Source: Paenibacillus sp. R14(2021) (lineage in GTDB: Bacteria; Bacillota; Bacilli; Paenibacillales; Paenibacillaceae). From it: 64,000 nt of DNA. The stretch lies in assembly GCF_019431355.1 (NCBI RefSeq), contig NZ_CP080269.1:2825501-2889500 (forward strand), read 5' to 3'. The notes below the pieces were generated by a model. The model ran no database searches. It saw only the letters and a program-made list of their open reading frames with translations, and was not told where the DNA came from. Shown here piece after piece: positions 1-64,000 of this stretch; position 1 is the first letter of the stretch; each line of letters opens with the position of its first letter. The translations under genes and the position numbers were made by a program.

Positions 1-616
1 CGAATTTTGCTTCGTATTCCGTAAGAACAAGATCATCGCGTAGCGTATCCCGGTGCAAGTGAAGCGCGATGTTGCGCATGTGAAGCTCCATGTCGGCAAA
101 GCTGTTAAGCGAGAACTCGAACAGCGACTGCGAGTCCGTCTTGAAATGAATTTCCCCGAGGTCGTTCAGAATTTCGATATATTTCGCCACGAACCGCGGA
201 TGCGTCAATCTGCGGCGGGCGTGCTTCGCCTTCGGCCACGGATCGCTGAAGTTCAGATGGATACGCTGGATTTCGCCCGGCGCGAACATGTCCTCGATCC
301 CTTCGATGTTGGCGCGAAGCAGCGCCAAATTCGGCGGCTGGGCAGCGCCCTGCTCATCCCAAGCCGCGCGTGCCTTCTCGCTCGCCCGGCGAATCAGCTC
401 GTCGTACATGTCGACACCAATAAAATTAATATGCGGGTTCCGGACGCTCATGTCGCTGATGAATCTGCCCTTTCCCATCCCGAGCTCAATGTAGATCGGG
501 TTATCGTTGCCGAAAAACTCCCGCCAGCGGCCCTTATAAGGCGCCGCGTCCAATACGACCAGCTCCGGCTGGGCTTCAATACTTTCCAAAATTCCTTTTC
601 TTCCTCTAAGGCGCAT
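1..616 (-). CDS. trmB: tRNA (guanine-N7-)-methyltransferase, 3' end beyond window
   Basis: TrmB transfers a methyl group from SAM to N7 of guanine 46 in the tRNA variable loop, in the cytoplasm. The first 205 codons are present; the C-terminus is lost at the left window edge. The SAM-binding region is visible in ELGMGKGRFI, and the family motif NFSDPWPKAKHARRRL is intact. I chose the ATG at 616 because a GGAGG lies 12 nt upstream; a nearer ATG-like triplet is out of frame. The 235-residue ORF on the opposite strand is an antisense shadow. Family assignment is secure from these motifs. Confidence 0.93.
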   Translation of the reverse strand, partial: MRLRGRKGILESIEAQPELVVLDAAPYKGRWREFFGNDNPIYIELGMGKGRFISDMSVRNPHINFIGVDMYDELIRRASEKARAAWDEQGAAQPPNLALLRANIEGIEDMFAPGEIQRIHLNFSDPWPKAKHARRRLTHPRFVAKYIEILNDLGEIHFKTDSQSLFEFSLNSFADMELHMRNIALHLHRDTLRDDLVLTEYEAKF

Positions 617-710
617 CGTGCATCCATTCCTCCACGTCTTCATAAACTAGTCCCTATTGTGCCCGAACGACAGGCTTTTTGTAAAGTCCGCCCCACCCGG
701 CAAGCAGACA

Positions 711-746
711 AAATAAAAAGCCGAGGCGCTTGTGAGCACCTGCGGC
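711..746 (-). terminator. Intrinsic terminator of the 61-residue gene
   Basis: Read leftward, an AAGCCG...CGGCTT stem with one internal mismatch is followed by TTTTTATTTT. It lies just past the stop codon of the small ORF at 770-955 and separates it from trmB. Confidence 0.75.
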
Positions 747-769
747 TTAACCGGTTTTAGGAAGAACCA

Positions 770-955
770 TCAATTCAGCAGCTGACTTGGCGTGCTTTCT
801 TGCGATTCCAAAATATCATGCAGTTTCTTGCGTGCGGAAACTTCGATATTATGGTTGCCATAGAAACGGATGCCTGCCAGCGACATCAGTTCTTTGCGGG
901 TCAACTCAATCGTTACTTTCTCATCACCTTGCGGAATTTTAATGTTCGTGTTCAT
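770..955 (-). CDS. Small conserved-looking hypothetical protein (61 aa)
   Basis: I do not recognise the family. The product is 61 residues, charged and soluble, with no membrane segment or cysteine. The ORF has every sign of a real gene: a GAGGTGA ribosome-binding site 7-8 nt before the ATG, a near-consensus promoter about 105 nt upstream (1068-1096) and an intrinsic terminator directly after the stop. The phrase TIELTRKELMSLAGIRFYGNHNI suggests a folded alpha/beta peptide. It is transcribed alone, divergently from the radical SAM gene. Function unknown; that it is a gene is well supported. Confidence 0.75.
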   Translation of the reverse strand: MNTNIKIPQGDEKVTIELTRKELMSLAGIRFYGNHNIEVSARKKLHDILESQESTPSQLLN

Positions 956-968
956 TCCTCATCACCTC

Positions 969-1000
969 ACTGATTTTTTCCGAACGGAATTTCCAAAAAA
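969..1000 (-). other. Hairpin in the leader of the 61-residue gene
   Basis: GATTTTTT and AAAAAATC form an 8-bp stem around a 15-nt loop that contains a second short inverted repeat (GGAAATTCC). The structure ends within about 10 nt of the Shine-Dalgarno sequence of the gene at 770-955, so it could affect its translation. The role is inferred. Confidence 0.45.
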
Positions 1001-1067
1001 TCGACCTGCTATGAGCAGTAGTGGGAAGGTGGTAAATGTTGTGTTTTCCTTGATCTGTCGCACTTTT

Positions 1068-1096
1068 AATATAACAGCTCATGTCAGGTATTGCAA
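1068..1096 (-). promoter_or_regulatory. SigA-type promoter for the 61-residue gene
   Basis: Read leftward: -35 TTGCAA (1096-1091), a 17-bp spacer, then -10 TATATT (1073-1068). Position and orientation fit the gene at 770-955 and imply a leader of about 105 nt. The rest of the 956-1269 gap shows only the leader hairpin and no further gene. Confidence 0.65.
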
Positions 1097-1269
1097 GCCC
1101 TTTTCTAAAATAATTCGCTTTCAATTCCCAGCCGTTTCACGGGCTTGTCCGCTTCAATCGGCGATTTAGACTTAAAACAAACCGTGCTGACATGGCGTTT
1201 TGCGCTGTTTTTCGTTATGATTATACGTAATGGAATACGAGAATGAAGAAGCAAGAGGAGTCTATGCAA

Positions 1270-2238
1270 ATGCCTGTACACACATCACCGGCTGCCGCCG
1301 CCCTTTCTCCTAGACTGTGGAGCGACAAAAGGTTTCATACATGGAATTTCGAAATGCGCGAGCAATTCGGAGGCAAGGTTTTCAAAGTCATGCTGGACGC
1401 GGGGTTCACCTGCCCGAACCGGGACGGATCCATCGCTGCGGGCGGCTGCACGTTCTGCAGCGCGCGGGGCTCGGGCGATTTTGCCGGAAGCCGCAGGGAT
1501 GACCTGATTACGCAGTTCAATAAAATCCGCGACCTGCAGCATCAGAAATGGCCGGAAGCGCAGTATATCGGCTATTTCCAGGCGTATACCAACACCTATG
1601 CGCCGGTTGAAGAGCTGCGGGAATATTATGAGGCGATATTGGCGCAGCCCGGCGTTGTCGGATTGTCCATTGCAACAAGGCCGGATTGCCTGCCGGACGA
1701 TGTCGTTGATTATTTGGCCGAGCTGAACGAACGCACCTACCTGTGGGTGGAGATGGGCTTGCAGACGATTCATGAATCGACCTCGACGCTCATTAACCGC
1801 GCGCATGATACCGCCTGCTACGAGGATGCCGTCAAACGACTGCGAGCCCGCGGTATCCGCGTCTGCGCGCACATTATTTACGGGCTGCCGCAGGAAACGC
1901 ATGAGATGATGATGGATACAGGCCGGGCCGTTGCGGCCATGGATGTTCAAGGCATTAAGATCCATCTGCTTCACCTCATGCGCAAGACGCCGATGGTGAG
2001 GCAGTATGAAGCCGGTCTGCTCCGCTTCTTGGATCAAGACGAATACATCAAACTGATCGTCGATACGCTGGAGCTCCTGCCCCCGGATATGATTGTTCAT
2101 CGGCTGACGGGCGACGCGCCGCGCGATCTGCTGATTGGGCCGATGTGGAGTCTGAAGAAATGGGAAGTGCTTAACGCGATTGATCACGAGCTGGCCAGCC
2201 GCAATACGTGGCAGGGCCGACTCTGGGAGGCCATCTAA
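1270..2238 (+). CDS. TIGR01212-family radical SAM protein (YtqA-like)
   Basis: A radical SAM enzyme of about 322 residues. The iron-sulfur ligands are visible near the N-terminus as C-P-N-R-D followed by GGCTFC, giving a CX11CX2C spacing that is characteristic of TIGR01212 (B. subtilis YtqA, E. coli YhcC) and differs from the usual CX3CX2C. The motif YFQAYTNTYAP and the GLPQETHEMM segment also fit the family. The substrate is not established. The ORF opens at 1243, but AGAGGAG (1254-1260) sits 9 nt before an in-frame ATG at 1270, so I place the start there; 1264 is possible. The stop overlaps the next gene's start (TAATG), so the two are translationally coupled. Confidence 0.9.
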   Translation: MPVHTSPAAAALSPRLWSDKRFHTWNFEMREQFGGKVFKVMLDAGFTCPNRDGSIAAGGCTFCSARGSGDFAGSRRDDLITQFNKIRDLQHQKWPEAQYIGYFQAYTNTYAPVEELREYYEAILAQPGVVGLSIATRPDCLPDDVVDYLAELNERTYLWVEMGLQTIHESTSTLINRAHDTACYEDAVKRLRARGIRVCAHIIYGLPQETHEMMMDTGRAVAAMDVQGIKIHLLHLMRKTPMVRQYEAGLLRFLDQDEYIKLIVDTLELLPPDMIVHRLTGDAPRDLLIGPMWSLKKWEVLNAIDHELASRNTWQGRLWEAI

Positions 2239-2828
2239 TGGGCTTTCTGAGCGTGCTCGGCATGGCGCATAAGCTGGTGAAGGAGCGCGCCATGGCGGGC
2301 GGCATCGTCATTGACGCCACCTGCGGCAACGGCGTGGATACGCAGTTTCTGGCGGAGCTTGTCGGACCGCGCGGCACCGTTTACGCGTTCGACATCCAGG
2401 AAGCGGCGCTTCAGCGCACGGAAGCACGCCTTGCCGCTGCCGGCGGATCGGACAAGCCTGCTGGCGGCGTTGCTGCGCTTCGTCTCGTCCATGACAGCCA
2501 TAGCGCCATGGACGCGCATATAGACGATGCACACCGCGGCGTCGTTGATGCCGTGATGTTCAATCTCGGCTACCTGCCCGGCGCGGACCAAGCCGTCATT
2601 ACGACGGCCGAGTCCACCTTGCCCGCGATCAAGGCCGCCTTGGCGCTCTTGCGGAGCGGCGGCGTCATTACGGCGGTGCTCTATCCCTGCCATCCCGGCG
2701 GCTCGGAGGAAGCAGACGCCGTCTGCGAATGGGCAGCCTCCCTTCCGCAGGCGGCGGGCCAAACGCTGCTGTACCGGATGGCCCAGAAACCGAGCGCCCC
2801 ATACTTGATCGCAATCGAGAAGAAGTAA
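2238..2828 (+). CDS. Class I SAM-dependent methyltransferase (YtqB-like)
   Basis: A 196-residue Rossmann-type methyltransferase of the family formerly called rRNA methylase YtqB. Motif I is IDATCGNGVDTQFLA near residue 25, followed by the acidic YAFDIQEAAL strand. The motif FNLGYLPGAD is the family's equivalent of the NPPY catalytic loop. The ORF opens upstream, but GGGAGG lies 7 nt before the ATG at 2238, which overlaps the previous stop as TAATG. The ytqA-ytqB pairing is conserved in bacilli. The real substrate, RNA or otherwise, cannot be read from the sequence. Confidence 0.9.
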   Translation: MGFLSVLGMAHKLVKERAMAGGIVIDATCGNGVDTQFLAELVGPRGTVYAFDIQEAALQRTEARLAAAGGSDKPAGGVAALRLVHDSHSAMDAHIDDAHRGVVDAVMFNLGYLPGADQAVITTAESTLPAIKAALALLRSGGVITAVLYPCHPGGSEEADAVCEWAASLPQAAGQTLLYRMAQKPSAPYLIAIEKK

Positions 2829-2864
2829 GCCAATCCGATTACCCATTACAAGGAGGAATTATTC

Positions 2865-3260
2865 ATGGCAGTTCGTAAACTTGAGCACGTAGGTATTATG
2901 GTCAACAACATCGAGAACTCGGTCAAATTCTACACGGAGGTCGTCGGTCTCAATCATTTGTACACCATGACGCATACAAACGGCGTCATCCGGATGGCAT
3001 TCCTCTCCGGCACCGACGGTCAAGAAAGCGAGATCGAGCTCGTGGAGGGCTACACCGCCGAGCTGGCTCCCGAAGGCCGTACCCATCATGTCGCGTTCAC
3101 GGTAGATGACGTGGAGGCGGAGTTCAAACGAATAACCGATCTCGGCGTACCGCTTCGCGATACGGAAATTACGACGCTTCCGAACGGCGCGCGCTATTTC
3201 TTCTTCTACGGTCCGGACGGCGAGTTTCTTGAAATGTTTCAACCCAGCAGCCGTGCGTAA
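2865..3260 (+). CDS. VOC family protein (glyoxalase I-like)
   Basis: A 131-residue single vicinal-oxygen-chelate protein. Metal-ligand candidates are the histidine of KLEHVGIMV at the N-terminus, the histidine of HHVAFTVDDVEAEF mid-protein and the glutamate of GEFLEMF near the C-terminus, so the paired beta-alpha-beta-beta-beta modules are complete. It could be lactoylglutathione-lyase-like or act on another aldehyde or thiol adduct; VOC proteins are hard to assign without structure. A consensus AAGGAGG precedes the ATG. It lies 36 bp after the methyltransferase and 49 bp before manA, and all four genes probably share a transcript. Confidence 0.88.
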   Translation: MAVRKLEHVGIMVNNIENSVKFYTEVVGLNHLYTMTHTNGVIRMAFLSGTDGQESEIELVEGYTAELAPEGRTHHVAFTVDDVEAEFKRITDLGVPLRDTEITTLPNGARYFFFYGPDGEFLEMFQPSSRA

Positions 3261-3309
3261 TTCACGCATGCACGCATAGATCATCATACAGATAGAGGAG
3301 AGAACCATA

Positions 3310-4275
3310 ATGACACAAACGTATCCGCTGCAATTCAAACCTGAAATGAAAGAACGCATATGGGGAGGACGCGCGCTGGAGCAGTTCGGTCTTGAGCTGC
3401 CCGAAGGTGCCATCGGCGAAGGCTGGATGATCGGCGACCACCCGAACGGAACGACCAAAGTCATGAATGGCCCGCTTGCCGGACTCGGGCTCGATGAGAT
3501 CCGCGAGAAATACGGCCGCGAATACTTCGGCACGAAAGGCTACGCCGAGGACGGCCGCTTCCCGCTGCTCATTAAGCTGCTCGACTGCAATGACGACCTG
3601 TCGATTCAAGTTCATCCGACGGACGCTTATGAAGGGCTGCCGAAGGGCGAGCTCGGCAAAACCGAAATGTGGTACATCCTGGCCGCCGAGCCGGGCGCCA
3701 AAATCATCTACGGGCTGAAAGACGGCGTAGACCGCGCTGCGCTTGCTGCCGCAATCGAAGAAGGCCGCGTCATGGACTGCCTGCAGGAAGTTCCGGTTGA
3801 AGCCGGCGATGCGTTCTATATTCCGGCCGGTACGGTCCATGCGCTGTGCGCTGGCGTCGTCGTGGCGGAAATTCAACAAAACTCCGATACGACGTACCGG
3901 GTGTTCGATTATAACCGCCCGGGTCTGGACGGCAAGCTGCGCGAGCTGCATGTCGAGGACTCGCTCAACGTGACCGCTTACGAGGGCGCAGGCGCTAGCC
4001 GTATGAAAACGGACAGCATCGGCGAGAATGAATGGCTCGTTATCGCGGAATCACCTTATTTTGTTGTCGAGAAGGGTCTTGTGCGCGCGCCTTGGAAGCT
4101 GTCGACGACGCCGGAATCGTTCGTGATCCTCGTGATCGCCGAAGGCACGGGCACGCTTAGCTGGGACGGCGGCAAGCAGGACGTGAAAGCAGGCGAGTGC
4201 TTCCTGCTTCCTGCCAGCCTTGGCGGCTATGAGCTGGACGGTAATCTGACTGTGCTCCGCAGCGTAACGCCATAA
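3310..4275 (+). CDS. manA: Mannose-6-phosphate isomerase, class I
   Basis: This cytoplasmic zinc enzyme interconverts fructose 6-phosphate and mannose 6-phosphate, linking glycolysis to GDP-mannose and mannose use. It has 321 residues, the short Gram-positive class I length. Zinc ligands are seen in SIQVHPTDAYEG (Gln and His), in KTEMWYILA (Glu) and in GTVHAL (His), and the catalytic-site region NSDTTYRVFDYNRPG is intact. AGAGGAG precedes the ATG. It is the last gene of the unit starting at 1270 and is followed by a strong bidirectional terminator. Confidence 0.95.
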   Translation: MTQTYPLQFKPEMKERIWGGRALEQFGLELPEGAIGEGWMIGDHPNGTTKVMNGPLAGLGLDEIREKYGREYFGTKGYAEDGRFPLLIKLLDCNDDLSIQVHPTDAYEGLPKGELGKTEMWYILAAEPGAKIIYGLKDGVDRAALAAAIEEGRVMDCLQEVPVEAGDAFYIPAGTVHALCAGVVVAEIQQNSDTTYRVFDYNRPGLDGKLRELHVEDSLNVTAYEGAGASRMKTDSIGENEWLVIAESPYFVVEKGLVRAPWKLSTTPESFVILVIAEGTGTLSWDGGKQDVKAGECFLLPASLGGYELDGNLTVLRSVTP

Positions 4276-4283
4276 GCGATTTA

Positions 4284-4339
4284 TAGCAAAAAACGACATC
4301 CCGACCGCAGACAGCGGCTTGGGATGTCGTTTTTTGCTA
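4284..4339. terminator. Bidirectional intrinsic terminator after manA
   Basis: A 19-bp perfect stem (arms 4284-4302 and 4321-4339) is flanked by A and T tracts, so it can stop transcription from manA and from the convergent lipoprotein gene. Confidence 0.9.
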
Positions 4340-4353
4340 TGCACCCGTTCCGG

Positions 4354-5217
4354 TTAGATGACAATGACGAAAGGCGCAACGATCACCTTACCTTTCACCT
4401 GGAACTGCGCCCATAGCTTATAGGTGCCCGGCTTCGGGAATTGGGTGTGAAACATGACGCTTGCACCGGCGCTCATCTCGGCGGCGGCGTGCACATGGAG
4501 GTACTGCTTCGCGGACGCATCCAGAATCACGCAATGTCCGACTGTGCCGAGATAGGGCTCCAGCACAGTCCGCTCTCCGGTCTCCGTCGATTTCAGCTTG
4601 AAATTCAGCATGGCCATCCCGCCAGCTTGAATTTCGCCTGGCATCGGCTCCGCCGAAAGCGTGATCTCAACGCCGTCAACGGTTGTCTTCCACGGAGGAC
4701 CGGCCGTCAGCGGGACGGCAGCAGGCTCGTCGCCGTTTACGGCGATGCGCGTTTTGCAGACGGTCAGCCCCTTGCCGTCCGGCATGAACTCGGTGAGGAG
4801 CAGAAACGTGCCGCCATGCGGAAACGTCAGCTTCACCCGGAATTTCCCGTGTCCTTCGTACACGGGATGAACGTGGTCGAAGGAAGAAAGATCCTGGCTG
4901 ACGACGATCAGATGCAGCAGCTTCGTCATATCCTCGGCGAAGACCTCGACAGGCCGTCCCCCCGAATCGCGCACCTGAAGGATCAGCGCAGCTTCCGAAG
5001 CGCCTGACGGCGGCTTCACCTCCGGCTCCACCGTCACGCTATAGCCCCGGTCGGACACATTCGCCATCCCATCCGACTGGAGCGCATGCAGCAGCCCCTT
5101 CGTCGGCGGATGAATTTCAACGTTGTCGAGCACGCTGCCGGCAGCGCAGCCGCCGAGCAGCAGCGCCGTGAGCAGAACGAGTGCCTTCAGGCCTGTGCTG
5201 CAGATTCGATTGGGCAT
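4354..5217 (-). CDS. Lipoprotein with YtkA/FixH-like domains
   Basis: A 287-residue predicted membrane-anchored lipoprotein. The true start is the ATG at 5217: it gives a signal peptide with hydrophobic core ALVLLTALLLGGC, ending in a lipobox cysteine near residue 23, with AAGGGA 7 nt upstream. The mature part holds two related beta-rich halves, each with a histidine cluster: FDHVHPVYEGHGKFRV in the first, and GHCVILD followed by YLHVHAAAEM in the second. These resemble YtkA-like/FixH-type domains found near copper and redox functions, so metal binding is a reasonable inference. The start follows the stop of the upstream membrane-protein gene by 4 bp, so the two are co-translated. Confidence 0.8.
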   Translation of the reverse strand: MPNRICSTGLKALVLLTALLLGGCAAGSVLDNVEIHPPTKGLLHALQSDGMANVSDRGYSVTVEPEVKPPSGASEAALILQVRDSGGRPVEVFAEDMTKLLHLIVVSQDLSSFDHVHPVYEGHGKFRVKLTFPHGGTFLLLTEFMPDGKGLTVCKTRIAVNGDEPAAVPLTAGPPWKTTVDGVEITLSAEPMPGEIQAGGMAMLNFKLKSTETGERTVLEPYLGTVGHCVILDASAKQYLHVHAAAEMSAGASVMFHTQFPKPGTYKLWAQFQVKGKVIVAPFVIVI

Positions 5218-5221
5218 GGCG

Positions 5222-6283
5222 CTATCCCTTCGTGATCTTCTGCGATGCCAGCAAATGAAGACCCAGCGACAGCAGTGCGGCTTCGACAATGGACCCCGAC
5301 CACAGCTCCGTCTCCCAGCCGATGCCTCCCGAAGCATACATCCAGCCGTAATAGAAGCTCCATAGCGCGGCAGGGATTACAGCCGCCAAGATCCGTTCGG
5401 CATGAAGCCGCCCTTCACCCGCGCGCAGCGTATGGTAGAGGAGATCACCCAGCAGACCCGCGGCGCCGGCGATGAAGATGGACGGATAGTTCTGAAAGCC
5501 GTCGAGTACATTCATCATGACCGTGATGATCGTGAAGAGCAGCGTGATCGCGCCAAGCGGCAGCCGCCAGCGTTTCATAAGCAGAAACACGGGAAACATG
5601 TAAACCAGCGTATCCAGTAGAATGTACGATAATCCGCGCATGGCGTTATCTTCGGCAATCATGCCGCCTCCAAACTGGCTGGCGTACCAGTCGACCGATG
5701 ACGCCGTAGGCAGATTGTAGCGGAACATCCAGGCGTACATCAGGAAGAAGCTGACCGCTCCGGTCGTGAACATAAGCGACAGGAAAGCGGGCGCAAACTC
5801 CGGCCAGCGCGGCCGCGTCATCGCCGTGTTGTGCCAGCTCGCCCGAAACGGGCTGGACAAGATGAGCAGACCGCCTAGCAGCAGGACGAGGTGGGTCGGA
5901 CTTAGAAGCGCGGCCGTGTTTTGCTCGATGCCGAACACCGTATGCCAGTACATATCGCCTAGACCGCCTAGCAGGAAGACTACCGTGCCGATCAACCCAA
6001 GGCCGTAGCCGACCGGAGCGGCAGCCGTCCACGATGAACCGTTTACGGTCTTGGACTGGTAAAGAAGCCAACCCATCCATAGCGCGGAAGCCAAGAAGCC
6101 CGAATAGAGAATCGCATGCCAAGGCGTAAAGAACGTCTCCACGACGCCGTGGTTATGCGCAAAGCCGTCAACGAACACCCCGCCGATCAGCCACACGCCG
6201 AATAAAACCGTCCAATATTCTTTGCCGGTCGATACTCGAACTGCCGGCCGCCCAGCCGCCGGCGCCGATAATGGTACCTGCAT
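5222..6283 (-). CDS. Polytopic membrane protein, unknown function
   Basis: About 353 residues with roughly eight to nine hydrophobic segments, for example WTVLFGVWLIGGVFVDGFA, LGLIGTVVFLLGGLGDMYW and AFLSLMFTTGAVSFFLMYAW. Histidines sit at membrane boundaries (FAHNHGVVE, FFTPWHAILYSG, MYWHTVFGIE), which might bind heme or metal, but no named family is evident to me. The ORF is open to 6532; GGGAGGAG 8 nt before the ATG at 6283 fixes the start and removes an overlap with the upstream glycosyltransferase gene. It precedes and is coupled to the His-rich lipoprotein, so the two likely work together at the membrane. Confidence 0.75.
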   Translation of the reverse strand: MQVPLSAPAAGRPAVRVSTGKEYWTVLFGVWLIGGVFVDGFAHNHGVVETFFTPWHAILYSGFLASALWMGWLLYQSKTVNGSSWTAAAPVGYGLGLIGTVVFLLGGLGDMYWHTVFGIEQNTAALLSPTHLVLLLGGLLILSSPFRASWHNTAMTRPRWPEFAPAFLSLMFTTGAVSFFLMYAWMFRYNLPTASSVDWYASQFGGGMIAEDNAMRGLSYILLDTLVYMFPVFLLMKRWRLPLGAITLLFTIITVMMNVLDGFQNYPSIFIAGAAGLLGDLLYHTLRAGEGRLHAERILAAVIPAALWSFYYGWMYASGGIGWETELWSGSIVEAALLSLGLHLLASQKITKG

Positions 6284-6370
6284 GCATCCCGCTCCTCCCA
6301 AATGTTGATATATCCTCATTGTACGATAATGAGCAGCGCTTTCACTACATCTGAGCCAAATAATTCCGGC

Positions 6371-6402
6371 AAAAAAAAGCCGCCGGATCAACCGGCAGCC
6401 TA
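6371..6402 (-). terminator. Intrinsic terminator of the GT39-like gene
   Basis: Read leftward, GCTGCCGG-TTGAT-CCGGCGGC is followed by eight T residues. The stem begins inside the stop codon of the gene at 6400-7665. Confidence 0.85.
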
Positions 6403-7665
6403 GTCTTGTTCCTGCCATTTTCCCCGCTTCTCCAGCAAAGAGACAACGGCAAATGCGGCAAAAATCGTTAATATGTCCATTAACGGATAGCCATAGCGTC
6501 CGAAGGTAATAAATGGTATATGAATAAACCAATAATAGAAAAATGGAAGAAGAAGCGGCAGCACACGCATCAAGCGTCCCCGCAGTCCCGCCAGCACAAT
6601 GCCAATAAAGCCGACAAGCACATAAATGATATGTACGACGTTAATTGCGGGTCTTGGCAGCCCCGGCACCGGCCTGGAGTAGAACGGGCTGCTGAACAGC
6701 TGAATGGACTTGCCGATCGTGAACCAATACGCGTAATCGAACGGCTTATGCGTGAAGCCATATGCAATGAGCCGCTTCGCGGCCAGCTTCTGCGTCGTAT
6801 CATTGCCGGCAAACAGCGCCTCGGTATCTTTGTATTCCGGGTACTCCGCGAAGAAGCCCTTCGGCGGTGCCCCGCGTTTGATCAAGGCGCCGAGCAGCAT
6901 AGGGTTGCCAGTTGACTTCGTAAAGGGAATGAACTCGTGGAAGTCCACATAGTTGCGGATCCACCAGGGCGTAAGCAGAAGCATGCTGCAAGCGCCGACG
7001 ATCGCCGTATATTTCATAATGTCGATCCAGCTGTACCGCTTGATCAGCCACATGATGAGCAGGCAGACCGGAATCAGCGCGCACTGCGGCTTTACGTAGC
7101 AGGACAAGCCCAGCATGATGCCCGCGAACGCGTACGCCCCGGCTGTTTTACGTTTAAGCGCATAAAGAAAGCTGCTGATCAAGAGCAAAAAGAGCAGCTT
7201 GAACGTCGATTCCGTTAGAATGGCTCCCGAGGCAAACAAATTCGGGACGTAAAGCGCATCCAGAATGACCGCCGCGACGGCTGTCTTTCGGCCCAGCACT
7301 TCCCTCGCCACCACGTAAATCAGATAAACAGATGCAGCCTGCATGGCGCACTGCAGCAGCCGAAAGCCCATGACGGCCGCATCATGATCTAGAAACGTCA
7401 TGAAGCCGCTGACTAGAATCGGCACGACCGGCATGATGAAATTGGTAGGATACATGCCGCTATTGTAGACGAGCGTGCCATGTTCGAGCAGCACCTGCGC
7501 GGCGTACACGTATTTGACGTCGTCGTTGTTTCGTTTCGCATACTCGCCCAGCAGGAAATGGTCCCCCAGCCACAGCACGACCGTCATATGAATCAGAAAC
7601 ACGGCCGCTATCAGAATCCAAACGAACATCCTCATGCGGGAGGTCTCCGATCGGAGTGAATACAC
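6400..7665 (-). CDS. GT39-like membrane glycosyltransferase
   Basis: A 421-residue polytopic protein resembling PMT/ArnT-type (GT39) transferases, which move a sugar from an undecaprenyl-phosphate carrier onto a lipid or protein on the outer membrane face. The N-terminal helix is followed by an extracytoplasmic loop with two adjacent acidic residues (KRNNDDVKYVYAA), where GT39 enzymes keep their catalytic acid. About ten further helices follow. The start is a GTG at 7665, with AAGGGG 8 nt upstream. It is divergent from the GT2/DUF2304/EmrE-like operon; together they form a plausible carrier-charging, flipping and transfer set. Acceptor unknown. Confidence 0.85.
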   Translation of the reverse strand: MYSLRSETSRMRMFVWILIAAVFLIHMTVVLWLGDHFLLGEYAKRNNDDVKYVYAAQVLLEHGTLVYNSGMYPTNFIMPVVPILVSGFMTFLDHDAAVMGFRLLQCAMQAASVYLIYVVAREVLGRKTAVAAVILDALYVPNLFASGAILTESTFKLLFLLLISSFLYALKRKTAGAYAFAGIMLGLSCYVKPQCALIPVCLLIMWLIKRYSWIDIMKYTAIVGACSMLLLTPWWIRNYVDFHEFIPFTKSTGNPMLLGALIKRGAPPKGFFAEYPEYKDTEALFAGNDTTQKLAAKRLIAYGFTHKPFDYAYWFTIGKSIQLFSSPFYSRPVPGLPRPAINVVHIIYVLVGFIGIVLAGLRGRLMRVLPLLLPFFYYWFIHIPFITFGRYGYPLMDILTIFAAFAVVSLLEKRGKWQEQD

Positions 7666-7786
7666 GGATCTAACCCCTTTCTCAAATAACTGGTATTCTT
7701 TTCAAGATCGTTTTCTATTATACTATATAAAGTTTGGTAGAAAGCAACCTCCGCAGCACCGAAGGACAGGAAAGAAGGTTCACGTT

Positions 7787-8491
7787 ATGATGCAGCAGCG
7801 CAACAGCGATATTCTGGTCATTATTCCGGCCTATAACGAAGAAGCCGCCTTGGCTAAAACCGTCCATGAGCTCAAGCGGCACACGCCGTACGATTTCGTG
7901 GTCATTGATGACGGCTCCAAGGACCGCACCCCGGACATCATCCGCAAGGAGGGCTTCCCTTCCCTGCGCCATGCCGTTAATCTCGGCATCGGCGGCTCCA
8001 TGCAAAGCGGTTACCGCTATGCCGACCGCGGCGGCTACCGATACGCGATCCAGCTGGATGCCGACGGTCAGCACCGGCCGGAGGACATCGCGAAGCTCGT
8101 CCAGGAAATCACGTCCAGTGATTACGATATGGTCATCGGCTCCCGGTTCGTTGCGAAGAGCAGCTATCGAGGCAGCCTTACCCGGCGAATCGGAATTTTC
8201 TACTTCCATCAGCTCATTCGGCTCCTGACGGGCATTCCCGTCCATGACCCGACTTCCGGCTTTCGTATCGTCGGGCGCGCGGCCATTGAGCAGTTCTCCC
8301 GCAGCTATCCGACGGACTACCCCGAGGTTGAGGTGCTGGTTAGCTTGTCCAAGCAAGGCTGCAAGATCAAGGAAATCAGCGTCGAGATGCGAGGCCGTCA
8401 GGGCGGCACCTCCTCGATCAATTGGACCAAGTCTATTTATTACATGATGAAAGTGACCCTATTCTCCCTCATCCGCAAAAGCTTCTCTTAA
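7787..8491 (+). CDS. Family 2 glycosyltransferase (DPM1/ArnC-like)
   Basis: A 234-residue GT-A fold enzyme. It starts VIIPAYNEEAAL, has the nucleotide-binding VIDDGSKDRTPDI, the DXD-type metal motif in QLDADGQHRPED, and the polyprenyl-phosphate transferase signature DPTSGFRIVG. It lacks the C-terminal membrane helices of longer homologs, so it resembles soluble dolichol-phosphate-mannose-synthase-like proteins that charge undecaprenyl phosphate. The long ORF opens at 7634; AAGAAGG lies about 9 nt before the ATG at 7787, which matches the family N-terminus. It heads an operon with a DUF2304 protein and an EmrE-like protein. Confidence 0.9.
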   Translation: MMQQRNSDILVIIPAYNEEAALAKTVHELKRHTPYDFVVIDDGSKDRTPDIIRKEGFPSLRHAVNLGIGGSMQSGYRYADRGGYRYAIQLDADGQHRPEDIAKLVQEITSSDYDMVIGSRFVAKSSYRGSLTRRIGIFYFHQLIRLLTGIPVHDPTSGFRIVGRAAIEQFSRSYPTDYPEVEVLVSLSKQGCKIKEISVEMRGRQGGTSSINWTKSIYYMMKVTLFSLIRKSFS

Positions 8492-8510
8492 ACGAAAGGA
8501 ATCGTAAGTC

Positions 8511-8873
8511 ATGAACCAGCTCGTCGCCATCTTGATTACGTTGTTTTTTCTCGGGCTCATCGTCTCCTTCACGGTAACGCATAAGCTGAAGGACCGCTAC
8601 GCGTTCCTATGGCTCGTGACCGCCATCGCCGGCGTCCTTGCCGCAGTCTGCATTCCGCTGCTGAACCGTTTCGCGCTTTGGATCGGTATCGCGTACATGC
8701 CGACCTTTGTTTTTCTCATCACCATCATATTCATCCTCGCGCTGCTCGTAAGGCAAACGATGAGCTTGTCCAAGCAATCCGATAAAATCAAGACGCTGAC
8801 GCAGGAGTTTGCCGTCATGGAGAAGCAGCTGCTAGAGCTCCGGCAGGCCGCGGAAGGACGTGAGCGGACATGA
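8511..8873 (+). CDS. DUF2304 domain-containing membrane protein
   Basis: A 120-residue protein with three hydrophobic segments (residues about 4-22, 33-52 and 60-80) followed by a charged, probably coiled-coil tail rich in Lys, Glu and Gln. The length and pattern, including LKDRYAFLWL after the first helix, match DUF2304, which commonly accompanies polyprenyl-phosphate glycosyltransferases. A scaffold or membrane-anchor role for the soluble GT2 partner is an inference. It starts 19 bp after that gene and overlaps the next gene by ATGA. Confidence 0.88.
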   Translation: MNQLVAILITLFFLGLIVSFTVTHKLKDRYAFLWLVTAIAGVLAAVCIPLLNRFALWIGIAYMPTFVFLITIIFILALLVRQTMSLSKQSDKIKTLTQEFAVMEKQLLELRQAAEGRERT

Positions 8874-9241
8874 ATCTTGTGCAATTCCTGCTCATTCTAG
8901 CGAACACGCTCATGCTCGTTACGGGGCAGTTTCTATGGAAATACGGATTGATGCAGCGGGAGAAGCCGTTCGAATCCCTCCGCACCATTCTGGAGCTCGT
9001 ATTCTCGCCGTATATTCTTGGCGGCTTGTTCATTTACGGCTGCGCAACGGTGCTGTGGCTCTTCATCGTCTCCAAGGTAGATCTCAGCCTGGCCTACCCC
9101 ATCCAAAGCTTGGCTTACATCATCTCCATCATTGGTGCGTATTATCTGTTCGGCGAATCGCTCTCCGCACTCAAAATCATCGGCTGCCTGCTGATCCTAG
9201 CCGGCGTCGCTTGCATCGGACTATCCGCCAGATACGCTTAA
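8870..9241 (+). CDS. EmrE/EamA-like small transporter (ArnE/F type)
   Basis: A 123-residue protein with four predicted transmembrane helices, the size of SMR-superfamily proteins. Signature-like segments include GQFLWKYGL in helix one and SLAYPIQSLAYIISIIGAYYLFGES in helices three and four. It lacks the membrane glutamate typical of multidrug SMR pumps and looks more like ArnE/ArnF, which help flip undecaprenyl-phosphate-linked aminosugars. Given its ATGA overlap with DUF2304 and its glycosyltransferase neighbours, translocation of the lipid-linked sugar is the best inference. A terminator follows. Confidence 0.83.
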   Translation: MNLVQFLLILANTLMLVTGQFLWKYGLMQREKPFESLRTILELVFSPYILGGLFIYGCATVLWLFIVSKVDLSLAYPIQSLAYIISIIGAYYLFGESLSALKIIGCLLILAGVACIGLSARYA

Positions 9242-9283
9242 AATGAAGGCTATGTTATGTCTTATTGTTGATTTTCAGCCAAA

Positions 9284-9314
9284 AGAAAAACCGCCCTTAT
9301 AAAGGCGGTTTATT
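9284..9314. terminator. Bidirectional terminator
   Basis: An AAACCGCC/GGCGGTTT stem with flanking A and T runs lies between the forward glycosylation operon and the leftward phosphotransferase gene, serving both. Confidence 0.8.
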
Positions 9315-9333
9315 AAGCTAAAGTATCGTTAGT

Positions 9334-10260
9334 TCAGAAGTTAATAGTAATACGTTCCCAGTACATAACTAAACCAGCGTGCATTTTTTGGTCTCCGCGA
9401 ATTACTCTTTTTAAATGTCTATTTGCCGACTCCAAAGAAGGGATATTTTGAAGAACGGGGATTAGTACCAGTTCAATCTGTGATAAGGTAATTATCGATT
9501 GGTATCCTTCTATGAACCATGATGACATAACCGCCTCATACCCCTCACTTTGCTGCAAAGAAAGCAAAAAAGTAGTTAAATCATATAACCTTGGTGCCAA
9601 ACGACAGCACTCAAAATCAATAATGCCTAATACATTTTCTCCGAGTGTCAACAGATTAACAGGTGCGAAATCTCCATGACAAGGCAGATGAGGCAGCAAA
9701 GAGTATGGCTCTTGGTTCAAAAACTTTTCAGCATTTTTCATGCGTTGCAGCAGGTTTTCAACGCTATCCCATAATCCTGGGTACTCTGATAACGTTTGTT
9801 CATTTATAATTTTTCTAAGTTCTTCAACATGTATCGTCTCATTACTGAATGTCTCGGTTAAGGGCTTCCACGGCAATTTACCCTTATACCCATCAACAGA
9901 GAGGTGATATTTAGCTAGTACTCTGCCCGCATCACGTATCAATTTTTCGTTATTTATATCGAATTTCGGGTCGGCATCAAGGTAGGGGAATATGCTAAAA
10001 TCCGTCCCGTTCGGCAGTCTAGCAAGGCCAAGCATCGGAACGATCAGATTATTTTTTTCCGCCGCCCATTTCAAAATCATTTGTTCTGCCTTCAGTTCGT
10101 CTACATTGCTGGAATATTGGGAAACTCTAATTCTATACTTACCTAGACTGGTCGTAAGCAAGTAATTATAGTTACTGAATCCACTAGACATTTTTATAAG
10201 TGTTTTCGGTGTTCCTAAAGGAAATTCTATTGACCCTAAATATTTTAGAATTAACTCCAT
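9334..10260 (-). CDS. Phosphotransferase of the APH/choline-kinase fold
   Basis: A 308-residue kinase-like protein. The catalytic loop is HGDFAPVNLL, the metal-binding motif follows as GIIDFECCRLAP, and the N-lobe contains MSSGFSNYNYLL, matching the P-loop-like region of the aminoglycoside phosphotransferase (Pfam APH) superfamily. The substrate is open: drug, homoserine, thiamine or a sugar are all possible. Starts at 10281 (GTG), 10272 (GTG) and 10260 (ATG) are possible; I chose 10260, with GGTGG 5 nt upstream. The gene is clearly richer in A and T than its neighbours, and codons such as ATA and TTA are frequent, which suggests horizontal acquisition. Confidence 0.85.
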   Translation of the reverse strand: MELILKYLGSIEFPLGTPKTLIKMSSGFSNYNYLLTTSLGKYRIRVSQYSSNVDELKAEQMILKWAAEKNNLIVPMLGLARLPNGTDFSIFPYLDADPKFDINNEKLIRDAGRVLAKYHLSVDGYKGKLPWKPLTETFSNETIHVEELRKIINEQTLSEYPGLWDSVENLLQRMKNAEKFLNQEPYSLLPHLPCHGDFAPVNLLTLGENVLGIIDFECCRLAPRLYDLTTFLLSLQQSEGYEAVMSSWFIEGYQSIITLSQIELVLIPVLQNIPSLESANRHLKRVIRGDQKMHAGLVMYWERITINF

Positions 10261-10385
10261 TGATTCCACCAGTAAAATCACCCTTTACGTTAAACTGCCC
10301 AATAGCTCAACAGTAAGCCATCCGTCGAAGTCTGGCGTTTGTATACTTCACAGAAAACAGGCATGAAGACAACAACATGTTTCTC

Positions 10386-10559
10386 TTATTCGACGTTGTG
10401 TTCTCGTATTCCTTGCTGTCGAGATAGCGGAACCACGCCAGGTAATGCTCCAAATACTTGGTTGCTACCCTTGGTTTCTGATTGCAAAATGAGAATAAGC
10501 TGTTGCTTGTCCTTACTGTCCAAGCCCTTTGCGAGTTTTATCATTTCCTTAAATTCCAT
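10386..10559 (-). CDS. Doubtful small ORF (57 aa)
   Basis: An ORF of 57 codons beginning MEFKEMIKLAKGLDSKDK, the sort of amphipathic start seen in small regulatory or antitoxin-like proteins, and ending in a less structured stretch that may be read out of frame. GGAG lies 11 nt before the ATG and sits in the loop of a perfect 10-bp inverted repeat. The ORF is open further, to 10622. No family is recognised, and this could be a remnant of a longer gene. Confidence 0.35.
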   Translation of the reverse strand: MEFKEMIKLAKGLDSKDKQQLILILQSETKGSNQVFGALPGVVPLSRQQGIREHNVE

Positions 10560-10592
10560 AGGGTAATCAGCTCCGAGCCATATGATTACCCT
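10560..10592 (-). promoter_or_regulatory. Perfect inverted repeat over the RBS of the small ORF
   Basis: Arms AGGGTAATCA (10560-10569) and TGATTACCCT (10583-10592) are perfect complements around a 13-nt loop that carries the GGAG. It touches the ATG at 10559, so it could be an operator or an RNA hairpin controlling translation. Confidence 0.5.
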
Positions 10593-10656
10593 CATTATAG
10601 AACAGATGTTCGAGAACTTCAAATATCAACAATGAAATTTAACATAGCCTAAACGA

Positions 10657-10721
10657 TAAAAGCACGATCCTCCTCAGCTGCTTGCACGCGAAGCGCAGCT
10701 TTTGACCGGATCGTGCTTTTG
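10657..10721. terminator. Intrinsic terminator between AT-rich patch and dsbA-like gene
   Basis: An outer stem AAAGCACGATCC/GGATCGTGCTTT encloses an inner AGCTGC/GCAGCT hairpin. T runs occur on both strands, so it may act for the leftward dsbA-like gene and for anything reading rightward. Confidence 0.75.
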
Positions 10722-10787
10722 TGTTTTGCAGCGAAGCTGCGGATCGAATGGCTGCCTATAATCAATCCACTGGCCGCATCCTGGCTG

Positions 10788-11516
10788 CTACGCGTCTTCT
10801 TCGCCGATGCCGCAGGCATCATCCGAGCATACTTGTCCCGTGGTGCGGTCCGTCGAGGACGGATCCAGAATAATCAATGGCTTGACCTCTTCCCAGCTCT
10901 TGTTCAGCACATCGAGGAAAACATCGCTTTGCTGCGCGCCGGCTACCGCATATTTGCGGTTAATCACGAAGAACGGCACGCCTGTTGCGCCAAGCTGCGA
11001 GGCTTCCGAGCATTCCGCCTGCACCTCTGTCGTAAATTCGTCACCGTTCAGCACATCACGAGCCTCATCGGGATTCAAGCCGATTTCCGCCGCGATGCCG
11101 ACAAGCGTATCCAGCTCGCCGATATGCTTAGAATCGGTAAAATACGCTTTGAACAGCAGCTCCGCAGCCTCTGTCCGTTTCCCGTAACGTCCGGCATAAT
11201 GGATTAACCGATGCGCGTCCAGCGAATTCGCCGGAACCGCATGCTCGAAATTGTACGTCAATCCAAGCTCCGCCGCCTGTTGAACGAGGTTCTCATGCAT
11301 CGCGATGGAGCGCTCTCGGCTGACGCCGTATTTCGCGGCTACATGGCCGTACGCGTCCTCCTTCGGATATTTCTCCGCGCTCGGATCCAATTGAAAACTC
11401 CGATACACAATCTCGATTTCGTCTTTATGCGCAAAATCCGCGAGTCCCGCTTCGAACCGGCGTTTTCCGATATAACAGAACGGACAGGCGATATCCGACC
11501 ATATTTCCACTTTCAT
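10788..11516 (-). CDS. FrnE-type DsbA family oxidoreductase
   Basis: A 242-residue thioredoxin-fold protein with a helical insertion, as in DsbA-like FrnE and 2-hydroxychromene-2-carboxylate isomerases. The active-site motif CPFC occurs at residues 11-14 (WSDIACPFCYIGKRRFE), and the cis-proline segment is GATGVPFFVINRKYAVAGAQ. No signal peptide is present, so it acts in the cytoplasm, probably in thiol-disulfide exchange or stress tolerance. The ATG at 11516 has AAGGAG 13 nt upstream; a GTG at 11528 is too close to that site. The C-terminus ends in a short tail with two cysteines (VCSDDACG). Confidence 0.88.
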   Translation of the reverse strand: MKVEIWSDIACPFCYIGKRRFEAGLADFAHKDEIEIVYRSFQLDPSAEKYPKEDAYGHVAAKYGVSRERSIAMHENLVQQAAELGLTYNFEHAVPANSLDAHRLIHYAGRYGKRTEAAELLFKAYFTDSKHIGELDTLVGIAAEIGLNPDEARDVLNGDEFTTEVQAECSEASQLGATGVPFFVINRKYAVAGAQQSDVFLDVLNKSWEEVKPLIILDPSSTDRTTGQVCSDDACGIGEEDA

Positions 11517-11548
11517 GACTTGCTGCACACTCCTTTAGGGATAAGAAG

Positions 11549-11579
11549 AAAGCCCTGGAGCTCCTGCTCCAAGGGCTTC
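11549..11579 (-). terminator. Intrinsic terminator of the YghZ-like gene
   Basis: Read leftward, AAGCCCTTGGAGC and GCTCCAGGGCTT pair across a short loop and are followed by TTCTTCTT. It lies between the two leftward genes, so they are separate transcripts. Confidence 0.8.
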
Positions 11580-11585
11580 TACACC

Positions 11586-12581
11586 TTATGAACGTAAAAT
11601 CGCTTCGATGCCCGCAAGCTCTTCGTTCGTAAATGAAAGATTGCGCAGCGCTGCAACGTTGTCTTCGATTTGGGTGACGCGGCTCGCGCCGATCAATGCC
11701 GAGGTCACGCGGCCCCCGCGAAGCACCCAAGCCAGCGCCAGCTGTGCAAGCGATTGGCCGCGCTCTGCTGCGATCGCGTTCAGCTTCTGCAGCTTAGCTA
11801 CAACTGCCGGCGTGACAGCAGTTTCCTGCAGGGCTCCCGTGGAGCTGGCTGCGCGGGAATCGCCTGGAATGCTGCCGCCCAAATACTTGTTCGTCAGCAA
11901 GCCTTGCGCAAGCGGACAGAACGCGATGCTGCCGACTCCGTTCTCTTGCAGCACATCCTGCAGGCCGTCCTCCACCCAGCGGTCGAACATGTTGTAGCTC
12001 GGCTGGTGGATGACAAGCGGCGTGCCGAGCTTGTTCATGATGGCGATCGCTTCCGCCGTTTTCTCCGCGCTGTAGCTGGAAATCCCAACGTACAACGCTT
12101 TGCCGGAGCGGACCATATGATCGAGCGCGCCCATCGTTTCTTCGAGCGGCGTATCCGGGTCGAAGCGGTGCGAGTAGAAAATATCGACGTATTCCAGGTT
12201 CATCCGCTTCAGGCTCTGCTCCAGACTCGCCATCAAATATTTGCGCGAGCCCCACTCGCCATATGGACCCGGCCACATATAATAGCCGGCCTTGGATGAA
12301 ATAATCATTTCATCGCGGTACGGCTTGAAGTCCGACTGCATCATCCGGCCGAACATTTCCTCCGCGGAGCCCGCTGGCGGACCATAGTTGTTGGCCAAAT
12401 CGAAATGGGTAATGCCGAGGTCAAACGCACGGTGAAGCATGGCGCGTCCGTTCTCGAACGTATCCACGCCGCCGAAATTATGCCAAAGTCCAAGGGAGAT
12501 CGCGGGCAGCTTAAGTCCCGACCGTCCAACCCGGTTGTATGTCATCGATGCATATCGTTCTTGGTTTGCTGCGTATACCAC
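11586..12581 (-). CDS. Aldo/keto reductase (YghZ/GpR-like)
   Basis: A 331-residue NADPH-dependent TIM-barrel oxidoreductase, close in pattern to E. coli YghZ (L-glyceraldehyde-3-phosphate reductase) and Kv-channel-beta-like AKRs. The catalytic tetrad is seen as Asp and Tyr in FDLANNYGPP, Lys in IISSKAGYYMWPG and His in DIFYSHRFDP. The start is a GTG at 12581: AAGGAG lies 8 nt upstream, and the resulting N-terminus (VYAANQERYASMTYNRVG) matches the family. It is probably monocistronic, with a terminator after it. Likely role: detoxification of aldehydes such as methylglyoxal; substrate not proven. Confidence 0.9.
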   Translation of the reverse strand: MVYAANQERYASMTYNRVGRSGLKLPAISLGLWHNFGGVDTFENGRAMLHRAFDLGITHFDLANNYGPPAGSAEEMFGRMMQSDFKPYRDEMIISSKAGYYMWPGPYGEWGSRKYLMASLEQSLKRMNLEYVDIFYSHRFDPDTPLEETMGALDHMVRSGKALYVGISSYSAEKTAEAIAIMNKLGTPLVIHQPSYNMFDRWVEDGLQDVLQENGVGSIAFCPLAQGLLTNKYLGGSIPGDSRAASSTGALQETAVTPAVVAKLQKLNAIAAERGQSLAQLALAWVLRGGRVTSALIGASRVTQIEDNVAALRNLSFTNEELAGIEAILRS

Positions 12582-12648
12582 TTCTATCTCTCCTTCGCGA
12601 ATCGATTTGATCATGCCTCTTCCATCTTACACCAGTGTACCTGCTGGC

Positions 12649-14466
12649 TCAAGCTTGTCCGACCGGTACCAGCGGCATCGTGTAGAACTCGGCCGCGCGC
12701 TGTTCTCCCTTGCCGCCGCCGCTGTAAATAACGATGAGCAGCGTTTCTTCTGCCTTAGACACGACGCCTTCCGCAAGATATCGCTTCAAATCGAACGGCA
12801 GCCGTTCAATGACGGCGTGCTTCTGCAGCTCCTTCTCATTCAAGCCGCGGGCGGCGAACGACTCCGATACGTCCAGTGGACGGTCCGCAAGCCGCTTCAT
12901 CCAGCTGCTCCACTCGTCCTTCTCCATGCTGAAGTCCCACCATACTTTGCGCGGTTTGTAGTTGTGGCCCAGGAAGTAATCCAGCTTCATTAGACCAAGC
13001 GCCGTTTCGAGCTGCCATTCGCCGCTGTTCTGGTTCTCCGGCTGATGAATGTACGCTTCCGAAAGGAACATCCACAGACGCGAAAACAAATCCTCCAGCT
13101 GATGGCCGATCTTCTGCCAGCCGCGCCCTTCCCAGAAGTCGCCGAACAGCTGGAAGAAATCGAAGGCCGAAGGAAATGCCCGCTCGATTAGATAGAGCAG
13201 GGCATGGTCCATCCGGTGCGCGTTCCAATATTTCTCCAGCACGTCCTCGACGCGCTTGATGCGAACGATATCGGAGAACGGCAAAATATCATTGCCCAAA
13301 ATCTCATACGGTGCTTTATCCATATAAATATAGCCGTGCTTCTTCGCATCAATCCGCATGCCGGTACCGCGCAGCATCTTAAGGAAGCCGAGCTGCAGTT
13401 CTTCCGGCCGCAGCGCAAACACATCATTAAACGTAGTGCGGAACGAGTCGTAGTTCTCGTGCGGCAAGCCGGCGATCAAATCGAGATGCTGATCGATCTT
13501 CCCGCTTTCCTTGACCTTCATGACCGTCCGCGACAGCTTCATAAAATTCTGGCGGCGCTGCACGGCTTCGTTCGTAAGATCATTGGTCGACTGGACACCG
13601 ATCTCGAAGCGGAAAATGCCGGGCGGTGCATGCTCCGACAAGTAATCCAGCACCTCGGGACGCATAATGTCGGCCGTGATTTCAAACTGGAAGACACAGC
13701 CGCGATGATTCTCGATCAGAAACTTGAAAATTTCGAGTGCATAGTCGCGCTTAATGTTGAACGTGCGATCGACGAACTTGATCAGCTTCGCACCGGCATC
13801 GATCAAATACAGAATATCGGACTTCGTTCGCTCCATGTCGAAGTAACGGACGCCGACCTCGATGCTCGATAAGCAGAACTGGCAGCTGAACGGACACCCC
13901 CGGCTCGTTTCGAAATAAACGACGCGGCTGCCGAGACTCTTCACATCTTCCGCAAACCGGTGCGGAGACGGCAGCTTCGCCAGGTCCAGCTTCGGACGCG
14001 GCGGATTGACGATCGTCTCGATCCTCCCGTCGCCGTGCTCTTTGCGGTACGCAAGCCCGAACACCATATGAAACTTGCAGGAATCCGACAGCTCTGTCAG
14101 CAGATGATGGAACGTTTCCTCGCCTTCGCCGACGACGATATAATCGACCTGCGGGAGCCGCTCCATCCAGCCCGTTGTGTCATAGCTGACCTCGGGACCG
14201 CCTAAGACGATGCGAAGCTCGGGTTTGATTTTGCGCAGCATATCGATGACCGTAATCGTCTCTTCAATATTCCAAATATAGCAGGAGAAACCTACGACAT
14301 CCGGGTTATGCGCGAATAGATCCGCTACGATGTTCATCGCCGGGTCTTTGATCGTGTATTCAGCAATATCAATGTCAAAATCCTTCTCGCTGAACGCTTT
14401 CAAGCAGCGCAAAGCCAGCGAGGTGTGTATATATTTGGCGTTCAACGTCGCCAGTACGACTTTCAT
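12649..14466 (-). CDS. B12-binding radical SAM protein with DUF4080
   Basis: A 605-residue, three-part enzyme. Residues about 1-140 form a cobalamin-binding Rossmann domain (VVLATLNAKYIHTSLALRC, then VGFSCYIWNIEETI). The radical SAM core follows, with cysteines in TSRGCPFSCQFCLSSIE (CX3CX2C). The C-terminal third matches DUF4080. Class B radical SAM enzymes typically perform methylations or rearrangements; this subfamily's substrate is unknown. GAAGGA 9 nt before the ATG at 14466 fixes the start; the open frame to 14655 is not used. It stands alone between two terminators or gaps. Confidence 0.9.
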   Translation of the reverse strand: MKVVLATLNAKYIHTSLALRCLKAFSEKDFDIDIAEYTIKDPAMNIVADLFAHNPDVVGFSCYIWNIEETITVIDMLRKIKPELRIVLGGPEVSYDTTGWMERLPQVDYIVVGEGEETFHHLLTELSDSCKFHMVFGLAYRKEHGDGRIETIVNPPRPKLDLAKLPSPHRFAEDVKSLGSRVVYFETSRGCPFSCQFCLSSIEVGVRYFDMERTKSDILYLIDAGAKLIKFVDRTFNIKRDYALEIFKFLIENHRGCVFQFEITADIMRPEVLDYLSEHAPPGIFRFEIGVQSTNDLTNEAVQRRQNFMKLSRTVMKVKESGKIDQHLDLIAGLPHENYDSFRTTFNDVFALRPEELQLGFLKMLRGTGMRIDAKKHGYIYMDKAPYEILGNDILPFSDIVRIKRVEDVLEKYWNAHRMDHALLYLIERAFPSAFDFFQLFGDFWEGRGWQKIGHQLEDLFSRLWMFLSEAYIHQPENQNSGEWQLETALGLMKLDYFLGHNYKPRKVWWDFSMEKDEWSSWMKRLADRPLDVSESFAARGLNEKELQKHAVIERLPFDLKRYLAEGVVSKAEETLLIVIYSGGGKGEQRAAEFYTMPLVPVGQA

Positions 14467-14524
14467 CCGGTTCATTCCTTCGCCTTGCAAATTAGGACCA
14501 GTTTCCATTGTAACGAAATTTTGA

Positions 14525-14573
14525 ACAAAAAAGAAGAGCAGCCCCCGGTCGCTAGACACGGTTACTGCTCTTC
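14525..14573 (-). terminator. Intrinsic terminator of the stalked protease gene
   Basis: Read leftward, GAAGAGCAG pairs with CTGCTCTTC and is followed by TTTTTTGTT. It directly follows the stop of the gene at 14586-16118. Confidence 0.85.
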
Positions 14574-14585
14574 CGCTCGCTTTCG

Positions 14586-16118
14586 CTACGCGCGCACTTT
14601 CACGAAAACTTTCTCTTTGCCTTGGAATTCGATGACCGGGAAACGAACGCGCCACGTTCCGTCGCCTACAGCCGTTACTTCATTGTCCGCAAAATCGCGC
14701 GGCTTGAAGGTGAACACTTGATCGTAGTAGACGGTCAGCTGAATCTTCTCGTCCGGCAGCATCTTGTGCAGCTTATAGCCGGTATCGATTGCCCAGTAGC
14801 GCATATCGTCGCTCGCCGAGCCGCCATACAGCATGTAGAAAGCCGGGTCGATGACTGCGTTAATGACAAGCCAGCCTTCCGCATCTCGGGTCACTTCGAA
14901 TTTCTTGAGCTCCGTCGTACCTTGCGAAGATTGAATCTGAGCAAATTCCTTCTCCATTAGCTCGCGGATCGTATCGGTAGAAGCGCCAGCGAGCGAATCT
15001 GGCAGCTGCTTCGGCAGGAATTCGATCTTAGCAGGCGGGCTGTCCTCGATATCATAGAGCAGCATCATGATGTTCATCGATGAAACCGCGAAGTTCAAAT
15101 CCGCCTGAGTGGATTCGATCCCCGCAGCGGTAATGCCGATCAGCTGGCCGTAATCGTTGAACAAGCCGCCGCCGGAGCTGCCATGATCGATCGGCACGCT
15201 GATCTGGTAATAGTCCGCACCGTCATACATAAAATTGCTGATAACGCCATCGGAAATCGTATTTTGAAAGCCAAGCGGGCTGCCGATCGCGACGACGTGA
15301 TCGCCCTTCGACGCGCCAACGCCAATTGTGACAGGCTTAATGTTAAGCGGGGTCTTCGTCTTCACGACTGCCAAATCATAATTCTCGTTATAGCCGACAA
15401 TACCCTGCAGCTCCACTTGCTTGCCATTCAACAGCGTAATGCTGCCTTTGGCTGTGTCGACAATGACATGGTAGTTCGTCAATATTTCATCCTCACCGAT
15501 GACAACGCCGCTTCCTTGGCCGACGTCCGTTGTAACCATCACGACTTTGCCGTCATTCATGTCCACGATTTGCTTCGTCGACAGCTTCGGCTGATTCGCC
15601 AGCTCTTCTTTCTCCTCTTCTTCCTGCAAATGCTTCGCAATTGCTTCGGCCGAAGTAATGCGAATGATTCCTTTCGCCAGATCGGACTGCACGTCCGCGC
15701 CCAAGGCTTCTGCTACGAAACGAAGCGGAACCATCGTCGCGCCATTGATTTGCTGCGGCGCTTCGGGCAGCGCGATCGTACTTCCGTTCTTGACGGCTCG
15801 TTTCGAACCGATCTGCAGGGAGATCGTGGTACGTCCCTTCACGGCCAGAATGGTCTTCGTAGCCGGCTCCCAGGTGACGCTAGAATTCAGCGCCTTGAAG
15901 ATTTCGCGCATCGGCACGAACGTGGTTCCCTTGAGCTGAAGCGGCGAAGGGTTAAGCGAGAGCTTGGCGCCGTCGACGAAGACGGCGGTCACTTTCGCGT
16001 GCGTCGTTGCGGCTGCTGCCGTGCTCGGCGCTCCGAGAATGGAAACCGGGGTCAAAATAAGTCCAGCGGCTAGTACGGATGAGAGCATCATTTGCTTCCA
16101 ATCAATTTTCCAATTCAC
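14586..16118 (-). CDS. HtrA-like serine protease with copper-amine-oxidase-N stalk
   Basis: A 510-residue secreted or surface protease. A signal peptide (residues about 5-35, ending near AAAATTHAK) is followed by two tandem copper-amine-oxidase N-terminal repeats (VFVDGAKLSLNPSPLQL; TTFVPMREIFKAL; TMVPLRFVAEALGADV), a Glu-rich linker, and a trypsin-like S1C domain. The catalytic triad is His in LTNYHVIVDT, Asp in NENYDLAVVK and Ser in DHGSSGGGLF. The final 130 residues match nothing I recognise, and no PDZ domain is evident. The start is a GTG at 16118 with GGAGG 8 nt upstream. The stalk domain probably anchors or spaces the protease in the cell wall; it is widely used in Paenibacillus. Confidence 0.9.
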   Translation of the reverse strand: MNWKIDWKQMMLSSVLAAGLILTPVSILGAPSTAAAATTHAKVTAVFVDGAKLSLNPSPLQLKGTTFVPMREIFKALNSSVTWEPATKTILAVKGRTTISLQIGSKRAVKNGSTIALPEAPQQINGATMVPLRFVAEALGADVQSDLAKGIIRITSAEAIAKHLQEEEEKEELANQPKLSTKQIVDMNDGKVVMVTTDVGQGSGVVIGEDEILTNYHVIVDTAKGSITLLNGKQVELQGIVGYNENYDLAVVKTKTPLNIKPVTIGVGASKGDHVVAIGSPLGFQNTISDGVISNFMYDGADYYQISVPIDHGSSGGGLFNDYGQLIGITAAGIESTQADLNFAVSSMNIMMLLYDIEDSPPAKIEFLPKQLPDSLAGASTDTIRELMEKEFAQIQSSQGTTELKKFEVTRDAEGWLVINAVIDPAFYMLYGGSASDDMRYWAIDTGYKLHKMLPDEKIQLTVYYDQVFTFKPRDFADNEVTAVGDGTWRVRFPVIEFQGKEKVFVKVRA

Positions 16119-16258
16119 GCTTATTTCCTCCAATAATCTCCTAAATCTTGCGTCATTTCATCGTATCACTGCGACTCTATTTTGTCTATGAATTCAAGAT
16201 GAAGATCGTACTAGTTTTATAGGCAGAAGGATACACAGCAAGCCGTTCAGCCGAAGAC

Positions 16259-17140
16259 TTACTGCTGCTTGAATTCTGTGGGCGTCAGTCCTGTCTCCTC
16301 TTTGAAATTGCGCGAGAAATAGTGGACGCTTGCGTAGCCCAGCCGTTCCGCGATGATTTCCATCTTCTCTCCGCTCAGCAGATAATATTTGGCCTTGCGG
16401 ATGCGCTGCGATATGAGATACTGCTTCGGATTCTCGCCGGTGCACTTGCGGAACAACGATGAGAAATAAATGACGTGATAGCCGCACAGGGCAGCAAGCT
16501 CGCCAACGGCCCAGTTTCGTTCAGGCTCCATATGAATCGCATGAAGCGCAGGCTCGATCTTGCTCTGCTCCACGGACTTGGGCCGATCGGACAGCTGACC
16601 GCGGACCAGCATCAGAATGAGCTCCGTCAGCAGCGACCGCAGCAGCATCGTATAGCCGGGCTGTTCGTTCATATACTCTCTGACGATCCGCATCAGAATC
16701 GGGTCGAGACCCTGGACGGCCATCCTCGGAGGCAGTTCCAGCTGCTCGTCCTCCGTAATGGACAGCATGTAGCGAGGGCGCTCGCTTCCCTGCAGCTGAT
16801 CCGCTGTGCTGGTATGGATCGAGAATGCCGGATGGACGGGAACCGGCGATGGTTGAATGAAGTTGAAATGAATGCCGATGAATACGGTCTCCTGCAGCAC
16901 CCTAATCGCATGCGGGCAATGAGGGCCGTACAATGCGCACTCTCCGGGGGCCAGCGTAATGACCTCATCTCCGACGGCAACTTCCGCCTGGCCGGACAAT
17001 ACATAGAATAGCTGAAAGTCTGGGATCAGGCGCGGCCCCCAATAGACGGAAGGCTCCACCTCGGCGTGGCTGGCAAAATTAACGGTCGGCAGCAGCTCTT
17101 CGAGCGTGCCGATATGTACATCCCGATTACTCAGGCCCAT
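16259..17140 (-). CDS. AraC family regulator with cupin sensor domain
   Basis: A 293-residue transcription factor. The N-terminal half is a cupin-like sensor (GQAEVAVGDEVITLAPGECALYGP). The C-terminal 100 residues carry the two helix-turn-helix motifs, including the family signature IAERLGYASVHYFSRNFKEETGLTPTEF. Such proteins usually sense a sugar or small metabolite. It is transcribed divergently from the phytanoyl-CoA-dioxygenase-like gene at 17309, which is the most likely target. AAGGGAG lies 10 nt before the ATG. Confidence 0.9.
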   Translation of the reverse strand: MGLSNRDVHIGTLEELLPTVNFASHAEVEPSVYWGPRLIPDFQLFYVLSGQAEVAVGDEVITLAPGECALYGPHCPHAIRVLQETVFIGIHFNFIQPSPVPVHPAFSIHTSTADQLQGSERPRYMLSITEDEQLELPPRMAVQGLDPILMRIVREYMNEQPGYTMLLRSLLTELILMLVRGQLSDRPKSVEQSKIEPALHAIHMEPERNWAVGELAALCGYHVIYFSSLFRKCTGENPKQYLISQRIRKAKYYLLSGEKMEIIAERLGYASVHYFSRNFKEETGLTPTEFKQQ

Positions 17141-17308
17141 ACGGAAAACACTCCCTTCTCACAGCCCTCATCATCATTGGTTTGAAAGGATATTAGAAAA
17201 GTGCAAAGCCCTGTTTCGTCTGTGTAAATACACCGCTTTCATGATGAAGTATGCTTAACTCACAGCCAATACGATTCACATGTTATGGACACAGAGAGGA
17301 TTGATTCT

Positions 17309-18142
17309 ATGTTAAGTCAAGCACAAATGACAGAATTTGAAAACAACGGTTTTCTAAAAGGGGATGTCGTTCTGAGTGACGCCGAGGTGGAATCGCTGCG
17401 CGAAGAGCTGGATAAAGTTATGAACGGCGAAAGCGTAAAGAAGCCCGTTCTGAACCACAACATGCTGTCCTCCGATTCTCCCTATGACAACATGAAGATG
17501 ATTGCGAGCGAGAAAGTCGTGCAAATCGTCAATATTTGGATGGCAAGCGATTTGTTCTTGCAGCATGCGGCTAATTCCAAAATTTGCGAGGAAGTCGCCC
17601 AGCTGTCTCATACGAATTCCCTTCGCATCTGGCATGATCAGATTCAATACAAGCCGCCGGTGACGGGCGGACCTACCGCTTGGCATCAGGATCATCCGCT
17701 GTGGCCGATCATTCAGCCGGCCGATCTCGTAAGCGCATGGGTTGCGCTTGACGACGCGGTCATCGAGAACGGCTGCATGTGGATGGTGCCGGGCAGCCAT
17801 AAGTGGGGCAATCACCAGCGTTACCTGTCCAGCACGAAAGACTTCAAGCCGTTCCACAAGCAGCCGGAAATGCTGCCGAACAACGCGGTCGTCGAAGCGG
17901 TGCCGTTCGAAATCAAGAAAGGGCAGGTCGGCTATCATCACTGCCTCACCTGGCATGGCAGCCCGCATAACCGCTCCGATATGAAACGCCGCGCCATCGC
18001 CGTTCATTACATGCCTGGCCATACGCGCTATGAGCCGATCGGCAAGCATGCCATGCTTTCGTACGTGAACGTACAGCCGGGCGAACTTCTGGTCGGGGAT
18101 CATTTTCCAGAGGTATTTAAAAAGCAAATCGTGCAAGCGTAG
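17309..18142 (+). CDS. Phytanoyl-CoA dioxygenase (PhyH) family protein
   Basis: A 277-residue Fe(II)/2-oxoglutarate-dependent dioxygenase-type protein. The facial triad appears as HxD in WHQDHPLWPI and the distal histidine in CLTWHGSPHN, with a likely 2-oxoglutarate-binding arginine soon after (NRSDMKRR). Family members hydroxylate diverse small molecules. The ORF begins at 17285, but GAGAGG lies 9 nt before the ATG at 17309. The divergent AraC gene with a cupin sensor suggests control by the enzyme's substrate, a pairing I regard as common in Paenibacillus. Confidence 0.88.
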   Translation: MLSQAQMTEFENNGFLKGDVVLSDAEVESLREELDKVMNGESVKKPVLNHNMLSSDSPYDNMKMIASEKVVQIVNIWMASDLFLQHAANSKICEEVAQLSHTNSLRIWHDQIQYKPPVTGGPTAWHQDHPLWPIIQPADLVSAWVALDDAVIENGCMWMVPGSHKWGNHQRYLSSTKDFKPFHKQPEMLPNNAVVEAVPFEIKKGQVGYHHCLTWHGSPHNRSDMKRRAIAVHYMPGHTRYEPIGKHAMLSYVNVQPGELLVGDHFPEVFKKQIVQA

Positions 18143-18152
18143 GAGAATCAAA

Positions 18153-18186
18153 TACAGGCCGTTCATCACCGGATGAACGGCCTGTA
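18153..18186. terminator. Perfect 15-bp hairpin after the PhyH gene
   Basis: Arms 18153-18167 and 18172-18186 are perfect complements with a 4-nt loop. The T tract is weak on both strands, so termination is likely but less certain than elsewhere. Confidence 0.6.
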
Positions 18187-18332
18187 CGCATTGGACCAAC
18201 CGATACGGTTTGTCAAAAGTCAAGTATATGAAACACCTTGGCCGACATGCAGCCCGAACGCCGCCGTTTGTAAGCCCGGGATACTTTCGGTATAGTAAGA
18301 GGCAGATAGAATTCGTCTTAGGAGCGTTTGAA

Positions 18333-19418
18333 ATGGAAAAAAATCGTACGCGCACCACATCGGCAGCCGGAAGATCCGCTGCTCCAGGCAAACCAGCCGG
18401 ACGCGGCAAGCCTGCCTCAGCCTCTCACAACCGCGCTGCCCTGCACGGCAAACCAGCCGCTTACGGCAAAACCGCAGCGCAAAGCAAACCAGCACCGGGC
18501 AGAGCACCTGCTCCCCCGCAGCCGGCCAAGCCTGCAAGCCGCACCTATGAAGTGAAAGCGCCTGCCGAGCTGCTGGCTTTCCTGATTCACGCCGTAAGCG
18601 GCGAAGGCCGCAATGCCTTGAAAGCCATGCTTAGCCGCGGTCAAATTGCCGTGAACGGTACGGTAACGAAGCTCTACAACCATCCGCTTCTGCCGGGCCA
18701 CACCGTCACCGTGTCCAAGGAACGCATCGTAGAGGCTCCGCCGCTGATCGGTCTGACCATTCTGCACGAGGACGATGACATCATCGTCGTGCTGAAGGAT
18801 GCAGGCTTGCTCTCTATCGCGTCCAACCAAGAGAGCGAGCTGACCGCATACCGCCAATTGACCGCCCACGTCCGCCTCGGCGATCCGCGCAGCCGTATCT
18901 TCGTCGTGCACCGTCTGGACCGCGATACGTCCGGCGTCATGATGTTCGCGAAGAGCGAGGCCGTGCAGCAGAAGCTGCAGACAACCTGGCAGGAAAGCGT
19001 GGAAGAGCGCACGTATATCGCGCTTGTAGAAGGGAAGGTCAAGAAGCCCGAAGGGACGATTTCCTCCTATTTGAAGGAAAGCAAGACGCTTAAAATGTAC
19101 TCCAGCGCAAGTCCAGTCGATGCGCTGCATGCCGTCACGCATTATAAAGTGCTGCAAAGCAATGACAACTTCTCGCTGCTGGAGGTGTCGCTTGAAACCG
19201 GCCGCAAGAATCAAATTCGCGTTCATATGGAAGACATCGGCCATCCCATCGTCGGAGACAAGAAGTACGGCTCCAAATCCAGAGCCATCAGCCGGCTCGG
19301 CTTGCATGCCCGCGTACTAGCCTTCCATCATCCGACAACAGAGAAGCTGGTTCGTTTCGAGACCGACATTCCCAAGCTGTTCCTGAACCCGTTCAAGGAA
19401 GGCTTTAACCGCAAGTAA
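18333..19418 (+). CDS. RluA family pseudouridine synthase with basic N-terminal tail
   Basis: A 361-residue RNA pseudouridine synthase. The catalytic aspartate lies in HRLDRDTSGVMMFAKS, and the IRVHMEDIGHPIVGDKKYGS segment is typical of RluA. An S4 RNA-binding domain precedes it (LLAFLIHAVSGEGRNALKAML...GQIAVNG). Residues about 5-75 are a low-complexity basic tail built on GKPA-like repeats, which could add nonspecific RNA affinity. TTAGGAG lies 8 nt before the ATG at 18333; the open frame back to 18210 has no site. Whether it modifies 23S rRNA or tRNA is not decidable here. Confidence 0.9.
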   Translation: MEKNRTRTTSAAGRSAAPGKPAGRGKPASASHNRAALHGKPAAYGKTAAQSKPAPGRAPAPPQPAKPASRTYEVKAPAELLAFLIHAVSGEGRNALKAMLSRGQIAVNGTVTKLYNHPLLPGHTVTVSKERIVEAPPLIGLTILHEDDDIIVVLKDAGLLSIASNQESELTAYRQLTAHVRLGDPRSRIFVVHRLDRDTSGVMMFAKSEAVQQKLQTTWQESVEERTYIALVEGKVKKPEGTISSYLKESKTLKMYSSASPVDALHAVTHYKVLQSNDNFSLLEVSLETGRKNQIRVHMEDIGHPIVGDKKYGSKSRAISRLGLHARVLAFHHPTTEKLVRFETDIPKLFLNPFKEGFNRK

Positions 19419-19443
19419 GCCTATGCATCCAGGAAGCTTCCCC

Positions 19444-20380
19444 ATGTCAAAAGCAGATAACATGCTCGCCATCCTATGGCTGCTGAAAGCAAATAAACGC
19501 ATGACGGCCAAACAGCTGGCAGATGCGCTGGAAATGCATATCCGCACCGTATACCGGTACATCGACGCGCTGTGCGCGAGCGGCGTTCCGATTGTGGCGG
19601 ACTCCGGGCATAACGGGGGATACAGCCTGCTGGAGCAATTCAAAACATCGCCGCTCTTCTTCAATGCAGCGGAACAGAAGGCGCTCGTACAAGCAGCCGT
19701 CTTCGCCCAGGAAGCCGGCTATCCATACAGCGAAGAACTGAAGGGGGCAATGGTGAAGCTGAAGCGCTACACCAATGCAGAACAGCGCATCGCTATGGAG
19801 CATTATTTAGACGGGTTCGAGGTCATCAGCTCGGGTGCGGATATGGGTATGGAAAACACTTTGCGGCAGCTGGAGCTTGCCGTTTCCATCTGCAGCACCT
19901 TGCTGATCAAACATCAGAAGGGCTACGGAATGGACCCGCAGCAAAGACAACTGGTATCTCGTCGCCTATTGCCATCTCCGCCGGGACATTCGCAGCTTCC
20001 GGGTCGATCGAATCATTTCGACCTTGACCACGGAGGCTGTATTCGAGCGTCCGGCAAACTTCTCCGCACGGAGCTATATGCTCCAGGAATTAAAGCCTTG
20101 GGCATACAAGGAAGAAGAGGAGCTCACCCGCGTCATCCTGAGGGGCAAGCCCGAAACGTTGAACGCCTTGTGCGAAACCTGGCTGTTCAGCGATTCACTG
20201 GCCGAGCGTACGAAGGACGAAGCCCATTTCCTTCTGGATGAGACCGCGATCGATACGTATCTCCCCTACCATGTGCTAGGCTACGACACTCGGCTTCAGG
20301 TCGAGGCACCCCGCTCGCTGAAGGAGCGGTTAATTGCCCTTACGGAGGAGCTTCACGTGCACTACAAATCAACGATTTAG
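19444..20380 (+). pseudogene. Frameshifted HTH/WYL transcriptional regulator
   Basis: Two frames together make one DeoR-type helix-turn-helix plus WYL-domain regulator. The first frame encodes the HTH (MTAKQLADALEMHIRTVYRYI) and the start of the WYL region. The second frame, readable from about 19946, encodes DNWYLVAYCHLRRDIRSFRVD, which is the conserved core of the WYL domain, and runs to 20380. The frame changes between roughly 19900 and 19946, where sequence expected between MDP and KDNWYL is missing, suggesting a small deletion. AGGAAG precedes the ATG at 19444. It overlaps the convergent MBL gene by 12 bp. A sequencing error is possible. Confidence 0.8.
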
Positions 20381-21064
20381 CGGAATGCCTTCCGACGCTC
20401 CATGACGGCTCAGGTAAGCGTCAATCTGCTCCGCAGGCTGAACGACAGAATCGCCATGGCAAATTTCCAACCGCTTCGGACGCAGCTTGCGAACGATCTC
20501 GCTGCTCCTGACCGCTTCCTCCATATCGGCCGTAAACATCGGCATCGGCTTGCGAAGCTTTCCCTTCTTCGACGTGAACAAATCCCCCGCCAGCATGACG
20601 CCGTCCCGTTCATGATAATAGACGACATGGCCCGGCGAATGCCCTGGCGTCAAATGCACGGATAACCCACCCACGGAAGCCAATTCTCCGCGTGAAGTCT
20701 CCGCGAGCGGATTGGCAAGCCCCGCCGCTACGGATTGCTGCGCTTTCTTACGGCGCGGATACGGCATCCGGCCTTCCATGTACGGAATTTCGACTTCATG
20801 CGCGTGCACCGTAACGTCTGGGTACTTAGCCAGCAACCCTCGGATAGCTCCCGTATGATCGGAATGACCATGCGTCAAAACAATGCGGCGAAGCGGCCGC
20901 TTTATCTCCTGCTCGATGAACCTGACAATCCCCTTATTCATTAGCGAAATGCCCGCATCCACAAGCGTAATGCCATCCTCTTCGACGATAGCCCAAATAT
21001 GAATCGGAATAATGACCCATGTGCTCAAGCTCCAAATATGCTCGGAAATCTGTTCGATTCTCAT
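20369..21064 (-). CDS. MBL-fold metallo-hydrolase
   Basis: A 231-residue metallo-beta-lactamase-fold hydrolase. The metal site is visible as HGHSDHTG, with further ligands in TPGHSPGHVVYY, AGDLF and CHGD. These are the class B/glyoxalase-II-like signature residues and are complete. There is no signal peptide, so it is cytoplasmic. The substrate cannot be assigned. GAGAGGGAG lies about 10 nt before the ATG. Its 3' end overlaps the frameshifted WYL regulator, which is its convergent neighbour and a possible former regulator. Confidence 0.9.
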   Translation of the reverse strand: MRIEQISEHIWSLSTWVIIPIHIWAIVEEDGITLVDAGISLMNKGIVRFIEQEIKRPLRRIVLTHGHSDHTGAIRGLLAKYPDVTVHAHEVEIPYMEGRMPYPRRKKAQQSVAAGLANPLAETSRGELASVGGLSVHLTPGHSPGHVVYYHERDGVMLAGDLFTSKKGKLRKPMPMFTADMEEAVRSSEIVRKLRPKRLEICHGDSVVQPAEQIDAYLSRHGASEGIPLNR

Positions 21065-21747
21065 CGTTTATTCGCTCCCTCTCAATTGTAACCACTGGTT
21101 ACTAACCGTCGGTTATAATATATGTCACCTCATTCAAACTGTCAACAACAAGTTTATGTTTCGATTCACGAAATAAGGACATCGCGCAGCGCTGCTCGTC
21201 CTCGCCGCACTCTCGATCCGGACGACGAATTTACACCGACAATTTTCGCCAAATTGAGGAATTGTAAATATAGGCGAGCAAACAGGAGAAAACCGAAAGT
21301 TATGGGCGGTTAACGATACTTTTTATAATATTCTGAATATTTACAAAATATAAAAACGCCTGTACACTGAAGTCAGATCAAACGATGGCGCTGCTTCTTC
21401 AGAGGAGCAAGATGCTGCAGAATAGCAATCGCAATCGGGCTGATCGGCAGTCCACTTTCAAGCAGAGAGGGGATAGTCCATTGAAGCGAGTCAGCGAAGG
21501 ATGTCCTAGAATGATCCGCGAAAGGAGTAAGGCGGATTAACGAGGTCGGGGCATTCGGGTTCCAGGATGAGAATTGCAGCAAACAAAATCTGAAAATGTG
21601 GTTATGCATTTTGAAATGGAGAGCGGTAAACAATTGAATAGTTGTAGATTGGTCCAATAGGGATTCCGGTTGTCATCAGACAAGCGGGATCCCTATTAAC
21701 GTTGTTTGCACATTCTGAGAACGAGGCATGAATGGGCATCTGGGGAC
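21065..21747. other. Long intergenic region, no convincing gene
   Basis: This gap of about 680 bp is AT-richer than its flanks. It holds ORFs of 63 and 94 codons that lack ribosome-binding sites and any recognisable family. Near its right end is a strong hairpin (21656-21697). I see no transposase remnant or tRNA. Confidence 0.6.
21656..21697 (+). other. Stable compound hairpin in the intergenic region
   Basis: AATAGGGAT pairs with ATCCCTATT, and within it TTGTC pairs with GACAA around a 4-nt loop. Downstream on the plus strand is a modest T-rich stretch. It could end a small RNA transcribed across 21320-21650, or be a remnant repeat. Confidence 0.45.
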
Positions 21748-21786
21748 TTGACGCGAATATCTAATTAGAATATTATCTAATTAGAT
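21748..21786 (+). promoter_or_regulatory. Promoter with twin palindromic operators for the ArsR-DUF2087 gene
   Basis: The -35 is TTGACG (21748-21753), the spacer 17 bp, and the -10 TATTAT (21771-21776). ATCTAATTAG, part of a 12-bp palindrome, occurs at 21759 and again at 21775, a 16-bp repeat that brackets the -10. This is the layout of an ArsR-family autoregulatory operator. Confidence 0.7.
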
Positions 21787-21822
21787 ACTTATTTAATATA
21801 AGAAAGGCGGTTTATGCTTGTG

Positions 21823-22431
21823 ATGCAGCTCGACAAGATCGTCAATTATCATAAGGCGCTGGCGGATCCGAACCGAATTCGAATACTTATTTTGCTGTCG
21901 GAGGGCGAGATGACCGGGCAGACGCTTGCCGAGAAGCTGTGTCTCTCCCCCGCTACCATTACGCATCACGCCGCCAAGCTGCGCGCCGTCAGCCTCATTC
22001 ATGAGCGCCGCGACAAGAATGCGATTTATTTCTCGCTGGACGTTTATTTCTTGAAGCAGTATGAAGGCGCGCTTCAGGCTGTGCTTGCCAAGCCGGAACA
22101 ATATATGGACAAGGAGCCTCAAGAGATGGATGAGAAGAACGAGAAGCTGAAGCAGTCCGTGCTGCGCAATTTCTTTACGGAAGGCGGCAAGCTGAAGCAT
22201 ATTCCAGCCCAGCTGAAGAAGAAACGCATCGTGCTGGAGCATCTGGCCGATCAGCTGCAGGAAGGTCGAAGCTATACGGAGAAAGAATTAAACAGCTTTA
22301 TTCAACAGTTCCACCCCGACTTCGCCACCATTCGCCGGGAGTTCATCATGCACGCTTATTTGTACCGGGAGCAGGAAGTGTATGAACGCAATCCGAAGGA
22401 AATGTGGGAACGCTGGGACAACCTATCCTAA
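21823..22431 (+). CDS. ArsR-type regulator with C-terminal DUF2087
   Basis: A 202-residue protein. The first 85 residues form an ArsR-like winged helix (KALADPNRIRILILLSEGEMTGQTLAEKL, then CLSPATITHHAAKLRAVSLI). The C-terminal part, beginning near KLKQSVLRNFF and containing GRSYTEKELNSFIQQFHPDFATIRREFI, is a DUF2087 domain, often fused to such regulators. No metal-binding cysteine pair is evident, so it is probably not a metal sensor. AAGGCGG allows starts at 21814, 21820 or 21823; I use the last. It is 18 bp upstream of the ABM monooxygenase, and twin operators precede it, so it probably represses its own operon. Confidence 0.87.
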   Translation: MQLDKIVNYHKALADPNRIRILILLSEGEMTGQTLAEKLCLSPATITHHAAKLRAVSLIHERRDKNAIYFSLDVYFLKQYEGALQAVLAKPEQYMDKEPQEMDEKNEKLKQSVLRNFFTEGGKLKHIPAQLKKKRIVLEHLADQLQEGRSYTEKELNSFIQQFHPDFATIRREFIMHAYLYREQEVYERNPKEMWERWDNLS

Positions 22432-22449
22432 AGGAGGCTGCTTCATTCG

Positions 22450-22809
22450 ATGAACAAGGAGCAACGCAAGGGCGGTGACGACCGGTCACCTGGCATTGCC
22501 CGGACACCGGAGCCGCCGTATTATGCCGTCATCTTCACCTCAGAGCGCACGGACGGAGACAACGGCTACGGCGACATGGCATCGCGCATGGAGGAGCTGG
22601 CTGCAGAGCAGCCCGGATACCTCGGCATGGAGAGCGCCCGCGAAGCAGATGGCGTCGGCATCACCGTTTCCTATTGGGCATCGCTCGAGGCCATTCGAAG
22701 CTGGAAGGCCAATCCCGCCCATCTTCTCGCCCAGAAGCAAGGGCAGGACGATTGGTATGCCGCCTACAGCGTACGCATTTGCCGCGTGGAGCGGGAATAT
22801 TTGTTTTGA
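22450..22809 (+). CDS. Antibiotic biosynthesis monooxygenase (ABM) family protein
   Basis: A 119-residue ferredoxin-like-fold protein similar to B. subtilis YqjZ. After a 20-residue polar leader come YYAVIFTSER, EELAAEQPGYLGMESAR and ITVSYWASLEAIRSWKANPAHLLAQ, the standard ABM strand-helix pattern with the conserved tryptophan. Such proteins can oxidise quinones or degrade heme; the substrate here is unknown. AAAGGAGG lies 12 nt before the ATG. It is the second gene of a two-gene operon with the ArsR-DUF2087 regulator and ends at a bidirectional terminator. Confidence 0.87.
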   Translation: MNKEQRKGGDDRSPGIARTPEPPYYAVIFTSERTDGDNGYGDMASRMEELAAEQPGYLGMESAREADGVGITVSYWASLEAIRSWKANPAHLLAQKQGQDDWYAAYSVRICRVEREYLF

Positions 22810-22816
22810 ACTCGAA

Positions 22817-22860
22817 GAAAAGGCGGCCAAGAATCGTAGCATCGATTCTTGACCGCCTTT
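22817..22860. terminator. Bidirectional terminator between ABM gene and IMPDH gene
   Basis: AAAGGCGG and CCGCCTTT form the base, and CAAGAATCG/CGATTCTTG extends the stem, with one mismatch between. It serves the two convergent genes. Confidence 0.88.
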
Positions 22861-22877
22861 GAAGCATTGACCGGCTC

Positions 22878-24380
22878 TTATTCGCCGGTAATGTTGTTTT
22901 CTTTCAGAATCACGTCATGCGCGCCGCCTTCGACGATACTTGTCGCCGATACAAGCGTAATCCGCGCATTACGCTGCAGCTCCGGAATCGAAATCGATCC
23001 GCAGTTGCACATCGTGGATTTGATTTTGTGCAGCGTCTTGCTCAAGTTCTCATGCAGGCTTCCGGCATACGGCACGTAGGAGTCGACGCCCTCTTCGAAC
23101 ATCAGGCCGGCCTTGCCGCCCGTATCGTAGCGTTCCCAGTTGCGGGCACGGTTCGAGCCTTCGCCCCAGAACTCCTTCACGAAATTGTTGCCTACCTTCA
23201 ATTTGCGCGTAGGGCTCTCGTCGAAACGGGCGAAGTATCTGCCCATCATGACGAAATCCGCGCCCATTGCGAGCGCAAGCGTGATGTGGTAGTCATGAAC
23301 GATGCCGCCGTCGGAGCAGATCGGCACGTAAATCCCTGTTTTCTCGAAATATTCGTCGCGCGCTGCCGCTACTTCGATCATGGCGGAAGCTTGTCCACGC
23401 CCGATCCCCTTCTGTTCACGCGTGATACAGATGGAGCCGCCGCCGATGCCGACTTTGATGAAGTCCGCGCCTGCTTCGACGAGATAGAGGAAGCCTTCGC
23501 GGTCAACCACGTTGCCGGCGCCGATCTTAACGTCGCCGAAGGTTGATTTGACATATTGAATCGTATCTTGCTGCCATTCCGAATAGCCGTCGGAGGAGTC
23601 AATTACCATAACGTCAACGCCAGCAGCGACAAGCGCAGGAACGCGTTCCTTATAATCCTTTGTATTAATCCCCGCGCCGACGATGTAGCTCTTGTTGGCA
23701 TCGAGCAGCTCGGACGGGTTTTCTTTATGCTCGTCATAGTCTTTGCGGAAAACGAGATTATCCAGGTTGCCGTCTTCGTTAACGATCGGCAGACAGTTCA
23801 GCTTGTGATCCCAGATCAAATCGTTCGCTTCCGACAGCGTAATGCCGGATTTGCCGTAAATCAGCTTGGAGAACGGCGTCATGAATTCGCTGACAGACTT
23901 CGTAAGCGAATCGCGGCTTATGCGGTAGTCGCGTCCCGTCACGATCCCGAGCAGCTTGCCCTTCGGCGATCCGTCGCTTGTAATGGCAACCGTGGAGTGA
24001 CCGGTGCGCTCCTTCAGCTCCAGTATATCCTTCAGCGTATGGCTAGGCGTTAAGTTGGAACGGCTGACGACGAATCCTGCTTTGTAGCTCTTCGCTTTGC
24101 GGACCATCTCCGCCTGACCTTCGACCGACTGCGAACCGAAGATGAACGAGATGCCGCCGCTGCGCGCCAGCGATACAGCCATGCGGTCATCCGATACAGC
24201 CTGCATAACCGCGGACGAGAACGGAATGTTCAGATGGTAAGCCGGCTCCTCGCCTTTCTTGAATTTCACAAGCGGCGTTTTCAGCGAAACATTCGAAGGG
24301 TTGCACGCCTTGGTCGTCAAATTTGGCACCAGCAGAAATTCACTGAAGGTGCGGGATGGTTCCATGTAATAGTGAGCCAA
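22878..24380 (-). CDS. IMP dehydrogenase, Tritrichomonas-like type
   Basis: Oxidises IMP to XMP with NAD in guanine nucleotide synthesis. It has 500 residues: an N-terminal barrel half, a CBS-pair (Bateman) insertion around residues 105-225, then the second barrel half. The catalytic cysteine is in [15 protein letters not shown], and the flap arginine-tyrosine pair in [11 protein letters not shown]. From memory, these segments and the ends ([19 protein letters not shown]) match the protozoan Tritrichomonas foetus enzyme far better than ordinary Bacillus GuaB, so this may be a second IMPDH. The start is a TTG at 24380, with AGGAGG 8 nt upstream. It lies 92 bp after ctpA and has its own likely promoter. 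Confidence 0.92.
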
Positions 24381-24424
24381 AATTGTCGCCTCCTGTTGGA
24401 TGGGTTCCGAAATAAATTTTTACA

Positions 24425-24453
24425 AGCATATCACAGAGCCCTGAAACAAGCAA
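24425..24453 (-). promoter_or_regulatory. Candidate promoter for the IMPDH gene
   Basis: Read leftward: -35 TTGCTT (24453-24448), 17-bp spacer, -10 TATGCT (24430-24425). It sits in the short gap between ctpA and the IMPDH gene. Confidence 0.5.
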
Positions 24454-24472
24454 TGGAAGTTCTATATTTCCG

Positions 24473-25915
24473 TTATTTCGCCGCGGCAGACCCGCTTTCC
24501 GCCGTTTCGAGCAGTTCAACCGCTTTGTTTCGCTGCGGATCTTCCGACTGGAATTTGTCGGTCAGGCGATTCAGGATGCGATATGCGGTCCGGTCGTTCA
24601 TGTCCCCGGTAACCGGCAGCGATTCCTGCTCTTGGAACGTGCGGACGGCTGCCGCCATGCTCGCATTGTAAATGCCGAAGCCGGCACCGACCTGGTAGCC
24701 GATAGCCTGCAGCATCTTCTGCACCGTTACAACGTTGTCGCCGTAATCGCCGACCGTCAGCTTCAGGCCTGCATCCAATCTTGGAAGCAGCGCGTAATCG
24801 GGTGCCGCCACCGTAACATTCGGCTCGATGCCCTTCTTATGAATCCATTGGCCGTTCGGCGTCCGCCACTGCGCTTCCGTCAGCTTCAGCACGGAGCCGT
24901 CGTTCAGCTGATTGAAGTTTTGCACGATTCCTTTGCCGAACGTCTTCTCGCCGACAACCTGCGCGCCTGCCGTATCTTTGAGCGCCGCAGTCAGTACCTC
25001 AGCGGAGCTCGCCGTATGCGAATCCACGAGAATAGCGATCGGCAGCCTCCACGGCTCCTTCTGACTCGATTTATGCGTCAGCACTTGTTTCTCATCCTTA
25101 TAGACCACTTGCACGATCGTTTTGCCTTTCGGCACGAAGCGGTTCGCGATCTCGATCGTTGGATTCAGCAGTCCGCCGGGATTGCCGCGAAGATCGAGCA
25201 GCAGCGACTTCATTCCCTGCTTCTGCAGGCTCTTGACGGCCGCGTCAAATTCCTCTGCCGTCTTCTCGGCGAAGCGGCTGATCGTAATCTCCCCGATTCC
25301 CCCTGCTCTCATCTCCGAGGAAACCGTCAGCACCGGCACGTCGCCCCGAATGACGGGAATGGTAAGAAGCCCGCTTGCGCCCGCCCGCTGAATTTGAATG
25401 TTAACCGTTGTGCCTGCTTTGCCCTGCAGCAGGTTTTTCAAGTCATCGAACACCAAGCCCTTTACGCTTTTCCCGTCAACATTGACGATGGCGTCTTCTT
25501 TCTTCAGTCCGGCTTTGGCCGAAGGAGCGCCCTTAATCAGATTGTCGATGATATACGCGCCGTCCTCTTGACGAATTTCCACGCCGATGCCGACAAAATG
25601 ATCCTGATAGGATTGCATGTACGCCTCGCCCTTTTCTCCGGAGAGGAAGACCGAATACGGGTCCCCGAGAGAATTCACCATGCCTTCGGAGGCTCCGTCG
25701 ATAAGCTTCTTGGCATCTGCGCCGTTTAAGTAATCCTTCATAATTTCTTTATAGGAATACGATAAATTGCCGAATGCCTTTTCCTTTATAATGGGATTCT
25801 GCAGCACCATGCTGTAGCGTCCTCCCACGAACCCCACTGCACAAACAATAACGATCAGCACGGCCAGCTTAACCTGCCGCCGCTGTTTGACCGCTTTCTC
25901 GCCATAAATACTCAT
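24473..25915 (-). CDS. ctpA: C-terminal processing peptidase, S41 family
   Basis: A 480-residue membrane-anchored protease. One N-terminal transmembrane helix (LAVLIVIVCAVGFVGGRYS) is followed by a PDZ domain (GIGVEIRQEDGAYIIDNLIKG), the S41 catalytic domain and a peptidoglycan-binding type 1 repeat near the C-terminus (GDYGDNVVTVQKMLQAIGY). The Ser-Lys dyad is visible as SHTASSAEVL and GEKTFGKG. This domain order is that of B. subtilis CtpA/CtpB-like enzymes, which act outside the membrane, some in sporulation signalling. A GGAAGAGG precedes the ATG. Confidence 0.9.
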   Translation of the reverse strand: MSIYGEKAVKQRRQVKLAVLIVIVCAVGFVGGRYSMVLQNPIIKEKAFGNLSYSYKEIMKDYLNGADAKKLIDGASEGMVNSLGDPYSVFLSGEKGEAYMQSYQDHFVGIGVEIRQEDGAYIIDNLIKGAPSAKAGLKKEDAIVNVDGKSVKGLVFDDLKNLLQGKAGTTVNIQIQRAGASGLLTIPVIRGDVPVLTVSSEMRAGGIGEITISRFAEKTAEEFDAAVKSLQKQGMKSLLLDLRGNPGGLLNPTIEIANRFVPKGKTIVQVVYKDEKQVLTHKSSQKEPWRLPIAILVDSHTASSAEVLTAALKDTAGAQVVGEKTFGKGIVQNFNQLNDGSVLKLTEAQWRTPNGQWIHKKGIEPNVTVAAPDYALLPRLDAGLKLTVGDYGDNVVTVQKMLQAIGYQVGAGFGIYNASMAAAVRTFQEQESLPVTGDMNDRTAYRILNRLTDKFQSEDPQRNKAVELLETAESGSAAAK

Positions 25916-25997
25916 ACGACACCTCTTCCAAAATGAACCTGTAACCCACTCTATCGCATTCCAAGTGCGGTAGCAAGTTCAGCCGCCGAAAGACAAT

Positions 25998-26064
25998 AAG
26001 ACTCCCGCCGCGAGCGTAAAGGACCGGCCTTGAGACCTGTCCTTCCGCCCCGCGGGGGAGTCTT
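25998..26064 (-). terminator. Long hairpin terminator of the aldo/keto reductase gene
   Basis: The base AAGACTCCC/GGGAGTCTT continues through CCGCG/CGCGG, and an inner AGGAC/GTCCT stem lies in the loop. Read leftward it is followed by a T-rich stretch. Confidence 0.7.
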
Positions 26065-26127
26065 GATTAAAGATGCGCCGGTTATTTCCCTAAACGGTAC
26101 ACCAATAGGGTACGTTCCATGCACCTG

Positions 26128-27075
26128 TTATTGTGCAACAGTCTCCGCCGATAAATTCAGCCAAGCGCGTTCCCCAGGCGTCAGTATGACAGGCAGCGCC
26201 TTGACGCTGTCCTGGAGTTCCGCAGGCGTTTGCGGTCCGATGATCGCAGCGACGGGAAACGGCTGGTTCAGCACGTAGGCCAGCGCGATATGATTGGCGG
26301 TCACGCCGTATTTGGCTGCAAGCTCGGCTGCTCTGCGCTTACGCTCCCAATTCTCTTCGCTGTAATTGACGCGGACCATATCAGCATCGTCACGCTTCTC
26401 CGGCGCGTAGCGGTCCGTGAAGAAGCCGCCCGATTGCGAGGACCACGACAGGATCGGGAGATGGGATTCCGTATGCCACGCTTCATCTTCCGCCGTCGTG
26501 GAGACGCACCCCGCCCAGCGCGCTTCGTTCGGCCGCGCAAGACTGAGATTAGGACTGCTGCAGGCAAAGCCGGTCATGCCCTGCTTGGCCGCGTATGCAT
26601 TCGCCTCGCGAATGCGCGCGACGCTCCAGTTGGAGGCGCCTAGCGCACGGCAGCGGCCTGCGGCAAGCTGGTCGTTCAGCCCTTCCAGAATGTAACCGAC
26701 ATGGACATTGGGATCGTCACGATGCAGCATATACAAATCGATGTAGTCGGTTTCCATCCGTTCCAGCGACTCCACCAGGTCGCTTTGGATGCAGGTTTTC
26801 GTCATGCGCGGCTTCTCGTACGGATGCGCGCCTTTGCCAATAATAACAATCTCGCTCCGGTTACCGCGCGAAGTTATCCATTTGCCGATGGCCTGCGCGG
26901 AGCTTGCGCCGTAAATATGGCCGCTGTCGATCGTATTTCCTCCCGCTGCCGCATAGGCATCCAGCAGCTCGCCGGAATAATCCATGTCATCCGCCTTCAG
27001 CATCATGGACCCTTGAATAAGCTGCGTGATCCCCTGCTGAATGCCTGCTACTTCAATGCGTTTCATTGTCGTCAT
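26128..27075 (-). CDS. Aldo/keto reductase
   Basis: A 315-residue AKR-fold protein. The tetrad is recognisable as Asp and Tyr in NTIDSGHIYGASS, Lys in VIIGKGAHPYE and His in DLYMLHRDDP. The cofactor-binding end includes HIALAYVLNQPFPVAAIIGPQ. This variant, with KGAHP in place of the usual TK motif, is frequent in Paenibacillus sugar loci. GAGGAG lies 8 nt before the ATG. It is divergent from an AraC regulator, which probably controls it. The substrate is likely a carbohydrate-derived aldehyde, by context only. Confidence 0.88.
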   Translation of the reverse strand: MTTMKRIEVAGIQQGITQLIQGSMMLKADDMDYSGELLDAYAAAGGNTIDSGHIYGASSAQAIGKWITSRGNRSEIVIIGKGAHPYEKPRMTKTCIQSDLVESLERMETDYIDLYMLHRDDPNVHVGYILEGLNDQLAAGRCRALGASNWSVARIREANAYAAKQGMTGFACSSPNLSLARPNEARWAGCVSTTAEDEAWHTESHLPILSWSSQSGGFFTDRYAPEKRDDADMVRVNYSEENWERKRRAAELAAKYGVTANHIALAYVLNQPFPVAAIIGPQTPAELQDSVKALPVILTPGERAWLNLSAETVAQ

Positions 27076-27206
27076 CTATTCCGCTCCTCTTCCTTAACTA
27101 TTGCGCTATATTGATTATTATAAATGAGGATTTCGCGTTATAATATCGAAATATATTGCTTCTCATAAAACAATATTGACCTTATTTCCGAAGAGGTGAG
27201 CATATC

Positions 27207-28067
27207 GTGGCCCAGCACCATCTTACACTTCCCCTGCTGCGTAAGGAGCGGTTCTACTGTTTTCCCGAATCAGCCGGCCATTATGAGCCTTATACGAAGC
27301 ACGAGGTTCGCCGTCCTGCGGGCGTGCTTCAGGAGTTCAATCTGCATCTCATCACCGCGGGCAGCGGCTTTGTCGAGCTCGAGAAAGGACGATTCGAGCT
27401 GAAGGCCGGCGACGCTTTTCTTTATTTTCCGGAGGAAAAGCAATTTTATTACGCGCATCCCGATCATCCGTGGGAGATCAAATGGGTGCATTTCTACGGC
27501 AGCGGCGTGCAGACCGATCTGACCGAGCGCGGCTTTCACCGTTCCATCGCTTGGCGGCTCCGCACATCGGCCGAGCTGGATGGCCGCATAGACGAGCTGC
27601 TCGGCGAAATCGAGCGCCATACGCTTCTGCGGCCCAGCCGAGTCGCCATGCTCATGTACGGGATCGTTGCGGAATTCATCGAGCAGGCGGAGCCAATCTC
27701 CGCGGCCGGCGGAAGCGCCTCGGCCGTCGAGCGCATTCTCGCCTTGCTGCCCGAGCTGCAGGCCGCGGCCTCCGAGCCGTTCGACTTGGATGCTTGGGCC
27801 GCACGAGCAGCAACAAATCGCTATACGTTCTGCCGGTCGTTTCGCCGCGCCATCGGCCAGACGCCGCTTGCGTTTCTAACGATGTGCCGCATACAGAGGG
27901 CTAAGGTGCTGCTCGTGGAGCGGCAGGAGCTCAGCGTCAGCGAAATCGCCCGATTGTCCGGGTACGATACGGCGAGCTACTTCAATAAACGGTTTCAGGA
28001 AAGCGAGAACATGACGCCGACCGCATACCGCGGGCAATTCGCGGGAACCGCCGCTTTACGAAGATAA
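27207..28067 (+). CDS. AraC family transcriptional regulator
   Basis: A 286-residue regulator. The N-terminal sensor is a cupin (FNLHLITAGSGFVELEKGRFELKAGDAFLYFP), and the C-terminus has two helix-turn-helix motifs, the second being SEIARLSGYDTASYFNKRFQESENMTPTAYR. The start is a GTG at 27207, with AGAGGTG 8 nt upstream. It is divergent from the aldo/keto reductase at 26128-27075, and the 131-bp gap must hold both promoters. Confidence 0.9.
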   Translation: MAQHHLTLPLLRKERFYCFPESAGHYEPYTKHEVRRPAGVLQEFNLHLITAGSGFVELEKGRFELKAGDAFLYFPEEKQFYYAHPDHPWEIKWVHFYGSGVQTDLTERGFHRSIAWRLRTSAELDGRIDELLGEIERHTLLRPSRVAMLMYGIVAEFIEQAEPISAAGGSASAVERILALLPELQAAASEPFDLDAWAARAATNRYTFCRSFRRAIGQTPLAFLTMCRIQRAKVLLVERQELSVSEIARLSGYDTASYFNKRFQESENMTPTAYRGQFAGTAALRR

Positions 28068-28143
28068 CGCTTGTTCCCCCCCTCGATTTTCGTTACAATC
28101 AATGAAAATGCATGAGGCTTATAGAGAGAAGGAGCGGAAGAGA

Positions 28144-28947
28144 ATGACCTACAAATTAATTGCCATCGATATCGACGACACGCTGCTTACAGATGATATT
28201 CAAGTGACGCCAGGCACGAAGGCCGCGCTTGCAGCCGCCATTGAGCAAGGCGTGTTTGTAACCCTCGCGACGGGCCGCATGTTCCCGTCCGCCAAGAAGA
28301 TTGCCAAGCAAATCGAGCTGAACGTCCCGATCATCACGTACCAAGGCTCGCTCGTGAAGACACTGCTGGACGAGCAGGTGCTGTACGAACGTAACGTCCC
28401 TCAGGATGCAGCTAAGGAATTGATCGCTTTCTGCAAGGCGAACAACGTCTATCTGCAGCTGTACATCAACGACACGCTCTATGTCCGGGAGGACAACAAG
28501 TACGCGCGCGATTACTCCGCCTTGGCGAATATCCCATTCGTCGTGGAACCGGATTTCGAATCGCTCATCGCCCAGCCGTCCGCTAAGATGCTCATGATCG
28601 ACGACCCGGCCCGTTTGGACGAAGTCGCGCTGCAGCTCGCTCCCTTGATCGGCGATCGGGTGCATATTACGAAATCGAAGGCACACTACCTGGAAGTCAC
28701 GCACAAAGAAGGCACGAAAGGCCATGCGATCGCCTTCATGGCGGAGCATATTGGCTGCACGCTGGATGAAGTCATCGCCATTGGCGATTCCTGGAACGAT
28801 CATGAGATGATCGAAGCTGCCGGTCTCGGCGTCGCGATGGGCAATGCTCTGCCGAAGCTGAAGGAAATCGCGCAGTTCGTCACCAAATCGAACAATGAAG
28901 AGGGCGTCAAGCACGTCATCGATAAATTTATTCTCCAAACGGTATAA
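28144..28947 (+). CDS. Cof-type HAD-superfamily hydrolase
   Basis: A 267-residue haloacid-dehalogenase-type phosphatase with a type IIB cap. Motif I is AIDIDDTLLTDD, motif II TLATGRMF, and motifs III and IV appear as the late lysine region and AIGDSWNDHEM. The family dephosphorylates sugar phosphates or cofactors such as FMN; the substrate is not predictable. AGAAGGAG lies 9 nt before the ATG at 28144, and the open frame back to 28102 is not needed. A terminator follows. Confidence 0.92.
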   Translation: MTYKLIAIDIDDTLLTDDIQVTPGTKAALAAAIEQGVFVTLATGRMFPSAKKIAKQIELNVPIITYQGSLVKTLLDEQVLYERNVPQDAAKELIAFCKANNVYLQLYINDTLYVREDNKYARDYSALANIPFVVEPDFESLIAQPSAKMLMIDDPARLDEVALQLAPLIGDRVHITKSKAHYLEVTHKEGTKGHAIAFMAEHIGCTLDEVIAIGDSWNDHEMIEAAGLGVAMGNALPKLKEIAQFVTKSNNEEGVKHVIDKFILQTV

Positions 28948-28952
28948 CGAAG

Positions 28953-29000
28953 AAGAGCTGCCGCCCGAGCCGAATGCGACCCGAGCTGCGGCTCTTTTTT
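28953..29000 (+). terminator. Intrinsic terminator of the HAD hydrolase gene
   Basis: AAGAGC pairs with GCTCTT, extended inward with one mismatch and one G-T pair, and is followed by six T residues. Confidence 0.75.
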
Positions 29001-29022
29001 GTCGGTGTGCTGTCATGTTTCG

Positions 29023-30075
29023 TTAAATGGACACATACGTCCAAATTGCAAGCAGCAGCGAGGTAATCAGCATCGCAGCTAATGCCTTCAGCACCCCAGC
29101 GCCCATATTGCGGAGGCTGACGTTCAGTCCCAAGCCGACCATCGCCATCGTAAGCAGGAACGTCGTAACCATCGTCAGTCCGTTCATGGCGGCAGGCGCC
29201 GCATGAATGACCGCTTGGCCCCAGCTACTGCTGCCGAGCAGGCTCATGCCTGCAAATCCGACCAGAAACCATGGATATTGGAGGGGTGCCTGCTCTTCGC
29301 CGGCACCGCCTGCACGCTTGCTGATCCGGCGCTGAATGAAGATGAGCGCCAAGCAGAGCGGGACGAGTAAGAAAACCCGGCCTAGCTTCGCCAGCAGCGC
29401 GAGTGCCAGCGCGTCTTCACCCGCTGGAGCCGCGGCCAGTGCAGCATGCGCGATTTCGTGCAGGCTCGTGCCCGACCAGGTGCCGTACTGCATCGCCGTC
29501 AATCCGAGCAGCGGGCGAATGAGCGTGTACGTGACCGCGAACAGCGTGCCTGCAAGGGCAATCAATCCGGCGCTGACGGCCGTGTCCTCCTCTCTCGCCC
29601 GCAGAATCGGCGATACGGCTGCAATCGCCGCCGCCCCGCAAATTCCCGTGCCGATGCCGAGCAGGAGTGACAGCTTCATGTCCGCACGCAGCCACTTAGC
29701 CAACAGCAGCGTGACGCCGATTGCGAAGACCACGACGCAAGCATCACGAGCCAGCAATCCCATGCCCTCCTGCAGCACCTGATTAACGTTGAGCTTAACG
29801 CCGTAGAGGATGATCGCGAGACGGAGCAGATTTTTGCTGGAGAATTGAATGCCCTGCTGAAGCGAATGGGGATAGCCTAGGAAATGACGATAGAGCACCG
29901 CGAGCAAAATCGCGCAGGCCATCTGGCCGGCATAATGAAGCCCAGGCAATTGCGATAACCCGTAGCCTGCGGCCGCAATCGCGAACGTAAAGGCAATACC
30001 GCCTATGCGCGGCCTGCATGCGCCCAGCAGCAACGCGAGATAATGAAGCGGCTTGATCGTATAGGGAACTGCCAT
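29023..30075 (-). CDS. YeiH/UPF0324 family putative sulfate exporter
   Basis: A 350-residue polytopic membrane protein with about ten hydrophobic segments. Family motifs include LRLAIILYGVKLN, LLLGIGTGICGAAAIAAVSPIL and the TGTSLHEIAHA-like GTSLHEIAHAALAAAP. UPF0324 proteins are annotated as sulfate exporters in some genomes, on limited evidence. GGAGG lies 9 nt before the ATG at 30075; the open frame to 30096 is not used. Its proximity, within about 1.5 kb, to a sulfate import operon is suggestive, but the two are not co-transcribed. Confidence 0.88.
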   Translation of the reverse strand: MAVPYTIKPLHYLALLLGACRPRIGGIAFTFAIAAAGYGLSQLPGLHYAGQMACAILLAVLYRHFLGYPHSLQQGIQFSSKNLLRLAIILYGVKLNVNQVLQEGMGLLARDACVVVFAIGVTLLLAKWLRADMKLSLLLGIGTGICGAAAIAAVSPILRAREEDTAVSAGLIALAGTLFAVTYTLIRPLLGLTAMQYGTWSGTSLHEIAHAALAAAPAGEDALALALLAKLGRVFLLVPLCLALIFIQRRISKRAGGAGEEQAPLQYPWFLVGFAGMSLLGSSSWGQAVIHAAPAAMNGLTMVTTFLLTMAMVGLGLNVSLRNMGAGVLKALAAMLITSLLLAIWTYVSI

Positions 30076-30285
30076 GCTGAGCCGCCTCCGGTACAAGTAA
30101 GATGGTTCCCATTATACTGCCCGGTCTCTGATAATTGAAATCAATCCTGCTGATGAAAAAGATAAAGGATCGTTATGCCTCGTATGCGTTTCTCGTTAAC
30201 TCGTAGATCGTAACCATTTTGTTACACTCATAACCTATGCATCCACTATAGTAGAGCTATAACAGCCTTTATGGAGGGATTACAG

Positions 30286-31431
30286 TTGAACCAGCCAAAA
30301 AGTAAACATCCCATGAAACGCGCATCCATTGCCGTCTTGAGCACTGCGCTTCTCCTCACCGCATCCGCTCAGCTTGCTTTCGCGGCGGATTCATCCAGCC
30401 CGGCTCAGAGCAGCACGACAGCCGTGCAGGTCGTGAGCAATCAGCCGACCGGAGCCGTCAAGCTGACAAGCAAGAGCGTGAAACAATCCACCGCCCTGCT
30501 CGAAACGGATTTGAACGTACCCGTCATCAGCGGGATGAAAGACACGGCCTACCAGAATGCGCTGAACGCGAACTTGGCCGCACGTGCCAAAGCCGTCGTA
30601 GACGCCATAACAAAGCAGGCCAAGAACGACGCCGCAGCTGCCGACGGCTCCTATGAATTCCGCCCTTATGGCGCGACGATCAAATTCGAGCTGATTTCGG
30701 ACGGCAGCCAGAACAGCGGTAATGTGATTTCGTTCAAAATGTTGACCTATACCTTTACGGGCGGCGCCCATGGCATAACCGTCGTCGATACGTATAACAT
30801 TCATAACACGGCGAAAGCATCCCCGATCAAGCTGAAGGAGCTGTTCGGCCCAAGCTACCTGAGCATCATCAATCGTACGGTAAAAGCCGAAATCGCATCC
30901 CGGCCTGCCGACTTCTTCAAGGACGCGTTCAAATCCATCACCGATCAACAAGCGTTCTATGTGGAGGACGGCATTCTTTATCTCGTGTTCCAGCAGTACG
31001 AGATTGCTCCTTACGCCGCCGGCCTGCCTGAAATTGCGCTGGTCATTCCCGATACCGGCGTAACCGTTCCGGCAGGTATCGCCTCCTTGCCCGTCGTCGC
31101 AGATGGCCAGAGCCTACATGGTACGAAGCTCTACACCGCCGCCGGCGGAGTCGTTATGGCACCGCTTCGTCCGCTTGCCGAAGCGCTTGGCTTCAAGCTG
31201 GGCTGGAATGCGGCTTCCCGCACATACGAGGTGCGCAAAGGCCAAGCATGGACTTCGCTTACGAAGGGCAAGGACCGCTACGCCGTTACCGATAAGGCTT
31301 CCTTTACGCTCGGCGCCGCGCCGGTGCTAAAGAACGGCCAGCTATACGTGCCGCTTGCCTTCTTCTCTAAGGTTTTGAACGCGAAAATCACCTATACGAA
31401 GCAAGCCGTGGAGCTCTCGTTGTCGAAATAA
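30286..31431 (+). CDS. Secreted DUF4163/DUF3298 protein with copper-amine-oxidase-N domain
   Basis: A 381-residue exported protein. The signal peptide runs to about residue 33 (IAVLSTALLLTASAQLAFAAD). A DUF4163/DUF3298 module follows, with the signature FTGGAHGITVVDTYN and an LKELF segment. The C-terminal 110 residues form a copper-amine-oxidase N-terminal domain (VVMAPLRPLAEALGFKLGW; LYVPLAFFSKVL). This matches the RsiV-like extracellular architecture without a sigma-factor partner. The start is probably the TTG at 30286, with GGAGGG 7 nt upstream; ATG at 30313 is the alternative. Role in the cell wall is inferred. Confidence 0.85.
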   Translation: MNQPKSKHPMKRASIAVLSTALLLTASAQLAFAADSSSPAQSSTTAVQVVSNQPTGAVKLTSKSVKQSTALLETDLNVPVISGMKDTAYQNALNANLAARAKAVVDAITKQAKNDAAAADGSYEFRPYGATIKFELISDGSQNSGNVISFKMLTYTFTGGAHGITVVDTYNIHNTAKASPIKLKELFGPSYLSIINRTVKAEIASRPADFFKDAFKSITDQQAFYVEDGILYLVFQQYEIAPYAAGLPEIALVIPDTGVTVPAGIASLPVVADGQSLHGTKLYTAAGGVVMAPLRPLAEALGFKLGWNAASRTYEVRKGQAWTSLTKGKDRYAVTDKASFTLGAAPVLKNGQLYVPLAFFSKVLNAKITYTKQAVELSLSK

Positions 31432-31456
31432 GAGGGAGTAAAAGCCCGGAAGCACA

Positions 31457-31494
31457 AGAATGGCCCTGCCGCTTCATACGGTCAGGGCCATTCT
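31457..31494. terminator. Bidirectional terminator
   Basis: AGAATGGCCCTG and CAGGGCCATTCT form a perfect stem with T residues following on both strands, between the DUF3298 gene and the convergent sulfate-binding protein gene. Confidence 0.88.
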
Positions 31495-31504
31495 TTATGC
31501 CATT

Positions 31505-32584
31505 TTAAATGCCGGCCAACACTTGGTACCAGACGCCGCGCGGCGAGTAAAGCGTCTTGCGCACATAATCCCAGCCGCCGAGGTACTGAATATCGAACAA
31601 ATCCACCGGATTAACGTAATTGCCTTTGACCTCTTCCATAACAGTTGGATCAACGGGACGGAAACCGTAATCGGCGAAAATATGCTGTGCTTCCTTCGTG
31701 TGCAGATACGCCACGAAAGCGTCCGCTACCTTGCGCGTGCCGTGCTTATCGGCGTTCTTATCCACGACGGCCGCCGGGTTCTCGATCAGGATCGTCGATT
31801 TCGGCACGACGACCTCGTAAGGGACGCCCTGCTTAATTCGCGCGAGCAGTTCGTTCTCGTAGGTGACGATGACATCGCCGACCCCGTATTCGAATGCCGC
31901 CATGGATGCGCGGCCGCTCTTATCGAGCGATTCCACGTTGTGGTGAATCCGCTCTAGAAATGCTTTTGCATATGCCGGGTCCTTCTTGCCCGTCCTCGCC
32001 TCGGATTCCTTCAGGCCCGCGCCGTACATCGCGTTGATGTCCCATTGCGCGCCCCCGGAGGTCTTCGGATTGGGATACAGCACTTTAACGCCTTTGCGGG
32101 TCAAGTCCTCCCAATCGTGAATCCCCTTGGGATTGTCCTTGCGAGTGCCGAGTACCGCGATCGAGCGCGTGATCATGCCGTTGTCCCCGGCCTTGCGCCA
32201 ATCATTCGTAATGAAGCCCGCCTTCTCGATCTTGCCGATATCGCTCTCCATCGCAAGGACCGCCACATCGGCTTCAAAGCCGCCTGCGATGGCGCGAGCC
32301 TGCGTGCCTGAAGCTTCATAGGATTCCTGAAATGCCACGGTCTGCCCTGTCTTCGCCTTCCACTGCTTCGCAAACGCGGGAAGCAGCACCGCAAACGCAT
32401 CCTTCGCCACCGAGTAAGCACCGATGACGAGCGTCACGTCGCCCTTTGCCGCTGCGCCTGGCTGCGCGTCTCCGTTCGCCGTGGTTCCGTTGCCGTCTTT
32501 GCCGCAGGCGGCCGTCAGCAGCAGCGTCAAGGAGAGCAGTGCCGTACCCGCGATGCGCCATCCTTTTGTTAGGGTAGGTTTCAT
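31505..32584 (-). CDS. Sulfate ABC transporter substrate-binding lipoprotein
   Basis: A 359-residue exported solute-binding protein. The signal peptide ends in a lipobox (LLLTAACGKDG). Sulfate-binding signatures include ESYEASGTQARAIAGGFEADV, NPKTSGGAQWDINAMYG and GVGDVIVTYENELL. It delivers sulfate or thiosulfate to the CysTW permease on the outer membrane face. It is the last gene of a four-gene leftward operon, after cysT, cysW and cysA. The ribosome-binding site before the ATG at 32584 is weak (AAAGTG, distant), so a GTG or TTG start 3-9 codons upstream remains possible. Confidence 0.92.
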   Translation of the reverse strand: MKPTLTKGWRIAGTALLSLTLLLTAACGKDGNGTTANGDAQPGAAAKGDVTLVIGAYSVAKDAFAVLLPAFAKQWKAKTGQTVAFQESYEASGTQARAIAGGFEADVAVLAMESDIGKIEKAGFITNDWRKAGDNGMITRSIAVLGTRKDNPKGIHDWEDLTRKGVKVLYPNPKTSGGAQWDINAMYGAGLKESEARTGKKDPAYAKAFLERIHHNVESLDKSGRASMAAFEYGVGDVIVTYENELLARIKQGVPYEVVVPKSTILIENPAAVVDKNADKHGTRKVADAFVAYLHTKEAQHIFADYGFRPVDPTVMEEVKGNYVNPVDLFDIQYLGGWDYVRKTLYSPRGVWYQVLAGI

Positions 32585-32622
32585 AGTGTACACACACTTT
32601 CTATTTAGCAAGTTATTGGCTA

Positions 32623-33687
32623 TTAAATATGAATAGGCATGGGATCTTCCTTCAGCTTGTTCTCCATAATCCAGGTGTCGCTGTCGTTAAACAGATACGC
32701 GCGGTGAATGAGTACGCTAACCTCTTCGCCCGGCTGCAGCACTTCCTTCTCCAACGAGCGGTAGGTGATCAGCTTGATATCGCCCACCATGACCTCCACC
32801 ATCCATTCGCTGCCGCGGAAATGCAGATGCTTTACTTTGCCCGGCACCGTCGCGGAAGCGATGCGGAATTCGCTGCGCTTGCCGATCTCGATATATTCCG
32901 GACGGATCAGCGCCTGCGTGCCCGGCCAATTGGCGGCTTCCTCGAAGCCCTTCAGCTGCTCCACGCGCTCAACGATCGTCGATTCGCCGATAAAGCTCGC
33001 CACGAACTGGGTTTGCGGGTTTTTGTATATATCCCAAGGCGTCCCTTTCTGCTCTAGACGTCCTTTGTTGATAATCATGATTTCATCGGCGACTTCAATG
33101 GCCTCGTCTTGGTCATGCGTAACGAAGATCGACGTGATGCCAAGCCGTTCGATCATATCCTTCAGCCAAGTGCGAAGCTCTGTGCGAATCTTGGCGTCAA
33201 TGGCCGCGAAAGGCTCATCCAGCAGCAGCAGCTGCGGCTCTGGAGCAAGCGCTCTTGCGAATGCGACGCGCTGGCGCTGGCCGCCGGACAGTTGATGCGG
33301 ATAACGATGCTCGAAGCCCTTCAATCCTGTCAGTTCAAGCAGCGACAATACGCGCTCGCGGATGACTTCCTTGCTTGCCTTCTTCACTTTCAAGCCGAAT
33401 GCCACGTTGTCATAGACCGTCATATGTTTGAATAATGCATAGTTCTGGAAGACGAAGCCGATGCCGCGTTCCTGCGGAGGCAGGTCGTTCACCCGCTTAC
33501 CGTGGAATACGATGTCGCCGGCCGATGGCGATTCCAATCCCGCCAGCATGCGCAGAATGGATGTCTTACCGCCGCCGCTCGGGCCGAGAAGGCCGATCAG
33601 CTGCCCTTTGGCGATGTCGAAGCTCACGTCGCGCACTGCATGGAAATCACCGAACTGTTTATTTAAACCGCGCACCTCGATATGCAT
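32623..33687 (-). CDS. cysA: Sulfate ABC transporter ATP-binding protein
   Basis: A 354-residue ATPase that powers sulfate import. Walker A is GPSGGGKTS, the signature LSGGQRQR, Walker B LLLLDEPFAAID, and the switch histidine lies in FVTHDQDEA. A C-terminal regulatory TOBE-like domain follows from about residue 245. GAAAGGAAGTG precedes the ATG, which lies 3 bp after the cysW stop. It forms one operon with cysT and cysW upstream and the binding-protein gene downstream. Confidence 0.95.
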   Translation of the reverse strand: MHIEVRGLNKQFGDFHAVRDVSFDIAKGQLIGLLGPSGGGKTSILRMLAGLESPSAGDIVFHGKRVNDLPPQERGIGFVFQNYALFKHMTVYDNVAFGLKVKKASKEVIRERVLSLLELTGLKGFEHRYPHQLSGGQRQRVAFARALAPEPQLLLLDEPFAAIDAKIRTELRTWLKDMIERLGITSIFVTHDQDEAIEVADEIMIINKGRLEQKGTPWDIYKNPQTQFVASFIGESTIVERVEQLKGFEEAANWPGTQALIRPEYIEIGKRSEFRIASATVPGKVKHLHFRGSEWMVEVMVGDIKLITYRSLEKEVLQPGEEVSVLIHRAYLFNDSDTWIMENKLKEDPMPIHI

Positions 33688-33690
33688 CGT

Positions 33691-34488
33691 CTAATGCACT
33701 TCCTTTCTCTTCTTCGCCCATTCCATAAGCAGCAGCAGCCCTACGGAGAAGGCGGCGAGCACGAGCGCCACGCTGCTGGCCGACGTCACGTCGAAATTCT
33801 CAACATCCTGGTAGACGAGCGTTGTCGCCGTCTGCGTCTTGTTCATAATATTCCCGGAAACGACGAGCACAGCCCCGAATTCCCCAAGCGAGCGGGCTAC
33901 CGTAAGCACGACGCCGTAGATGACGCCCCAACGGATGGACGGCCATGTCACTTTCCAAAACGTATACCACGAGTAAGCGCCGAGCGTCGAAGCCGCTTCC
34001 TCCTGCTGCGCGCCGATTTCCTGCAGCACGGGCATGACCTCGCGCACCATTAACGGGAACGTCACGAACAGAGTCGCAAGAATCATTCCCGGCAGCGCAT
34101 ACACGACTTTAAATCCGATATCCTCAAAGAACGCGCCGAGAACGGAAGTCGGTCCCAGCATCAGCACGATCATAAGCCCGCCGATGACCGGCGAAACCGC
34201 AAACGGAAGATCGACTATGCTGTTCAGCAGCCCCTTGATCCGGCGGGGCAGCCATGCGGCGCGGACTAGATAGAGTGCCAGCATCACGCCAAAGATCGTA
34301 TTCAGCAGCGTGACGACGACCACGATCAGCCCCGTCATCATAAGCGCATGCAGGGACTGGGCGCGCGTTAACGCATCCGTAAAGCCGCTCCAGCCGTCTT
34401 CCCACGAACCTGTAAAAATCTTGATCAGCGGGGCGATCAGCAAAATCAGAAAGACCAGATAGGTTAATGTAATCCACAGCTTCCTCAT
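33691..34488 (-). CDS. cysW: Sulfate ABC transporter permease CysW
   Basis: A 265-residue inner-membrane permease with six predicted helices. The cytoplasmic EAA coupling loop is EEAASTLGAYSWYTFWKVTWPSI, which contacts the CysA ATPase, followed by the permease signature ARSLGEFGAVLVVSGN. It pairs with CysT to form the channel. Its start overlaps the cysT stop by 4 bp (ATGA), indicating translational coupling. Confidence 0.95.
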   Translation of the reverse strand: MRKLWITLTYLVFLILLIAPLIKIFTGSWEDGWSGFTDALTRAQSLHALMMTGLIVVVVTLLNTIFGVMLALYLVRAAWLPRRIKGLLNSIVDLPFAVSPVIGGLMIVLMLGPTSVLGAFFEDIGFKVVYALPGMILATLFVTFPLMVREVMPVLQEIGAQQEEAASTLGAYSWYTFWKVTWPSIRWGVIYGVVLTVARSLGEFGAVLVVSGNIMNKTQTATTLVYQDVENFDVTSASSVALVLAAFSVGLLLLMEWAKKRKEVH

Positions 34489-35300
34489 TTGTGCTGCCTC
34501 CTTGCTTGCAGGAGGTTGACGGCCCCAAGAATGAGAAAAGACAACGTCAATAACAGCACGGAAACGGCCGCGGCGCCTAGCGCGTTATCACTTTCAATTT
34601 CGCCGAAGATATAAACCGCCGCGATCAGCGTCTTGCCTGGAATATTGCCCGCCACGAGCACGACTGCACCGAATTCGGCAAGCGCGCGGGAGAAGGCCAG
34701 CATGGCCCCGCTTATAATGCCCGGCAGCATGGATGGAAAAATAACGTGAAAAAATGTTCTTGCCTTGGAAGCGCCGAGCGTGTAAGACGCTTCTTCTTCC
34801 GATTTATCGAGCTCCTCCAGCAGCGGCTGTACGCCGCGGATGACGAAAGGAAACGTAACGAACACCATCGCCACGATAATAGCTGGCTCGTGAAAGACAA
34901 TCTGGAAGCCGAGCTTATCAGCCATGCCGCCGACCCAGCTGTTCGGTCCTAGCAGCAGCAAAATCATCAAGCCGCCCACTGCAGTCGGCAGCGCAAACGG
35001 CAAATCGACCAAGCTGTTCAAAACTCTGCGCCCCGGAAACCGGTAGCGAATCAGCACCCAACCAATCAACGTGCCAAGAATCACATTCGTGGCCGCTGCA
35101 ATAACGGACAGTTTAACGGTGAGAAGTACGGCTTCCCACGCCAGAGGGTCCGAAATGCTTTCCCAGAAGGGAAGCCAGCCAAGTTTAAACGATTGCGAGT
35201 AGATCCCGATAATCGGCAGTACAATCAGCAGAATGAAATAGAGCATAATCGTGCTGCGAAAACCGAAGCTCCACAAGCGGCCGCGCATTATGAAATTCAA
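34485..35300 (-). CDS. cysT: Sulfate ABC transporter permease CysT
   Basis: A 271-residue permease with six predicted helices. The EAA loop is SEEEASYTLGASKARTFFHV, followed by SRALAEFGAVVLVAGNIPG, the CysT signature. The start is a TTG at 35300, with GGGAGG 9 nt upstream. It is the first gene of the sulfate import operon; a promoter and a CymR-like operator lie 50-110 bp upstream. Confidence 0.94.
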   Translation of the reverse strand: MNFIMRGRLWSFGFRSTIMLYFILLIVLPIIGIYSQSFKLGWLPFWESISDPLAWEAVLLTVKLSVIAAATNVILGTLIGWVLIRYRFPGRRVLNSLVDLPFALPTAVGGLMILLLLGPNSWVGGMADKLGFQIVFHEPAIIVAMVFVTFPFVIRGVQPLLEELDKSEEEASYTLGASKARTFFHVIFPSMLPGIISGAMLAFSRALAEFGAVVLVAGNIPGKTLIAAVYIFGEIESDNALGAAAVSVLLLTLSFLILGAVNLLQARRQHK

Positions 35301-35350
35301 GCTGAGTTACCTCCCGACGCTTTCCTTGAGGAATCGCGTAGTCCAATTTG

Positions 35351-35377
35351 TAATCCCTATTATTTTACTTGGTATTA
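35351..35377 (-). promoter_or_regulatory. Candidate CymR-type operator of the sulfate operon
   Basis: TAATCCC and GGTATTA form an imperfect dyad with a 13-bp gap (6 of 7 positions symmetric) in a 27-bp AT-rich block. It sits just downstream of the -10, where a repressor would block the promoter. The shape recalls CymR boxes of cysteine-metabolism genes in Bacillus and Staphylococcus; the match is from memory. Confidence 0.5.
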
Positions 35378-35379
35378 AT

Positions 35380-35409
35380 ACTTTAGCAGAGGGCAGAACG
35401 TCTAGTCAA
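35380..35409 (-). promoter_or_regulatory. Promoter of the cysT-cysW-cysA operon
   Basis: Read leftward: -35 TTGACT (35409-35404), 18-bp spacer, -10 TAAAGT (35385-35380). The predicted start point falls at the edge of the dyad at 35351-35377. Confidence 0.6.
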
Positions 35410-35448
35410 TCCTTATTATTCGAAGTAAACTAGTCTTTTTGCCAAACG

Positions 35449-35486
35449 GCAAACACCCCGGCGCTTGGAATCGCCGGGGTGTTTGC
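35449..35486 (-). terminator. Hairpin terminator after yigZ
   Basis: A perfect 15-bp stem (35449-35463 with 35472-35486) rich in G and C at its tip. Read leftward it is followed by a short second hairpin instead of a clean T tract, so efficiency is uncertain. Confidence 0.7.
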
Positions 35487-35504
35487 TGTCATGAAGGCCG
35501 ATGA

Positions 35505-36146
35505 TTATTCGCCTTCAATATAATATTTATCTTCGCCGATGCTGATCCGCGCCTGACCTTGCGTCAAATCCGTAATCCAGGCTGCAAATCGCTCCGCCTC
35601 CCGCGCTTCGGGCAAGCACGCGATTACAACCCGATCCGAGAATGCCGTATCGCCGATCCGTACGTTTCGCGCGTGAAATTCATTCTCGAGCTTGCCGTAC
35701 CACGTATAATCGACATCGACAATGACTTCGCGGTGGAGCAGCTTCGTGATCGGTTCGGCTGCTGCAATGGCCGTGACCGCTCCGTCCGTATACGCACGAA
35801 TCAGCCCGCCTGCTCCAAGCATAATACCGCCGAAATAACGGGTTACGACGATGACGACATTTTTAAGGCCTTGGTGCTTAATGACTTCCAGAATCGGTTT
35901 GCCCGCCGTTCCGCTCGGCTCGCCGTCGTCGGACTGCTTCTGGCATTCGTCGCGCTCGCCGATGACATACGCCGAGCAGTTATGCGTCGCGTTCCAGTGA
36001 AGCTTCTTCAGTTCTTCAATGAACGCGACCGCTTCCGCTTCGGAGGCAACAGGCTTGCCGTAACCGATAAACCGCGATTTCTTGATTACGATTTCCTGGC
36101 TCCCCTGCTGGCGCAGCGTCCGGTAGCTATCTAACATGAACGGCAA
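35505..36146 (-). CDS. YigZ/IMPACT family protein
   Basis: A 213-residue protein. The N-terminal UPF0029 (IMPACT) domain has the signature DDGEPSGTAGKPIL and then RYFGGIMLGAGGLIRAY; the C-terminal 80 residues are a ferredoxin-like DUF1949 domain. IMPACT proteins are linked to translation control, and E. coli YigZ binds nucleic acid, but the function is unsettled. The best start is a TTG at 36146, which follows the pgi stop directly (TAATTG), implying coupling to pgi; an ATG at 36137 is the alternative. Confidence 0.9.
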   Translation of the reverse strand: MPFMLDSYRTLRQQGSQEIVIKKSRFIGYGKPVASEAEAVAFIEELKKLHWNATHNCSAYVIGERDECQKQSDDGEPSGTAGKPILEVIKHQGLKNVVIVVTRYFGGIMLGAGGLIRAYTDGAVTAIAAAEPITKLLHREVIVDVDYTWYGKLENEFHARNVRIGDTAFSDRVVIACLPEAREAERFAAWITDLTQGQARISIGEDKYYIEGE

Positions 36147-37496
36147 TTACAGCCGAGCTTCCAGTTCGGCTTTCTCTTTCTCGTAGCCCGGCTTGCCGAG
36201 GAGTGCGAACATGTTCTTCTTGTACGCCTCAACGCCGGGTTGATCGAAGGGATTCACGCCCAGCAGATAGCCGCTGATGCCGCAGGCGATCTCGAAGAAA
36301 TAAACCAGGTAGCCGAACGTGTAAGGCTTCATGTCCGCAATATTCACGACGAAGTTCGGCACTTGACCGTCCGTATGCGCAAGCAGCGTGCCTTCGAAAG
36401 CTTTCTTATTTACAAAGTCCATCGTTTTGCCGGTCAGGAAGTTGAGGCCGTCCAGATCTGCTTCATCATGCCCAATCGAGATTTGCTCGGCAACTTGCTC
36501 GACTTGAATGACCGTTTCGAAGATATTGCGGTTGCCCTCTTGAATGAATTGACCCATGGAGTGCAGATCCGTCGAGAAGTCGACTGCCGCCGGGAAAATC
36601 CCCTTGTAGTCTTTGCCTTCGCTCTCGCCGTACAGCTGTTTCCACCATTCCGATACGAAGTGAAGCGCAGGCTCGTAGTTCACGAGAATCTCGGTCGCTT
36701 TGCCTTTGCGGTACAGCGCGTTGCGGGCAGCAGCGTATTGGTAGGCCTCGTTCTCGGCCAGGTTCGGATTGTTGTAGGCACGCGATGCGTCCGCCGCGCC
36801 TTGCATCATCTCTTCGATGTTGATCCCTGCAGCTGCAATCGGCAGTAACCCTACCGCGGTGAGCACGGAATAACGTCCGCCGACATCGTCCGGAATAACG
36901 AACGACTCGTAGCCTTCTTCATTAGCCAGCTTCTTCAGCGCGCCTTTCTCGCGATCCGTCGTCGCGTAGATCCGTTTGCGCGCTTCTGCTTTGCCATATT
37001 TCGCTTCCAACGCTTCGCGGAAGACGCGGAATGCGATGGCCGGTTCCGTCGTCGTGCCGGATTTGGAAATCACGTTGATCGACCAGTCGCGGCCTTCAAG
37101 CAATTGGAGCAGATGCGTAACGTATGTAGAGCTGATATTGTTGCCGGCAAACAGCACCTGCGGTGTCTGGCGCTGTTCGTTAGGCAGCAGGTTATAGAAC
37201 GAGTGTGACAGCATTTCAATAGCCGCGCGAGCGCCTAGATAAGAACCACCGATACCAATCACGATCAGCACCTGGGAGTCGGATTTGATTTTCGCGGCCG
37301 CTTTCTGAATGCGGGCAAATTCTTCTTTGTCGTAGTTCGTCGGCAGGTCGATCCAGCCGAGGTAATGGGAGCCCGCGCCCGTTCCGCTGCGAAGCTGCTC
37401 GTGAGCCGTGCGAACCTGTCCTGCCAAATGATCAATCTCATGCTGGCCGATAAAACCAAGCGCTTTGCTGTAATCAAATGTAACTGCTTTCGTCAT
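36147..37496 (-). CDS. pgi: Glucose-6-phosphate isomerase
   Basis: Interconverts glucose 6-phosphate and fructose 6-phosphate in glycolysis and gluconeogenesis. It has 449 residues, the short Gram-positive type. Signatures include [33 protein letters not shown], and the [14 protein letters not shown] region with its catalytic-site residues. TAGGAGG lies 9 nt before the ATG. The leader is unusual: it contains six copies of a 66-bp structured repeat, the last ending in the ribosome-binding site (37506-37907). yigZ follows without a gap. Confidence 0.95.
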
Positions 37497-37514
37497 GGGG
37501 TTGAACCTCCTAAA

Positions 37515-37907
37515 AGTTTTTGCGACACTTCCTGATTATTCTTCGTTGCGAGCAAAAACTCGCTTCGGAAGCATAGGCTTAGTTTTTGCGAAACTTCCTG
37601 ATTATTCTTCGTTGCGAGCAAAAACTCGCTTCGGAAGCATAGGCTTAGTTTTTGCGAAACTTCCTGATTATTCTTCGTTGCGAGCAAAAACTCGCTTCGG
37701 AAGCATAGGCTTAGTTTTGCGATAGCTTCCTCATTATTCTTCGTAGCGAGCAAAACTCGCTTCGGAAGCATAGGCTTAGTTTTGCGACACTTCCTGATTA
37801 TTCTTCGTAGCGAGCAAAACTCGCTTCGGAAGCATAGGCTTAGTTTTTGCGGCACTTCCTGATTATTCCTCGTTGCGAGCAAAAACTCGCTTCGAAAGCC
37901 GCACCTT
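37515..37907 (-). repeat. Six tandem copies of a ~66-bp structured leader element
   Basis: Copies begin at 37515, 37581, 37647, 37713, 37778 and 37842. Each contains AGTTTTTGC and its complement GCAAAAACT, a GCGAG-CAAAAA-CTCGC hairpin, and a palindromic AAGC-ATAG-GCTT boundary. In copies 4 and 5 the T run is four instead of five and the matching A run is also four, a compensatory change. The copy nearest pgi joins its ribosome-binding site. The sequence is open as a repetitive peptide reading frame, but two copies change frame, so coding is unlikely. A diverged copy precedes pepF. Confidence 0.9.
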
Positions 37908-37960
37908 AGTTTCTGCTCTTTTTGCTGCGCGTATGAACGAATCCCATTTCGTTAAGGTTA

Positions 37961-37989
37961 AGAATAATGGATTTCTTAGCCAAAAACAA
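37961..37989 (-). promoter_or_regulatory. Candidate promoter for the pgi leader
   Basis: Read leftward: -35 TTGTTT (37989-37984), 17-bp spacer, -10 TATTCT (37966-37961). Transcription from here would include all six leader repeats, giving a leader of about 460 nt. Confidence 0.5.
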
Positions 37990-38073
37990 GGCAAGCCGGG
38001 TCGATACAGCTTCCTCTGAAATTATGTTAAAATGGGGGAAACCTACATACGGAAACAAGGAGATGAAGATGGC

Positions 38074-39390
38074 ATGTTCAAAATCGGATTTATCGGTTTA
38101 GGCGTTATGGGTGAGCCGATGGCCGCCAATCTGCTTCGCAAAGGCTACCCCGTGACGGTCTATAACCGCACGCCTGGGAAAGCGGACAAGCTGATCGAGC
38201 TTGGCGCGGATACGGCGAATTCCCCCGCCGCAGTGGCCCGTACGGCGGAAGTCATCATTACCATGATCAGCAACGACGATTCCATCCGCGCTGTTTATTA
38301 TGGCGAGAACGGTCTGCTCAGTTCGCTGATGCCCGGCACAATCGTCATTGACAGCAGCACGATTTCTCCTGCGCTCTCCCGCCAAATCCATAAGGATACG
38401 GCAGCAAAATTCGGCGATTTCCTCGATGCGCCGGTTACCGGAAGCAAGCCTGCAGCCGAAAGCGGCGCACTGGTGTTTATGGTCGGCGGCGAAATCGAGG
38501 TCATTCATAAAGTAAAGGACCTCCTTCTCACCATGGGACGCAAAGTCATTCCGATGGGGCCGAGCGGCAGCGGCTCTACCGCGAAGCTAGCCCATAACAC
38601 CATCGTCGGCATCAATTTGGCCGCGCTTGTGGAAGGGATGGCGATTGCAGCGAGCGGCGGCATTGATGCCAAATCGTTCCTCGAGCTTGTACAGTCCGGC
38701 GGCGCAGCAAGCAAAGCGGCCGATCTGAAAGCACAGAAGCTGCTGGACCGTGATTTCAGCGTCCAATTCTCGCTTGGTCTCATGCTGAAGGATCTGCGCC
38801 TTGCCTCCACGTTGTCGGATGAACTGAAGACGCCGACGCCGGTTCTGGAGACGGTAAAAAGCCTGTACCAGGTCGGCGATTCCATGGGGCTCGGTGATTT
38901 GGACTTCTCAGCGCTGGCAAACAGCTACGAGCAGTGGATCAATAAGCGCATTACGAACCACGGCGATGCCGATATTTTTACTGCGGCTTCCACCGCAGAT
39001 GCAGCACCTGCCTCTGTGCAAACAGTATCCGCAGCAGCTCAGGGCGACCGCAGACGCAGCGAACGACTGTCGCTGAATGTGCCGCTTAAGCTTTCCGTTT
39101 ACCAATGGGAGCAAGAAGGCTCGTTCTCTGGACAACTTATCGACGGAACGCTATGCGATCTCTCCGAAAACGGCGTACAAATCATGTCCGGCTATCCGCT
39201 GGAACGCGATATGTTCATTGTCATCCACTTCCCGCAGGATTCCAAGCTGCCTCCGGTCACGGGTCGCATCATTCGCATCGACCCGAACGGAGCCGCATTC
39301 CGTTACGGCTGCATGCTGGCGGGGCTTGCCCCTTACCAGCGCCTCCAACTGGAGGCTTACATCAACAAGCAGACGATCACAGCCGACTAG
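38074..39390 (+). CDS. Beta-hydroxyacid dehydrogenase fused to a PilZ domain
   Basis: A 438-residue fusion. Residues 1-290 form a complete NAD(P)-dependent 3-hydroxyisobutyrate-dehydrogenase-type enzyme: dinucleotide motif GFIGLGVMGEPMA, substrate-site DAPVTGSKPAAESG, and the catalytic-lysine segment TAKLAHNTIVGIN. A 30-residue Ala/Ser/Thr linker leads to a C-terminal PilZ domain (about 320-435) with both c-di-GMP contacts: R327-R-S-E-R331 (RxxxR) and D362-L-S-E-N-G367 (DxSxxG). No stop or frameshift separates the halves. AAGGAG lies 11 nt before the ATG at 38074. It is monocistronic with a terminator. Allosteric control of the dehydrogenase by c-di-GMP is inferred. Confidence 0.9.
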   Translation: MFKIGFIGLGVMGEPMAANLLRKGYPVTVYNRTPGKADKLIELGADTANSPAAVARTAEVIITMISNDDSIRAVYYGENGLLSSLMPGTIVIDSSTISPALSRQIHKDTAAKFGDFLDAPVTGSKPAAESGALVFMVGGEIEVIHKVKDLLLTMGRKVIPMGPSGSGSTAKLAHNTIVGINLAALVEGMAIAASGGIDAKSFLELVQSGGAASKAADLKAQKLLDRDFSVQFSLGLMLKDLRLASTLSDELKTPTPVLETVKSLYQVGDSMGLGDLDFSALANSYEQWINKRITNHGDADIFTAASTADAAPASVQTVSAAAQGDRRRSERLSLNVPLKLSVYQWEQEGSFSGQLIDGTLCDLSENGVQIMSGYPLERDMFIVIHFPQDSKLPPVTGRIIRIDPNGAAFRYGCMLAGLAPYQRLQLEAYINKQTITAD

Positions 39391-39406
39391 ATCGGCATGA
39401 TCGTAC

Positions 39407-39462
39407 AAAAGGCTGCTCCTTACTCAGCGCAGATGCGTTGAATACGGAGCAGCCTTTTTTTT
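39407..39462 (+). terminator. Intrinsic terminator of the dehydrogenase-PilZ gene
   Basis: GGCTGCTCC pairs with GGAGCAGCC across a 26-nt loop and is followed by eight T residues; flanking A residues on the other side let it act for the convergent ppnP as well. Confidence 0.85.
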
Positions 39463-39480
39463 GCATGCACAGTCGCTACA

Positions 39481-39798
39481 TTATTCTTGGATGTACGAGC
39501 AAGCGTAATCCGTAACCGTTGCGATTTGAAGCTTGAACTTCGAGTTGGCCGGCACCGTGAATTCGCCTTCGCCGGAGATGCTGATCCACTCGGAATCGCC
39601 AGGCAGCAGCACTTTCAGCTCGCCTGCCAGAATTTCCATGATTTCTTTGGCATCTGTGCCAAATTCATACTCGCCCGGCATCATGATGCCGAGTGTTTTC
39701 TTCGTGCCGTCTGCGAACAGAACGGTGCGGCTTGTAACTTTACCGTCGAAATAGACATTTGCTTTCTTCACAACGGTTACATTTTCATACTGAGACAT
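39481..39798 (-). CDS. ppnP: Pyrimidine/purine nucleoside phosphorylase
   Basis: PpnP (DUF1255/YaiE) splits nucleosides with phosphate to give free bases and ribose 1-phosphate, with broad specificity. The product has 105 residues, slightly longer than the usual 95, as a single cupin. Characteristic segments are [32 protein letters not shown] and the C-terminal [17 protein letters not shown]. It is a single leftward gene between the dehydrogenase-PilZ gene and tkt. Confidence 0.93.
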
Positions 39799-39846
39799 GA
39801 TGGCTTAAGCTCCTCTACGCAATGAATGGTCTGACCTATAAAGTAA

Positions 39847-39893
39847 AAGAGGGCCGGCAGGCGCTCGAAGATCAAGCGGCTGTCAGCCCTGCG
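39847..39893 (-). terminator. Probable terminator of tkt
   Basis: Read leftward, AGGGCTGACAGC and the GCCTGCCGGCCCT side pair imperfectly around a small TCT loop, then CTTTTAC follows. It lies directly after the tkt stop codon. Confidence 0.6.
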
Positions 39894-39921
39894 TTCACAC
39901 GAAACTAAGCAGGGACGTCAA

Positions 39922-41937
39922 TTACAGCAGCGCTTTTACTTTGCTGACGACATTCTCGACCGTAAAGCCGTATTCCGCAATGACACGTTCGCCTTTAGCC
40001 GATGCGCCGAAGGTGTTGATGCCAAGTACGGCGCCATGATCCCCTACATAACGCTCCCAACCGAATGGCGAAGCCATTTCGATCGCAAGACGCGCTTTGA
40101 CGTCCGGAAGAATGACGGAGTCCTTGTACGCTTTCGATTGACGTTCGAACAGATCGAAGCTAGGCATGCTGATAACGCGAACCTCGATGCCTTCAGACGC
40201 GAGAGCTTTCTGAGCAGCAACCGCCAGCTGCACCTCGGAACCGGTTGCGATCAGCTGCGCTTGCGGTTTGCCGCTTGCAGCCTCGGAGATTACGTACGCG
40301 CCTTTGGTAATGCCTTCGCGCGATTTCTCGTTCGAGCCTTCTAGTATCGGAAGGTTCTGACGCGTCAGTACGAGCGCGACCGGCTGGTCAGCGTTCGACA
40401 AGGCGTATGCCCAAGCGGACGAAGTTTCGTTCGCATCCGCCGGACGGAGAACCGTCAGCTGCGGAATGATGCGCAGGGAAGCCAATTGTTCGATCGGCTC
40501 ATGCGTTGGGCCGTCTTCGCCGACGGCGATGCTGTCATGCGTCAGCACGAACACGACCGGCTGCTTCATGAGTGCGGACAACCGAACGGCTGGACGCAAG
40601 TAATCCGTAAATACGAAGAACGTAGCGCCGTAAGGCTTCACGCCGCCGTGCAGGCTCATACCGTTCACGGCTGCAGCCATAGCGAACTCGCGAACGCCGA
40701 AGTAGACGTTGCGGCCTTCGTAGCTGCCAGGCTTGAAGACCGGCAAGCCCTTCAGGTGAGTCATCGTGGAGCTCTCAAGGTCGGCAGAACCGCCGATCAG
40801 GTTCGGAACGTTTTTCGCCAAGCCGTTAAGTGCATTGCCGGAAGCTACGCGTGTAGACAAAGCTTTATCAGCCGTCGTGTAGACAGGCAGATCCTTGTCC
40901 CAGCCTTCAGGCAGCTTGCCGCTGATGGCTGTTTCGAATTGCGCAGCAAGCTCCGGATAAGCCGCTTTATAGGAAGCAAAAGTCGCATCCCATGCAGCGT
41001 TCGCTTGTTCGCCTTTCGCTTTCACTTCTGCGAAGTGCGAGCGGACCTCAGCCGGTACGAAGAAGGGTTCGTTATCCCAGCCGTAGAACTGCTTCGTCAA
41101 TACCGTTTCTTCCGCGCCGAGCGGGCTGCCGTGCGTACCCAAATGCCCGCCTTTGCCGCCTTTGTTCGGGCTGCCGTAGCCGATTGTCGTTTTCACTTCG
41201 ATCAGCGTCGGTTTGCTTGTTTCGGCTTGAGCGGCAGCTACCGCTTTCGCGAGCGCATTCAGGTCGTTGCCGTCTTCTACGCGCAGCACCTGCCAGCCGT
41301 AAGCTTCGAAGCGGCCATGCACGTTCTCGGAGAACGACAGGTTCAATTCGCCGTCAAGCGAGATATCGTTGGAATCGTACAGTACGACCAGCTTGCCTAG
41401 CTTGATGTGGGCCGCAAGAGAAGCCGCTTCGCTCGCAACGCCTTCCATCAGGTCTCCGTCGCCGCAGATCGCGAATGTATAGTGATCGATGATATTCAGA
41501 TCTTTTTTATTATAGGTTGCGCCGAGATGCGCTTCTGCCATCGCCATACCAACTGCCATGGCAACCCCTTGTCCAAGTGGACCCGTCGTTGCATCTACGC
41601 CCGCGGTGTGGCCGAACTCGGGATGTCCCGGTGTCTTAGAGCCCCATTGGCGGAAGTTTTTCAGCTCTTCGATCGGAAGATCATAGCCCGAAAGATGAAG
41701 AAGGCTGTACAGCAGCATGGAACCATGGCCGGCGGAAAGCACGAAGCGGTCGCGGTTGATCCATGTCGGGTTAGCTGGATTGTGATTCATGGTTTTCGCG
41801 AACAATTGGTACCCCATCGGAGCGGAACCCATTGGCATGCCTGGGTGGCCGGAATTCGCTTTCTCGATCGAATCAATCGCGAGTGTGCGAATGGTGTCGA
41901 TGGAAAGCTGATCGATGGACTTTTGTGTAACTGTCAT
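39922..41937 (-). CDS. tkt: Transketolase
   Basis: A thiamine-diphosphate enzyme of the pentose phosphate pathway that moves two-carbon units between sugar phosphates. It has 671 residues, full length. N-terminal [14 protein letters not shown], the cofactor motif [17 protein letters not shown] ending in DSN, the pyrimidine-domain [19 protein letters not shown] and the C-terminal domain are all present. TAGGAGGAG lies 8 nt before the ATG. Together with ppnP (ribose 1-phosphate) and pgi it forms a sugar-phosphate neighbourhood, though each gene has its own signals. Confidence 0.96.
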
Positions 41938-42116
41938 TACGTAAACTCCTCCTAAATCCGAATAGGTACTTCCTTATTCCGCCTAGGGCGGCGGTTCTTC
42001 GTTCAATCTTATTTTCTCTGTAAGTGGTAAGGCGGTTTACCCGCACTGGCTTTGAAATATTGTACCATTACCTTATCCCCATTTCCATCTTTTAAGCCTT
42101 GCCAAAATAAAAATCG

Positions 42117-42170
42117 ACAAAATAAAAGGCGCGCCAGCCCCGGACCAATTCCGGGCGGCACGCCAAAAGA
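42117..42170 (-). terminator. Intrinsic terminator of purU
   Basis: Read leftward, GGCGTGCC and GGCGCGCC pair, with an inner CCCGGA/TCCGGG stem, followed by TTTTATTTT. It ends the purU transcript. Confidence 0.85.
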
Positions 42171-42194
42171 AGGATGACTGCTGCTGCATAGCGA

Positions 42195-43094
42195 TTAATT
42201 GAATACGACCGTCTTGTTCTGATGAACCAAAATCCGGTCTTCCACATGCCATTTGACGGCGCGAGCAAGCACGACGCGTTCAATGGTGCGGCCGATCCGT
42301 TTCAAATTATCCACATCGTCGCGGTGGCTGACGCGCTGCACGTCCTGCTCGATAATCGGTCCGCCGTCCAGCTCTTCGGTCACATAATGCGCCGTTGCGC
42401 CGATAATTTTGACCCCTCGCTGATAGGCTTGCGCGTAAGGCTTGCCGCCAACGAAAGCCGGCAGGAAGGAATGGTGGATATTGATGATCCGGTTCGGGAA
42501 CTGCTCAATGAACTTCGGCGAAATAATCTGCATGTAACGCGCAAGCACGACGATGTCCGCTTTGCCCGTAACGACTTCGAGCTGCTGCTTCTCGGCTTCC
42601 GCTTTCGTATCTGCGGTAACCGTGATATGGTGGAATGGGATGCCGAACGACTCAACAAGCCCTCTCATATCCGGGTGATTGCTTACCACCATTGCGATAT
42701 CCGCGTCAAGATCGCCGGCCTGCCACTGCCAGAGAAGCTCCAGCAAGCAGTGATCTTCCTTGGAAACGAAGATGGCAAGGCGCTTCTTGCGGCTCGCGCG
42801 GAAGGTGTGCCATTTCATTTCGAATCTATCGGCTACGCGGGTGAAATCTTCTTGAAGCACTGGCAGCTCGCGGTCCAAATCGTTCAGATCGAATTCGAAG
42901 CGGATGAAAAACATGCCGCCGCCGGGGTCCATCGAATATTGATCGGATTGCACGATGTTCGCACCGTGCTCATACAGAAAATGCGAAACCGCAGCGACGA
43001 TGCCGGAACGGTCCGGGCAGGAAATCAGCATACGCGCACGCTGCGACTTATTAGGACGCTGCGAGGATAGTTGTGGTTGGTATGAATTTTGCAT
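42195..43094 (-). CDS. purU: Formyltetrahydrofolate deformylase
   Basis: PurU hydrolyses 10-formyltetrahydrofolate to formate and tetrahydrofolate, balancing one-carbon pools. It has 299 residues: an N-terminal ACT domain (RMLISCPDRSGIVAAVSHFLYEHGANI) and a formyltransferase-like C-terminal domain. The catalytic residues are visible as the Asn-His pair in IINIHHSFLPAF and the aspartate of DGGPIIEQD, with ATAHYVTEELD between. GGAAGGAAG lies about 11 nt before the ATG. It is a single gene with its own terminator. Confidence 0.95.
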   Translation of the reverse strand: MQNSYQPQLSSQRPNKSQRARMLISCPDRSGIVAAVSHFLYEHGANIVQSDQYSMDPGGGMFFIRFEFDLNDLDRELPVLQEDFTRVADRFEMKWHTFRASRKKRLAIFVSKEDHCLLELLWQWQAGDLDADIAMVVSNHPDMRGLVESFGIPFHHITVTADTKAEAEKQQLEVVTGKADIVVLARYMQIISPKFIEQFPNRIINIHHSFLPAFVGGKPYAQAYQRGVKIIGATAHYVTEELDGGPIIEQDVQRVSHRDDVDNLKRIGRTIERVVLARAVKWHVEDRILVHQNKTVVFN

Positions 43095-43154
43095 AACAAG
43101 AGTGTCTTCCTTCCGTCAACAGAAATAGTCTGGCTGCCTGCGGCATCTTCGCTG

Positions 43155-44282
43155 TTACGCGTTCACCAACAGCGTCTTGCCCGCGAACCATGCCGTAATA
43201 CGCTGATTGATTGCTTCTTCCGACAGCTCAGACAGCACGCGGTGTTCGGTAACGAGATCGTACAAGCGGTCCATCGGCTCGCGAGGGTCTGCTTTCTTCG
43301 CTTTCGCATCGTTCTTCAGCACGTCCCATACGTTCAGGACGAATTGACGGTGGTCAATCTCCTGCTTGCCGAAGAAATGATGAAGACGTTCAACATCATC
43401 CATGAACTGGCCGCCGAAACGGCTCAAGGCATCGCCGCGAAGCAGCGCAATCTCCGCCTCGTACATCGGACGCTGCGTTTTGTCTTCCTGGCCGATCCAT
43501 GGCGTCTCGAGAATAAACGGACGGCCCTTCAAAGCCTCGTGATGCACGATGCTGCGGATCGCATCGTGGCCGATCCAGCCCGCCCCGATCGGAGCATGGC
43601 GGTCTTTGCCTGCGCCGCGCGGGTTTTTGCTGTCGTTGACATGCACGACGGCAACCCGGTCTAGGCCGACGATGCGGTCAAACTCATTCAATACGCCGTC
43701 CAAATCCCCGACGAGGTCGTAGCCTGCATCGTGCATGTGGCAGGTGTCCATACATACGGTCAGACGATCATTGGCGCCGACTTTATCAATAATCGATGCG
43801 ATCTCCTCGAAGCTGCGGCCGATTTCCGTACCTTTGCCAGCCATCGTCTCGAGCGCGATATTGACATTCGTTTCTTTGGTGCCGTCAAGCACTTCGTTCA
43901 AACCTTCAGCGATTCGGGAGATGCCGTATTGGGCATCTCTGTCCGTATAAGCACCGGGGTGCAAGACAATGTTGCGTACGCCGATCGCATCCGTGCGGCG
44001 GATTTCTTCCTGCAGAAAACGCACGGCTAGCTCAAACGTATCCTCTTTATACGAACCAAGATTCACAATATATGGGGCATGCACGACAATCTCGTCAACA
44101 CCCGCACTGCTCATGGCTGCTTTGCCTTCGGGGATATACAGATCTTCCATCGGTTTGCGGCGCGTGTTCTGCGGAGCGCCGGTATAAATCATGAACGTGC
44201 TGGAGCCGTAAGTAGCGGCTTCGTTCGCTGCGGTGAGCAGCCCTTTATCGGAAAATGAAACATGTGAACCGATTTTCAACAT
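43155..44282 (-). CDS. nfo: Deoxyribonuclease IV (AP endonuclease) with C-terminal extension
   Basis: Endonuclease IV cuts at abasic sites in base-excision repair. The TIM-barrel core (residues about 1-285) shows the metal-ligand motifs [46 protein letters not shown] and FILETPW, so all zinc sites look intact. About 90 residues follow the core with no family I know ([20 protein letters not shown] through [10 protein letters not shown]); ordinary homologs end near residue 285-297. AAAGGAG lies 12 nt before the ATG at 44282; the open frame to 44312 lacks a site. The extension may be a lineage trait. Confidence 0.93.
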
Positions 44283-44496
44283 GGACTTGTTTCGCTCCTT
44301 TCGTTTCAACAACGGCAGCCTGTGACGGGCTGTACCTGTTCAAACGCTTGTCCTACCTATTTTACTAGGAATAGCGAAATAAATCTAGGTTCCGGTATTT
44401 GACTGTCGGTTGCGAGAAAAGCGCCTCATCGCTTATAATAGTTACGATTTGCCAGATTGAATCGGCATCCTGTGCAGGTAGAGGTGAATGTAAGCG

Positions 44497-44928
44497 ATGG
44501 CTCCAAGTTGGTTTATGTACTTCATTGTGTTCTGGGCTATTGTCATGATTGGTTTCATGTCCATCGGCGGCTATTTCATGTTTCGAAAGTTTCTTAAAGT
44601 CCTTCCCATGCGGGACGGCAAATCTAAGCTCGACTGGCAGAACTATTGGGTCGACAGAAGCCGCGGCATGTGGCCCGAGGATTCCAAGCAATTCCTGGAT
44701 CAGCTTGTTGCGCCGGTACCGAGCGCATTTCGCGATATTGCACGCCATTCCATTGCTGCCAAGATCGCGCAAGTCGCTGTCGAAGGCGGTGCGTCCGAAG
44801 TGTCTCGCAGCCATTGTATCGAAGGTTACATACGGGCTACGCCCAAACGCGATTACCGCAGCCTGATTTCGTTCCTGGAAAGAGAACAAATCGATTACTC
44901 TCCATACACGCATTTGCTGAATAAATAG
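44497..44928 (+). CDS. DUF2621 (YneK-like) membrane protein
   Basis: A 143-residue protein with one N-terminal membrane helix (FMYFIVFWAIVMIGFMSIGGYFMF), then a soluble cytoplasmic part with WQNYWVDRSRGMWPEDS and an EGYIRATPKRDYRSL segment. This pattern is DUF2621, known from B. subtilis YneK and other spore formers; function is unknown. AGAGGTGA lies about 9 nt before the ATG. It is likely transcribed alone, 77 bp ahead of the TIGR01777 gene. Confidence 0.88.
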   Translation: MAPSWFMYFIVFWAIVMIGFMSIGGYFMFRKFLKVLPMRDGKSKLDWQNYWVDRSRGMWPEDSKQFLDQLVAPVPSAFRDIARHSIAAKIAQVAVEGGASEVSRSHCIEGYIRATPKRDYRSLISFLEREQIDYSPYTHLLNK

Positions 44929-45004
44929 CCGCCTCCTGGGCGGCTTTCGCTGTATCTGGAAACCTATGGCCATGCCAGCCATTTTACTCAAAGGGGGAAT
45001 AGCG

Positions 45005-45904
45005 ATGAAAGCAGCGATTACAGGGGGAACCGGATATGTAGGGAGACTGTTGACGGAAGCGCTGCTGCAGCGGGGCGATGAAGTATGGGTTATCTCCCGT
45101 TCCAGCCGTCAGCAGCATGCGAATCATCCGAAGCTTCACTATATGACGTGGTCCCAGTTGAACGATTCGCCGGCTGCCTTGGAGGGGATTGACGCTATCG
45201 TTAATCTGGCGGGCGAGTCCATTAACCGGCGCTGGACAGCTGAAGGCAAAGAGGCTATCCTGCAGTCCCGCTTGAAAGCAGCCCATTCGGTCAAGCAACT
45301 TGTTGGTTCTTTGGTACAAAAACCAGTCGTCGTCAATGCCTCAGGAATCTCGATTTACGGGACCGATGGCAGCAAGATAAACGATGAATGGAGCCAGGTG
45401 GAAGCATCGGATTTCCTCGCATCCGTCGTAGAGCAATGGGAAGCTGCAGCTGACCACATCCCAGCAGAACGTCTAGTAAAGCTGCGAATTGGACTCGTAC
45501 TTGGCATGAAGGACGGCGCATTCCCGAAAATGCTGCTCCCTTACCGGTTGTGGGCAGGCGGCCGAATGGGCAGCGGACAGCAGTGGATTCCTTGGATTCA
45601 CGAAGACGATATGATTCGGCTCATTCTGTTCTGCATCGATACCCCGTCGATCAGCGGTCCCGTGAACGCCTGCGCGCCGGAACCGCTGACGAACGAAGAT
45701 TTCGGACGGACGATCGGTGAAGTCATGGGCAGACCTCACTGGTTTCCTGTTCCGGCTTGGCTGCTCCGAACCGCCCTCGGCGAGCTGTCCTTTCTCCTGC
45801 TTGAAGGGTCGAGAGCCGTACCGCGCAAAGCATTGGAGCTGGGATTTACGTTTCGCTATGCGATTCTTCGCGATGCTTTGCGGCAGCTGCTGGGACGAGG
45901 ATAA
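45005..45904 (+). CDS. TIGR01777 family NAD-dependent epimerase-like protein
   Basis: A 299-residue extended-SDR protein similar to B. subtilis YfhF and E. coli YfcH. The nucleotide motif is ITGGTGYVGRLLTEAL, the core has INLAGESINRRWT-like NLAGESINRRW and NASGISIYGT, and the C-terminal DUF1731 region ends in ALELGFTFRY. The substrate is unknown. AAAGGGGG lies about 7 nt before the ATG at 45005; the open frame to 44966 is not used. It converges on the Tad operon's last gene. Confidence 0.92.
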   Translation: MKAAITGGTGYVGRLLTEALLQRGDEVWVISRSSRQQHANHPKLHYMTWSQLNDSPAALEGIDAIVNLAGESINRRWTAEGKEAILQSRLKAAHSVKQLVGSLVQKPVVVNASGISIYGTDGSKINDEWSQVEASDFLASVVEQWEAAADHIPAERLVKLRIGLVLGMKDGAFPKMLLPYRLWAGGRMGSGQQWIPWIHEDDMIRLILFCIDTPSISGPVNACAPEPLTNEDFGRTIGEVMGRPHWFPVPAWLLRTALGELSFLLLEGSRAVPRKALELGFTFRYAILRDALRQLLGRG

Positions 45905-45918
45905 GAGCACATCGTGCT

Positions 45919-45958
45919 AGCAGGCTCCTCCATCGGCAGGGGCCATTTTCTTAGAAAA
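45919..45958 (+). terminator. Weak hairpin after the TIGR01777 gene
   Basis: GGCTCCT and AGGGGCC pair with a G-T wobble, followed by ATTTTCTTAG; that tail itself forms a small palindrome (ATTTTC/GAAAAT). A possible but not strong terminator. Confidence 0.4.
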
Positions 45959-45970
45959 TTCAGGTCTCCC

Positions 45971-47719
45971 TCAGCCTGCGCGGAAGACATATTTAGGTCC
46001 TTCGCCGCCAGCCAGCTGCACCGTATCTTTATCCGCCAGCGCATAAGTCTTATAGGGTACCATTGCGTCGCCGTTCAATGTGCTGCCGTTGCGCGACCCC
46101 ATATCTTTGACCGACCAGCTGCCATGGCTGCCTGCCAGCTCCAGATGCGCACGGGATATGCCGGATGAAGGATCCACGTAATGAACGCCCTCACTGGAGC
46201 GGCCAATGATGAACTGCGCATGCTCCAGGCGGATCTGCTCCATCTGGCCGCCAGACTGACGCTCAAGCCAAGGAAAACTGGCGAATTCAGCCCGTTTACC
46301 GTTCTCCCCTCCTCCTAGCAGCACAGTTGCGTCGTTTGCCGCTGCACGCATGCTGGAAGACATTCCACCTACTGAAGCGGAAACCGGAGGAAGGGCCTCC
46401 TGAATCCGTTCTTCATCCATAATCGAGATGAATTGCTGGCGGGATTGTTTCCAGTTCAATTGCTGCTGCGAAGGGTTGGCACGGTCTTCTGTCGAGTCAT
46501 TGCTAAAGCCGCCTTGGTGTAACTGCTGCTTCTTCTGTCTGGACACTTGATCGTTTAAAGGCATGGAATCCGGCACAAAGCCATCCTCTTCATAGGGCCA
46601 AGCTTGTTCATCTGTCACTTGCTCATAAGGATCAGTGTTCGCATTCGGTCTTCGCAGCCTTCGAAATATAACCAGTCCGGCAGCACATGTGATCAGTGTC
46701 AAGCCGGAGCAGATCAGCATACTAAATGAGGACGGCGAAGCCAGGTAAAGGAATCTCCAAATAACGGCAGTGATTAGAATACAGCCCGCGCCGGTCATCC
46801 ACCCTGCCTTTGAAGACATTTCCGATCCTTGCTCTGTTTTCTGTTCATCGGTCAGCACAGTTAAAGGCAGTGCAGCCTCCAACGATTGCTCATGCCTATC
46901 CTTTAATGCGGTGTTAGCCAGCTTATCGCTGGAAGCAAAGACAGTCTTGCGAGCTTCAGGTCGATCCGCGTGAATGGCATCAACAGCCGAATTACGCTGG
47001 ACATGCGATGAATCCACTTGATTGATTCCTTCGCGAGCACGGTGATTGACAGCTGATTGAGGTTGTCTGCCGGTGCCTGAGCCTTCATGAAAGCCGGTAT
47101 CTGCCAATCGTCTTCCGGGTCCATCCGACATCTCTTCCCGATAGCCGGCGCCAAGCAGCGCCAGGAGCGTTTGCCTCAACCGCTCCCATGAAACAAAATC
47201 GCCCCGCAAATGCTGAAATACCTGCTGCAGGCCAATTCCATCAGGCTCTTCGATGACGCTTACCCAGCGAATCGCCATAGCCAATACGGCTTCGCCCGCG
47301 GAAGCTGCCAGCCGCGGCCCCTGAATTGGCACATACACCAGCGCGATATCATCCCAGCTCTCCCCGACAAAAATATACTGCTCATGCAGCAAAAAACATT
47401 CCGTCCGCAGCATGTAATGTCTGCTGTCATCCATAGCTTCCACCACTGCAAGCAGCAGGGTATGGAATTGAAACATCGTCAGCTGCCGGGTTTGCAGCCG
47501 ATGCTCCAGAATGCGTCTGCCGTTAGTGGGATACCTGAACGTAATGCCGCCGTCAATATCCACCCATTCCACAGGCAGCAGCTTAGGAATTCGCTGGTTC
47601 TGCAGCATTTGAATTTCAATGCTGTCGAGCTGCTCCCGCCGAATGCCGGATTCCAAGTCTACGATCATTTCATGGCCGCGCTTCATTGAGTAGTCAATCC
47701 GTAGTTGATCCAGAAGCAT
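45971..47719 (-). CDS. DUF6382/FHA-domain protein of the Tad locus
   Basis: A 582-residue membrane protein. Residues 1-175 match the DUF6382 type found in Firmicutes Tad loci (MIVDLESGIRREQLDSIEIQML). A polar region precedes two adjacent transmembrane helices (about 306-355), then a Gln/Ser-rich linker, then a C-terminal FHA domain (about 495-575) with IIGRSSEGVHYVD, GISRAHLEL and MGSRNGSTLNG, the phosphothreonine-binding signature. GGGGGAGGG precedes the ATG. It is the last gene of the Tad operon and probably couples pilus assembly to Ser/Thr phosphorylation; that is inference. Confidence 0.88.
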   Translation of the reverse strand: MLLDQLRIDYSMKRGHEMIVDLESGIRREQLDSIEIQMLQNQRIPKLLPVEWVDIDGGITFRYPTNGRRILEHRLQTRQLTMFQFHTLLLAVVEAMDDSRHYMLRTECFLLHEQYIFVGESWDDIALVYVPIQGPRLAASAGEAVLAMAIRWVSVIEEPDGIGLQQVFQHLRGDFVSWERLRQTLLALLGAGYREEMSDGPGRRLADTGFHEGSGTGRQPQSAVNHRAREGINQVDSSHVQRNSAVDAIHADRPEARKTVFASSDKLANTALKDRHEQSLEAALPLTVLTDEQKTEQGSEMSSKAGWMTGAGCILITAVIWRFLYLASPSSFSMLICSGLTLITCAAGLVIFRRLRRPNANTDPYEQVTDEQAWPYEEDGFVPDSMPLNDQVSRQKKQQLHQGGFSNDSTEDRANPSQQQLNWKQSRQQFISIMDEERIQEALPPVSASVGGMSSSMRAAANDATVLLGGGENGKRAEFASFPWLERQSGGQMEQIRLEHAQFIIGRSSEGVHYVDPSSGISRAHLELAGSHGSWSVKDMGSRNGSTLNGDAMVPYKTYALADKDTVQLAGGEGPKYVFRAG

Positions 47720-47738
47720 AATAACCCTCCCCCGTTCA

Positions 47739-48257
47739 TTAAATGAGCATGAAATACAACGCGGTCAGCGCCCCGGGAACCACTGCGATCATAAATGGAA
47801 AACGAAGCGCCTTCTTGTTTGCAAAGCTCGTTTCCCAGGCTTGCACCTTCGATTCGGCAATGACGATCGACATCGCGCCGAACAGGAAGCGGCGGCTGAA
47901 CGAACGGTTGATAAGCAGCATAACTAAACCGAACACCCCGCCGTACAAGATGGCATACATCAATATCTGCAGCACCGGGCCGACTCCGATAACAGCGCCA
48001 AGAGCCGCAAAAAACTTGACGTCACCGGCTCCGATCCCCTTCAATAAATAAAGCAGGAGCAGCGGAAACATGCCTGCCGCCGCTCCCAGCAGCGCGCCGA
48101 CACCTCCCGTTAAGCCGCTCATCGCTGCGTGAACAATGATGCCCGAAGCAAAGAATGCGATATTCAATTTATTCGAGATGATCATCGAGCGGATATCGCT
48201 AACCAATGCCGTTCCTATGAACAGAACGGCCAGAATTCCCGCAAAAACGCCCTCCAT
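47739..48257 (-). CDS. Prepilin peptidase (A24 family, TadV/CpaA-like)
   Basis: A 172-residue polytopic aspartyl protease that removes the leader of Flp-type pilins. The two catalytic aspartates lie in SDIRSMIISNKLN and GIGAGDVKFFAALG. It lacks the N-terminal methyltransferase domain of PilD enzymes, as expected for TadV/CpaA. The start overlaps the end of the upstream gene's ribosome-binding region, 3 bp after its stop. Its substrates are probably Flp1 and the two E5-bearing TadE-like proteins encoded upstream. Confidence 0.92.
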   Translation of the reverse strand: MEGVFAGILAVLFIGTALVSDIRSMIISNKLNIAFFASGIIVHAAMSGLTGGVGALLGAAAGMFPLLLLYLLKGIGAGDVKFFAALGAVIGVGPVLQILMYAILYGGVFGLVMLLINRSFSRRFLFGAMSIVIAESKVQAWETSFANKKALRFPFMIAVVPGALTALYFMLI

Positions 48258-48260
48258 CAG

Positions 48261-49262
48261 CTATTCCGTCCCTTCTGTTTTCTTCCGAATATCAAAGTGC
48301 CTGGCGGCCGTCGTTCCGTCGCTGGCCGTGACGACAAGCTCCCATACGCCCGGCGTTGTATTGCCGGATACATGCCATGTCCACTCCGCGAACCCGTTGG
48401 CATCTGTCACGGCGTCCTGCAGGTTTTTAGCCACACTTTGACCGCTTTTGTAGAGCACCTTAATCGACAAGCTCCGTCCCGGACTCGTCTTAACCACGAC
48501 TCTAGCTTTATTGCCGGGCCTGACCGGAACCGGCTCGATAAGCACGATTTGAATCGGCTCGTGATCGGGATCTGCCGATTCTCCGCTACCCTGCGCCGGC
48601 AGCTTATCCGCGGTCCACACCCGCTCTGCGGCCCGCTCCTTGAGTACAATCGTTCCCTTCGTAAATGGAAAACCCAGCTTGAAGGCATACTCTGCTTCAA
48701 TCGAGAGAAACGGATCACTGCCATCCTTCAAGTCCGGCAGCGAAAGCTTCGATAGATGCAGCCGTTCAGGATCGAGTACAGCGATGTCCGCCTCATGGCG
48801 AAGCATTGGCTCCACGATCGATCGTCCGATTATCGTTGAAGCCGCGTCCTGAGCCGGCTTCCAGTCGCCTTTCAATACTGCCGACAGCAGCGGGCCTGCG
48901 GGAGACGGCAGCCAGTTCTCCAATTTGTCGGCTACAAACTCAACTGCGGGTAGCGGTTCACGAACCGGCTTCGATTGCGCTTGATCCGTCGCAGTTTCCT
49001 CTTCACCTTCATCCGCCTTATCGTCCGAATGGCGCTTTTGCAGAGCAAGATCGATGGGATGAATATTCGCCGCAGCCTGTTTCACCGTCTGGGAAACGGC
49101 GCCGTGAAGCGCCATTTGCACGGTATTCAATCGAATCATGCAAATGAAGAAGATCACCACCATCAGCACGACAGGCAGAACCAGCGCGGCTTCTAGTGCA
49201 ATGCTTCCTGATTCGCCCTGTTTATTACCCGTAAGAGGAGCCGATCGTCTGCGTTTTTTCAT
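48261..49262 (-). CDS. TadE-like pseudopilin with large C-terminal ectodomain
   Basis: A 333-residue protein with a TadE-type N-terminus: basic leader, prepilin site before SIALEAALVLPVVLMVV (glutamate at +5), then a single hydrophobic helix. The mature part is extracellular. Its C-terminal 110 residues form a beta-sandwich-like segment (KARVVVKTSPGRSLSIKVLYK; ANGFAEWTWHVSGNTTPGVW) resembling a bacterial Ig-like fold, unusual for a TadE protein. AAAGGGA precedes the ATG, and the start lies 38 bp inside the upstream gene, a long overlap. Confidence 0.85.
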   Translation of the reverse strand: MKKRRRSAPLTGNKQGESGSIALEAALVLPVVLMVVIFFICMIRLNTVQMALHGAVSQTVKQAAANIHPIDLALQKRHSDDKADEGEEETATDQAQSKPVREPLPAVEFVADKLENWLPSPAGPLLSAVLKGDWKPAQDAASTIIGRSIVEPMLRHEADIAVLDPERLHLSKLSLPDLKDGSDPFLSIEAEYAFKLGFPFTKGTIVLKERAAERVWTADKLPAQGSGESADPDHEPIQIVLIEPVPVRPGNKARVVVKTSPGRSLSIKVLYKSGQSVAKNLQDAVTDANGFAEWTWHVSGNTTPGVWELVVTASDGTTAARHFDIRKKTEGTE

Positions 49263-51438
49263 AACGGTTCCCTTTGACCTTTCCTTTCAAGATGCCTGCA
49301 GCCGCAAAGCTCCTCACTAGCCCTGGCAAAAACCACAGGTTGACCGATGAAGTGAGCTCCCCCGATAGACCTGTCGCCGTCTGCAGCAAATCTGCTCCCG
49401 TATTGTACTCGATAACCGCAATCATGCGCGCCAACCTGCCTTGACCGCCGCTGCCATGAAGTATCAGGAAGATTCGCAAATAATCCGAGTAGGTCAGCTC
49501 AACAGGCATGTATTTGGAAAGCTGAACTTTGCCTGTTTCGGCAAGCTTCGCCATATCAGCAATCGACTTCTCCAGACCATAAAGCACGGCCGCCGACAAG
49601 ACCAGCAGCGGATTGCCGAGCGCGCGGCATGCGATCAGCCCTTCCATCGTGCGGACCGCCACTCGTGCCGCAAACAGTTCTCCGTATGCAGCAGCAACGT
49701 TAGCGCCTGGCTCATGGAAGCCGTACAGGATGTATTCCGCTTCCTGGTTGTCCAAAGACAGTGCCTTCGAGAATGCCTCGTTATTGCCCTTGATCGCTTC
49801 TTGAAACCATTTCGGATCGAACGTATGGAAGCGATGCACGACATACTCGTTGATGTACAATGGATCCCTAATACGCCCAAGCAAATCCGCCATGCCGCCG
49901 AATACGGTCCCCATAGCAGCCATCGAAGATTTCGCTTCTTCACCCGCGCTCGTTGATGTGGCGTCGGCAGCATCCTTCTCCCCATCCGCTTCGTCAGCCA
50001 AAGCTTTATTAAAAGCTAAATTTGCATCCGCCAGCTTCTTAACCCGTTCGAAAGCTGCCCGATGTTCCTCCTCGTTCGGCGCGGTTTTCATCCCGTCGAT
50101 CATCGCTTTGACTTGACTCCATTTGGATTTCGCCGCCGATTCATTGGACTTGCGCTCCGAATCGCTGGACTGCCGCTGCGTAAGCTCTTTCTGTCTGACA
50201 GACAGCACTTCACCAGGCTGAGAATAGCGCTTCATATACGTATCGCTTGCTTCTCTTAACCCGGACAAGGCTGCATCCAGCATGCCGGAAGCGCCTCTGG
50301 CAGCTATTGCGGATTGCACAGCTTGCTGAAAATTTCCAGCTTGGATGTCAATTCGCTGAAAGCTGTCGTTCTGTTCATTTAAATCCTGCCGGTACTGCTG
50401 GAACCATTCCGACTTGATTAGCAGGTTGTCCGCGGACTCCCTAGTCTGTCCAAGCTGGGAAAGCTCTTCGGCGCCCATCGAAGAATTCTCTTGCCCGGCT
50501 ACGGCCATGCCCCCCAGCCGATCAAAGCCGCCTCCCTCCTCTGATTTGCGCATGCGTGCGACAGCCGCGGTCATGGAAGCATTCCACTGCTCCGCTTCCG
50601 ACAAGGCTGTCGACGCCAGGCGTATCACCTCCCGGTGGTTCTCCAGCGCAGCGGCCGTGCTAGCTTTCACGGATGCGGAGCCGCCCAACGCCTGGCTTCG
50701 ATAGGCAGCGATTTCATCGCTGTGCAGCGGCTTCTCGTCTTCATCCAGCATGGCATCGGACTGAAGCCAGCTCTCGTACGCGCCGTAGCCGCCCGCGATG
50801 CCGGCTGCGGCTTGGACCGCAGAAGCTGCCTGCGCAGATTGAACGGCGGCTTGCTTCTGCTCTTGCATAACAAGCGCGAGCCGCTTTTCCCGCTCGTCAT
50901 ACATCCGGCGAATGTCCTCGAGCGCATTAACGGTTGCAGCCGCTTCTTTCATGGCCGAACTCATCGGCGCAAAGCGCGAAGCAATCTCGAGCGTAAAATC
51001 AATCGGCGCTTTATACTTCATCTCCTCCAGCACCTGGCGGCTGAAAACCTGTTGATTGCCAAGTACCTCGTAACGGTCCACATGAGAAGCTTCGCGCTGG
51101 ATGCGAAGCAGCCGAAACCCATCCTCCTCTTCGTCCAAATTGTGCTGGATAGCCTGCGTGAACAATTCATTCCGATCCGAGCCGCCTGCTCCGAACAACC
51201 CATAACGCTCGTAGAGAGCATCGTCGTATGCAGACAGGGCGGAGCGGATACTGGACTGCGCGGCCAACTCACTCTTTTTATTGAATGCGGCAATTCGTGC
51301 GTAATCGATCAGCAGTGACGTAAACAATAGCATCGCCGCAGTTGAAACGATCAAATAGACCGAAACCGTTCCATCGCTTCTGTTCCACAGCCTTGCAGCA
51401 TGCCGCCATTTCAGAAGAATCCATCCAATCCTATTCAT
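49225..51438 (-). CDS. Large TadG-like protein of the pilus locus
   Basis: A 737-residue protein with one N-terminal membrane helix (VYLIVSTAAMLLFTSLLIDYARIAAF) and a very long, mostly helical, Glu/Gln/Ala-rich extracellular region with likely coiled coils between about residues 180 and 480. The pre-helix GTVSVYLIV has a prepilin-like glycine but no glutamate at +5, so it is TadG-like and probably not incorporated like a pilin. I do not recognise a domain in the body. It starts 8 bp inside the upstream gene (ATG at 51438) and overlaps the next gene by 38 bp. Confidence 0.85.
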   Translation of the reverse strand: MNRIGWILLKWRHAARLWNRSDGTVSVYLIVSTAAMLLFTSLLIDYARIAAFNKKSELAAQSSIRSALSAYDDALYERYGLFGAGGSDRNELFTQAIQHNLDEEEDGFRLLRIQREASHVDRYEVLGNQQVFSRQVLEEMKYKAPIDFTLEIASRFAPMSSAMKEAAATVNALEDIRRMYDEREKRLALVMQEQKQAAVQSAQAASAVQAAAGIAGGYGAYESWLQSDAMLDEDEKPLHSDEIAAYRSQALGGSASVKASTAAALENHREVIRLASTALSEAEQWNASMTAAVARMRKSEEGGGFDRLGGMAVAGQENSSMGAEELSQLGQTRESADNLLIKSEWFQQYRQDLNEQNDSFQRIDIQAGNFQQAVQSAIAARGASGMLDAALSGLREASDTYMKRYSQPGEVLSVRQKELTQRQSSDSERKSNESAAKSKWSQVKAMIDGMKTAPNEEEHRAAFERVKKLADANLAFNKALADEADGEKDAADATSTSAGEEAKSSMAAMGTVFGGMADLLGRIRDPLYINEYVVHRFHTFDPKWFQEAIKGNNEAFSKALSLDNQEAEYILYGFHEPGANVAAAYGELFAARVAVRTMEGLIACRALGNPLLVLSAAVLYGLEKSIADMAKLAETGKVQLSKYMPVELTYSDYLRIFLILHGSGGQGRLARMIAVIEYNTGADLLQTATGLSGELTSSVNLWFLPGLVRSFAAAGILKGKVKGNRYEKTQTIGSSYG

Positions 51439-52117
51439 GATCCATGACCTGCCGCCCGCCGAGAATGAGCTGTGCCTGTTTCCTTGTATCATCACCGGCC
51501 GAGCCTTTGAATTTCCCCGTGTAATAGCGAACTAAATCCACGTTTCGAATAAGCTCGACGGGGTCCGCAATGGATGCGGAGCCAATCGTTACTGGCTCCG
51601 AGTGTCCAAGGAGCAGTTCAAGCGGCCGAATCGTAAGCGGCTGCTCCAGCTTCACCTCGATTCTTTTCTCGATGATTCCTTTACTGCGCGACTCGCCTTG
51701 AAATGGAGAAACGACTCTTCCCGCTTCGATGCTCAGCTTAAGGTCGGACAGCGAATCTGGTGCCGCATGCGCTTCATTACCGATTGGATATGCCGCACCG
51801 CCTCTGCTCCCATCGCCGCCAAAGCTAAATAAAGTTTGAAGCGCTCCGTTGTCCGTCATCCGCCAATACAAGCCGTCGTACCGGCCGGTCGCTCCCATGC
51901 CGCTGACTGGATCTCTTGCGCTGTTGTCCCATCGAAATGCCGTGCGCTCCGCTGTCATGGAAGCCGCATGGTAGATGACAGCCATCTGATACGTGTACAT
52001 GCTCATCATCAGCAGTGCAATCAGCGCGAAGAATATCACCGGAAACACCATGCTTGCTTCAATCGTGAAGCTGCCGTCTTCCTTTTTAATCAGAGCTTGA
52101 ATTCGATTACTTACCAT
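51431..52117 (-). CDS. TadE-like pseudopilin
   Basis: A 228-residue protein with a classic TadE N-terminus: KKEDG, then SFTIEASMVFPVIFFALIALLMMSM with glutamate at +5 after the predicted cleavage. The mature domain is extracellular and unassigned. TadE proteins are minor pilins that help assembly. The ATG immediately follows the Flp1 stop codon, and no strong ribosome-binding site is seen, so it is probably translated by coupling to the abundant pilin. Confidence 0.88.
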   Translation of the reverse strand: MVSNRIQALIKKEDGSFTIEASMVFPVIFFALIALLMMSMYTYQMAVIYHAASMTAERTAFRWDNSARDPVSGMGATGRYDGLYWRMTDNGALQTLFSFGGDGSRGGAAYPIGNEAHAAPDSLSDLKLSIEAGRVVSPFQGESRSKGIIEKRIEVKLEQPLTIRPLELLLGHSEPVTIGSASIADPVELIRNVDLVRYYTGKFKGSAGDDTRKQAQLILGGRQVMDHE

Positions 52118-52309
52118 TTATTTGTCATCAAAAATTTCGTTCGCTTTGTCGTCCGCACTGCTCATCAAGCCTTGTATGAGGCCGATAATCCAATCCTTGA
52201 ATAACAGCGCCAATATAATAACGACTGCGATGATGAGAACGACCTCCAATGTGCCAAGGCCCTCTTCATTGCTCCAAAACTTACGAACCGCTTGATTCCA
52301 CTTTTTCAT
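52118..52309 (-). CDS. Flp1-family type IVb pilin
   Basis: A 63-residue major pilin candidate. A short basic leader ends in the prepilin-peptidase site NEEG, cut before LGTLEVVLIIAVVIILALLF, with glutamate at +5. The mature peptide is about 48 residues and ends in a charged DDKANEIFDDK tail. It is smaller than Gram-negative Flp pilins and matches the Flp1 family of Firmicutes. AAGGAG lies 10 nt before the ATG. It sits centrally in the operon, after the two membrane assembly proteins. Confidence 0.92.
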   Translation of the reverse strand: MKKWNQAVRKFWSNEEGLGTLEVVLIIAVVIILALLFKDWIIGLIQGLMSSADDKANEIFDDK

Positions 52310-52345
52310 TTGTCATCTACTCCTTATCGAATAATTAGATTACGG

Positions 52346-53200
52346 CTATCCCCGCATCATCAGAATGGCGGGAGATGCCACCAAGATCATAAGCACAAAG
52401 AAAATACCAACAAGGGGAAATACAAGCTTCGAGGACGCTTCCTCTCCCCTTGATCGGGCAACTGCCTTGCGTTTCTCCCAGAGCGAATAGGACAGCTCCT
52501 TAAGAGAAAGCACCAATCGATCGCCGCCGCGTCTGTAATTCAGCAGAAGCGTTGTCGTAAATACAGATACCTCCTGAACGCCGCATCTGCGGTTGAACTT
52601 CTCCATCGCCGCCGCGAAGGACTCGCCGTTACGGATGGATTCATTAACCTTGCGAAGCTCCAGCAGCAGCGGCTCCTGTCCTTTCCCGTCCTTCCGTTCC
52701 GCGCACCGCACCAGCGCACGCTGAAGCGTCTCGCCGGCTCCAAGCAGCAGCATCAGTTTATTGAGCACCTCGGGAAGCAGCAGTAAAATATCCTGTTTGC
52801 GCCGCTCCACTTTGCCGGCGGTGTCCTTCCACTTGGCTGCCGGAATAACGAGTCCAAGCAGCAGCCCGATGCAGAGCATCGTTTGTTCCCCGCTCAGCAC
52901 GGCCAACCAAGCGCCGGCACACATCGCTGCATAGCCCGCACCAACGGCACCTGCAATAAAGCGATGGGTCGCCCCGGCGGTCCATGTCTCCCCATTCAGA
53001 ATCAACAGCTTGCCGTGCAGCCCTGCCGTAATCGACTGCGCCCGATCAAGCAGCCCGCTTCGCTGCAGCAATTCCAGGAACGGCTCCGCCAGCCAACGTT
53101 CCTTAGCCGCACGCCTGCCGTGGTTCGCTCGCCCACTTATTATCCAGGCATAGCCCCAAATCAACGTCAGCAGCACGCCTGCCGCCAAAGCCGCAATCAT
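52346..53200 (-). CDS. Type II secretion F-family protein TadC-like
   Basis: A 284-residue inner-membrane assembly protein. An N-terminal helix (AALAAGVLLTLIWGYAWII), two central helices, the cytoplasmic F domain (LPEVLNKLMLLLGAGETLQRALVRC) and a C-terminal helix (LVFPLVGIFFVLMILVASPAIL) fit TadC. It pairs with TadB to form the platform on which the CpaF ATPase acts. It lies 15 bp after tadB and 36 bp before the pilin gene. Confidence 0.9.
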   Translation of the reverse strand: MIAALAAGVLLTLIWGYAWIISGRANHGRRAAKERWLAEPFLELLQRSGLLDRAQSITAGLHGKLLILNGETWTAGATHRFIAGAVGAGYAAMCAGAWLAVLSGEQTMLCIGLLLGLVIPAAKWKDTAGKVERRKQDILLLLPEVLNKLMLLLGAGETLQRALVRCAERKDGKGQEPLLLELRKVNESIRNGESFAAAMEKFNRRCGVQEVSVFTTTLLLNYRRGGDRLVLSLKELSYSLWEKRKAVARSRGEEASSKLVFPLVGIFFVLMILVASPAILMMRG

Positions 53201-53215
53201 AGACGCCTCATCTCC

Positions 53216-54040
53216 CTACATGCGAATATTCATGATGCGCATCATGATCCAATAACAAAGGCCAAGCGCCAGCAATGCAGCTGACAGCAGCACATAACCG
53301 ATGCCGCTGTACAGTGGCGCCATGTACTCCGGCGCAGATAGACCTAGAAACGCCAAGAAAATAAACGGTACTGCCATCATGATGCGAGACTCGAATCGTT
53401 TCTGGGCAACCATGACGGCGATTTCCTGCTGCACATCCAGCTTCTCGCCTATGATTTGGGAGGTGCGCCGTATAACCTCTACCATGTCTCCGCCTGTGCG
53501 CTTGCATGTCGTGAACACATCGGTAAATTGGGTTATGTCTTCGATGCCGGCACGCTGGCTGAAATCAACAAGTCCCTGCTCCAGCGTCTCACCGTAGCCA
53601 AGCCGTGCGGCAATGATTTCGAATTCGATGACGATCTCCGTCGTATTGCCTGGGTAAAGCAGCTTCAGATCCTCCTGTGCGGTTATAAACGCATTCTCGA
53701 CCGAACGGCCTGCCGCGAGCGAAGAAGCGATAGAATACAATGCTTCTTTGAATTGCAGGGCCAGCCGGTGCTTTCGTCGATCCAGAAGCGAGCTGCGGTA
53801 GAACTTTGGTGCCGCGATTCCGGCTCCTGCTAGCAGCAGTGCCGCTGCAACTGACCGGTAGAACAAATACGCGGCACCGAACACGAGCAATCCGCCAACG
53901 CAGGCAGCCATGGCAAACTGGCGGTTCGTTAATCGATAGGAGGAATAATGCGTTAATCCGTCCGCGGTAATAGGATTGCGGCTGGAACCCGGCCAAGCCA
54001 GCCTTTCGAGCCAGTCTCTCCCCTTCTTCTGCTTCTTCAT
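53216..54040 (-). CDS. Type II secretion F-family protein TadB-like
   Basis: A 274-residue platform protein. Two N-terminal helices (FAMAACVGGLLVFGAAYLF; VAAALLLAGAGIA), the F domain (IASSLAAGRSVENAFITAQEDL), and two C-terminal helices are present. The long open frame to 54220 overlaps cpaF; the ATG at 54040, with GGAGGAG upstream, overlaps the cpaF stop by 4 bp and is the clear start. Confidence 0.9.
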   Translation of the reverse strand: MKKQKKGRDWLERLAWPGSSRNPITADGLTHYSSYRLTNRQFAMAACVGGLLVFGAAYLFYRSVAAALLLAGAGIAAPKFYRSSLLDRRKHRLALQFKEALYSIASSLAAGRSVENAFITAQEDLKLLYPGNTTEIVIEFEIIAARLGYGETLEQGLVDFSQRAGIEDITQFTDVFTTCKRTGGDMVEVIRRTSQIIGEKLDVQQEIAVMVAQKRFESRIMMAVPFIFLAFLGLSAPEYMAPLYSGIGYVLLSAALLALGLCYWIMMRIMNIRM

Positions 54041-55281
54041 GCCCCTTCTCCTCCGAGCGAACCCGCCATTCCCGCCATGCGCAGCTTCCAGGTGTGCTGC
54101 AAGCTGTTCCCGCTGGCTTTCAAGCCGCCAATAACACGGCCGTCTCTTTCCCCTTCTTCTTCGAAACGATAGAGCGGCCGAACGACCACTTCTCCGTCCA
54201 TGACGCCGGTCACCTCGCAAATCTCCGTTACGCGCCTAGACCGGTCTCGCAATCTGGACAAATGCACGATAATGTCGATAGCCGACGCGATTTGCTGCCT
54301 GATAACGGCAACGGGAAGATCCGCACCGCTCAGCGCCATCGTTTCCAGCCTTGCGATCATGTCACGCGCGCTGTTAGAATGGCCCGTCGAAAGCGATCCG
54401 TCATGCCCGGTGTTCATTGCCTGCAGCATATCGATGGCCTCTCCGCCGCGCACCTCGCCGACAATAATGCGGTTCGGCCGCATCCGAAGCGAAGCTTTGA
54501 TCAGCTCGCGCATCGAGATTGCGCCCTTCCCCTCCGTGTTGGCATTACGCGTCTCCATCGATACCAAGTTCGGCACCGTGACGATCTGCAGCTCAGCCGC
54601 ATCCTCGATCGTAACGATCCGCTCGTCCTCCGGGATAAACTGGGACAATGCGTTAAGAAACGTTGTTTTGCCCGAGCCGGTTCCCCCGCTGATAAAGATG
54701 TTGAACTTGGCCTTAACGAGCGTTTCCAGCAATTTGGCAGGTTCCTCGGGCAGAGCGCCAAGTGCGATAAGATCCTTCATGAACAGCGGCTTATCGGGAA
54801 ATTTCCGAATGGTCATCGTCGGTCCTTTAAGCGCCACGGGAGGCAGTACGATATGAACCCTAGAGCCGTCCCTCAGCCTCGCATCCACGATTGGCGACGA
54901 CTCGTTCACGACCCGGTTTACGCCAGCGACCACCGATTGGATCAAATCCTCCAGCCGCTCGGCGCTCTCGAAGGCGAACGGAAGCCGCGTCAATCGGCCT
55001 TCCCGTTCGACGAATAACTCCTCGTGGCTGTTGATCATAATTTCCGTCACAGCCGGATCGTCCATCAGCGGCTGCATCAGATCCAGCCCCCGAAACGAAT
55101 GGAACAATCGGCGGACAAGTTTCACCTTCTCGCCTGCCGTCAACGGATGGCTCCCCGCCCATTGAAAAACAACCTGCTCGATTCGGCGCTTCATCTCCTC
55201 GTCGGACATCGCGCTATCGAGCTCCAGCTGGCTGCGGACACGCTCCTTCAGCAGCTGAATCGTTTCTTCATCCATGCTCAT
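54037..55281 (-). CDS. CpaF/TadA secretion ATPase
   Basis: A 414-residue hexameric ATPase that drives pilus assembly. Walker A is SGGTGSGKTT; the Asp box and Walker B follow (RIVTIEDAAEL; RIIVGEVRGGEAIDML), and the His box includes TGHDGSLSTGHSN. The N-terminal region carries the MQPLMDDPAVTEIMIN motif of the CpaF group. The ATG at 55281 overlaps the upstream stop as ATGA; the frame to 55389 is not used. Its partners are TadB and TadC downstream and the CpaE-like protein upstream. Confidence 0.95.
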   Translation of the reverse strand: MSMDEETIQLLKERVRSQLELDSAMSDEEMKRRIEQVVFQWAGSHPLTAGEKVKLVRRLFHSFRGLDLMQPLMDDPAVTEIMINSHEELFVEREGRLTRLPFAFESAERLEDLIQSVVAGVNRVVNESSPIVDARLRDGSRVHIVLPPVALKGPTMTIRKFPDKPLFMKDLIALGALPEEPAKLLETLVKAKFNIFISGGTGSGKTTFLNALSQFIPEDERIVTIEDAAELQIVTVPNLVSMETRNANTEGKGAISMRELIKASLRMRPNRIIVGEVRGGEAIDMLQAMNTGHDGSLSTGHSNSARDMIARLETMALSGADLPVAVIRQQIASAIDIIVHLSRLRDRSRRVTEICEVTGVMDGEVVVRPLYRFEEEGERDGRVIGGLKASGNSLQHTWKLRMAGMAGSLGGEGA

Positions 55282-56393
55282 GCTCCCGTTCCCCGCAAGA
55301 TGCCAAGCTTTCGGCTTAACGACTCCACGGCGCCCCGATAATGAGGCGCCATCGCCCCTAGCCCGCTCAGGCTTCCGCCGCTCGCCCACTCTTCCACGTA
55401 AGGAAGCACCGTAACGTCCCGAGCCTCAATCTCTTCGTATAGGATCCGCTCATGCCCGGCGCCGCCGATTTGAACGAAACAGAATTTCGGCTTCTGTTCT
55501 TCGAAAGCCGCTCCGTACTTCTGCTCGCCGTACTTGAGTGCTAATCCGTTCTTGCGCAAGCTGGCCTCATCCGGCGACAGCAGCCAAAGAATACTATGGC
55601 TAGCACCAAACACCCCTGCGTGCATCGCATCTAGCCTGGTGTCCAAATCGACAACGATGCAGCCGTATTCTCCCGTACCTGCGATGGCATTCAGCAGCTG
55701 CTTTACCTGCTCTGCGCCAAGCGACAGCCGCTCATCGGGATTGCCCGAGGGCGAAATCCCGTCTATGCCTAACGCAGGATGCTTCCTGCGAATGGCCTTG
55801 ACCGTTGCAGGCCCTTTCTCCGGCTCCGACTGAAGTGAGTAGAGCAGTCGTGCAAAATCATCCCTACCGCCTTCGCCGTCTACAAACGATGCCGCATTCC
55901 ATTGTTCCAAATTGAGATAAAACACGCCCGCACCGGCGATACTGGCTTGCTGGGCGATCTGCAAGGCAAGCGTTGTTTTGCCGACACCGCCCGAAGCGGA
56001 GTAGATGGCTAGGACAGCCGTTTCATGCCGATTTAGAATCGGTCTGTAAACGGCTTGTCCGCTGGCGGCATGAACCGAGGTGAACGCTTGGAGCAGCTGC
56101 GGCAGGGGCTGAAACTGAAGCACCTCCGGTTGTGAGCCGGATCCACCGAGGCGCCCGACAAGCGCCGCGGATGGAATCGGCCCCGGCAGCTCTCCAAGCT
56201 CTGCCAGCATGTCTGGCTGCGCTGCCAGCAGGTCAATGGAATAGCCGCCTCGAACGAAGCTCCGAAGCGCCGCAGGATTCGTGAATGCCGTCAGCTGCCA
56301 GCTTTCGCCGAAGGAAGAATGGCGAATGTAGTCGGCCAGCCGTTCGATATAATCGCCTTCTTTAACAGCCAAGACGAGACTGAGTTTACCCAT
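55278..56393 (-). CDS. CpaE/TadZ-like ParA-family ATPase
   Basis: A 371-residue protein: an N-terminal receiver-like domain (residues about 1-110, MGKLSLVLAVKEGDYIERLADYIR) followed by a ParA/MinD-type ATPase with Walker A SASGGVGKTT near residue 132-141 and CIVVDLDTRLD. TadZ/CpaE proteins position the pilus machine. It is the first gene of the Tad operon. The ATG at 56393 is about 16 nt from AAGGAG; alternative in-frame starts (GTG or ATT) lie between, so the exact start is uncertain. A promoter and an intrinsic terminator lie upstream in the leader. Confidence 0.88.
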   Translation of the reverse strand: MGKLSLVLAVKEGDYIERLADYIRHSSFGESWQLTAFTNPAALRSFVRGGYSIDLLAAQPDMLAELGELPGPIPSAALVGRLGGSGSQPEVLQFQPLPQLLQAFTSVHAASGQAVYRPILNRHETAVLAIYSASGGVGKTTLALQIAQQASIAGAGVFYLNLEQWNAASFVDGEGGRDDFARLLYSLQSEPEKGPATVKAIRRKHPALGIDGISPSGNPDERLSLGAEQVKQLLNAIAGTGEYGCIVVDLDTRLDAMHAGVFGASHSILWLLSPDEASLRKNGLALKYGEQKYGAAFEEQKPKFCFVQIGGAGHERILYEEIEARDVTVLPYVEEWASGGSLSGLGAMAPHYRGAVESLSRKLGILRGTGA

Positions 56394-56432
56394 GGTAATG
56401 AATGCCACACTCCTTATCGTTGAGAGGAACGC

Positions 56433-56479
56433 AAAAAAGCACCGCAACAACGCAGAGAATCTGCGCAGTTACGGTGCTT
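56433..56479 (-). terminator. Intrinsic terminator within the Tad operon leader
   Basis: Read leftward, AAGCACCG/CGGTGCTT encloses CGCAGA/TCTGCG, followed by six T residues. It lies between the promoter at 56508-56536 and the first gene at 56393, and no leftward gene ends here, so it would act on the operon itself. Confidence 0.8.
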
Positions 56480-56507
56480 CCGTAGCGAGCTGTTTACAAT
56501 TGACCAT

Positions 56508-56536
56508 AATTTAACACGTGACCGGCCCAGAGTCAA
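56508..56536 (-). promoter_or_regulatory. Promoter of the Tad operon
   Basis: Read leftward: -35 TTGACT (56536-56531), a 17-bp spacer and -10 TAAATT (56513-56508). The predicted leader is about 110 nt and contains the terminator hairpin. Confidence 0.65.
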
Positions 56537-56576
56537 CCGATTTGTCCATATTTCCAAAAATATAACAAGCGGCAAG

Positions 56577-56605
56577 TTGCTCATCTTTTGGCCGTATACT
56601 ATACT
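56577..56605 (+). promoter_or_regulatory. Promoter of the nitroreductase gene with ACTA-TAGT dyad
   Basis: -35 TTGCTC (56577-56582), 17-bp spacer, -10 TATACT (56600-56605). Directly over and after the -10 is TACTA-TCGT-TAGTA, an inverted repeat like the operators of MarR/DUF24 regulators that control nitroreductases in Bacillus (YodB, HypR). Confidence 0.6.
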
Positions 56606-56673
56606 ATCGTTAGTAAGTGAGTGCTGGTTTAGTTACTTAAAAATGATCTTTTGTGGAGAGGAAGCTGCTGTAC

Positions 56674-57312
56674 ATGAGTCAAACAAATGCATCTGCCGTT
56701 TTATCCGTGGAAGAGGCTATTCAAGCCCGCCATTCCGTTCGTCAATACAAGAGAGATGTTGTTATTCCCCAAGAAACTTTGAACGAAATTCTTGAGCTGG
56801 CTGCTGCGGCGCCTTCTTCTTGGAACCTGCAGCACTGGCGCTTCCTGGTCATTCAAGAGCAAGCTAACAAAGACGCCCTTCTTCCAATCGCATATGGACA
56901 AAAGCAAGTTTCCGATGCGTCCGCTGTCGTCGTTATCCTGGGCGATCTGCAAGCTAACCTTACAGGCCGCGAGCTGTTCGACGCTGCGCTAGAAGCCGGC
57001 AGTGTTTCGCAAGAAGTTCGCGACACCATGGTAAGCCAAATCGATGGCGCTTATACGATGGAGCATGTCGCTCGCGATGAAGCGAACCGCAATGCTGGTC
57101 TTGCTTCCATGCAGTTGATGCTGGCAGCAAAAGCGAAAGGCTATGATACCGTTCCGATGGGTGGATTCAACAGAACGAAGCTCGTGGAAGCATTGAATAT
57201 CCCAGAGCGCTTCACTCCGGTCATGATGATCACGATCGGCGAAGCAGCTGCCCCTGCACGTCCGACAGCGCGCATGCCGCTTAGTCAGCTTGTTATCAAC
57301 GAAACGTTCTAA
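56674..57312 (+). CDS. Nitroreductase family protein (YodC-like)
   Basis: A 212-residue FMN-dependent oxidoreductase. The FMN-phosphate site is QARHSVRQYKRDV, the AAAPSSWNLQHWRFLVI segment follows, and the C-terminal GYDTVPMGGFNRTKL and PVMMITIGEAA complete the fold. It matches B. subtilis YodC-type enzymes, which reduce quinones or nitroaromatics during electrophile stress. GGAGAGGAAG lies 9 nt before the ATG at 56674. It is divergent from the Tad operon and ends at a bidirectional terminator. Confidence 0.92.
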   Translation: MSQTNASAVLSVEEAIQARHSVRQYKRDVVIPQETLNEILELAAAAPSSWNLQHWRFLVIQEQANKDALLPIAYGQKQVSDASAVVVILGDLQANLTGRELFDAALEAGSVSQEVRDTMVSQIDGAYTMEHVARDEANRNAGLASMQLMLAAKAKGYDTVPMGGFNRTKLVEALNIPERFTPVMMITIGEAAAPARPTARMPLSQLVINETF

Positions 57313-57339
57313 TTCCGATCATCCTTTAAAACATAACGA

Positions 57340-57379
57340 AAGCCCTCCGGTCTCCGTATTGCGACCGCGAGGGCTTTGA
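57340..57379. terminator. Bidirectional terminator between nitroreductase gene and ndk
   Basis: AAAGCCCTC/GAGGGCTTT with an inner GGTC/GACC pair; A and T tracts flank it on both sides. Confidence 0.82.
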
Positions 57380-57381
57380 TG

Positions 57382-57846
57382 TTAGTGAAGCTCGTATCCA
57401 TCATTGCCGGCGAAGAGATCCATCGGGTAGGCCGCAGCCGGACGATTAAAGAACAGCGAGATCTCACGTGCCGCACTGGCCGCTGAATCCGAGCCATGAA
57501 CAATATTAGCCGCGATCTCCATCGCGAAATCGCCGCGAATCGTCCCTGGCGCCGCTTCGACCGGGTTTGTTTTGCCGATGAGCGATCTTGCGTTCTCAAT
57601 TGCATGCTCGCCTTGCCAGATCATGGCGCATACCGGCCCCGATATCAAATAACGGACAAGCTCCTCGAAGAACGGCTTGGCCTTCAAATCGCTGTAATGC
57701 TGCTCTGCCAGCTCACGATTGATGGTCAGCAGTTCAATCGCCTCAAGCTTAAATCCCTTCTGTTCAAACCGCGTAACAATAGGTCCAATCAAGCCCCGCT
57801 TCACGCCGTCAGGCTTCACCATCACAAATGTCTGCTCCACTTGCAT
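57382..57846 (-). CDS. ndk: Nucleoside diphosphate kinase
   Basis: Transfers the gamma-phosphate of ATP to NDPs through a phosphohistidine. It has 154 residues. [15 protein letters not shown] opens the fold, and the active-site histidine is in [12 protein letters not shown]. The C-terminus is seven residues longer than usual ([12 protein letters not shown]). GGGGATC with AAGG close before the ATG supports the start at 57846 over the longer frame to 57924. It is a single leftward gene after pepF. Confidence 0.95.
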
Positions 57847-57891
57847 CCTTGTCTGATCCCCTTTCCGATTCGCACTTCGCTTATGCGGACA

Positions 57892-57928
57892 GAAAAACGG
57901 CGCAGTCACCCTCGCGGGCCGCACCGTT
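57892..57928 (-). terminator. Intrinsic terminator of pepF
   Basis: Read leftward, AACGGTGCGG and CTGCGCCGTT pair and are followed by TTTTTC. It lies between pepF and ndk. Confidence 0.65.
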
Positions 57929-57986
57929 CCTTCTAACGATCAGTATTCCGCAAACGGAACGTTTGTATTCATGGACCGATTCGTCC

Positions 57987-59780
57987 TTAAGCTTCCGTCA
58001 ACCCCAAGAAAGCATCCACATCCGCCAATACAAGCGCTACCGCCTCGCGCCAGAAGCCCGCCTCATCGAGACGAACGCCCAAATGCTTCTCCGCCAACGC
58101 TTCTACGGTCATCAGCCCCGTATCCCGAAGAAGCGCGACGTAACGCTCGGAGAACGATGCGCCTTCCTTCTTGGCGATCGCGTAGATGCCGCTGCTGAAC
58201 AAGTAGCCGAATGTATACGGGAAGTTATAGAACGGTACGTCCGTCAAGTAGAAATGCAGCTTTGCCGCCCAAAAATGCGGATGCAGCTTGCCAAGCGCGC
58301 CGCTGAATGCTTCCTGCTGGGCAGCCTCCATCAGCTTGCCAAGCTCTTCTTGGTCCACCATGCCCGCACGGCGTTTCTCGTAAAAACGCGTCTCGAACAA
58401 GAAGCGGGCATGGATGTTCATGAAGAAAGCAACCGCGCTTTGCAGCTTTTCATCCAGCAGCGCCAGCTTTTCGTCGCGCTCCGTCGCCGCTTCCAATGCC
58501 GAATCCGCTACGATCATCTCGGCAAACGTGGAGGCTGTTTCGGCTACGTTCATCGCGTACTCCTGCGCAAGCGGCGGCAAATCGTTCATGACATGCTGAT
58601 GATAGGCATGACCCAGCTCGTGCGCCAATGTGGACACATTGTCCGGCGTACCGGAGTAGGTCATGAAAATCCGCGTCTGCTCGCTCTTCGGAAACGAAGT
58701 GCAGAAGCCCCCGGGACGTTTGCCCGGACGGTCTTCGGCCTCGATCCATGCATCGCGGAACGCCATTTCCGTAAATTCGGCCAAATCCGAGCTGAATGCG
58801 CCGAATTGCTCCATAATCGCTGCTGCCGCATCGTCATATGGAATCGTTCGGTGCGAGGAACCAAGCGGCGCGCCGATATCATGCCAGTCAAGCTGGGTCA
58901 GTCCCAGCAGCTTGGCTTTCCGTTCCAGATAGCGAACGAGCTTCGGCTTGCCCTCGTTTACGGCCGACCACATGGCATTCAGCGTCGCCTCGCTCATCCG
59001 GTTCATTTCAAGCGGCTCCTTGAGCACGGAGTTCCAGCCCCGCTTATCGTAAAGCTTTAGCCGAAAACCCGAGATCCGGTTCAGCGTGTCCGCGCATAGA
59101 TCTGCCTGCTCGCCCCACTCCCGTTCCCACTCAGGGAACGCAGCCTCTCGGACCGAGCGCTCGCTGCTCGAAAGCCGGTTGCTCATCTGACCTGCCGACA
59201 GCTGCTTGGTTTCGCCGTCCGCCTCCGTTACTTGAAAGCGAATGCGGGAGACGATCGTGTTGTAGAAATCGCCCCAGCCGTGATAGCCGTCAACCGCCAG
59301 CTCAGCCGCCAACGCTTCTTGGTCCGGCGCCATCTTCTCCTTTGCGGCTTCACGGCGTTCGTTCAATACAAACGCAACCGGGCGCGCAGCCTCGGTCTGC
59401 AGCCATGCTTGCCATGCAGCATCGTCCGTCTGCAGCAGCTTCTCATCGAAGCTCGTCAGCGCGGCGTTGAACTTGGCAGCCATCGTCTTTACGCGGTCAT
59501 TCAAGCCGTTCGCGGCTGCATCTTTCATCTGCTGCGCCTGCAGGCAGCCAACGAAGGAGTCCGATTGACGCAGTCGAAGCAGAATCGACTGTACGACGGT
59601 TGTCCAAGCGGTCAATTGCTCAGATGCCGCGGAGACATCTTTCGGCTGCGCAGCCAGTTCTTTCGCGAGCGCTTCAATATCGCGCTCCATCCCGCCAAGC
59701 TCCTCCAGGAAAGCCGACGAACTCGAGCCTCCTGCATAAATCGCATCCAAATCCCAGGTTGTTGGATAATGAGTTCCCAT
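57987..59780 (-). CDS. pepF: M3 family oligoendopeptidase F
   Basis: A 597-residue cytoplasmic zinc peptidase that breaks down short peptides. The HExxH motif is in STLAHELGHAYHQHV, and the third ligand glutamate lies in the following TASTFAEMIV. The N-terminal helical domain is full length. AGGAGG lies 6 nt before the ATG at 59780; the ORF is open to 59888 only because the leader repeat reads through. That leader carries a diverged copy of the element found before pgi. Confidence 0.95.
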   Translation of the reverse strand: MGTHYPTTWDLDAIYAGGSSSSAFLEELGGMERDIEALAKELAAQPKDVSAASEQLTAWTTVVQSILLRLRQSDSFVGCLQAQQMKDAAANGLNDRVKTMAAKFNAALTSFDEKLLQTDDAAWQAWLQTEAARPVAFVLNERREAAKEKMAPDQEALAAELAVDGYHGWGDFYNTIVSRIRFQVTEADGETKQLSAGQMSNRLSSSERSVREAAFPEWEREWGEQADLCADTLNRISGFRLKLYDKRGWNSVLKEPLEMNRMSEATLNAMWSAVNEGKPKLVRYLERKAKLLGLTQLDWHDIGAPLGSSHRTIPYDDAAAAIMEQFGAFSSDLAEFTEMAFRDAWIEAEDRPGKRPGGFCTSFPKSEQTRIFMTYSGTPDNVSTLAHELGHAYHQHVMNDLPPLAQEYAMNVAETASTFAEMIVADSALEAATERDEKLALLDEKLQSAVAFFMNIHARFLFETRFYEKRRAGMVDQEELGKLMEAAQQEAFSGALGKLHPHFWAAKLHFYLTDVPFYNFPYTFGYLFSSGIYAIAKKEGASFSERYVALLRDTGLMTVEALAEKHLGVRLDEAGFWREAVALVLADVDAFLGLTEA

Positions 59781-59795
59781 GTTTGTCCTCCTAAA

Positions 59796-59880
59796 AGTTT
59801 TTGTGAGTGAAAGGAGCAAAAACTCACTTCGAAAGCATACGCTTAAATTTTTGCTAATCTTTTCTTCGCGTTGCGAAATA
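59796..59880 (-). repeat. Diverged copy of the pgi leader element before pepF
   Basis: 59796-59844 aligns with one pgi unit, lacking its middle 20 bp; 59845-59880 is a more degenerate partial unit. Shared features are AGTTTTTG with CAAAAACT, the CTTCGAAAGCAT region, and direct continuation into the ribosome-binding site. Where pgi copies pair GCGA with TCGC, this copy pairs GTGA with TCAC, again a compensatory change. It also contains CTCCT, complementary to the AGGAG site. Confidence 0.8.
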
Positions 59881-59902
59881 CGATACATCGGTGTATAACT
59901 GA

Positions 59903-59933
59903 ATTATAACGGTAAAGTTGTCCCTTTTTCCAA
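59903..59933 (-). promoter_or_regulatory. Candidate pepF promoter
   Basis: Read leftward, a consensus -10 TATAAT (59908-59903) lies 19 bp from TTGGAA (59933-59928). The leader it implies is about 115 nt and includes the repeat element. Confidence 0.45.
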
Positions 59934-59994
59934 TCATATGCAGAAATGGCCTTGCCTTATTCAAGAAGGCCGCGACTATAAGGAGTTGACACAC

Positions 59995-60177
59995 ATGTCC
60001 CAACCATTGCAATTATCGGCTGATACAGCCGTGAAGCTAGCCAAAGAGCTGAAAGTTCCACTGGAGCATCTCATGCACATGCCTAAACATATTTTACTTC
60101 AGAAGATCGCCGAGATGGCCAAAGCCGAAGCCGAGCCCGCGCATGAGCCGGATGCCAAAGGAGAAGAAACTCCGTGA
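59995..60177 (+). CDS. YycC-like small protein (60 aa)
   Basis: A 60-residue acidic protein. The first 35 residues (LQLSADTAVKLAKELKVPLEHLMHMP) match the small YycC family of bacilli, and the tail is a low-complexity Glu/Ala/Pro stretch. Function unknown. AAGGAG lies 9 nt before the ATG at 59995; the frame back to 59938 is not used. Its stop overlaps the GTG of the next gene, so they are coupled. Confidence 0.85.
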   Translation: MSQPLQLSADTAVKLAKELKVPLEHLMHMPKHILLQKIAEMAKAEAEPAHEPDAKGEETP

Positions 60178-60410
60178 TTCCGTTCGAACGGACTTGGCCG
60201 TACGATATCATTATGAAGGACGTGTACATTGCCTCATGCCCGTTCTGCGGCCAGGATAACGTACTGCTTCCTTTGCGGCCGAAAGAGCTGGCTGAGATCC
60301 ACACCGGCAAAAAAAAGCTGCTCGTCTTCCCCTGCTGCCGCAACCGCGTCACTATCGTGGATACGGATCAGGATTACCTGCTAACCGACACCGTGCTGCG
60401 CCGGGCTTAA
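60174..60410 (+). CDS. Small cysteine-containing hypothetical protein (78 aa)
   Basis: A 78-residue protein with CPFCGQDN and FPCCRNR, a CxxC plus CC arrangement that could bind zinc. I do not recognise the family. The start is a GTG at 60174, with AAGGAG 10 nt upstream and a 4-bp overlap with the YycC-like stop. A terminator follows, so it closes a two-gene operon. Confidence 0.75.
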   Translation: MIPFERTWPYDIIMKDVYIASCPFCGQDNVLLPLRPKELAEIHTGKKKLLVFPCCRNRVTIVDTDQDYLLTDTVLRRA

Positions 60411-60440
60411 TCCCGGTTTCATCAAAAGCGACATGTATTA

Positions 60441-60483
60441 AGCAGCAAAACGGCCCAGGCATTCGCGCCTGGGCCGTTTTGCT
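60441..60483. terminator. Bidirectional terminator
   Basis: AGCAAAACGGCCCAGGC and its complement form a 17-bp stem with A and T tracts, between the forward small-gene pair and the convergent DUF2225 gene. Confidence 0.9.
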
Positions 60484-60492
60484 ATTCGCTCT

Positions 60493-61188
60493 TTATGCAT
60501 GTATCGCTACCGCTTCGTCTGTCAGAAAGCCGGACTGCTGCTCACGGAGCAGCTGCCATTGCTCTCTGCTGGCCCGAATCATGGCGGCGTCCACGATTTT
60601 CTTATCGTTCACGACGCGGGAGAACCAGCGCACAGCCGTGCTCGCATCCCCCGTCCGCCGATGCAATTCACCGATCAAATACATGAGCTTGGCATTATTC
60701 AGCGACATGCCCTCCGTCTCGAACACGGTGACGTAGGCCTCAAGGGAATGGCGGAGAAAACGCTGCTCCTGCTCCTCGTTGCCCTCAAAGCGGTATAACC
60801 AGGCAATGTGATGCAGAATACCTGCGATCACTCGCTCTTTCTCTCCGATAATGCCGCCGCAAATCAACGCAAGCTTGTAGCTTTCCAATGCCTGCTCCTT
60901 CGTTCGGCTGCCTCCGAAATCGCGGGCAGTCCAGCGGGAACCAAACAGCTCGTAGTACTTCTTTCGCTGGGTATCCGTCATCACGGTTATGCCGTTCTCT
61001 GTCGTCGAATAGCCGCAGCTCGGGCAGACGCGAACGACGTAATAATCCGGGTTTACTTCACTCTTATAATACGCGCAGAAATCGGTATCCCGATTGCTCG
61101 CTTTCTTAAAGCTCGGACGAACGCGCGACGTCGAATAGGAAGCCTCACAGCAAATACAAGTGATTGTCATTGTGTAAAGGGGTTCCAT
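60493..61188 (-). CDS. DUF2225 domain-containing protein
   Basis: A 231-residue cytoplasmic protein. The N-terminal third has two zinc-finger-like pairs, CICCEASYS and VCPSCGYST, and the remaining part is helical with TPR-like repeats (LHHIAWLYRFEGNEEQEQRF; LMYLIGELHRRTGDASTAV). This combination is DUF2225, common in Bacillota; function unknown. GGAGACG precedes the ATG at 61188. It is likely downstream of the globin gene in one leftward unit. Confidence 0.9.
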   Translation of the reverse strand: MEPLYTMTITCICCEASYSTSRVRPSFKKASNRDTDFCAYYKSEVNPDYYVVRVCPSCGYSTTENGITVMTDTQRKKYYELFGSRWTARDFGGSRTKEQALESYKLALICGGIIGEKERVIAGILHHIAWLYRFEGNEEQEQRFLRHSLEAYVTVFETEGMSLNNAKLMYLIGELHRRTGDASTAVRWFSRVVNDKKIVDAAMIRASREQWQLLREQQSGFLTDEAVAIHA

Positions 61189-61209
61189 ATCATCACGTCT
61201 CCGTCTCGG

Positions 61210-61593
61210 CTAAGTTTGGTTTACAAAATGGTTCGCAGGTCCCGAGAGCCTCTCGAGCATCAGCTCCTGCAGCTCCTTCGGCAGGCTGGTTTCGGCCAGC
61301 GCTTCGCGCATGCAGCCAAGCCAAGCTTGTGCTCTCTCGGGCGTAATCGGGAAGGGCAGGTGCCTTCCTCGCATCATGGGATGGCCATACATATCGGAAT
61401 ACAGCGGCGGTCCGCCAAAAAATTGGGATAGGAACAGCGTCTGCTTGTCCATCACCGGGTTGATTTCTGCAGGAAACAGTGGGCCAATGAGCGGATTCTT
61501 CTGAACCTTAGGATAGAAGGCTTCAACGATAGACCTGATTCCTTCGACTCCCCCTACTGCTTCAAAAATAGTACTATAGTTATTCATCGTCAT
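61210..61593 (-). CDS. Truncated hemoglobin, group II (YjbI-like)
   Basis: A 127-residue heme protein. The proximal-histidine region is MMRGRHLPFPITPERAQAWLG, and the family motifs FEAVGGVEGIRSIVEAFY and FGGPPLYSDMYGHP are present. Bacillus homologs bind oxygen and may detoxify nitric oxide or support disulfide formation. GGAG lies 6 nt before the ATG at 61593; starts at 61605 or 61587 are possible. The DUF2225 gene follows 21 bp downstream. Confidence 0.92.
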   Translation of the reverse strand: MTMNNYSTIFEAVGGVEGIRSIVEAFYPKVQKNPLIGPLFPAEINPVMDKQTLFLSQFFGGPPLYSDMYGHPMMRGRHLPFPITPERAQAWLGCMREALAETSLPKELQELMLERLSGPANHFVNQT

Positions 61594-61679
61594 CAACAAC
61601 TCCATTTTTTAGGTCTTTTGTATTACTTGTTAAAATAATTTTACCACGAAAAATCAAGGACAAAAACAAATACAAAAAA

Positions 61680-61705
61680 ATGCCCTCTTCTCGGAGGGCA
61701 TTGCA
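61680..61705 (-). terminator. Terminator of the 30-residue membrane peptide gene
   Basis: Read leftward, AATGCCCTC and GAGGGCATT pair and are followed by seven T residues. It lies about 30 bp after the small ORF and before the globin promoter region. Confidence 0.85.
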
Positions 61706-61737
61706 GCAATAGTATAGGTACGACTAAGGCAGCAGGA

Positions 61738-61830
61738 TTAACTTTCGTAATCCTCTTCCCCGGGAGCCACAAGCGACTCGCGAATGACATAAACGAAGGC
61801 GCAGACGAGGATGCCAGCAAGTATACTCAA
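61738..61830 (-). CDS. Small membrane protein (30 aa)
   Basis: An ORF of 30 codons encoding one hydrophobic helix (SILAGILVCAFVYVI) and an acidic tail (ESLVAPGEEDYES). The start is a TTG at 61830, with GAGGTGA 7 nt upstream, and an intrinsic terminator follows, so it looks like a real single-gene transcript. Its function is unknown; such peptides often modulate a membrane partner. A candidate cre site lies about 75 bp upstream. Confidence 0.65.
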   Translation of the reverse strand: MSILAGILVCAFVYVIRESLVAPGEEDYES

Positions 61831-61902
61831 GAGTCATCACCTCAAGCGTTTCATTGACTTGAATCAATTGTATCATAACCAACATCAAAAAAACATCTTC
61901 TT

Positions 61903-61917
61903 TTGCAAGCGTTTTCT
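61903..61917. promoter_or_regulatory. Candidate catabolite-responsive element (cre)
   Basis: TTGCAAGCGTTTTCT matches the CcpA-box consensus WTGNAANCGNWNNCW at every specified position. It lies between the 30-residue ORF (leftward) and ylbJ (rightward); its position fits control of the former, but which gene it serves is unclear. Confidence 0.55.
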
Positions 61918-62056
61918 AAATATTTTTTTCCAGTAAATATGGCTCCTCGAGCTTCCTTCCGAAAAGGTTTTGGGCGGGACAAGTGATGTTTGTCCTAGGC
62001 GGGACATATAGCAGTAATAGGACTATTCCAATTGCCATTAAGAGAGGGGTCATCCC

Positions 62057-63148
62057 TTGCATATCGTTCGTTTTATGCTGCGTCCAGCCGTCATACCGGC
62101 CTGGTCGGCCGCTCTGCTCGTGCTGCTGCTGGCGATTTTCCCAGCCGACGCGCTGCGGGCTTCGCTCAGGGGACTTTCCATCTGGTGGGAGGTGCTTTTT
62201 CCGGCACTCTTCCCCTTCTTCGTCATCTCCGAGCTGCTGCTCGGCTTCGGGATCGTCCATTTCTTCGGCAAAATTCTGGATCCGTTCATGCGTCCGCTCT
62301 TCCGCATCCCGGGCATTGGCGGCTTCGTAGTCACAATGGGCTATGCCTCTGGTTATCCCGTAGGCGCACGGTTAACAGCCCAGTTGTGGGAACAGAAGCT
62401 AATCAACCGCGCTGAAGGCGAGCGTCTCGTCGCCTTCACGACAACCTCAGACCCCATCTTCTTAATCGGTGCTGTATCGGTCGGCTTCTTCCACAGCGTC
62501 GCGCTTGCTCCTGTGCTTGCCGCATCCCATTACGGCGGCGGGCTCATGATTGGACTTCTGATGCGGTTCCATGACCGGAAAGCACCGGCCAGCCTTCCAG
62601 CGAATACAGGCAATTCCGGCTCAGGTCCATCCGGCAGGCGCAGAAGCAGGCTAGCCGAAGCCGTCCATGCCATGCACAACGCCCGCGTGATGGACGGACG
62701 GACGCTCGGCACGCTGCTGCAGGATGCAATACAAGCTGCGCTCCGCCTCATGATTGTCGTTGGCGGGCTCGTCGTCGTCTTCTCCGTCATCATGGAGCTG
62801 CTGCGGCAGACCGGCAGCATCGAGATGCTTGCCGGCATCGTGCGCCTCCTGCTCGGGTTCGCCGGCATGCCGCCGGCCCTGTCCGATGCCGTCGTGAGCG
62901 GCATCTTTGAAGTTACACTCGGCGCCCGGGCTGCCGGAGAAGCCGGCGGCAGCGGACTCATGCATCAGGCCGCAATCGCAGCCTTTGTACTCTCCTGGAG
63001 CGGCCTGTCCGTTCATGCGCAAGTCGCCAGTCTGCTGAGCCGTACGGACCTTCGCTACAAGCCGTTTTTCCTTGCGCGCTTGCTGCATGGCATTATCGCC
63101 GCCGCGCTTGTATATCTCCTGTGGAGCTGGCTGGGGCCGGCTGCTTGA
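62057..63148 (+). CDS. ylbJ: Sporulation integral membrane protein YlbJ
   Basis: A 363-residue polytopic membrane protein needed for spore-cortex formation in B. subtilis. Signature segments are WWEVLFPALFPFFVISELL, MGYASGYPVGARL and TTSDPIFLIGAVSVGFF, and the pattern of about eight helices resembles SpoVV (YlbJ) and gate-domain (Gate) proteins that transport dipicolinate. The start is a TTG at 62057, with AGAGGGG 7 nt upstream. Its presence supports an endospore-forming host. Confidence 0.93.
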   Translation: MHIVRFMLRPAVIPAWSAALLVLLLAIFPADALRASLRGLSIWWEVLFPALFPFFVISELLLGFGIVHFFGKILDPFMRPLFRIPGIGGFVVTMGYASGYPVGARLTAQLWEQKLINRAEGERLVAFTTTSDPIFLIGAVSVGFFHSVALAPVLAASHYGGGLMIGLLMRFHDRKAPASLPANTGNSGSGPSGRRRSRLAEAVHAMHNARVMDGRTLGTLLQDAIQAALRLMIVVGGLVVVFSVIMELLRQTGSIEMLAGIVRLLLGFAGMPPALSDAVVSGIFEVTLGARAAGEAGGSGLMHQAAIAAFVLSWSGLSVHAQVASLLSRTDLRYKPFFLARLLHGIIAAALVYLLWSWLGPAA

Positions 63149-63244
63149 CATTGTATTCAACATCATTTTCCGCTATGATTCAAGGAGAAATGGCTGATAC
63201 GCTTTATGCATGCAAGTATCGGCTAGCGGAAGGAGCTAGTACGT

Positions 63245-64000
63245 TTGAACTATGTAATTGTTGACCGCGGCGACCGGCTGTCGAAAGAGCTTGCCGCCAA
63301 ATTCCATACCCTTGCCGAAGCCCGCGGGCTGAAGCGCAACGACGAAAAACCCGAAATGATCATCTCGATCGGCGGCGACGGCACGCTGCTGCAAGCCTTC
63401 CACACCTACGTAGACCGCGTGGAGGATGTTGCCTTTATCGGTGTACATACCGGCCATCTCGGCTTCTTCGCCGATTGGAAAGCGGAGGAGCTGGAGGAGC
63501 TTGTCTGCATGATGGCCGAAAGCGAGCCGAGCATTGTGCGCTACCCGCTTGCGGAAATCGTGCTTGATACGACCGAAGGGCTATCGACGTATACGGCACT
63601 CAATGAATTTACGCTCAAAGGCGTAGACAACACGATCGTCGCCCAAATCGATATCAACGACGAGCTGTTCGAGATGTTTCGGGGCGATGGCATTGTCGTG
63701 TCGACGCCTTCCGGCAGCACCGCGTACAACAAGAGCTTGGGAGGCGCTGTCATTCACCCTTCCATTGAATCGCTGCAAATCGCCGAGATCGCGTCCATCA
63801 ACAACCGGGTATACCGGACGCTTGGCTCATCGGTCGTTCTGCCGCAGCATCATCACTGCGACATCATATCGCGCAAAGACCAGCGGCTCCAGCTGACCTT
63901 CGACCACTTGAACATTACTAGGAACGATATCCGCTCCATCCGGTGCAGCGTATCCTCCCGCAAGGTCAGCTTTGCGCGCTACCGGCCATTTCCATTCTGG
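63245..64000 (+). CDS. nadK: NAD kinase, 3' end beyond window
   Basis: Phosphorylates NAD to NADP with ATP or polyphosphate. The first 252 codons are present; the usual length is about 265, so only a short tail is missing. The family motif GGDGTLLQAFH is near residue 41, followed by VHTGHLGFFADW, LNEFTLKG and STPSGSTAYNKSLGGAV. The start is a TTG at 63245, with GGAAGGAG 9 nt upstream. It follows ylbJ by 96 bp and probably has its own promoter. Confidence 0.93.
   Translation, partial: MNYVIVDRGDRLSKELAAKFHTLAEARGLKRNDEKPEMIISIGGDGTLLQAFHTYVDRVEDVAFIGVHTGHLGFFADWKAEELEELVCMMAESEPSIVRYPLAEIVLDTTEGLSTYTALNEFTLKGVDNTIVAQIDINDELFEMFRGDGIVVSTPSGSTAYNKSLGGAVIHPSIESLQIAEIASINNRVYRTLGSSVVLPQHHHCDIISRKDQRLQLTFDHLNITRNDIRSIRCSVSSRKVSFARYRPFPFW

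Follow-up and report, generated by a model that had tools for sequence, protein, structure and literature searches.

A tandemly repeated hairpin element ahead of pgi represents a family placed before ribosome-binding sites in Paenibacillus and suggests control at the RNA level

The window analysed here, a stretch of 64,000 nucleotides from Paenibacillus sp. R14(2021) (contig NZ_CP080269.1, positions 2,825,501 to 2,889,500), contained the glucose-6-phosphate isomerase gene pgi (36147..37496, minus strand; NF010697, 760.9 bits) preceded by an array of six tandem units, all on the minus strand, which is the strand of pgi. The original prediction had placed six copies between a candidate promoter and pgi, and the copies were recovered at the starts it gave, in agreement with the independent detection by Tandem Repeats Finder (5.9 copies, period 66, score 663). 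Counted from pgi, units 1 to 3 occupied 37515..37580, 37581..37646 and 37647..37712 (91.0, 91.6 and 91.6 bits with covariance model R2), followed by unit 4 at 37713..37777 (65.2 bits), unit 5 at 37778..37841 (75.0 bits) and unit 6 on the promoter side at 37842..37907 (77.6 bits), all on the minus strand. Their lengths in this order were 66, 66, 66, 65, 64 and 66 nt, and the units were near identical to each other. Unit 1 was made up of the tag GCTTCCGAAG (37563-37572), the 5' arm AGTTTTTGC and the 3' arm GCAAAAACT. Units 4 and 5 carried the arms AGTTTTGC/GCAAAACT, with the T and A runs both reduced from five to four as had been noticed before, and unit 6 had a degenerate start (AAGGTGCGGCTTTCG).

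The unit nearest to pgi ran without a gap into TTTAGGAGG (37506..37514, minus strand, by sequence reading), the spacer and ribosome-binding site of pgi, which confirmed the direct junction described earlier; the pgi start codon lay 18 nt past this unit. On the far side of the array, reading of the minus strand gave a candidate -10 box (TATTCT, 37961..37966) and a candidate -35 box (TTGTTT, 37984..37989) with a spacing of 17. A script located the box around the candidate -10 ahead of pgi at 17 of 23 pgi loci; four others were without the box as written, and two were not parsed. A seventh copy, also anticipated, was a single short-loop unit at 59796..59844 (minus strand, R2, 43.3 bits) ahead of an M3-family oligoendopeptidase (pepF-like) gene starting at 59780 on the minus strand (TIGR02290, the gene being cut at the end of the searched stretch). 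Rfam (release 15) gave no match at or above the curated threshold in the 64-kb window, which bears out the earlier statement that no family was known for the array; at a lax threshold, the sole match in the array region was a sub-threshold GOLLD match (14.4 bits versus 150).

On the mRNA strand, the element consisted of a conserved tag, a hairpin, a spacer of 1-4 nt, the ribosome-binding site and the start codon. The tag read UAUGCUUNCGANGY, also written as AAGY.UAUGCUUNCGA(A/U)GY. The hairpin had mostly 7-10 bp and a loop of very variable size, and it ended about 3 nt before AGGAGG. Among 128 elements selected to have a stem of 5 bp or more, stems of 7-10 bp were found in 114, and the spacing between stem and ribosome-binding site was 3 nt in 100 and 1-4 nt in all. 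Unit length at other loci ranged from about 40 to about 80 nt.

A 129-codon open reading frame (37493-37882, minus strand) spanned most of the array, and ATG occurred within most tags, as would be expected if the array encoded a repetitive peptide or upstream reading frames starting at UAUG. Such a coding role is extremely unlikely, given that the 65- and 64-nt units shift the frame inside the array, that unit length varies as widely as it does at other loci, that the variable positions of the tag correspond to codon positions 1 and 2 rather than 3, and that several copies are without ATG.

The array was part of a dispersed family. BLAST with one unit returned 27 matches at 13 sites in the 5.98 Mb R14(2021) genome, the six units of the array included, and unit matches in this genome exceed chance. 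The R2 covariance search returned 56 matches at E<=1, distributed over 29 loci, of which 26 lay in sense directly ahead of a ribosome-binding site and an ORF when their contexts were read (19 of 21 at E<=0.01). Two of the three exceptions (3771612 and 3188316) belonged to a different repeat type, and the third (4674149, E 0.9) was probably a chance match. The 26 loci included one (1712291) followed by a short ORF, of 68 codons by one start and 26 by another, and the mutL locus, where the ribosome-binding site reads AAAGGG.

The genes downstream of the R14(2021) elements, as identified with NCBIfam, encoded Pgi, purine-nucleoside phosphorylase, UAAP2, a CDF transporter, MutL, PurH, a NirB-like protein, HisS, the M3 oligoendopeptidase, ParE/GyrB-like, YtxC-like, LiaH/PspA-like and PpsR-like proteins, an LLM oxidoreductase, an ABC ATPase, PdxS, AtpD, a nucleotide sugar dehydrogenase, PurM and Ffh. 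Several of these best matches were below the curated cut-off, some of the genes being cut at the end of the stretch (this was not so for LiaH, the ABC ATPase and L021); the downstream genes of L011, L017 and L173 gave no NCBIfam match, and L176 and L335 were left out of that search. No common pathway was visible among the R14(2021) downstream genes from their NCBIfam identities, and a common metabolic theme of the riboswitch kind was not found, the genes being unrelated. Two genes of one pur cluster, purH (L015) and purM (L183), each carried an element.

Same-strand upstream neighbours were identified at ten R14(2021) loci (DeoB, PrmA, UAAP1, SecF, MutS, PurN, GlyS, a D-Ala-D-Ala carboxypeptidase-like protein, AtpG and PurF), and they ended between 3 nt inside the first unit and 261 nt before it. 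Elements thus lay between mutS and mutL, purN and purH, purF and purM, atpG and atpD, deoB and pnp, and UAAP1 and UAAP2. By a rough ORF rule applied to 144 elements, the upstream ORF was on the same strand in 92 and on the other strand in 52, so the element appears to sit often, if not always, between the genes of operons as judged from gene order. Because several copies lie between same-strand neighbours of known operons, an RNA element is favoured over a promoter element. The latter reading, in which the tag would act in the DNA as an internal promoter, an operator or a transcription-factor site (TATGCT as a -10 box, CTTNCGAAG as a half-palindrome), draws on the TATGCT and the near palindrome held by the tag and on the 52 elements with an other-strand ORF upstream. 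It is nevertheless very unlikely: inspection revealed no -35 box at the right distance, pgi has its own promoter box upstream, and an operator needs neither compensation in a stem nor a fixed spacing to the ribosome-binding site.

The element was widespread beyond R14(2021). BLAST found a match in 18 of 39 genomes and covariance model R1 in 71 of 119 genomes drawn from the order, R14(2021) being included in both counts; the R1 matches, and the loci picked from them, rest mostly on sequence, while R2 has the right stem register. With R2, 28 of 30 chosen genomes gave a match; units per genome numbered 42 to 148 among the 15 genomes selected for high copy number and 0 to 25 among the 15 selected for low copy number (at most 150 candidates were scored per genome, and the high counts may be lower bounds). 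Forty loci in other genomes were chosen from the R1 matches listed (13 of G136, 7 of G132 and 20 of ten other genomes), and 36 of them stood in the sense orientation immediately ahead of a ribosome-binding site and an ORF, 35 by script and L305 on reading (GGGGTG and an ATG frame, found with a second script). Two further loci were doubtful: L312, whose GGGGGG site comes with a long frame that lacks a standard start codon, and L328, with AGGAG and an ATG frame closing after 34 codons. L315 and L332 were misses. All six matches in three low-copy genomes from the genus of R14(2021) preceded a ribosome-binding site.

A pattern scan of named genomes yielded at least 120 stretches, and 75 of the 80 among the matches listed were titled Paenibacillus, the other five being an Elusimicrobia MAG, a Bacilli MAG, a Paenibacillaceae MAG and two 'Bacillus sp.' records. 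Since the selecting pattern fixes AGTTTT and restricts bases 13, 19 and 20, these positions are biased in the 120 stretches. Of 123 array ends in these stretches, automatic calling placed 96 ahead of a ribosome-binding site and an ORF, but at least five of the placements look wrong (L051, L074, L092, L134 and the minus strand of L142). On reading, 11 of the remaining 27 ends had a site after all, were followed by further units or were cut off, and 16 were not so placed. Many Paenibacillus genomes thus carry a tagged, predicted RNA hairpin directly before the ribosome-binding sites of unrelated genes; its copies often number in the dozens and are often arranged in tandem.

The main hairpin was supported by compensatory change. 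In a model-free test in which arms were swapped between elements, at least 7 contiguous pairs were found in 109 of 149 elements, compared with a mean of 47.2 and a maximum of 62 in 1000 swaps; the arms were taken by anchors outside the hairpin, some 10-15 chance or wrongly anchored sites were kept among the 149, and relatedness was uncontrolled. In the R2 alignment of 117 distinct units, which was fitted to the main stem and hence leans towards it, 96.7% of cells paired and two-sided changes occurred at all nine stem pairs (34 cells versus 1.8 +/- 1.3 in shuffled alignments, none of 500 shuffles being as high); controls with a slid register gave 0-5 two-sided cells. Compensated stems were found ahead of parE (AGTTAATTGC/GCAATTAACT), ahead of atpD (CTTTCC/GGAAAG) and in a further example (AGTTTTCTGC/GCAGAAAACT), and three of four stems at parE-like genes were fully complementary and different. 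On passing from the R1 to the R2 register, copies with changed stems rose in score (parE copy, 51.1 to 59.2; L011 copy, 60.5 to 65.9) and copies with imperfect stems fell (L044, 78.8 to 74.7; L010, 69.3 to 65.7). Folding of single units often did not favour the main hairpin, with more than 4 expected hairpin pairs in 42 of 128. The covariance search that had been proposed, for leader matches adjoining ribosome-binding sites with a covarying stem, was thus positive (26 of 29 loci in R14(2021) and 36 of 40 elsewhere, or 38 with the two doubtful ones), the covarying stem being AGTTTTTGC/GCAAAAACT.

The original prediction had described two mutually exclusive pairings, and of these the main AGTTTTTGC/GCAAAAACT stem stood, whereas the local GCGAG/CTCGC hairpin exceeded shuffles but did not qualify as a general switch partner. 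It was present in 30 of 72 units (shuffle mean 18.2, maximum 27) and missing in 42, with 43 of 134 versus 28.7 when all loci were considered. Its covariation amounted to 13 cells versus 6.2 in shuffles (1 of 500 as high), and some short-loop copies had it in other letters (GCCAG/CTGGC, GTCAG/CTGAC, GCTAG/CTAGC). One strong and one weaker covarying helix were thus detected, and the local hairpin, weakly to moderately supported by these comparisons, appears confined to a subset of units.

These pairings bear on the possibility of a translational switch, in which the hairpin would expose or hide the ribosome-binding site in alternation with the local hairpin or with a CUUNC:GGAGG pairing, under the control of a small molecule, temperature, an sRNA or a protein. 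The AG of the 5' arm is common to the main and local hairpins, the local hairpin covaries as described, and CUUCC:GGAGG occurred in the lowest-energy fold of some copies, with more than 2 expected such pairs in 25 of 128. We regard this switch as improbable, because the local hairpin is missing in most units, the tag:loop helix shows no excess covariation, the tag base that would have to pair with this site is A in 9 of 42 elements (loci not chosen by pattern), and predicted accessibility of the ribosome-binding site showed no clear average effect (0.360 versus 0.333 shuffled, real higher in 74 of 128, p 0.056). General sequestration of the ribosome-binding site was likewise unsupported by these accessibility values, which barely differ from shuffles.

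Other pairings were rejected or found no support. A tag hairpin (UGCUU-NCG-AAGYR) was 90.0% paired but had no two-sided changes, below shuffles; a tag:loop helix (AUGCUUCC/GGAAGUAU) covaried no more than shuffles; and a pseudoknot of this helix with the main hairpin was judged impossible from loop lengths, by reasoning. Exact matches of ATGCTTNCGANG numbered 79 on either strand of the R14(2021) genome versus 20 in a backwards control, and reading of these matches for complementarity of the tag to rRNA revealed no group of many identical sites of the kind expected from rRNA operons. GGA occurred within the hairpin loop in 54 of 128 elements; CsrA-type repression involves a GGA in a hairpin loop plus a GGA at the ribosome-binding site.

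Presence and absence of the element were compared at pgi alone. On reading, an intact element was found at pgi in 7 of 22 genomes of the genus (R14(2021) itself, G003, G005, G009, G010, G013 and G021), with roughly 1 to 6 units per site. These sites carried different yet complementary stems, for instance AGTTTTTGC/GCAAAAACT and AGTTTGT/ACAAACT. Remnants were seen, for instance in G017, where the tag was followed at once by AACTTTTAGGAGG, and in G008 and G015, which kept the arm adjoining the ribosome-binding site; at the remaining sites, the element was absent or unclear. The range of unit numbers and the remnants fit the earlier suggestion of amplification by slippage or recombination. Like arms directly flank the units, and recombination between such arms could add or remove copies.

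This turnover would also suit a dispersed repeat of the REP or MITE kind, perhaps mobile, which inserts beside ribosome-binding sites and is tolerated there, with effects on the host being secondary. Unit numbers from 0 to 148 per genome among the 30 chosen genomes and the near identity of the units at pgi point the same way, and since related modules were also found within intergenic repeats that lie apart from ribosome-binding sites, a mobile-repeat origin is possible. The original prediction had named scatter in intergenic DNA, without regard to gene starts or orientation, as the pattern that would count against it. Most elements were found in sense before ribosome-binding sites, but intergenic repeats in the genus g17 and in some named species came close to that pattern. 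In g17, 23 of 24 loci read consisted of the tag and hairpin within an intergenic repeat, not at a ribosome-binding site; 22 of these 23 had recognisable common flanks on reading, and the left neighbour was on the other strand in 18 of 23. The exception (L344) was a copy before a 290-codon frame with AAGGTGG, presumably atpG.

The g17 genomes G052, G055 and G077 contained an intergenic repeat of about 180 nt with a strong consensus, enclosing the tag and a hairpin AGCTTTC..GAAAGCT (L342-L343, L346-L347, L349-L352 and L354-L368, L366 having other flanks). At 12 loci examined it lay in reverse orientation, 79-334 nt ahead of an ORF, and ten ORFs that followed belonged to unrelated families or to none (PurC, heavy-metal ATPase-like, MalF-like and others). 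Three intergenic copies in R14(2021), at 3188316 (L336, about 1817), 3771612 (L337, about 1613) and 2813581 (L338, about 1582), had the tag and GAATGCTGCA.TCC..GTCT..CGAC..TGAACGCAAACCAA and did not precede a ribosome-binding site; Rfam gave no match at these three copies, the sole match being a 23S rRNA end elsewhere in L336. In another repeat type (L074, the minus strand of L142, L150, L158 and L315), the tag and hairpin were followed by a GGAGGAGCGGAGTGTAGGCAAAACCTACATGAGCACC-like stretch, with a second tag in reverse after it in L074, L142 and L158; the stretch of L142 also held a ZTP riboswitch match elsewhere. In P. phyllosphaerae, the hairpin was followed by CTCTGAGGACACCCG (L051, L092, L107 and L113) or CTTTTAGCCACGG (L066), without a ribosome-binding site, and in Paenibacillus sp. 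P96 (L079, L099 and L120) a stretch with GGGGATGAATCTCGG stood after the hairpin in place of the ribosome-binding site. An Rfam match to 5_ureB_sRNA (126.9 bits) in the Paenibacillus stretch L107 (5477-5772, plus strand) perhaps corresponds to urease coding sequence.

On balance, a mere mobile repeat is rather unlikely to account for the family: the elements keep an almost constant orientation and distance relative to the ribosome-binding site, and complementary stems with compensatory changes persist in diverged copies. The array ends showed no listed inverted repeat pair; a MITE would have terminal inverted repeats and target-site duplications. A Y1 (REP-type) transposase was rejected as the mover, PF01797 being absent from the R14(2021) genome and no commoner in high-copy (3 of 15) than in low-copy genomes (4 of 15). 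REP elements, which are accompanied by RAYT (Y1) transposases, are short hairpin repeats with a conserved tag and many copies, scattered in intergenic DNA without fixed orientation to genes; the Paenibacillus element differs by its fixed orientation at ribosome-binding sites and by the lack of a Y1 transposase in R14(2021). The pneumococcal BOX, RUP and SPRITE repeats are likewise dispersed, structured Firmicute repeats, described in the accessible part of the source as over-represented between convergent genes and parasitic, some being transcribed (PMC3049150), whereas most members of the Paenibacillus family stand in sense at ribosome-binding sites. Dispersed repeats were either the source of the module or derived from it.

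Comparison across loci establishes the position, the orientation and the compensatory change of the predicted hairpin. Because of these three features and the fixed distance, the element would act in RNA, at or just before the ribosome-binding site. With moderate confidence, the array is read as an enlarged form, in tandem, of a leader element that occurs dispersed and would act in cis on the mRNA to set translation or mRNA stability of the next cistron. Action at the RNA level, as first proposed for the array, is supported by the 26 of 29 and 36 of 40 placements and by the stem compensation, from which an effect on translation or stability may be inferred. The element would thus set the protein yield of the next cistron. 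Most likely, the structured 5' end beside the ribosome-binding site would insulate or stabilise the downstream message or help the 30S subunit to load, possibly as the stabilising hairpins of two Bacillus subtilis operons, cggR-gapA and glnR-glnA, do. Recombination between like GCAAAAACT arms would let the units expand and contract, so that unit number could act as a dial.

By analogy, a stabilising or insulating hairpin as in cggR-gapA appears to fit best. According to the part of the source available, the cggR-gapA hairpin mainly raises the abundance of the cut (processed) downstream mRNA (PMC11780869). The likeness to cggR-gapA and glnR-glnA, as far as that part of the source describes them, lies in a hairpin after the first operon gene and 5' of the next cistron. 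At several Paenibacillus loci, a hairpin was likewise found 5' of the ribosome-binding site that belongs to an internal cistron, the operons being judged from gene order. The B. subtilis hairpins are treated in that source site by site, whereas in Paenibacillus one homologous tag and hairpin recurs before many genes, occurs in tandem and abuts the ribosome-binding site. In the Ruminiclostridium cip-cel operon, stem-loops that are likewise intergenic set stoichiometry, but the portion of the report at hand concerns one operon and mentions no common tag or genome-wide dispersal (PMC10311766). The TAACTGA direct repeats of Beggiatoaceae, just upstream of the start codons of unrelated genes, have been proposed as post-transcriptional sites in the accessible text (PMC4679880); they share the tandem arrangement before the start, but are heptamers of other sequence in organisms where that text calls canonical ribosome-binding sites rare. 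Intrinsic terminator features (a G+C-rich stem and a long U run) were not seen by inspection, the stem being A+T-rich and mostly 3 nt before AGGAGG.

Since pairing leaves the conserved tag unexplained, a bolder reading adds a trans-acting factor or nuclease that would recognise it. Tentatively, Paenibacillus and relatives may possess a global post-transcriptional regulon in which one RNA-binding factor or nuclease reads UAUGCUUNCGANGY beside the hairpin. In high-copy species it would do so at the ribosome-binding sites of many housekeeping genes, unrelated to each other and often internal to operons, and tandem unit number would be an evolvable dial.

A search of the open-access literature, most subscription papers being outside its scope, found no description of the repeated leader element. 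In the accessible part of a transcriptome study of Paenibacillus riograndensis SBR5, 5' UTRs were checked against Rfam and the ribosome-binding site is given as a plain aGGaGg (PMC5670726), and the main text of PMC11109978, as far as available, does not mention Paenibacillus. The element points to an undescribed way of setting gene expression post-transcriptionally, as far as can be judged from comparison of genomes. If it acts as inferred, one RNA module, repeated at ribosome-binding sites, would govern many core genes across a large soil-bacterial clade; such a layout was found neither in Rfam nor in the open-access literature examined. Tandem numbers that differ between species at the same gene would then provide a natural dosage series relating 5' structure to protein output and mRNA life, and the module would be a ready part for expression tuning in Paenibacillus. 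If the family is instead a repeat that prefers ribosome-binding sites, such a target preference would itself be unusual.

The hisS leader (L018, upstream of 1611, minus strand) had a further arrangement, with a terminator-like hairpin and T run, possibly of a T-box, followed by two units, a layout as if control at the level of transcription preceded the repeated element.
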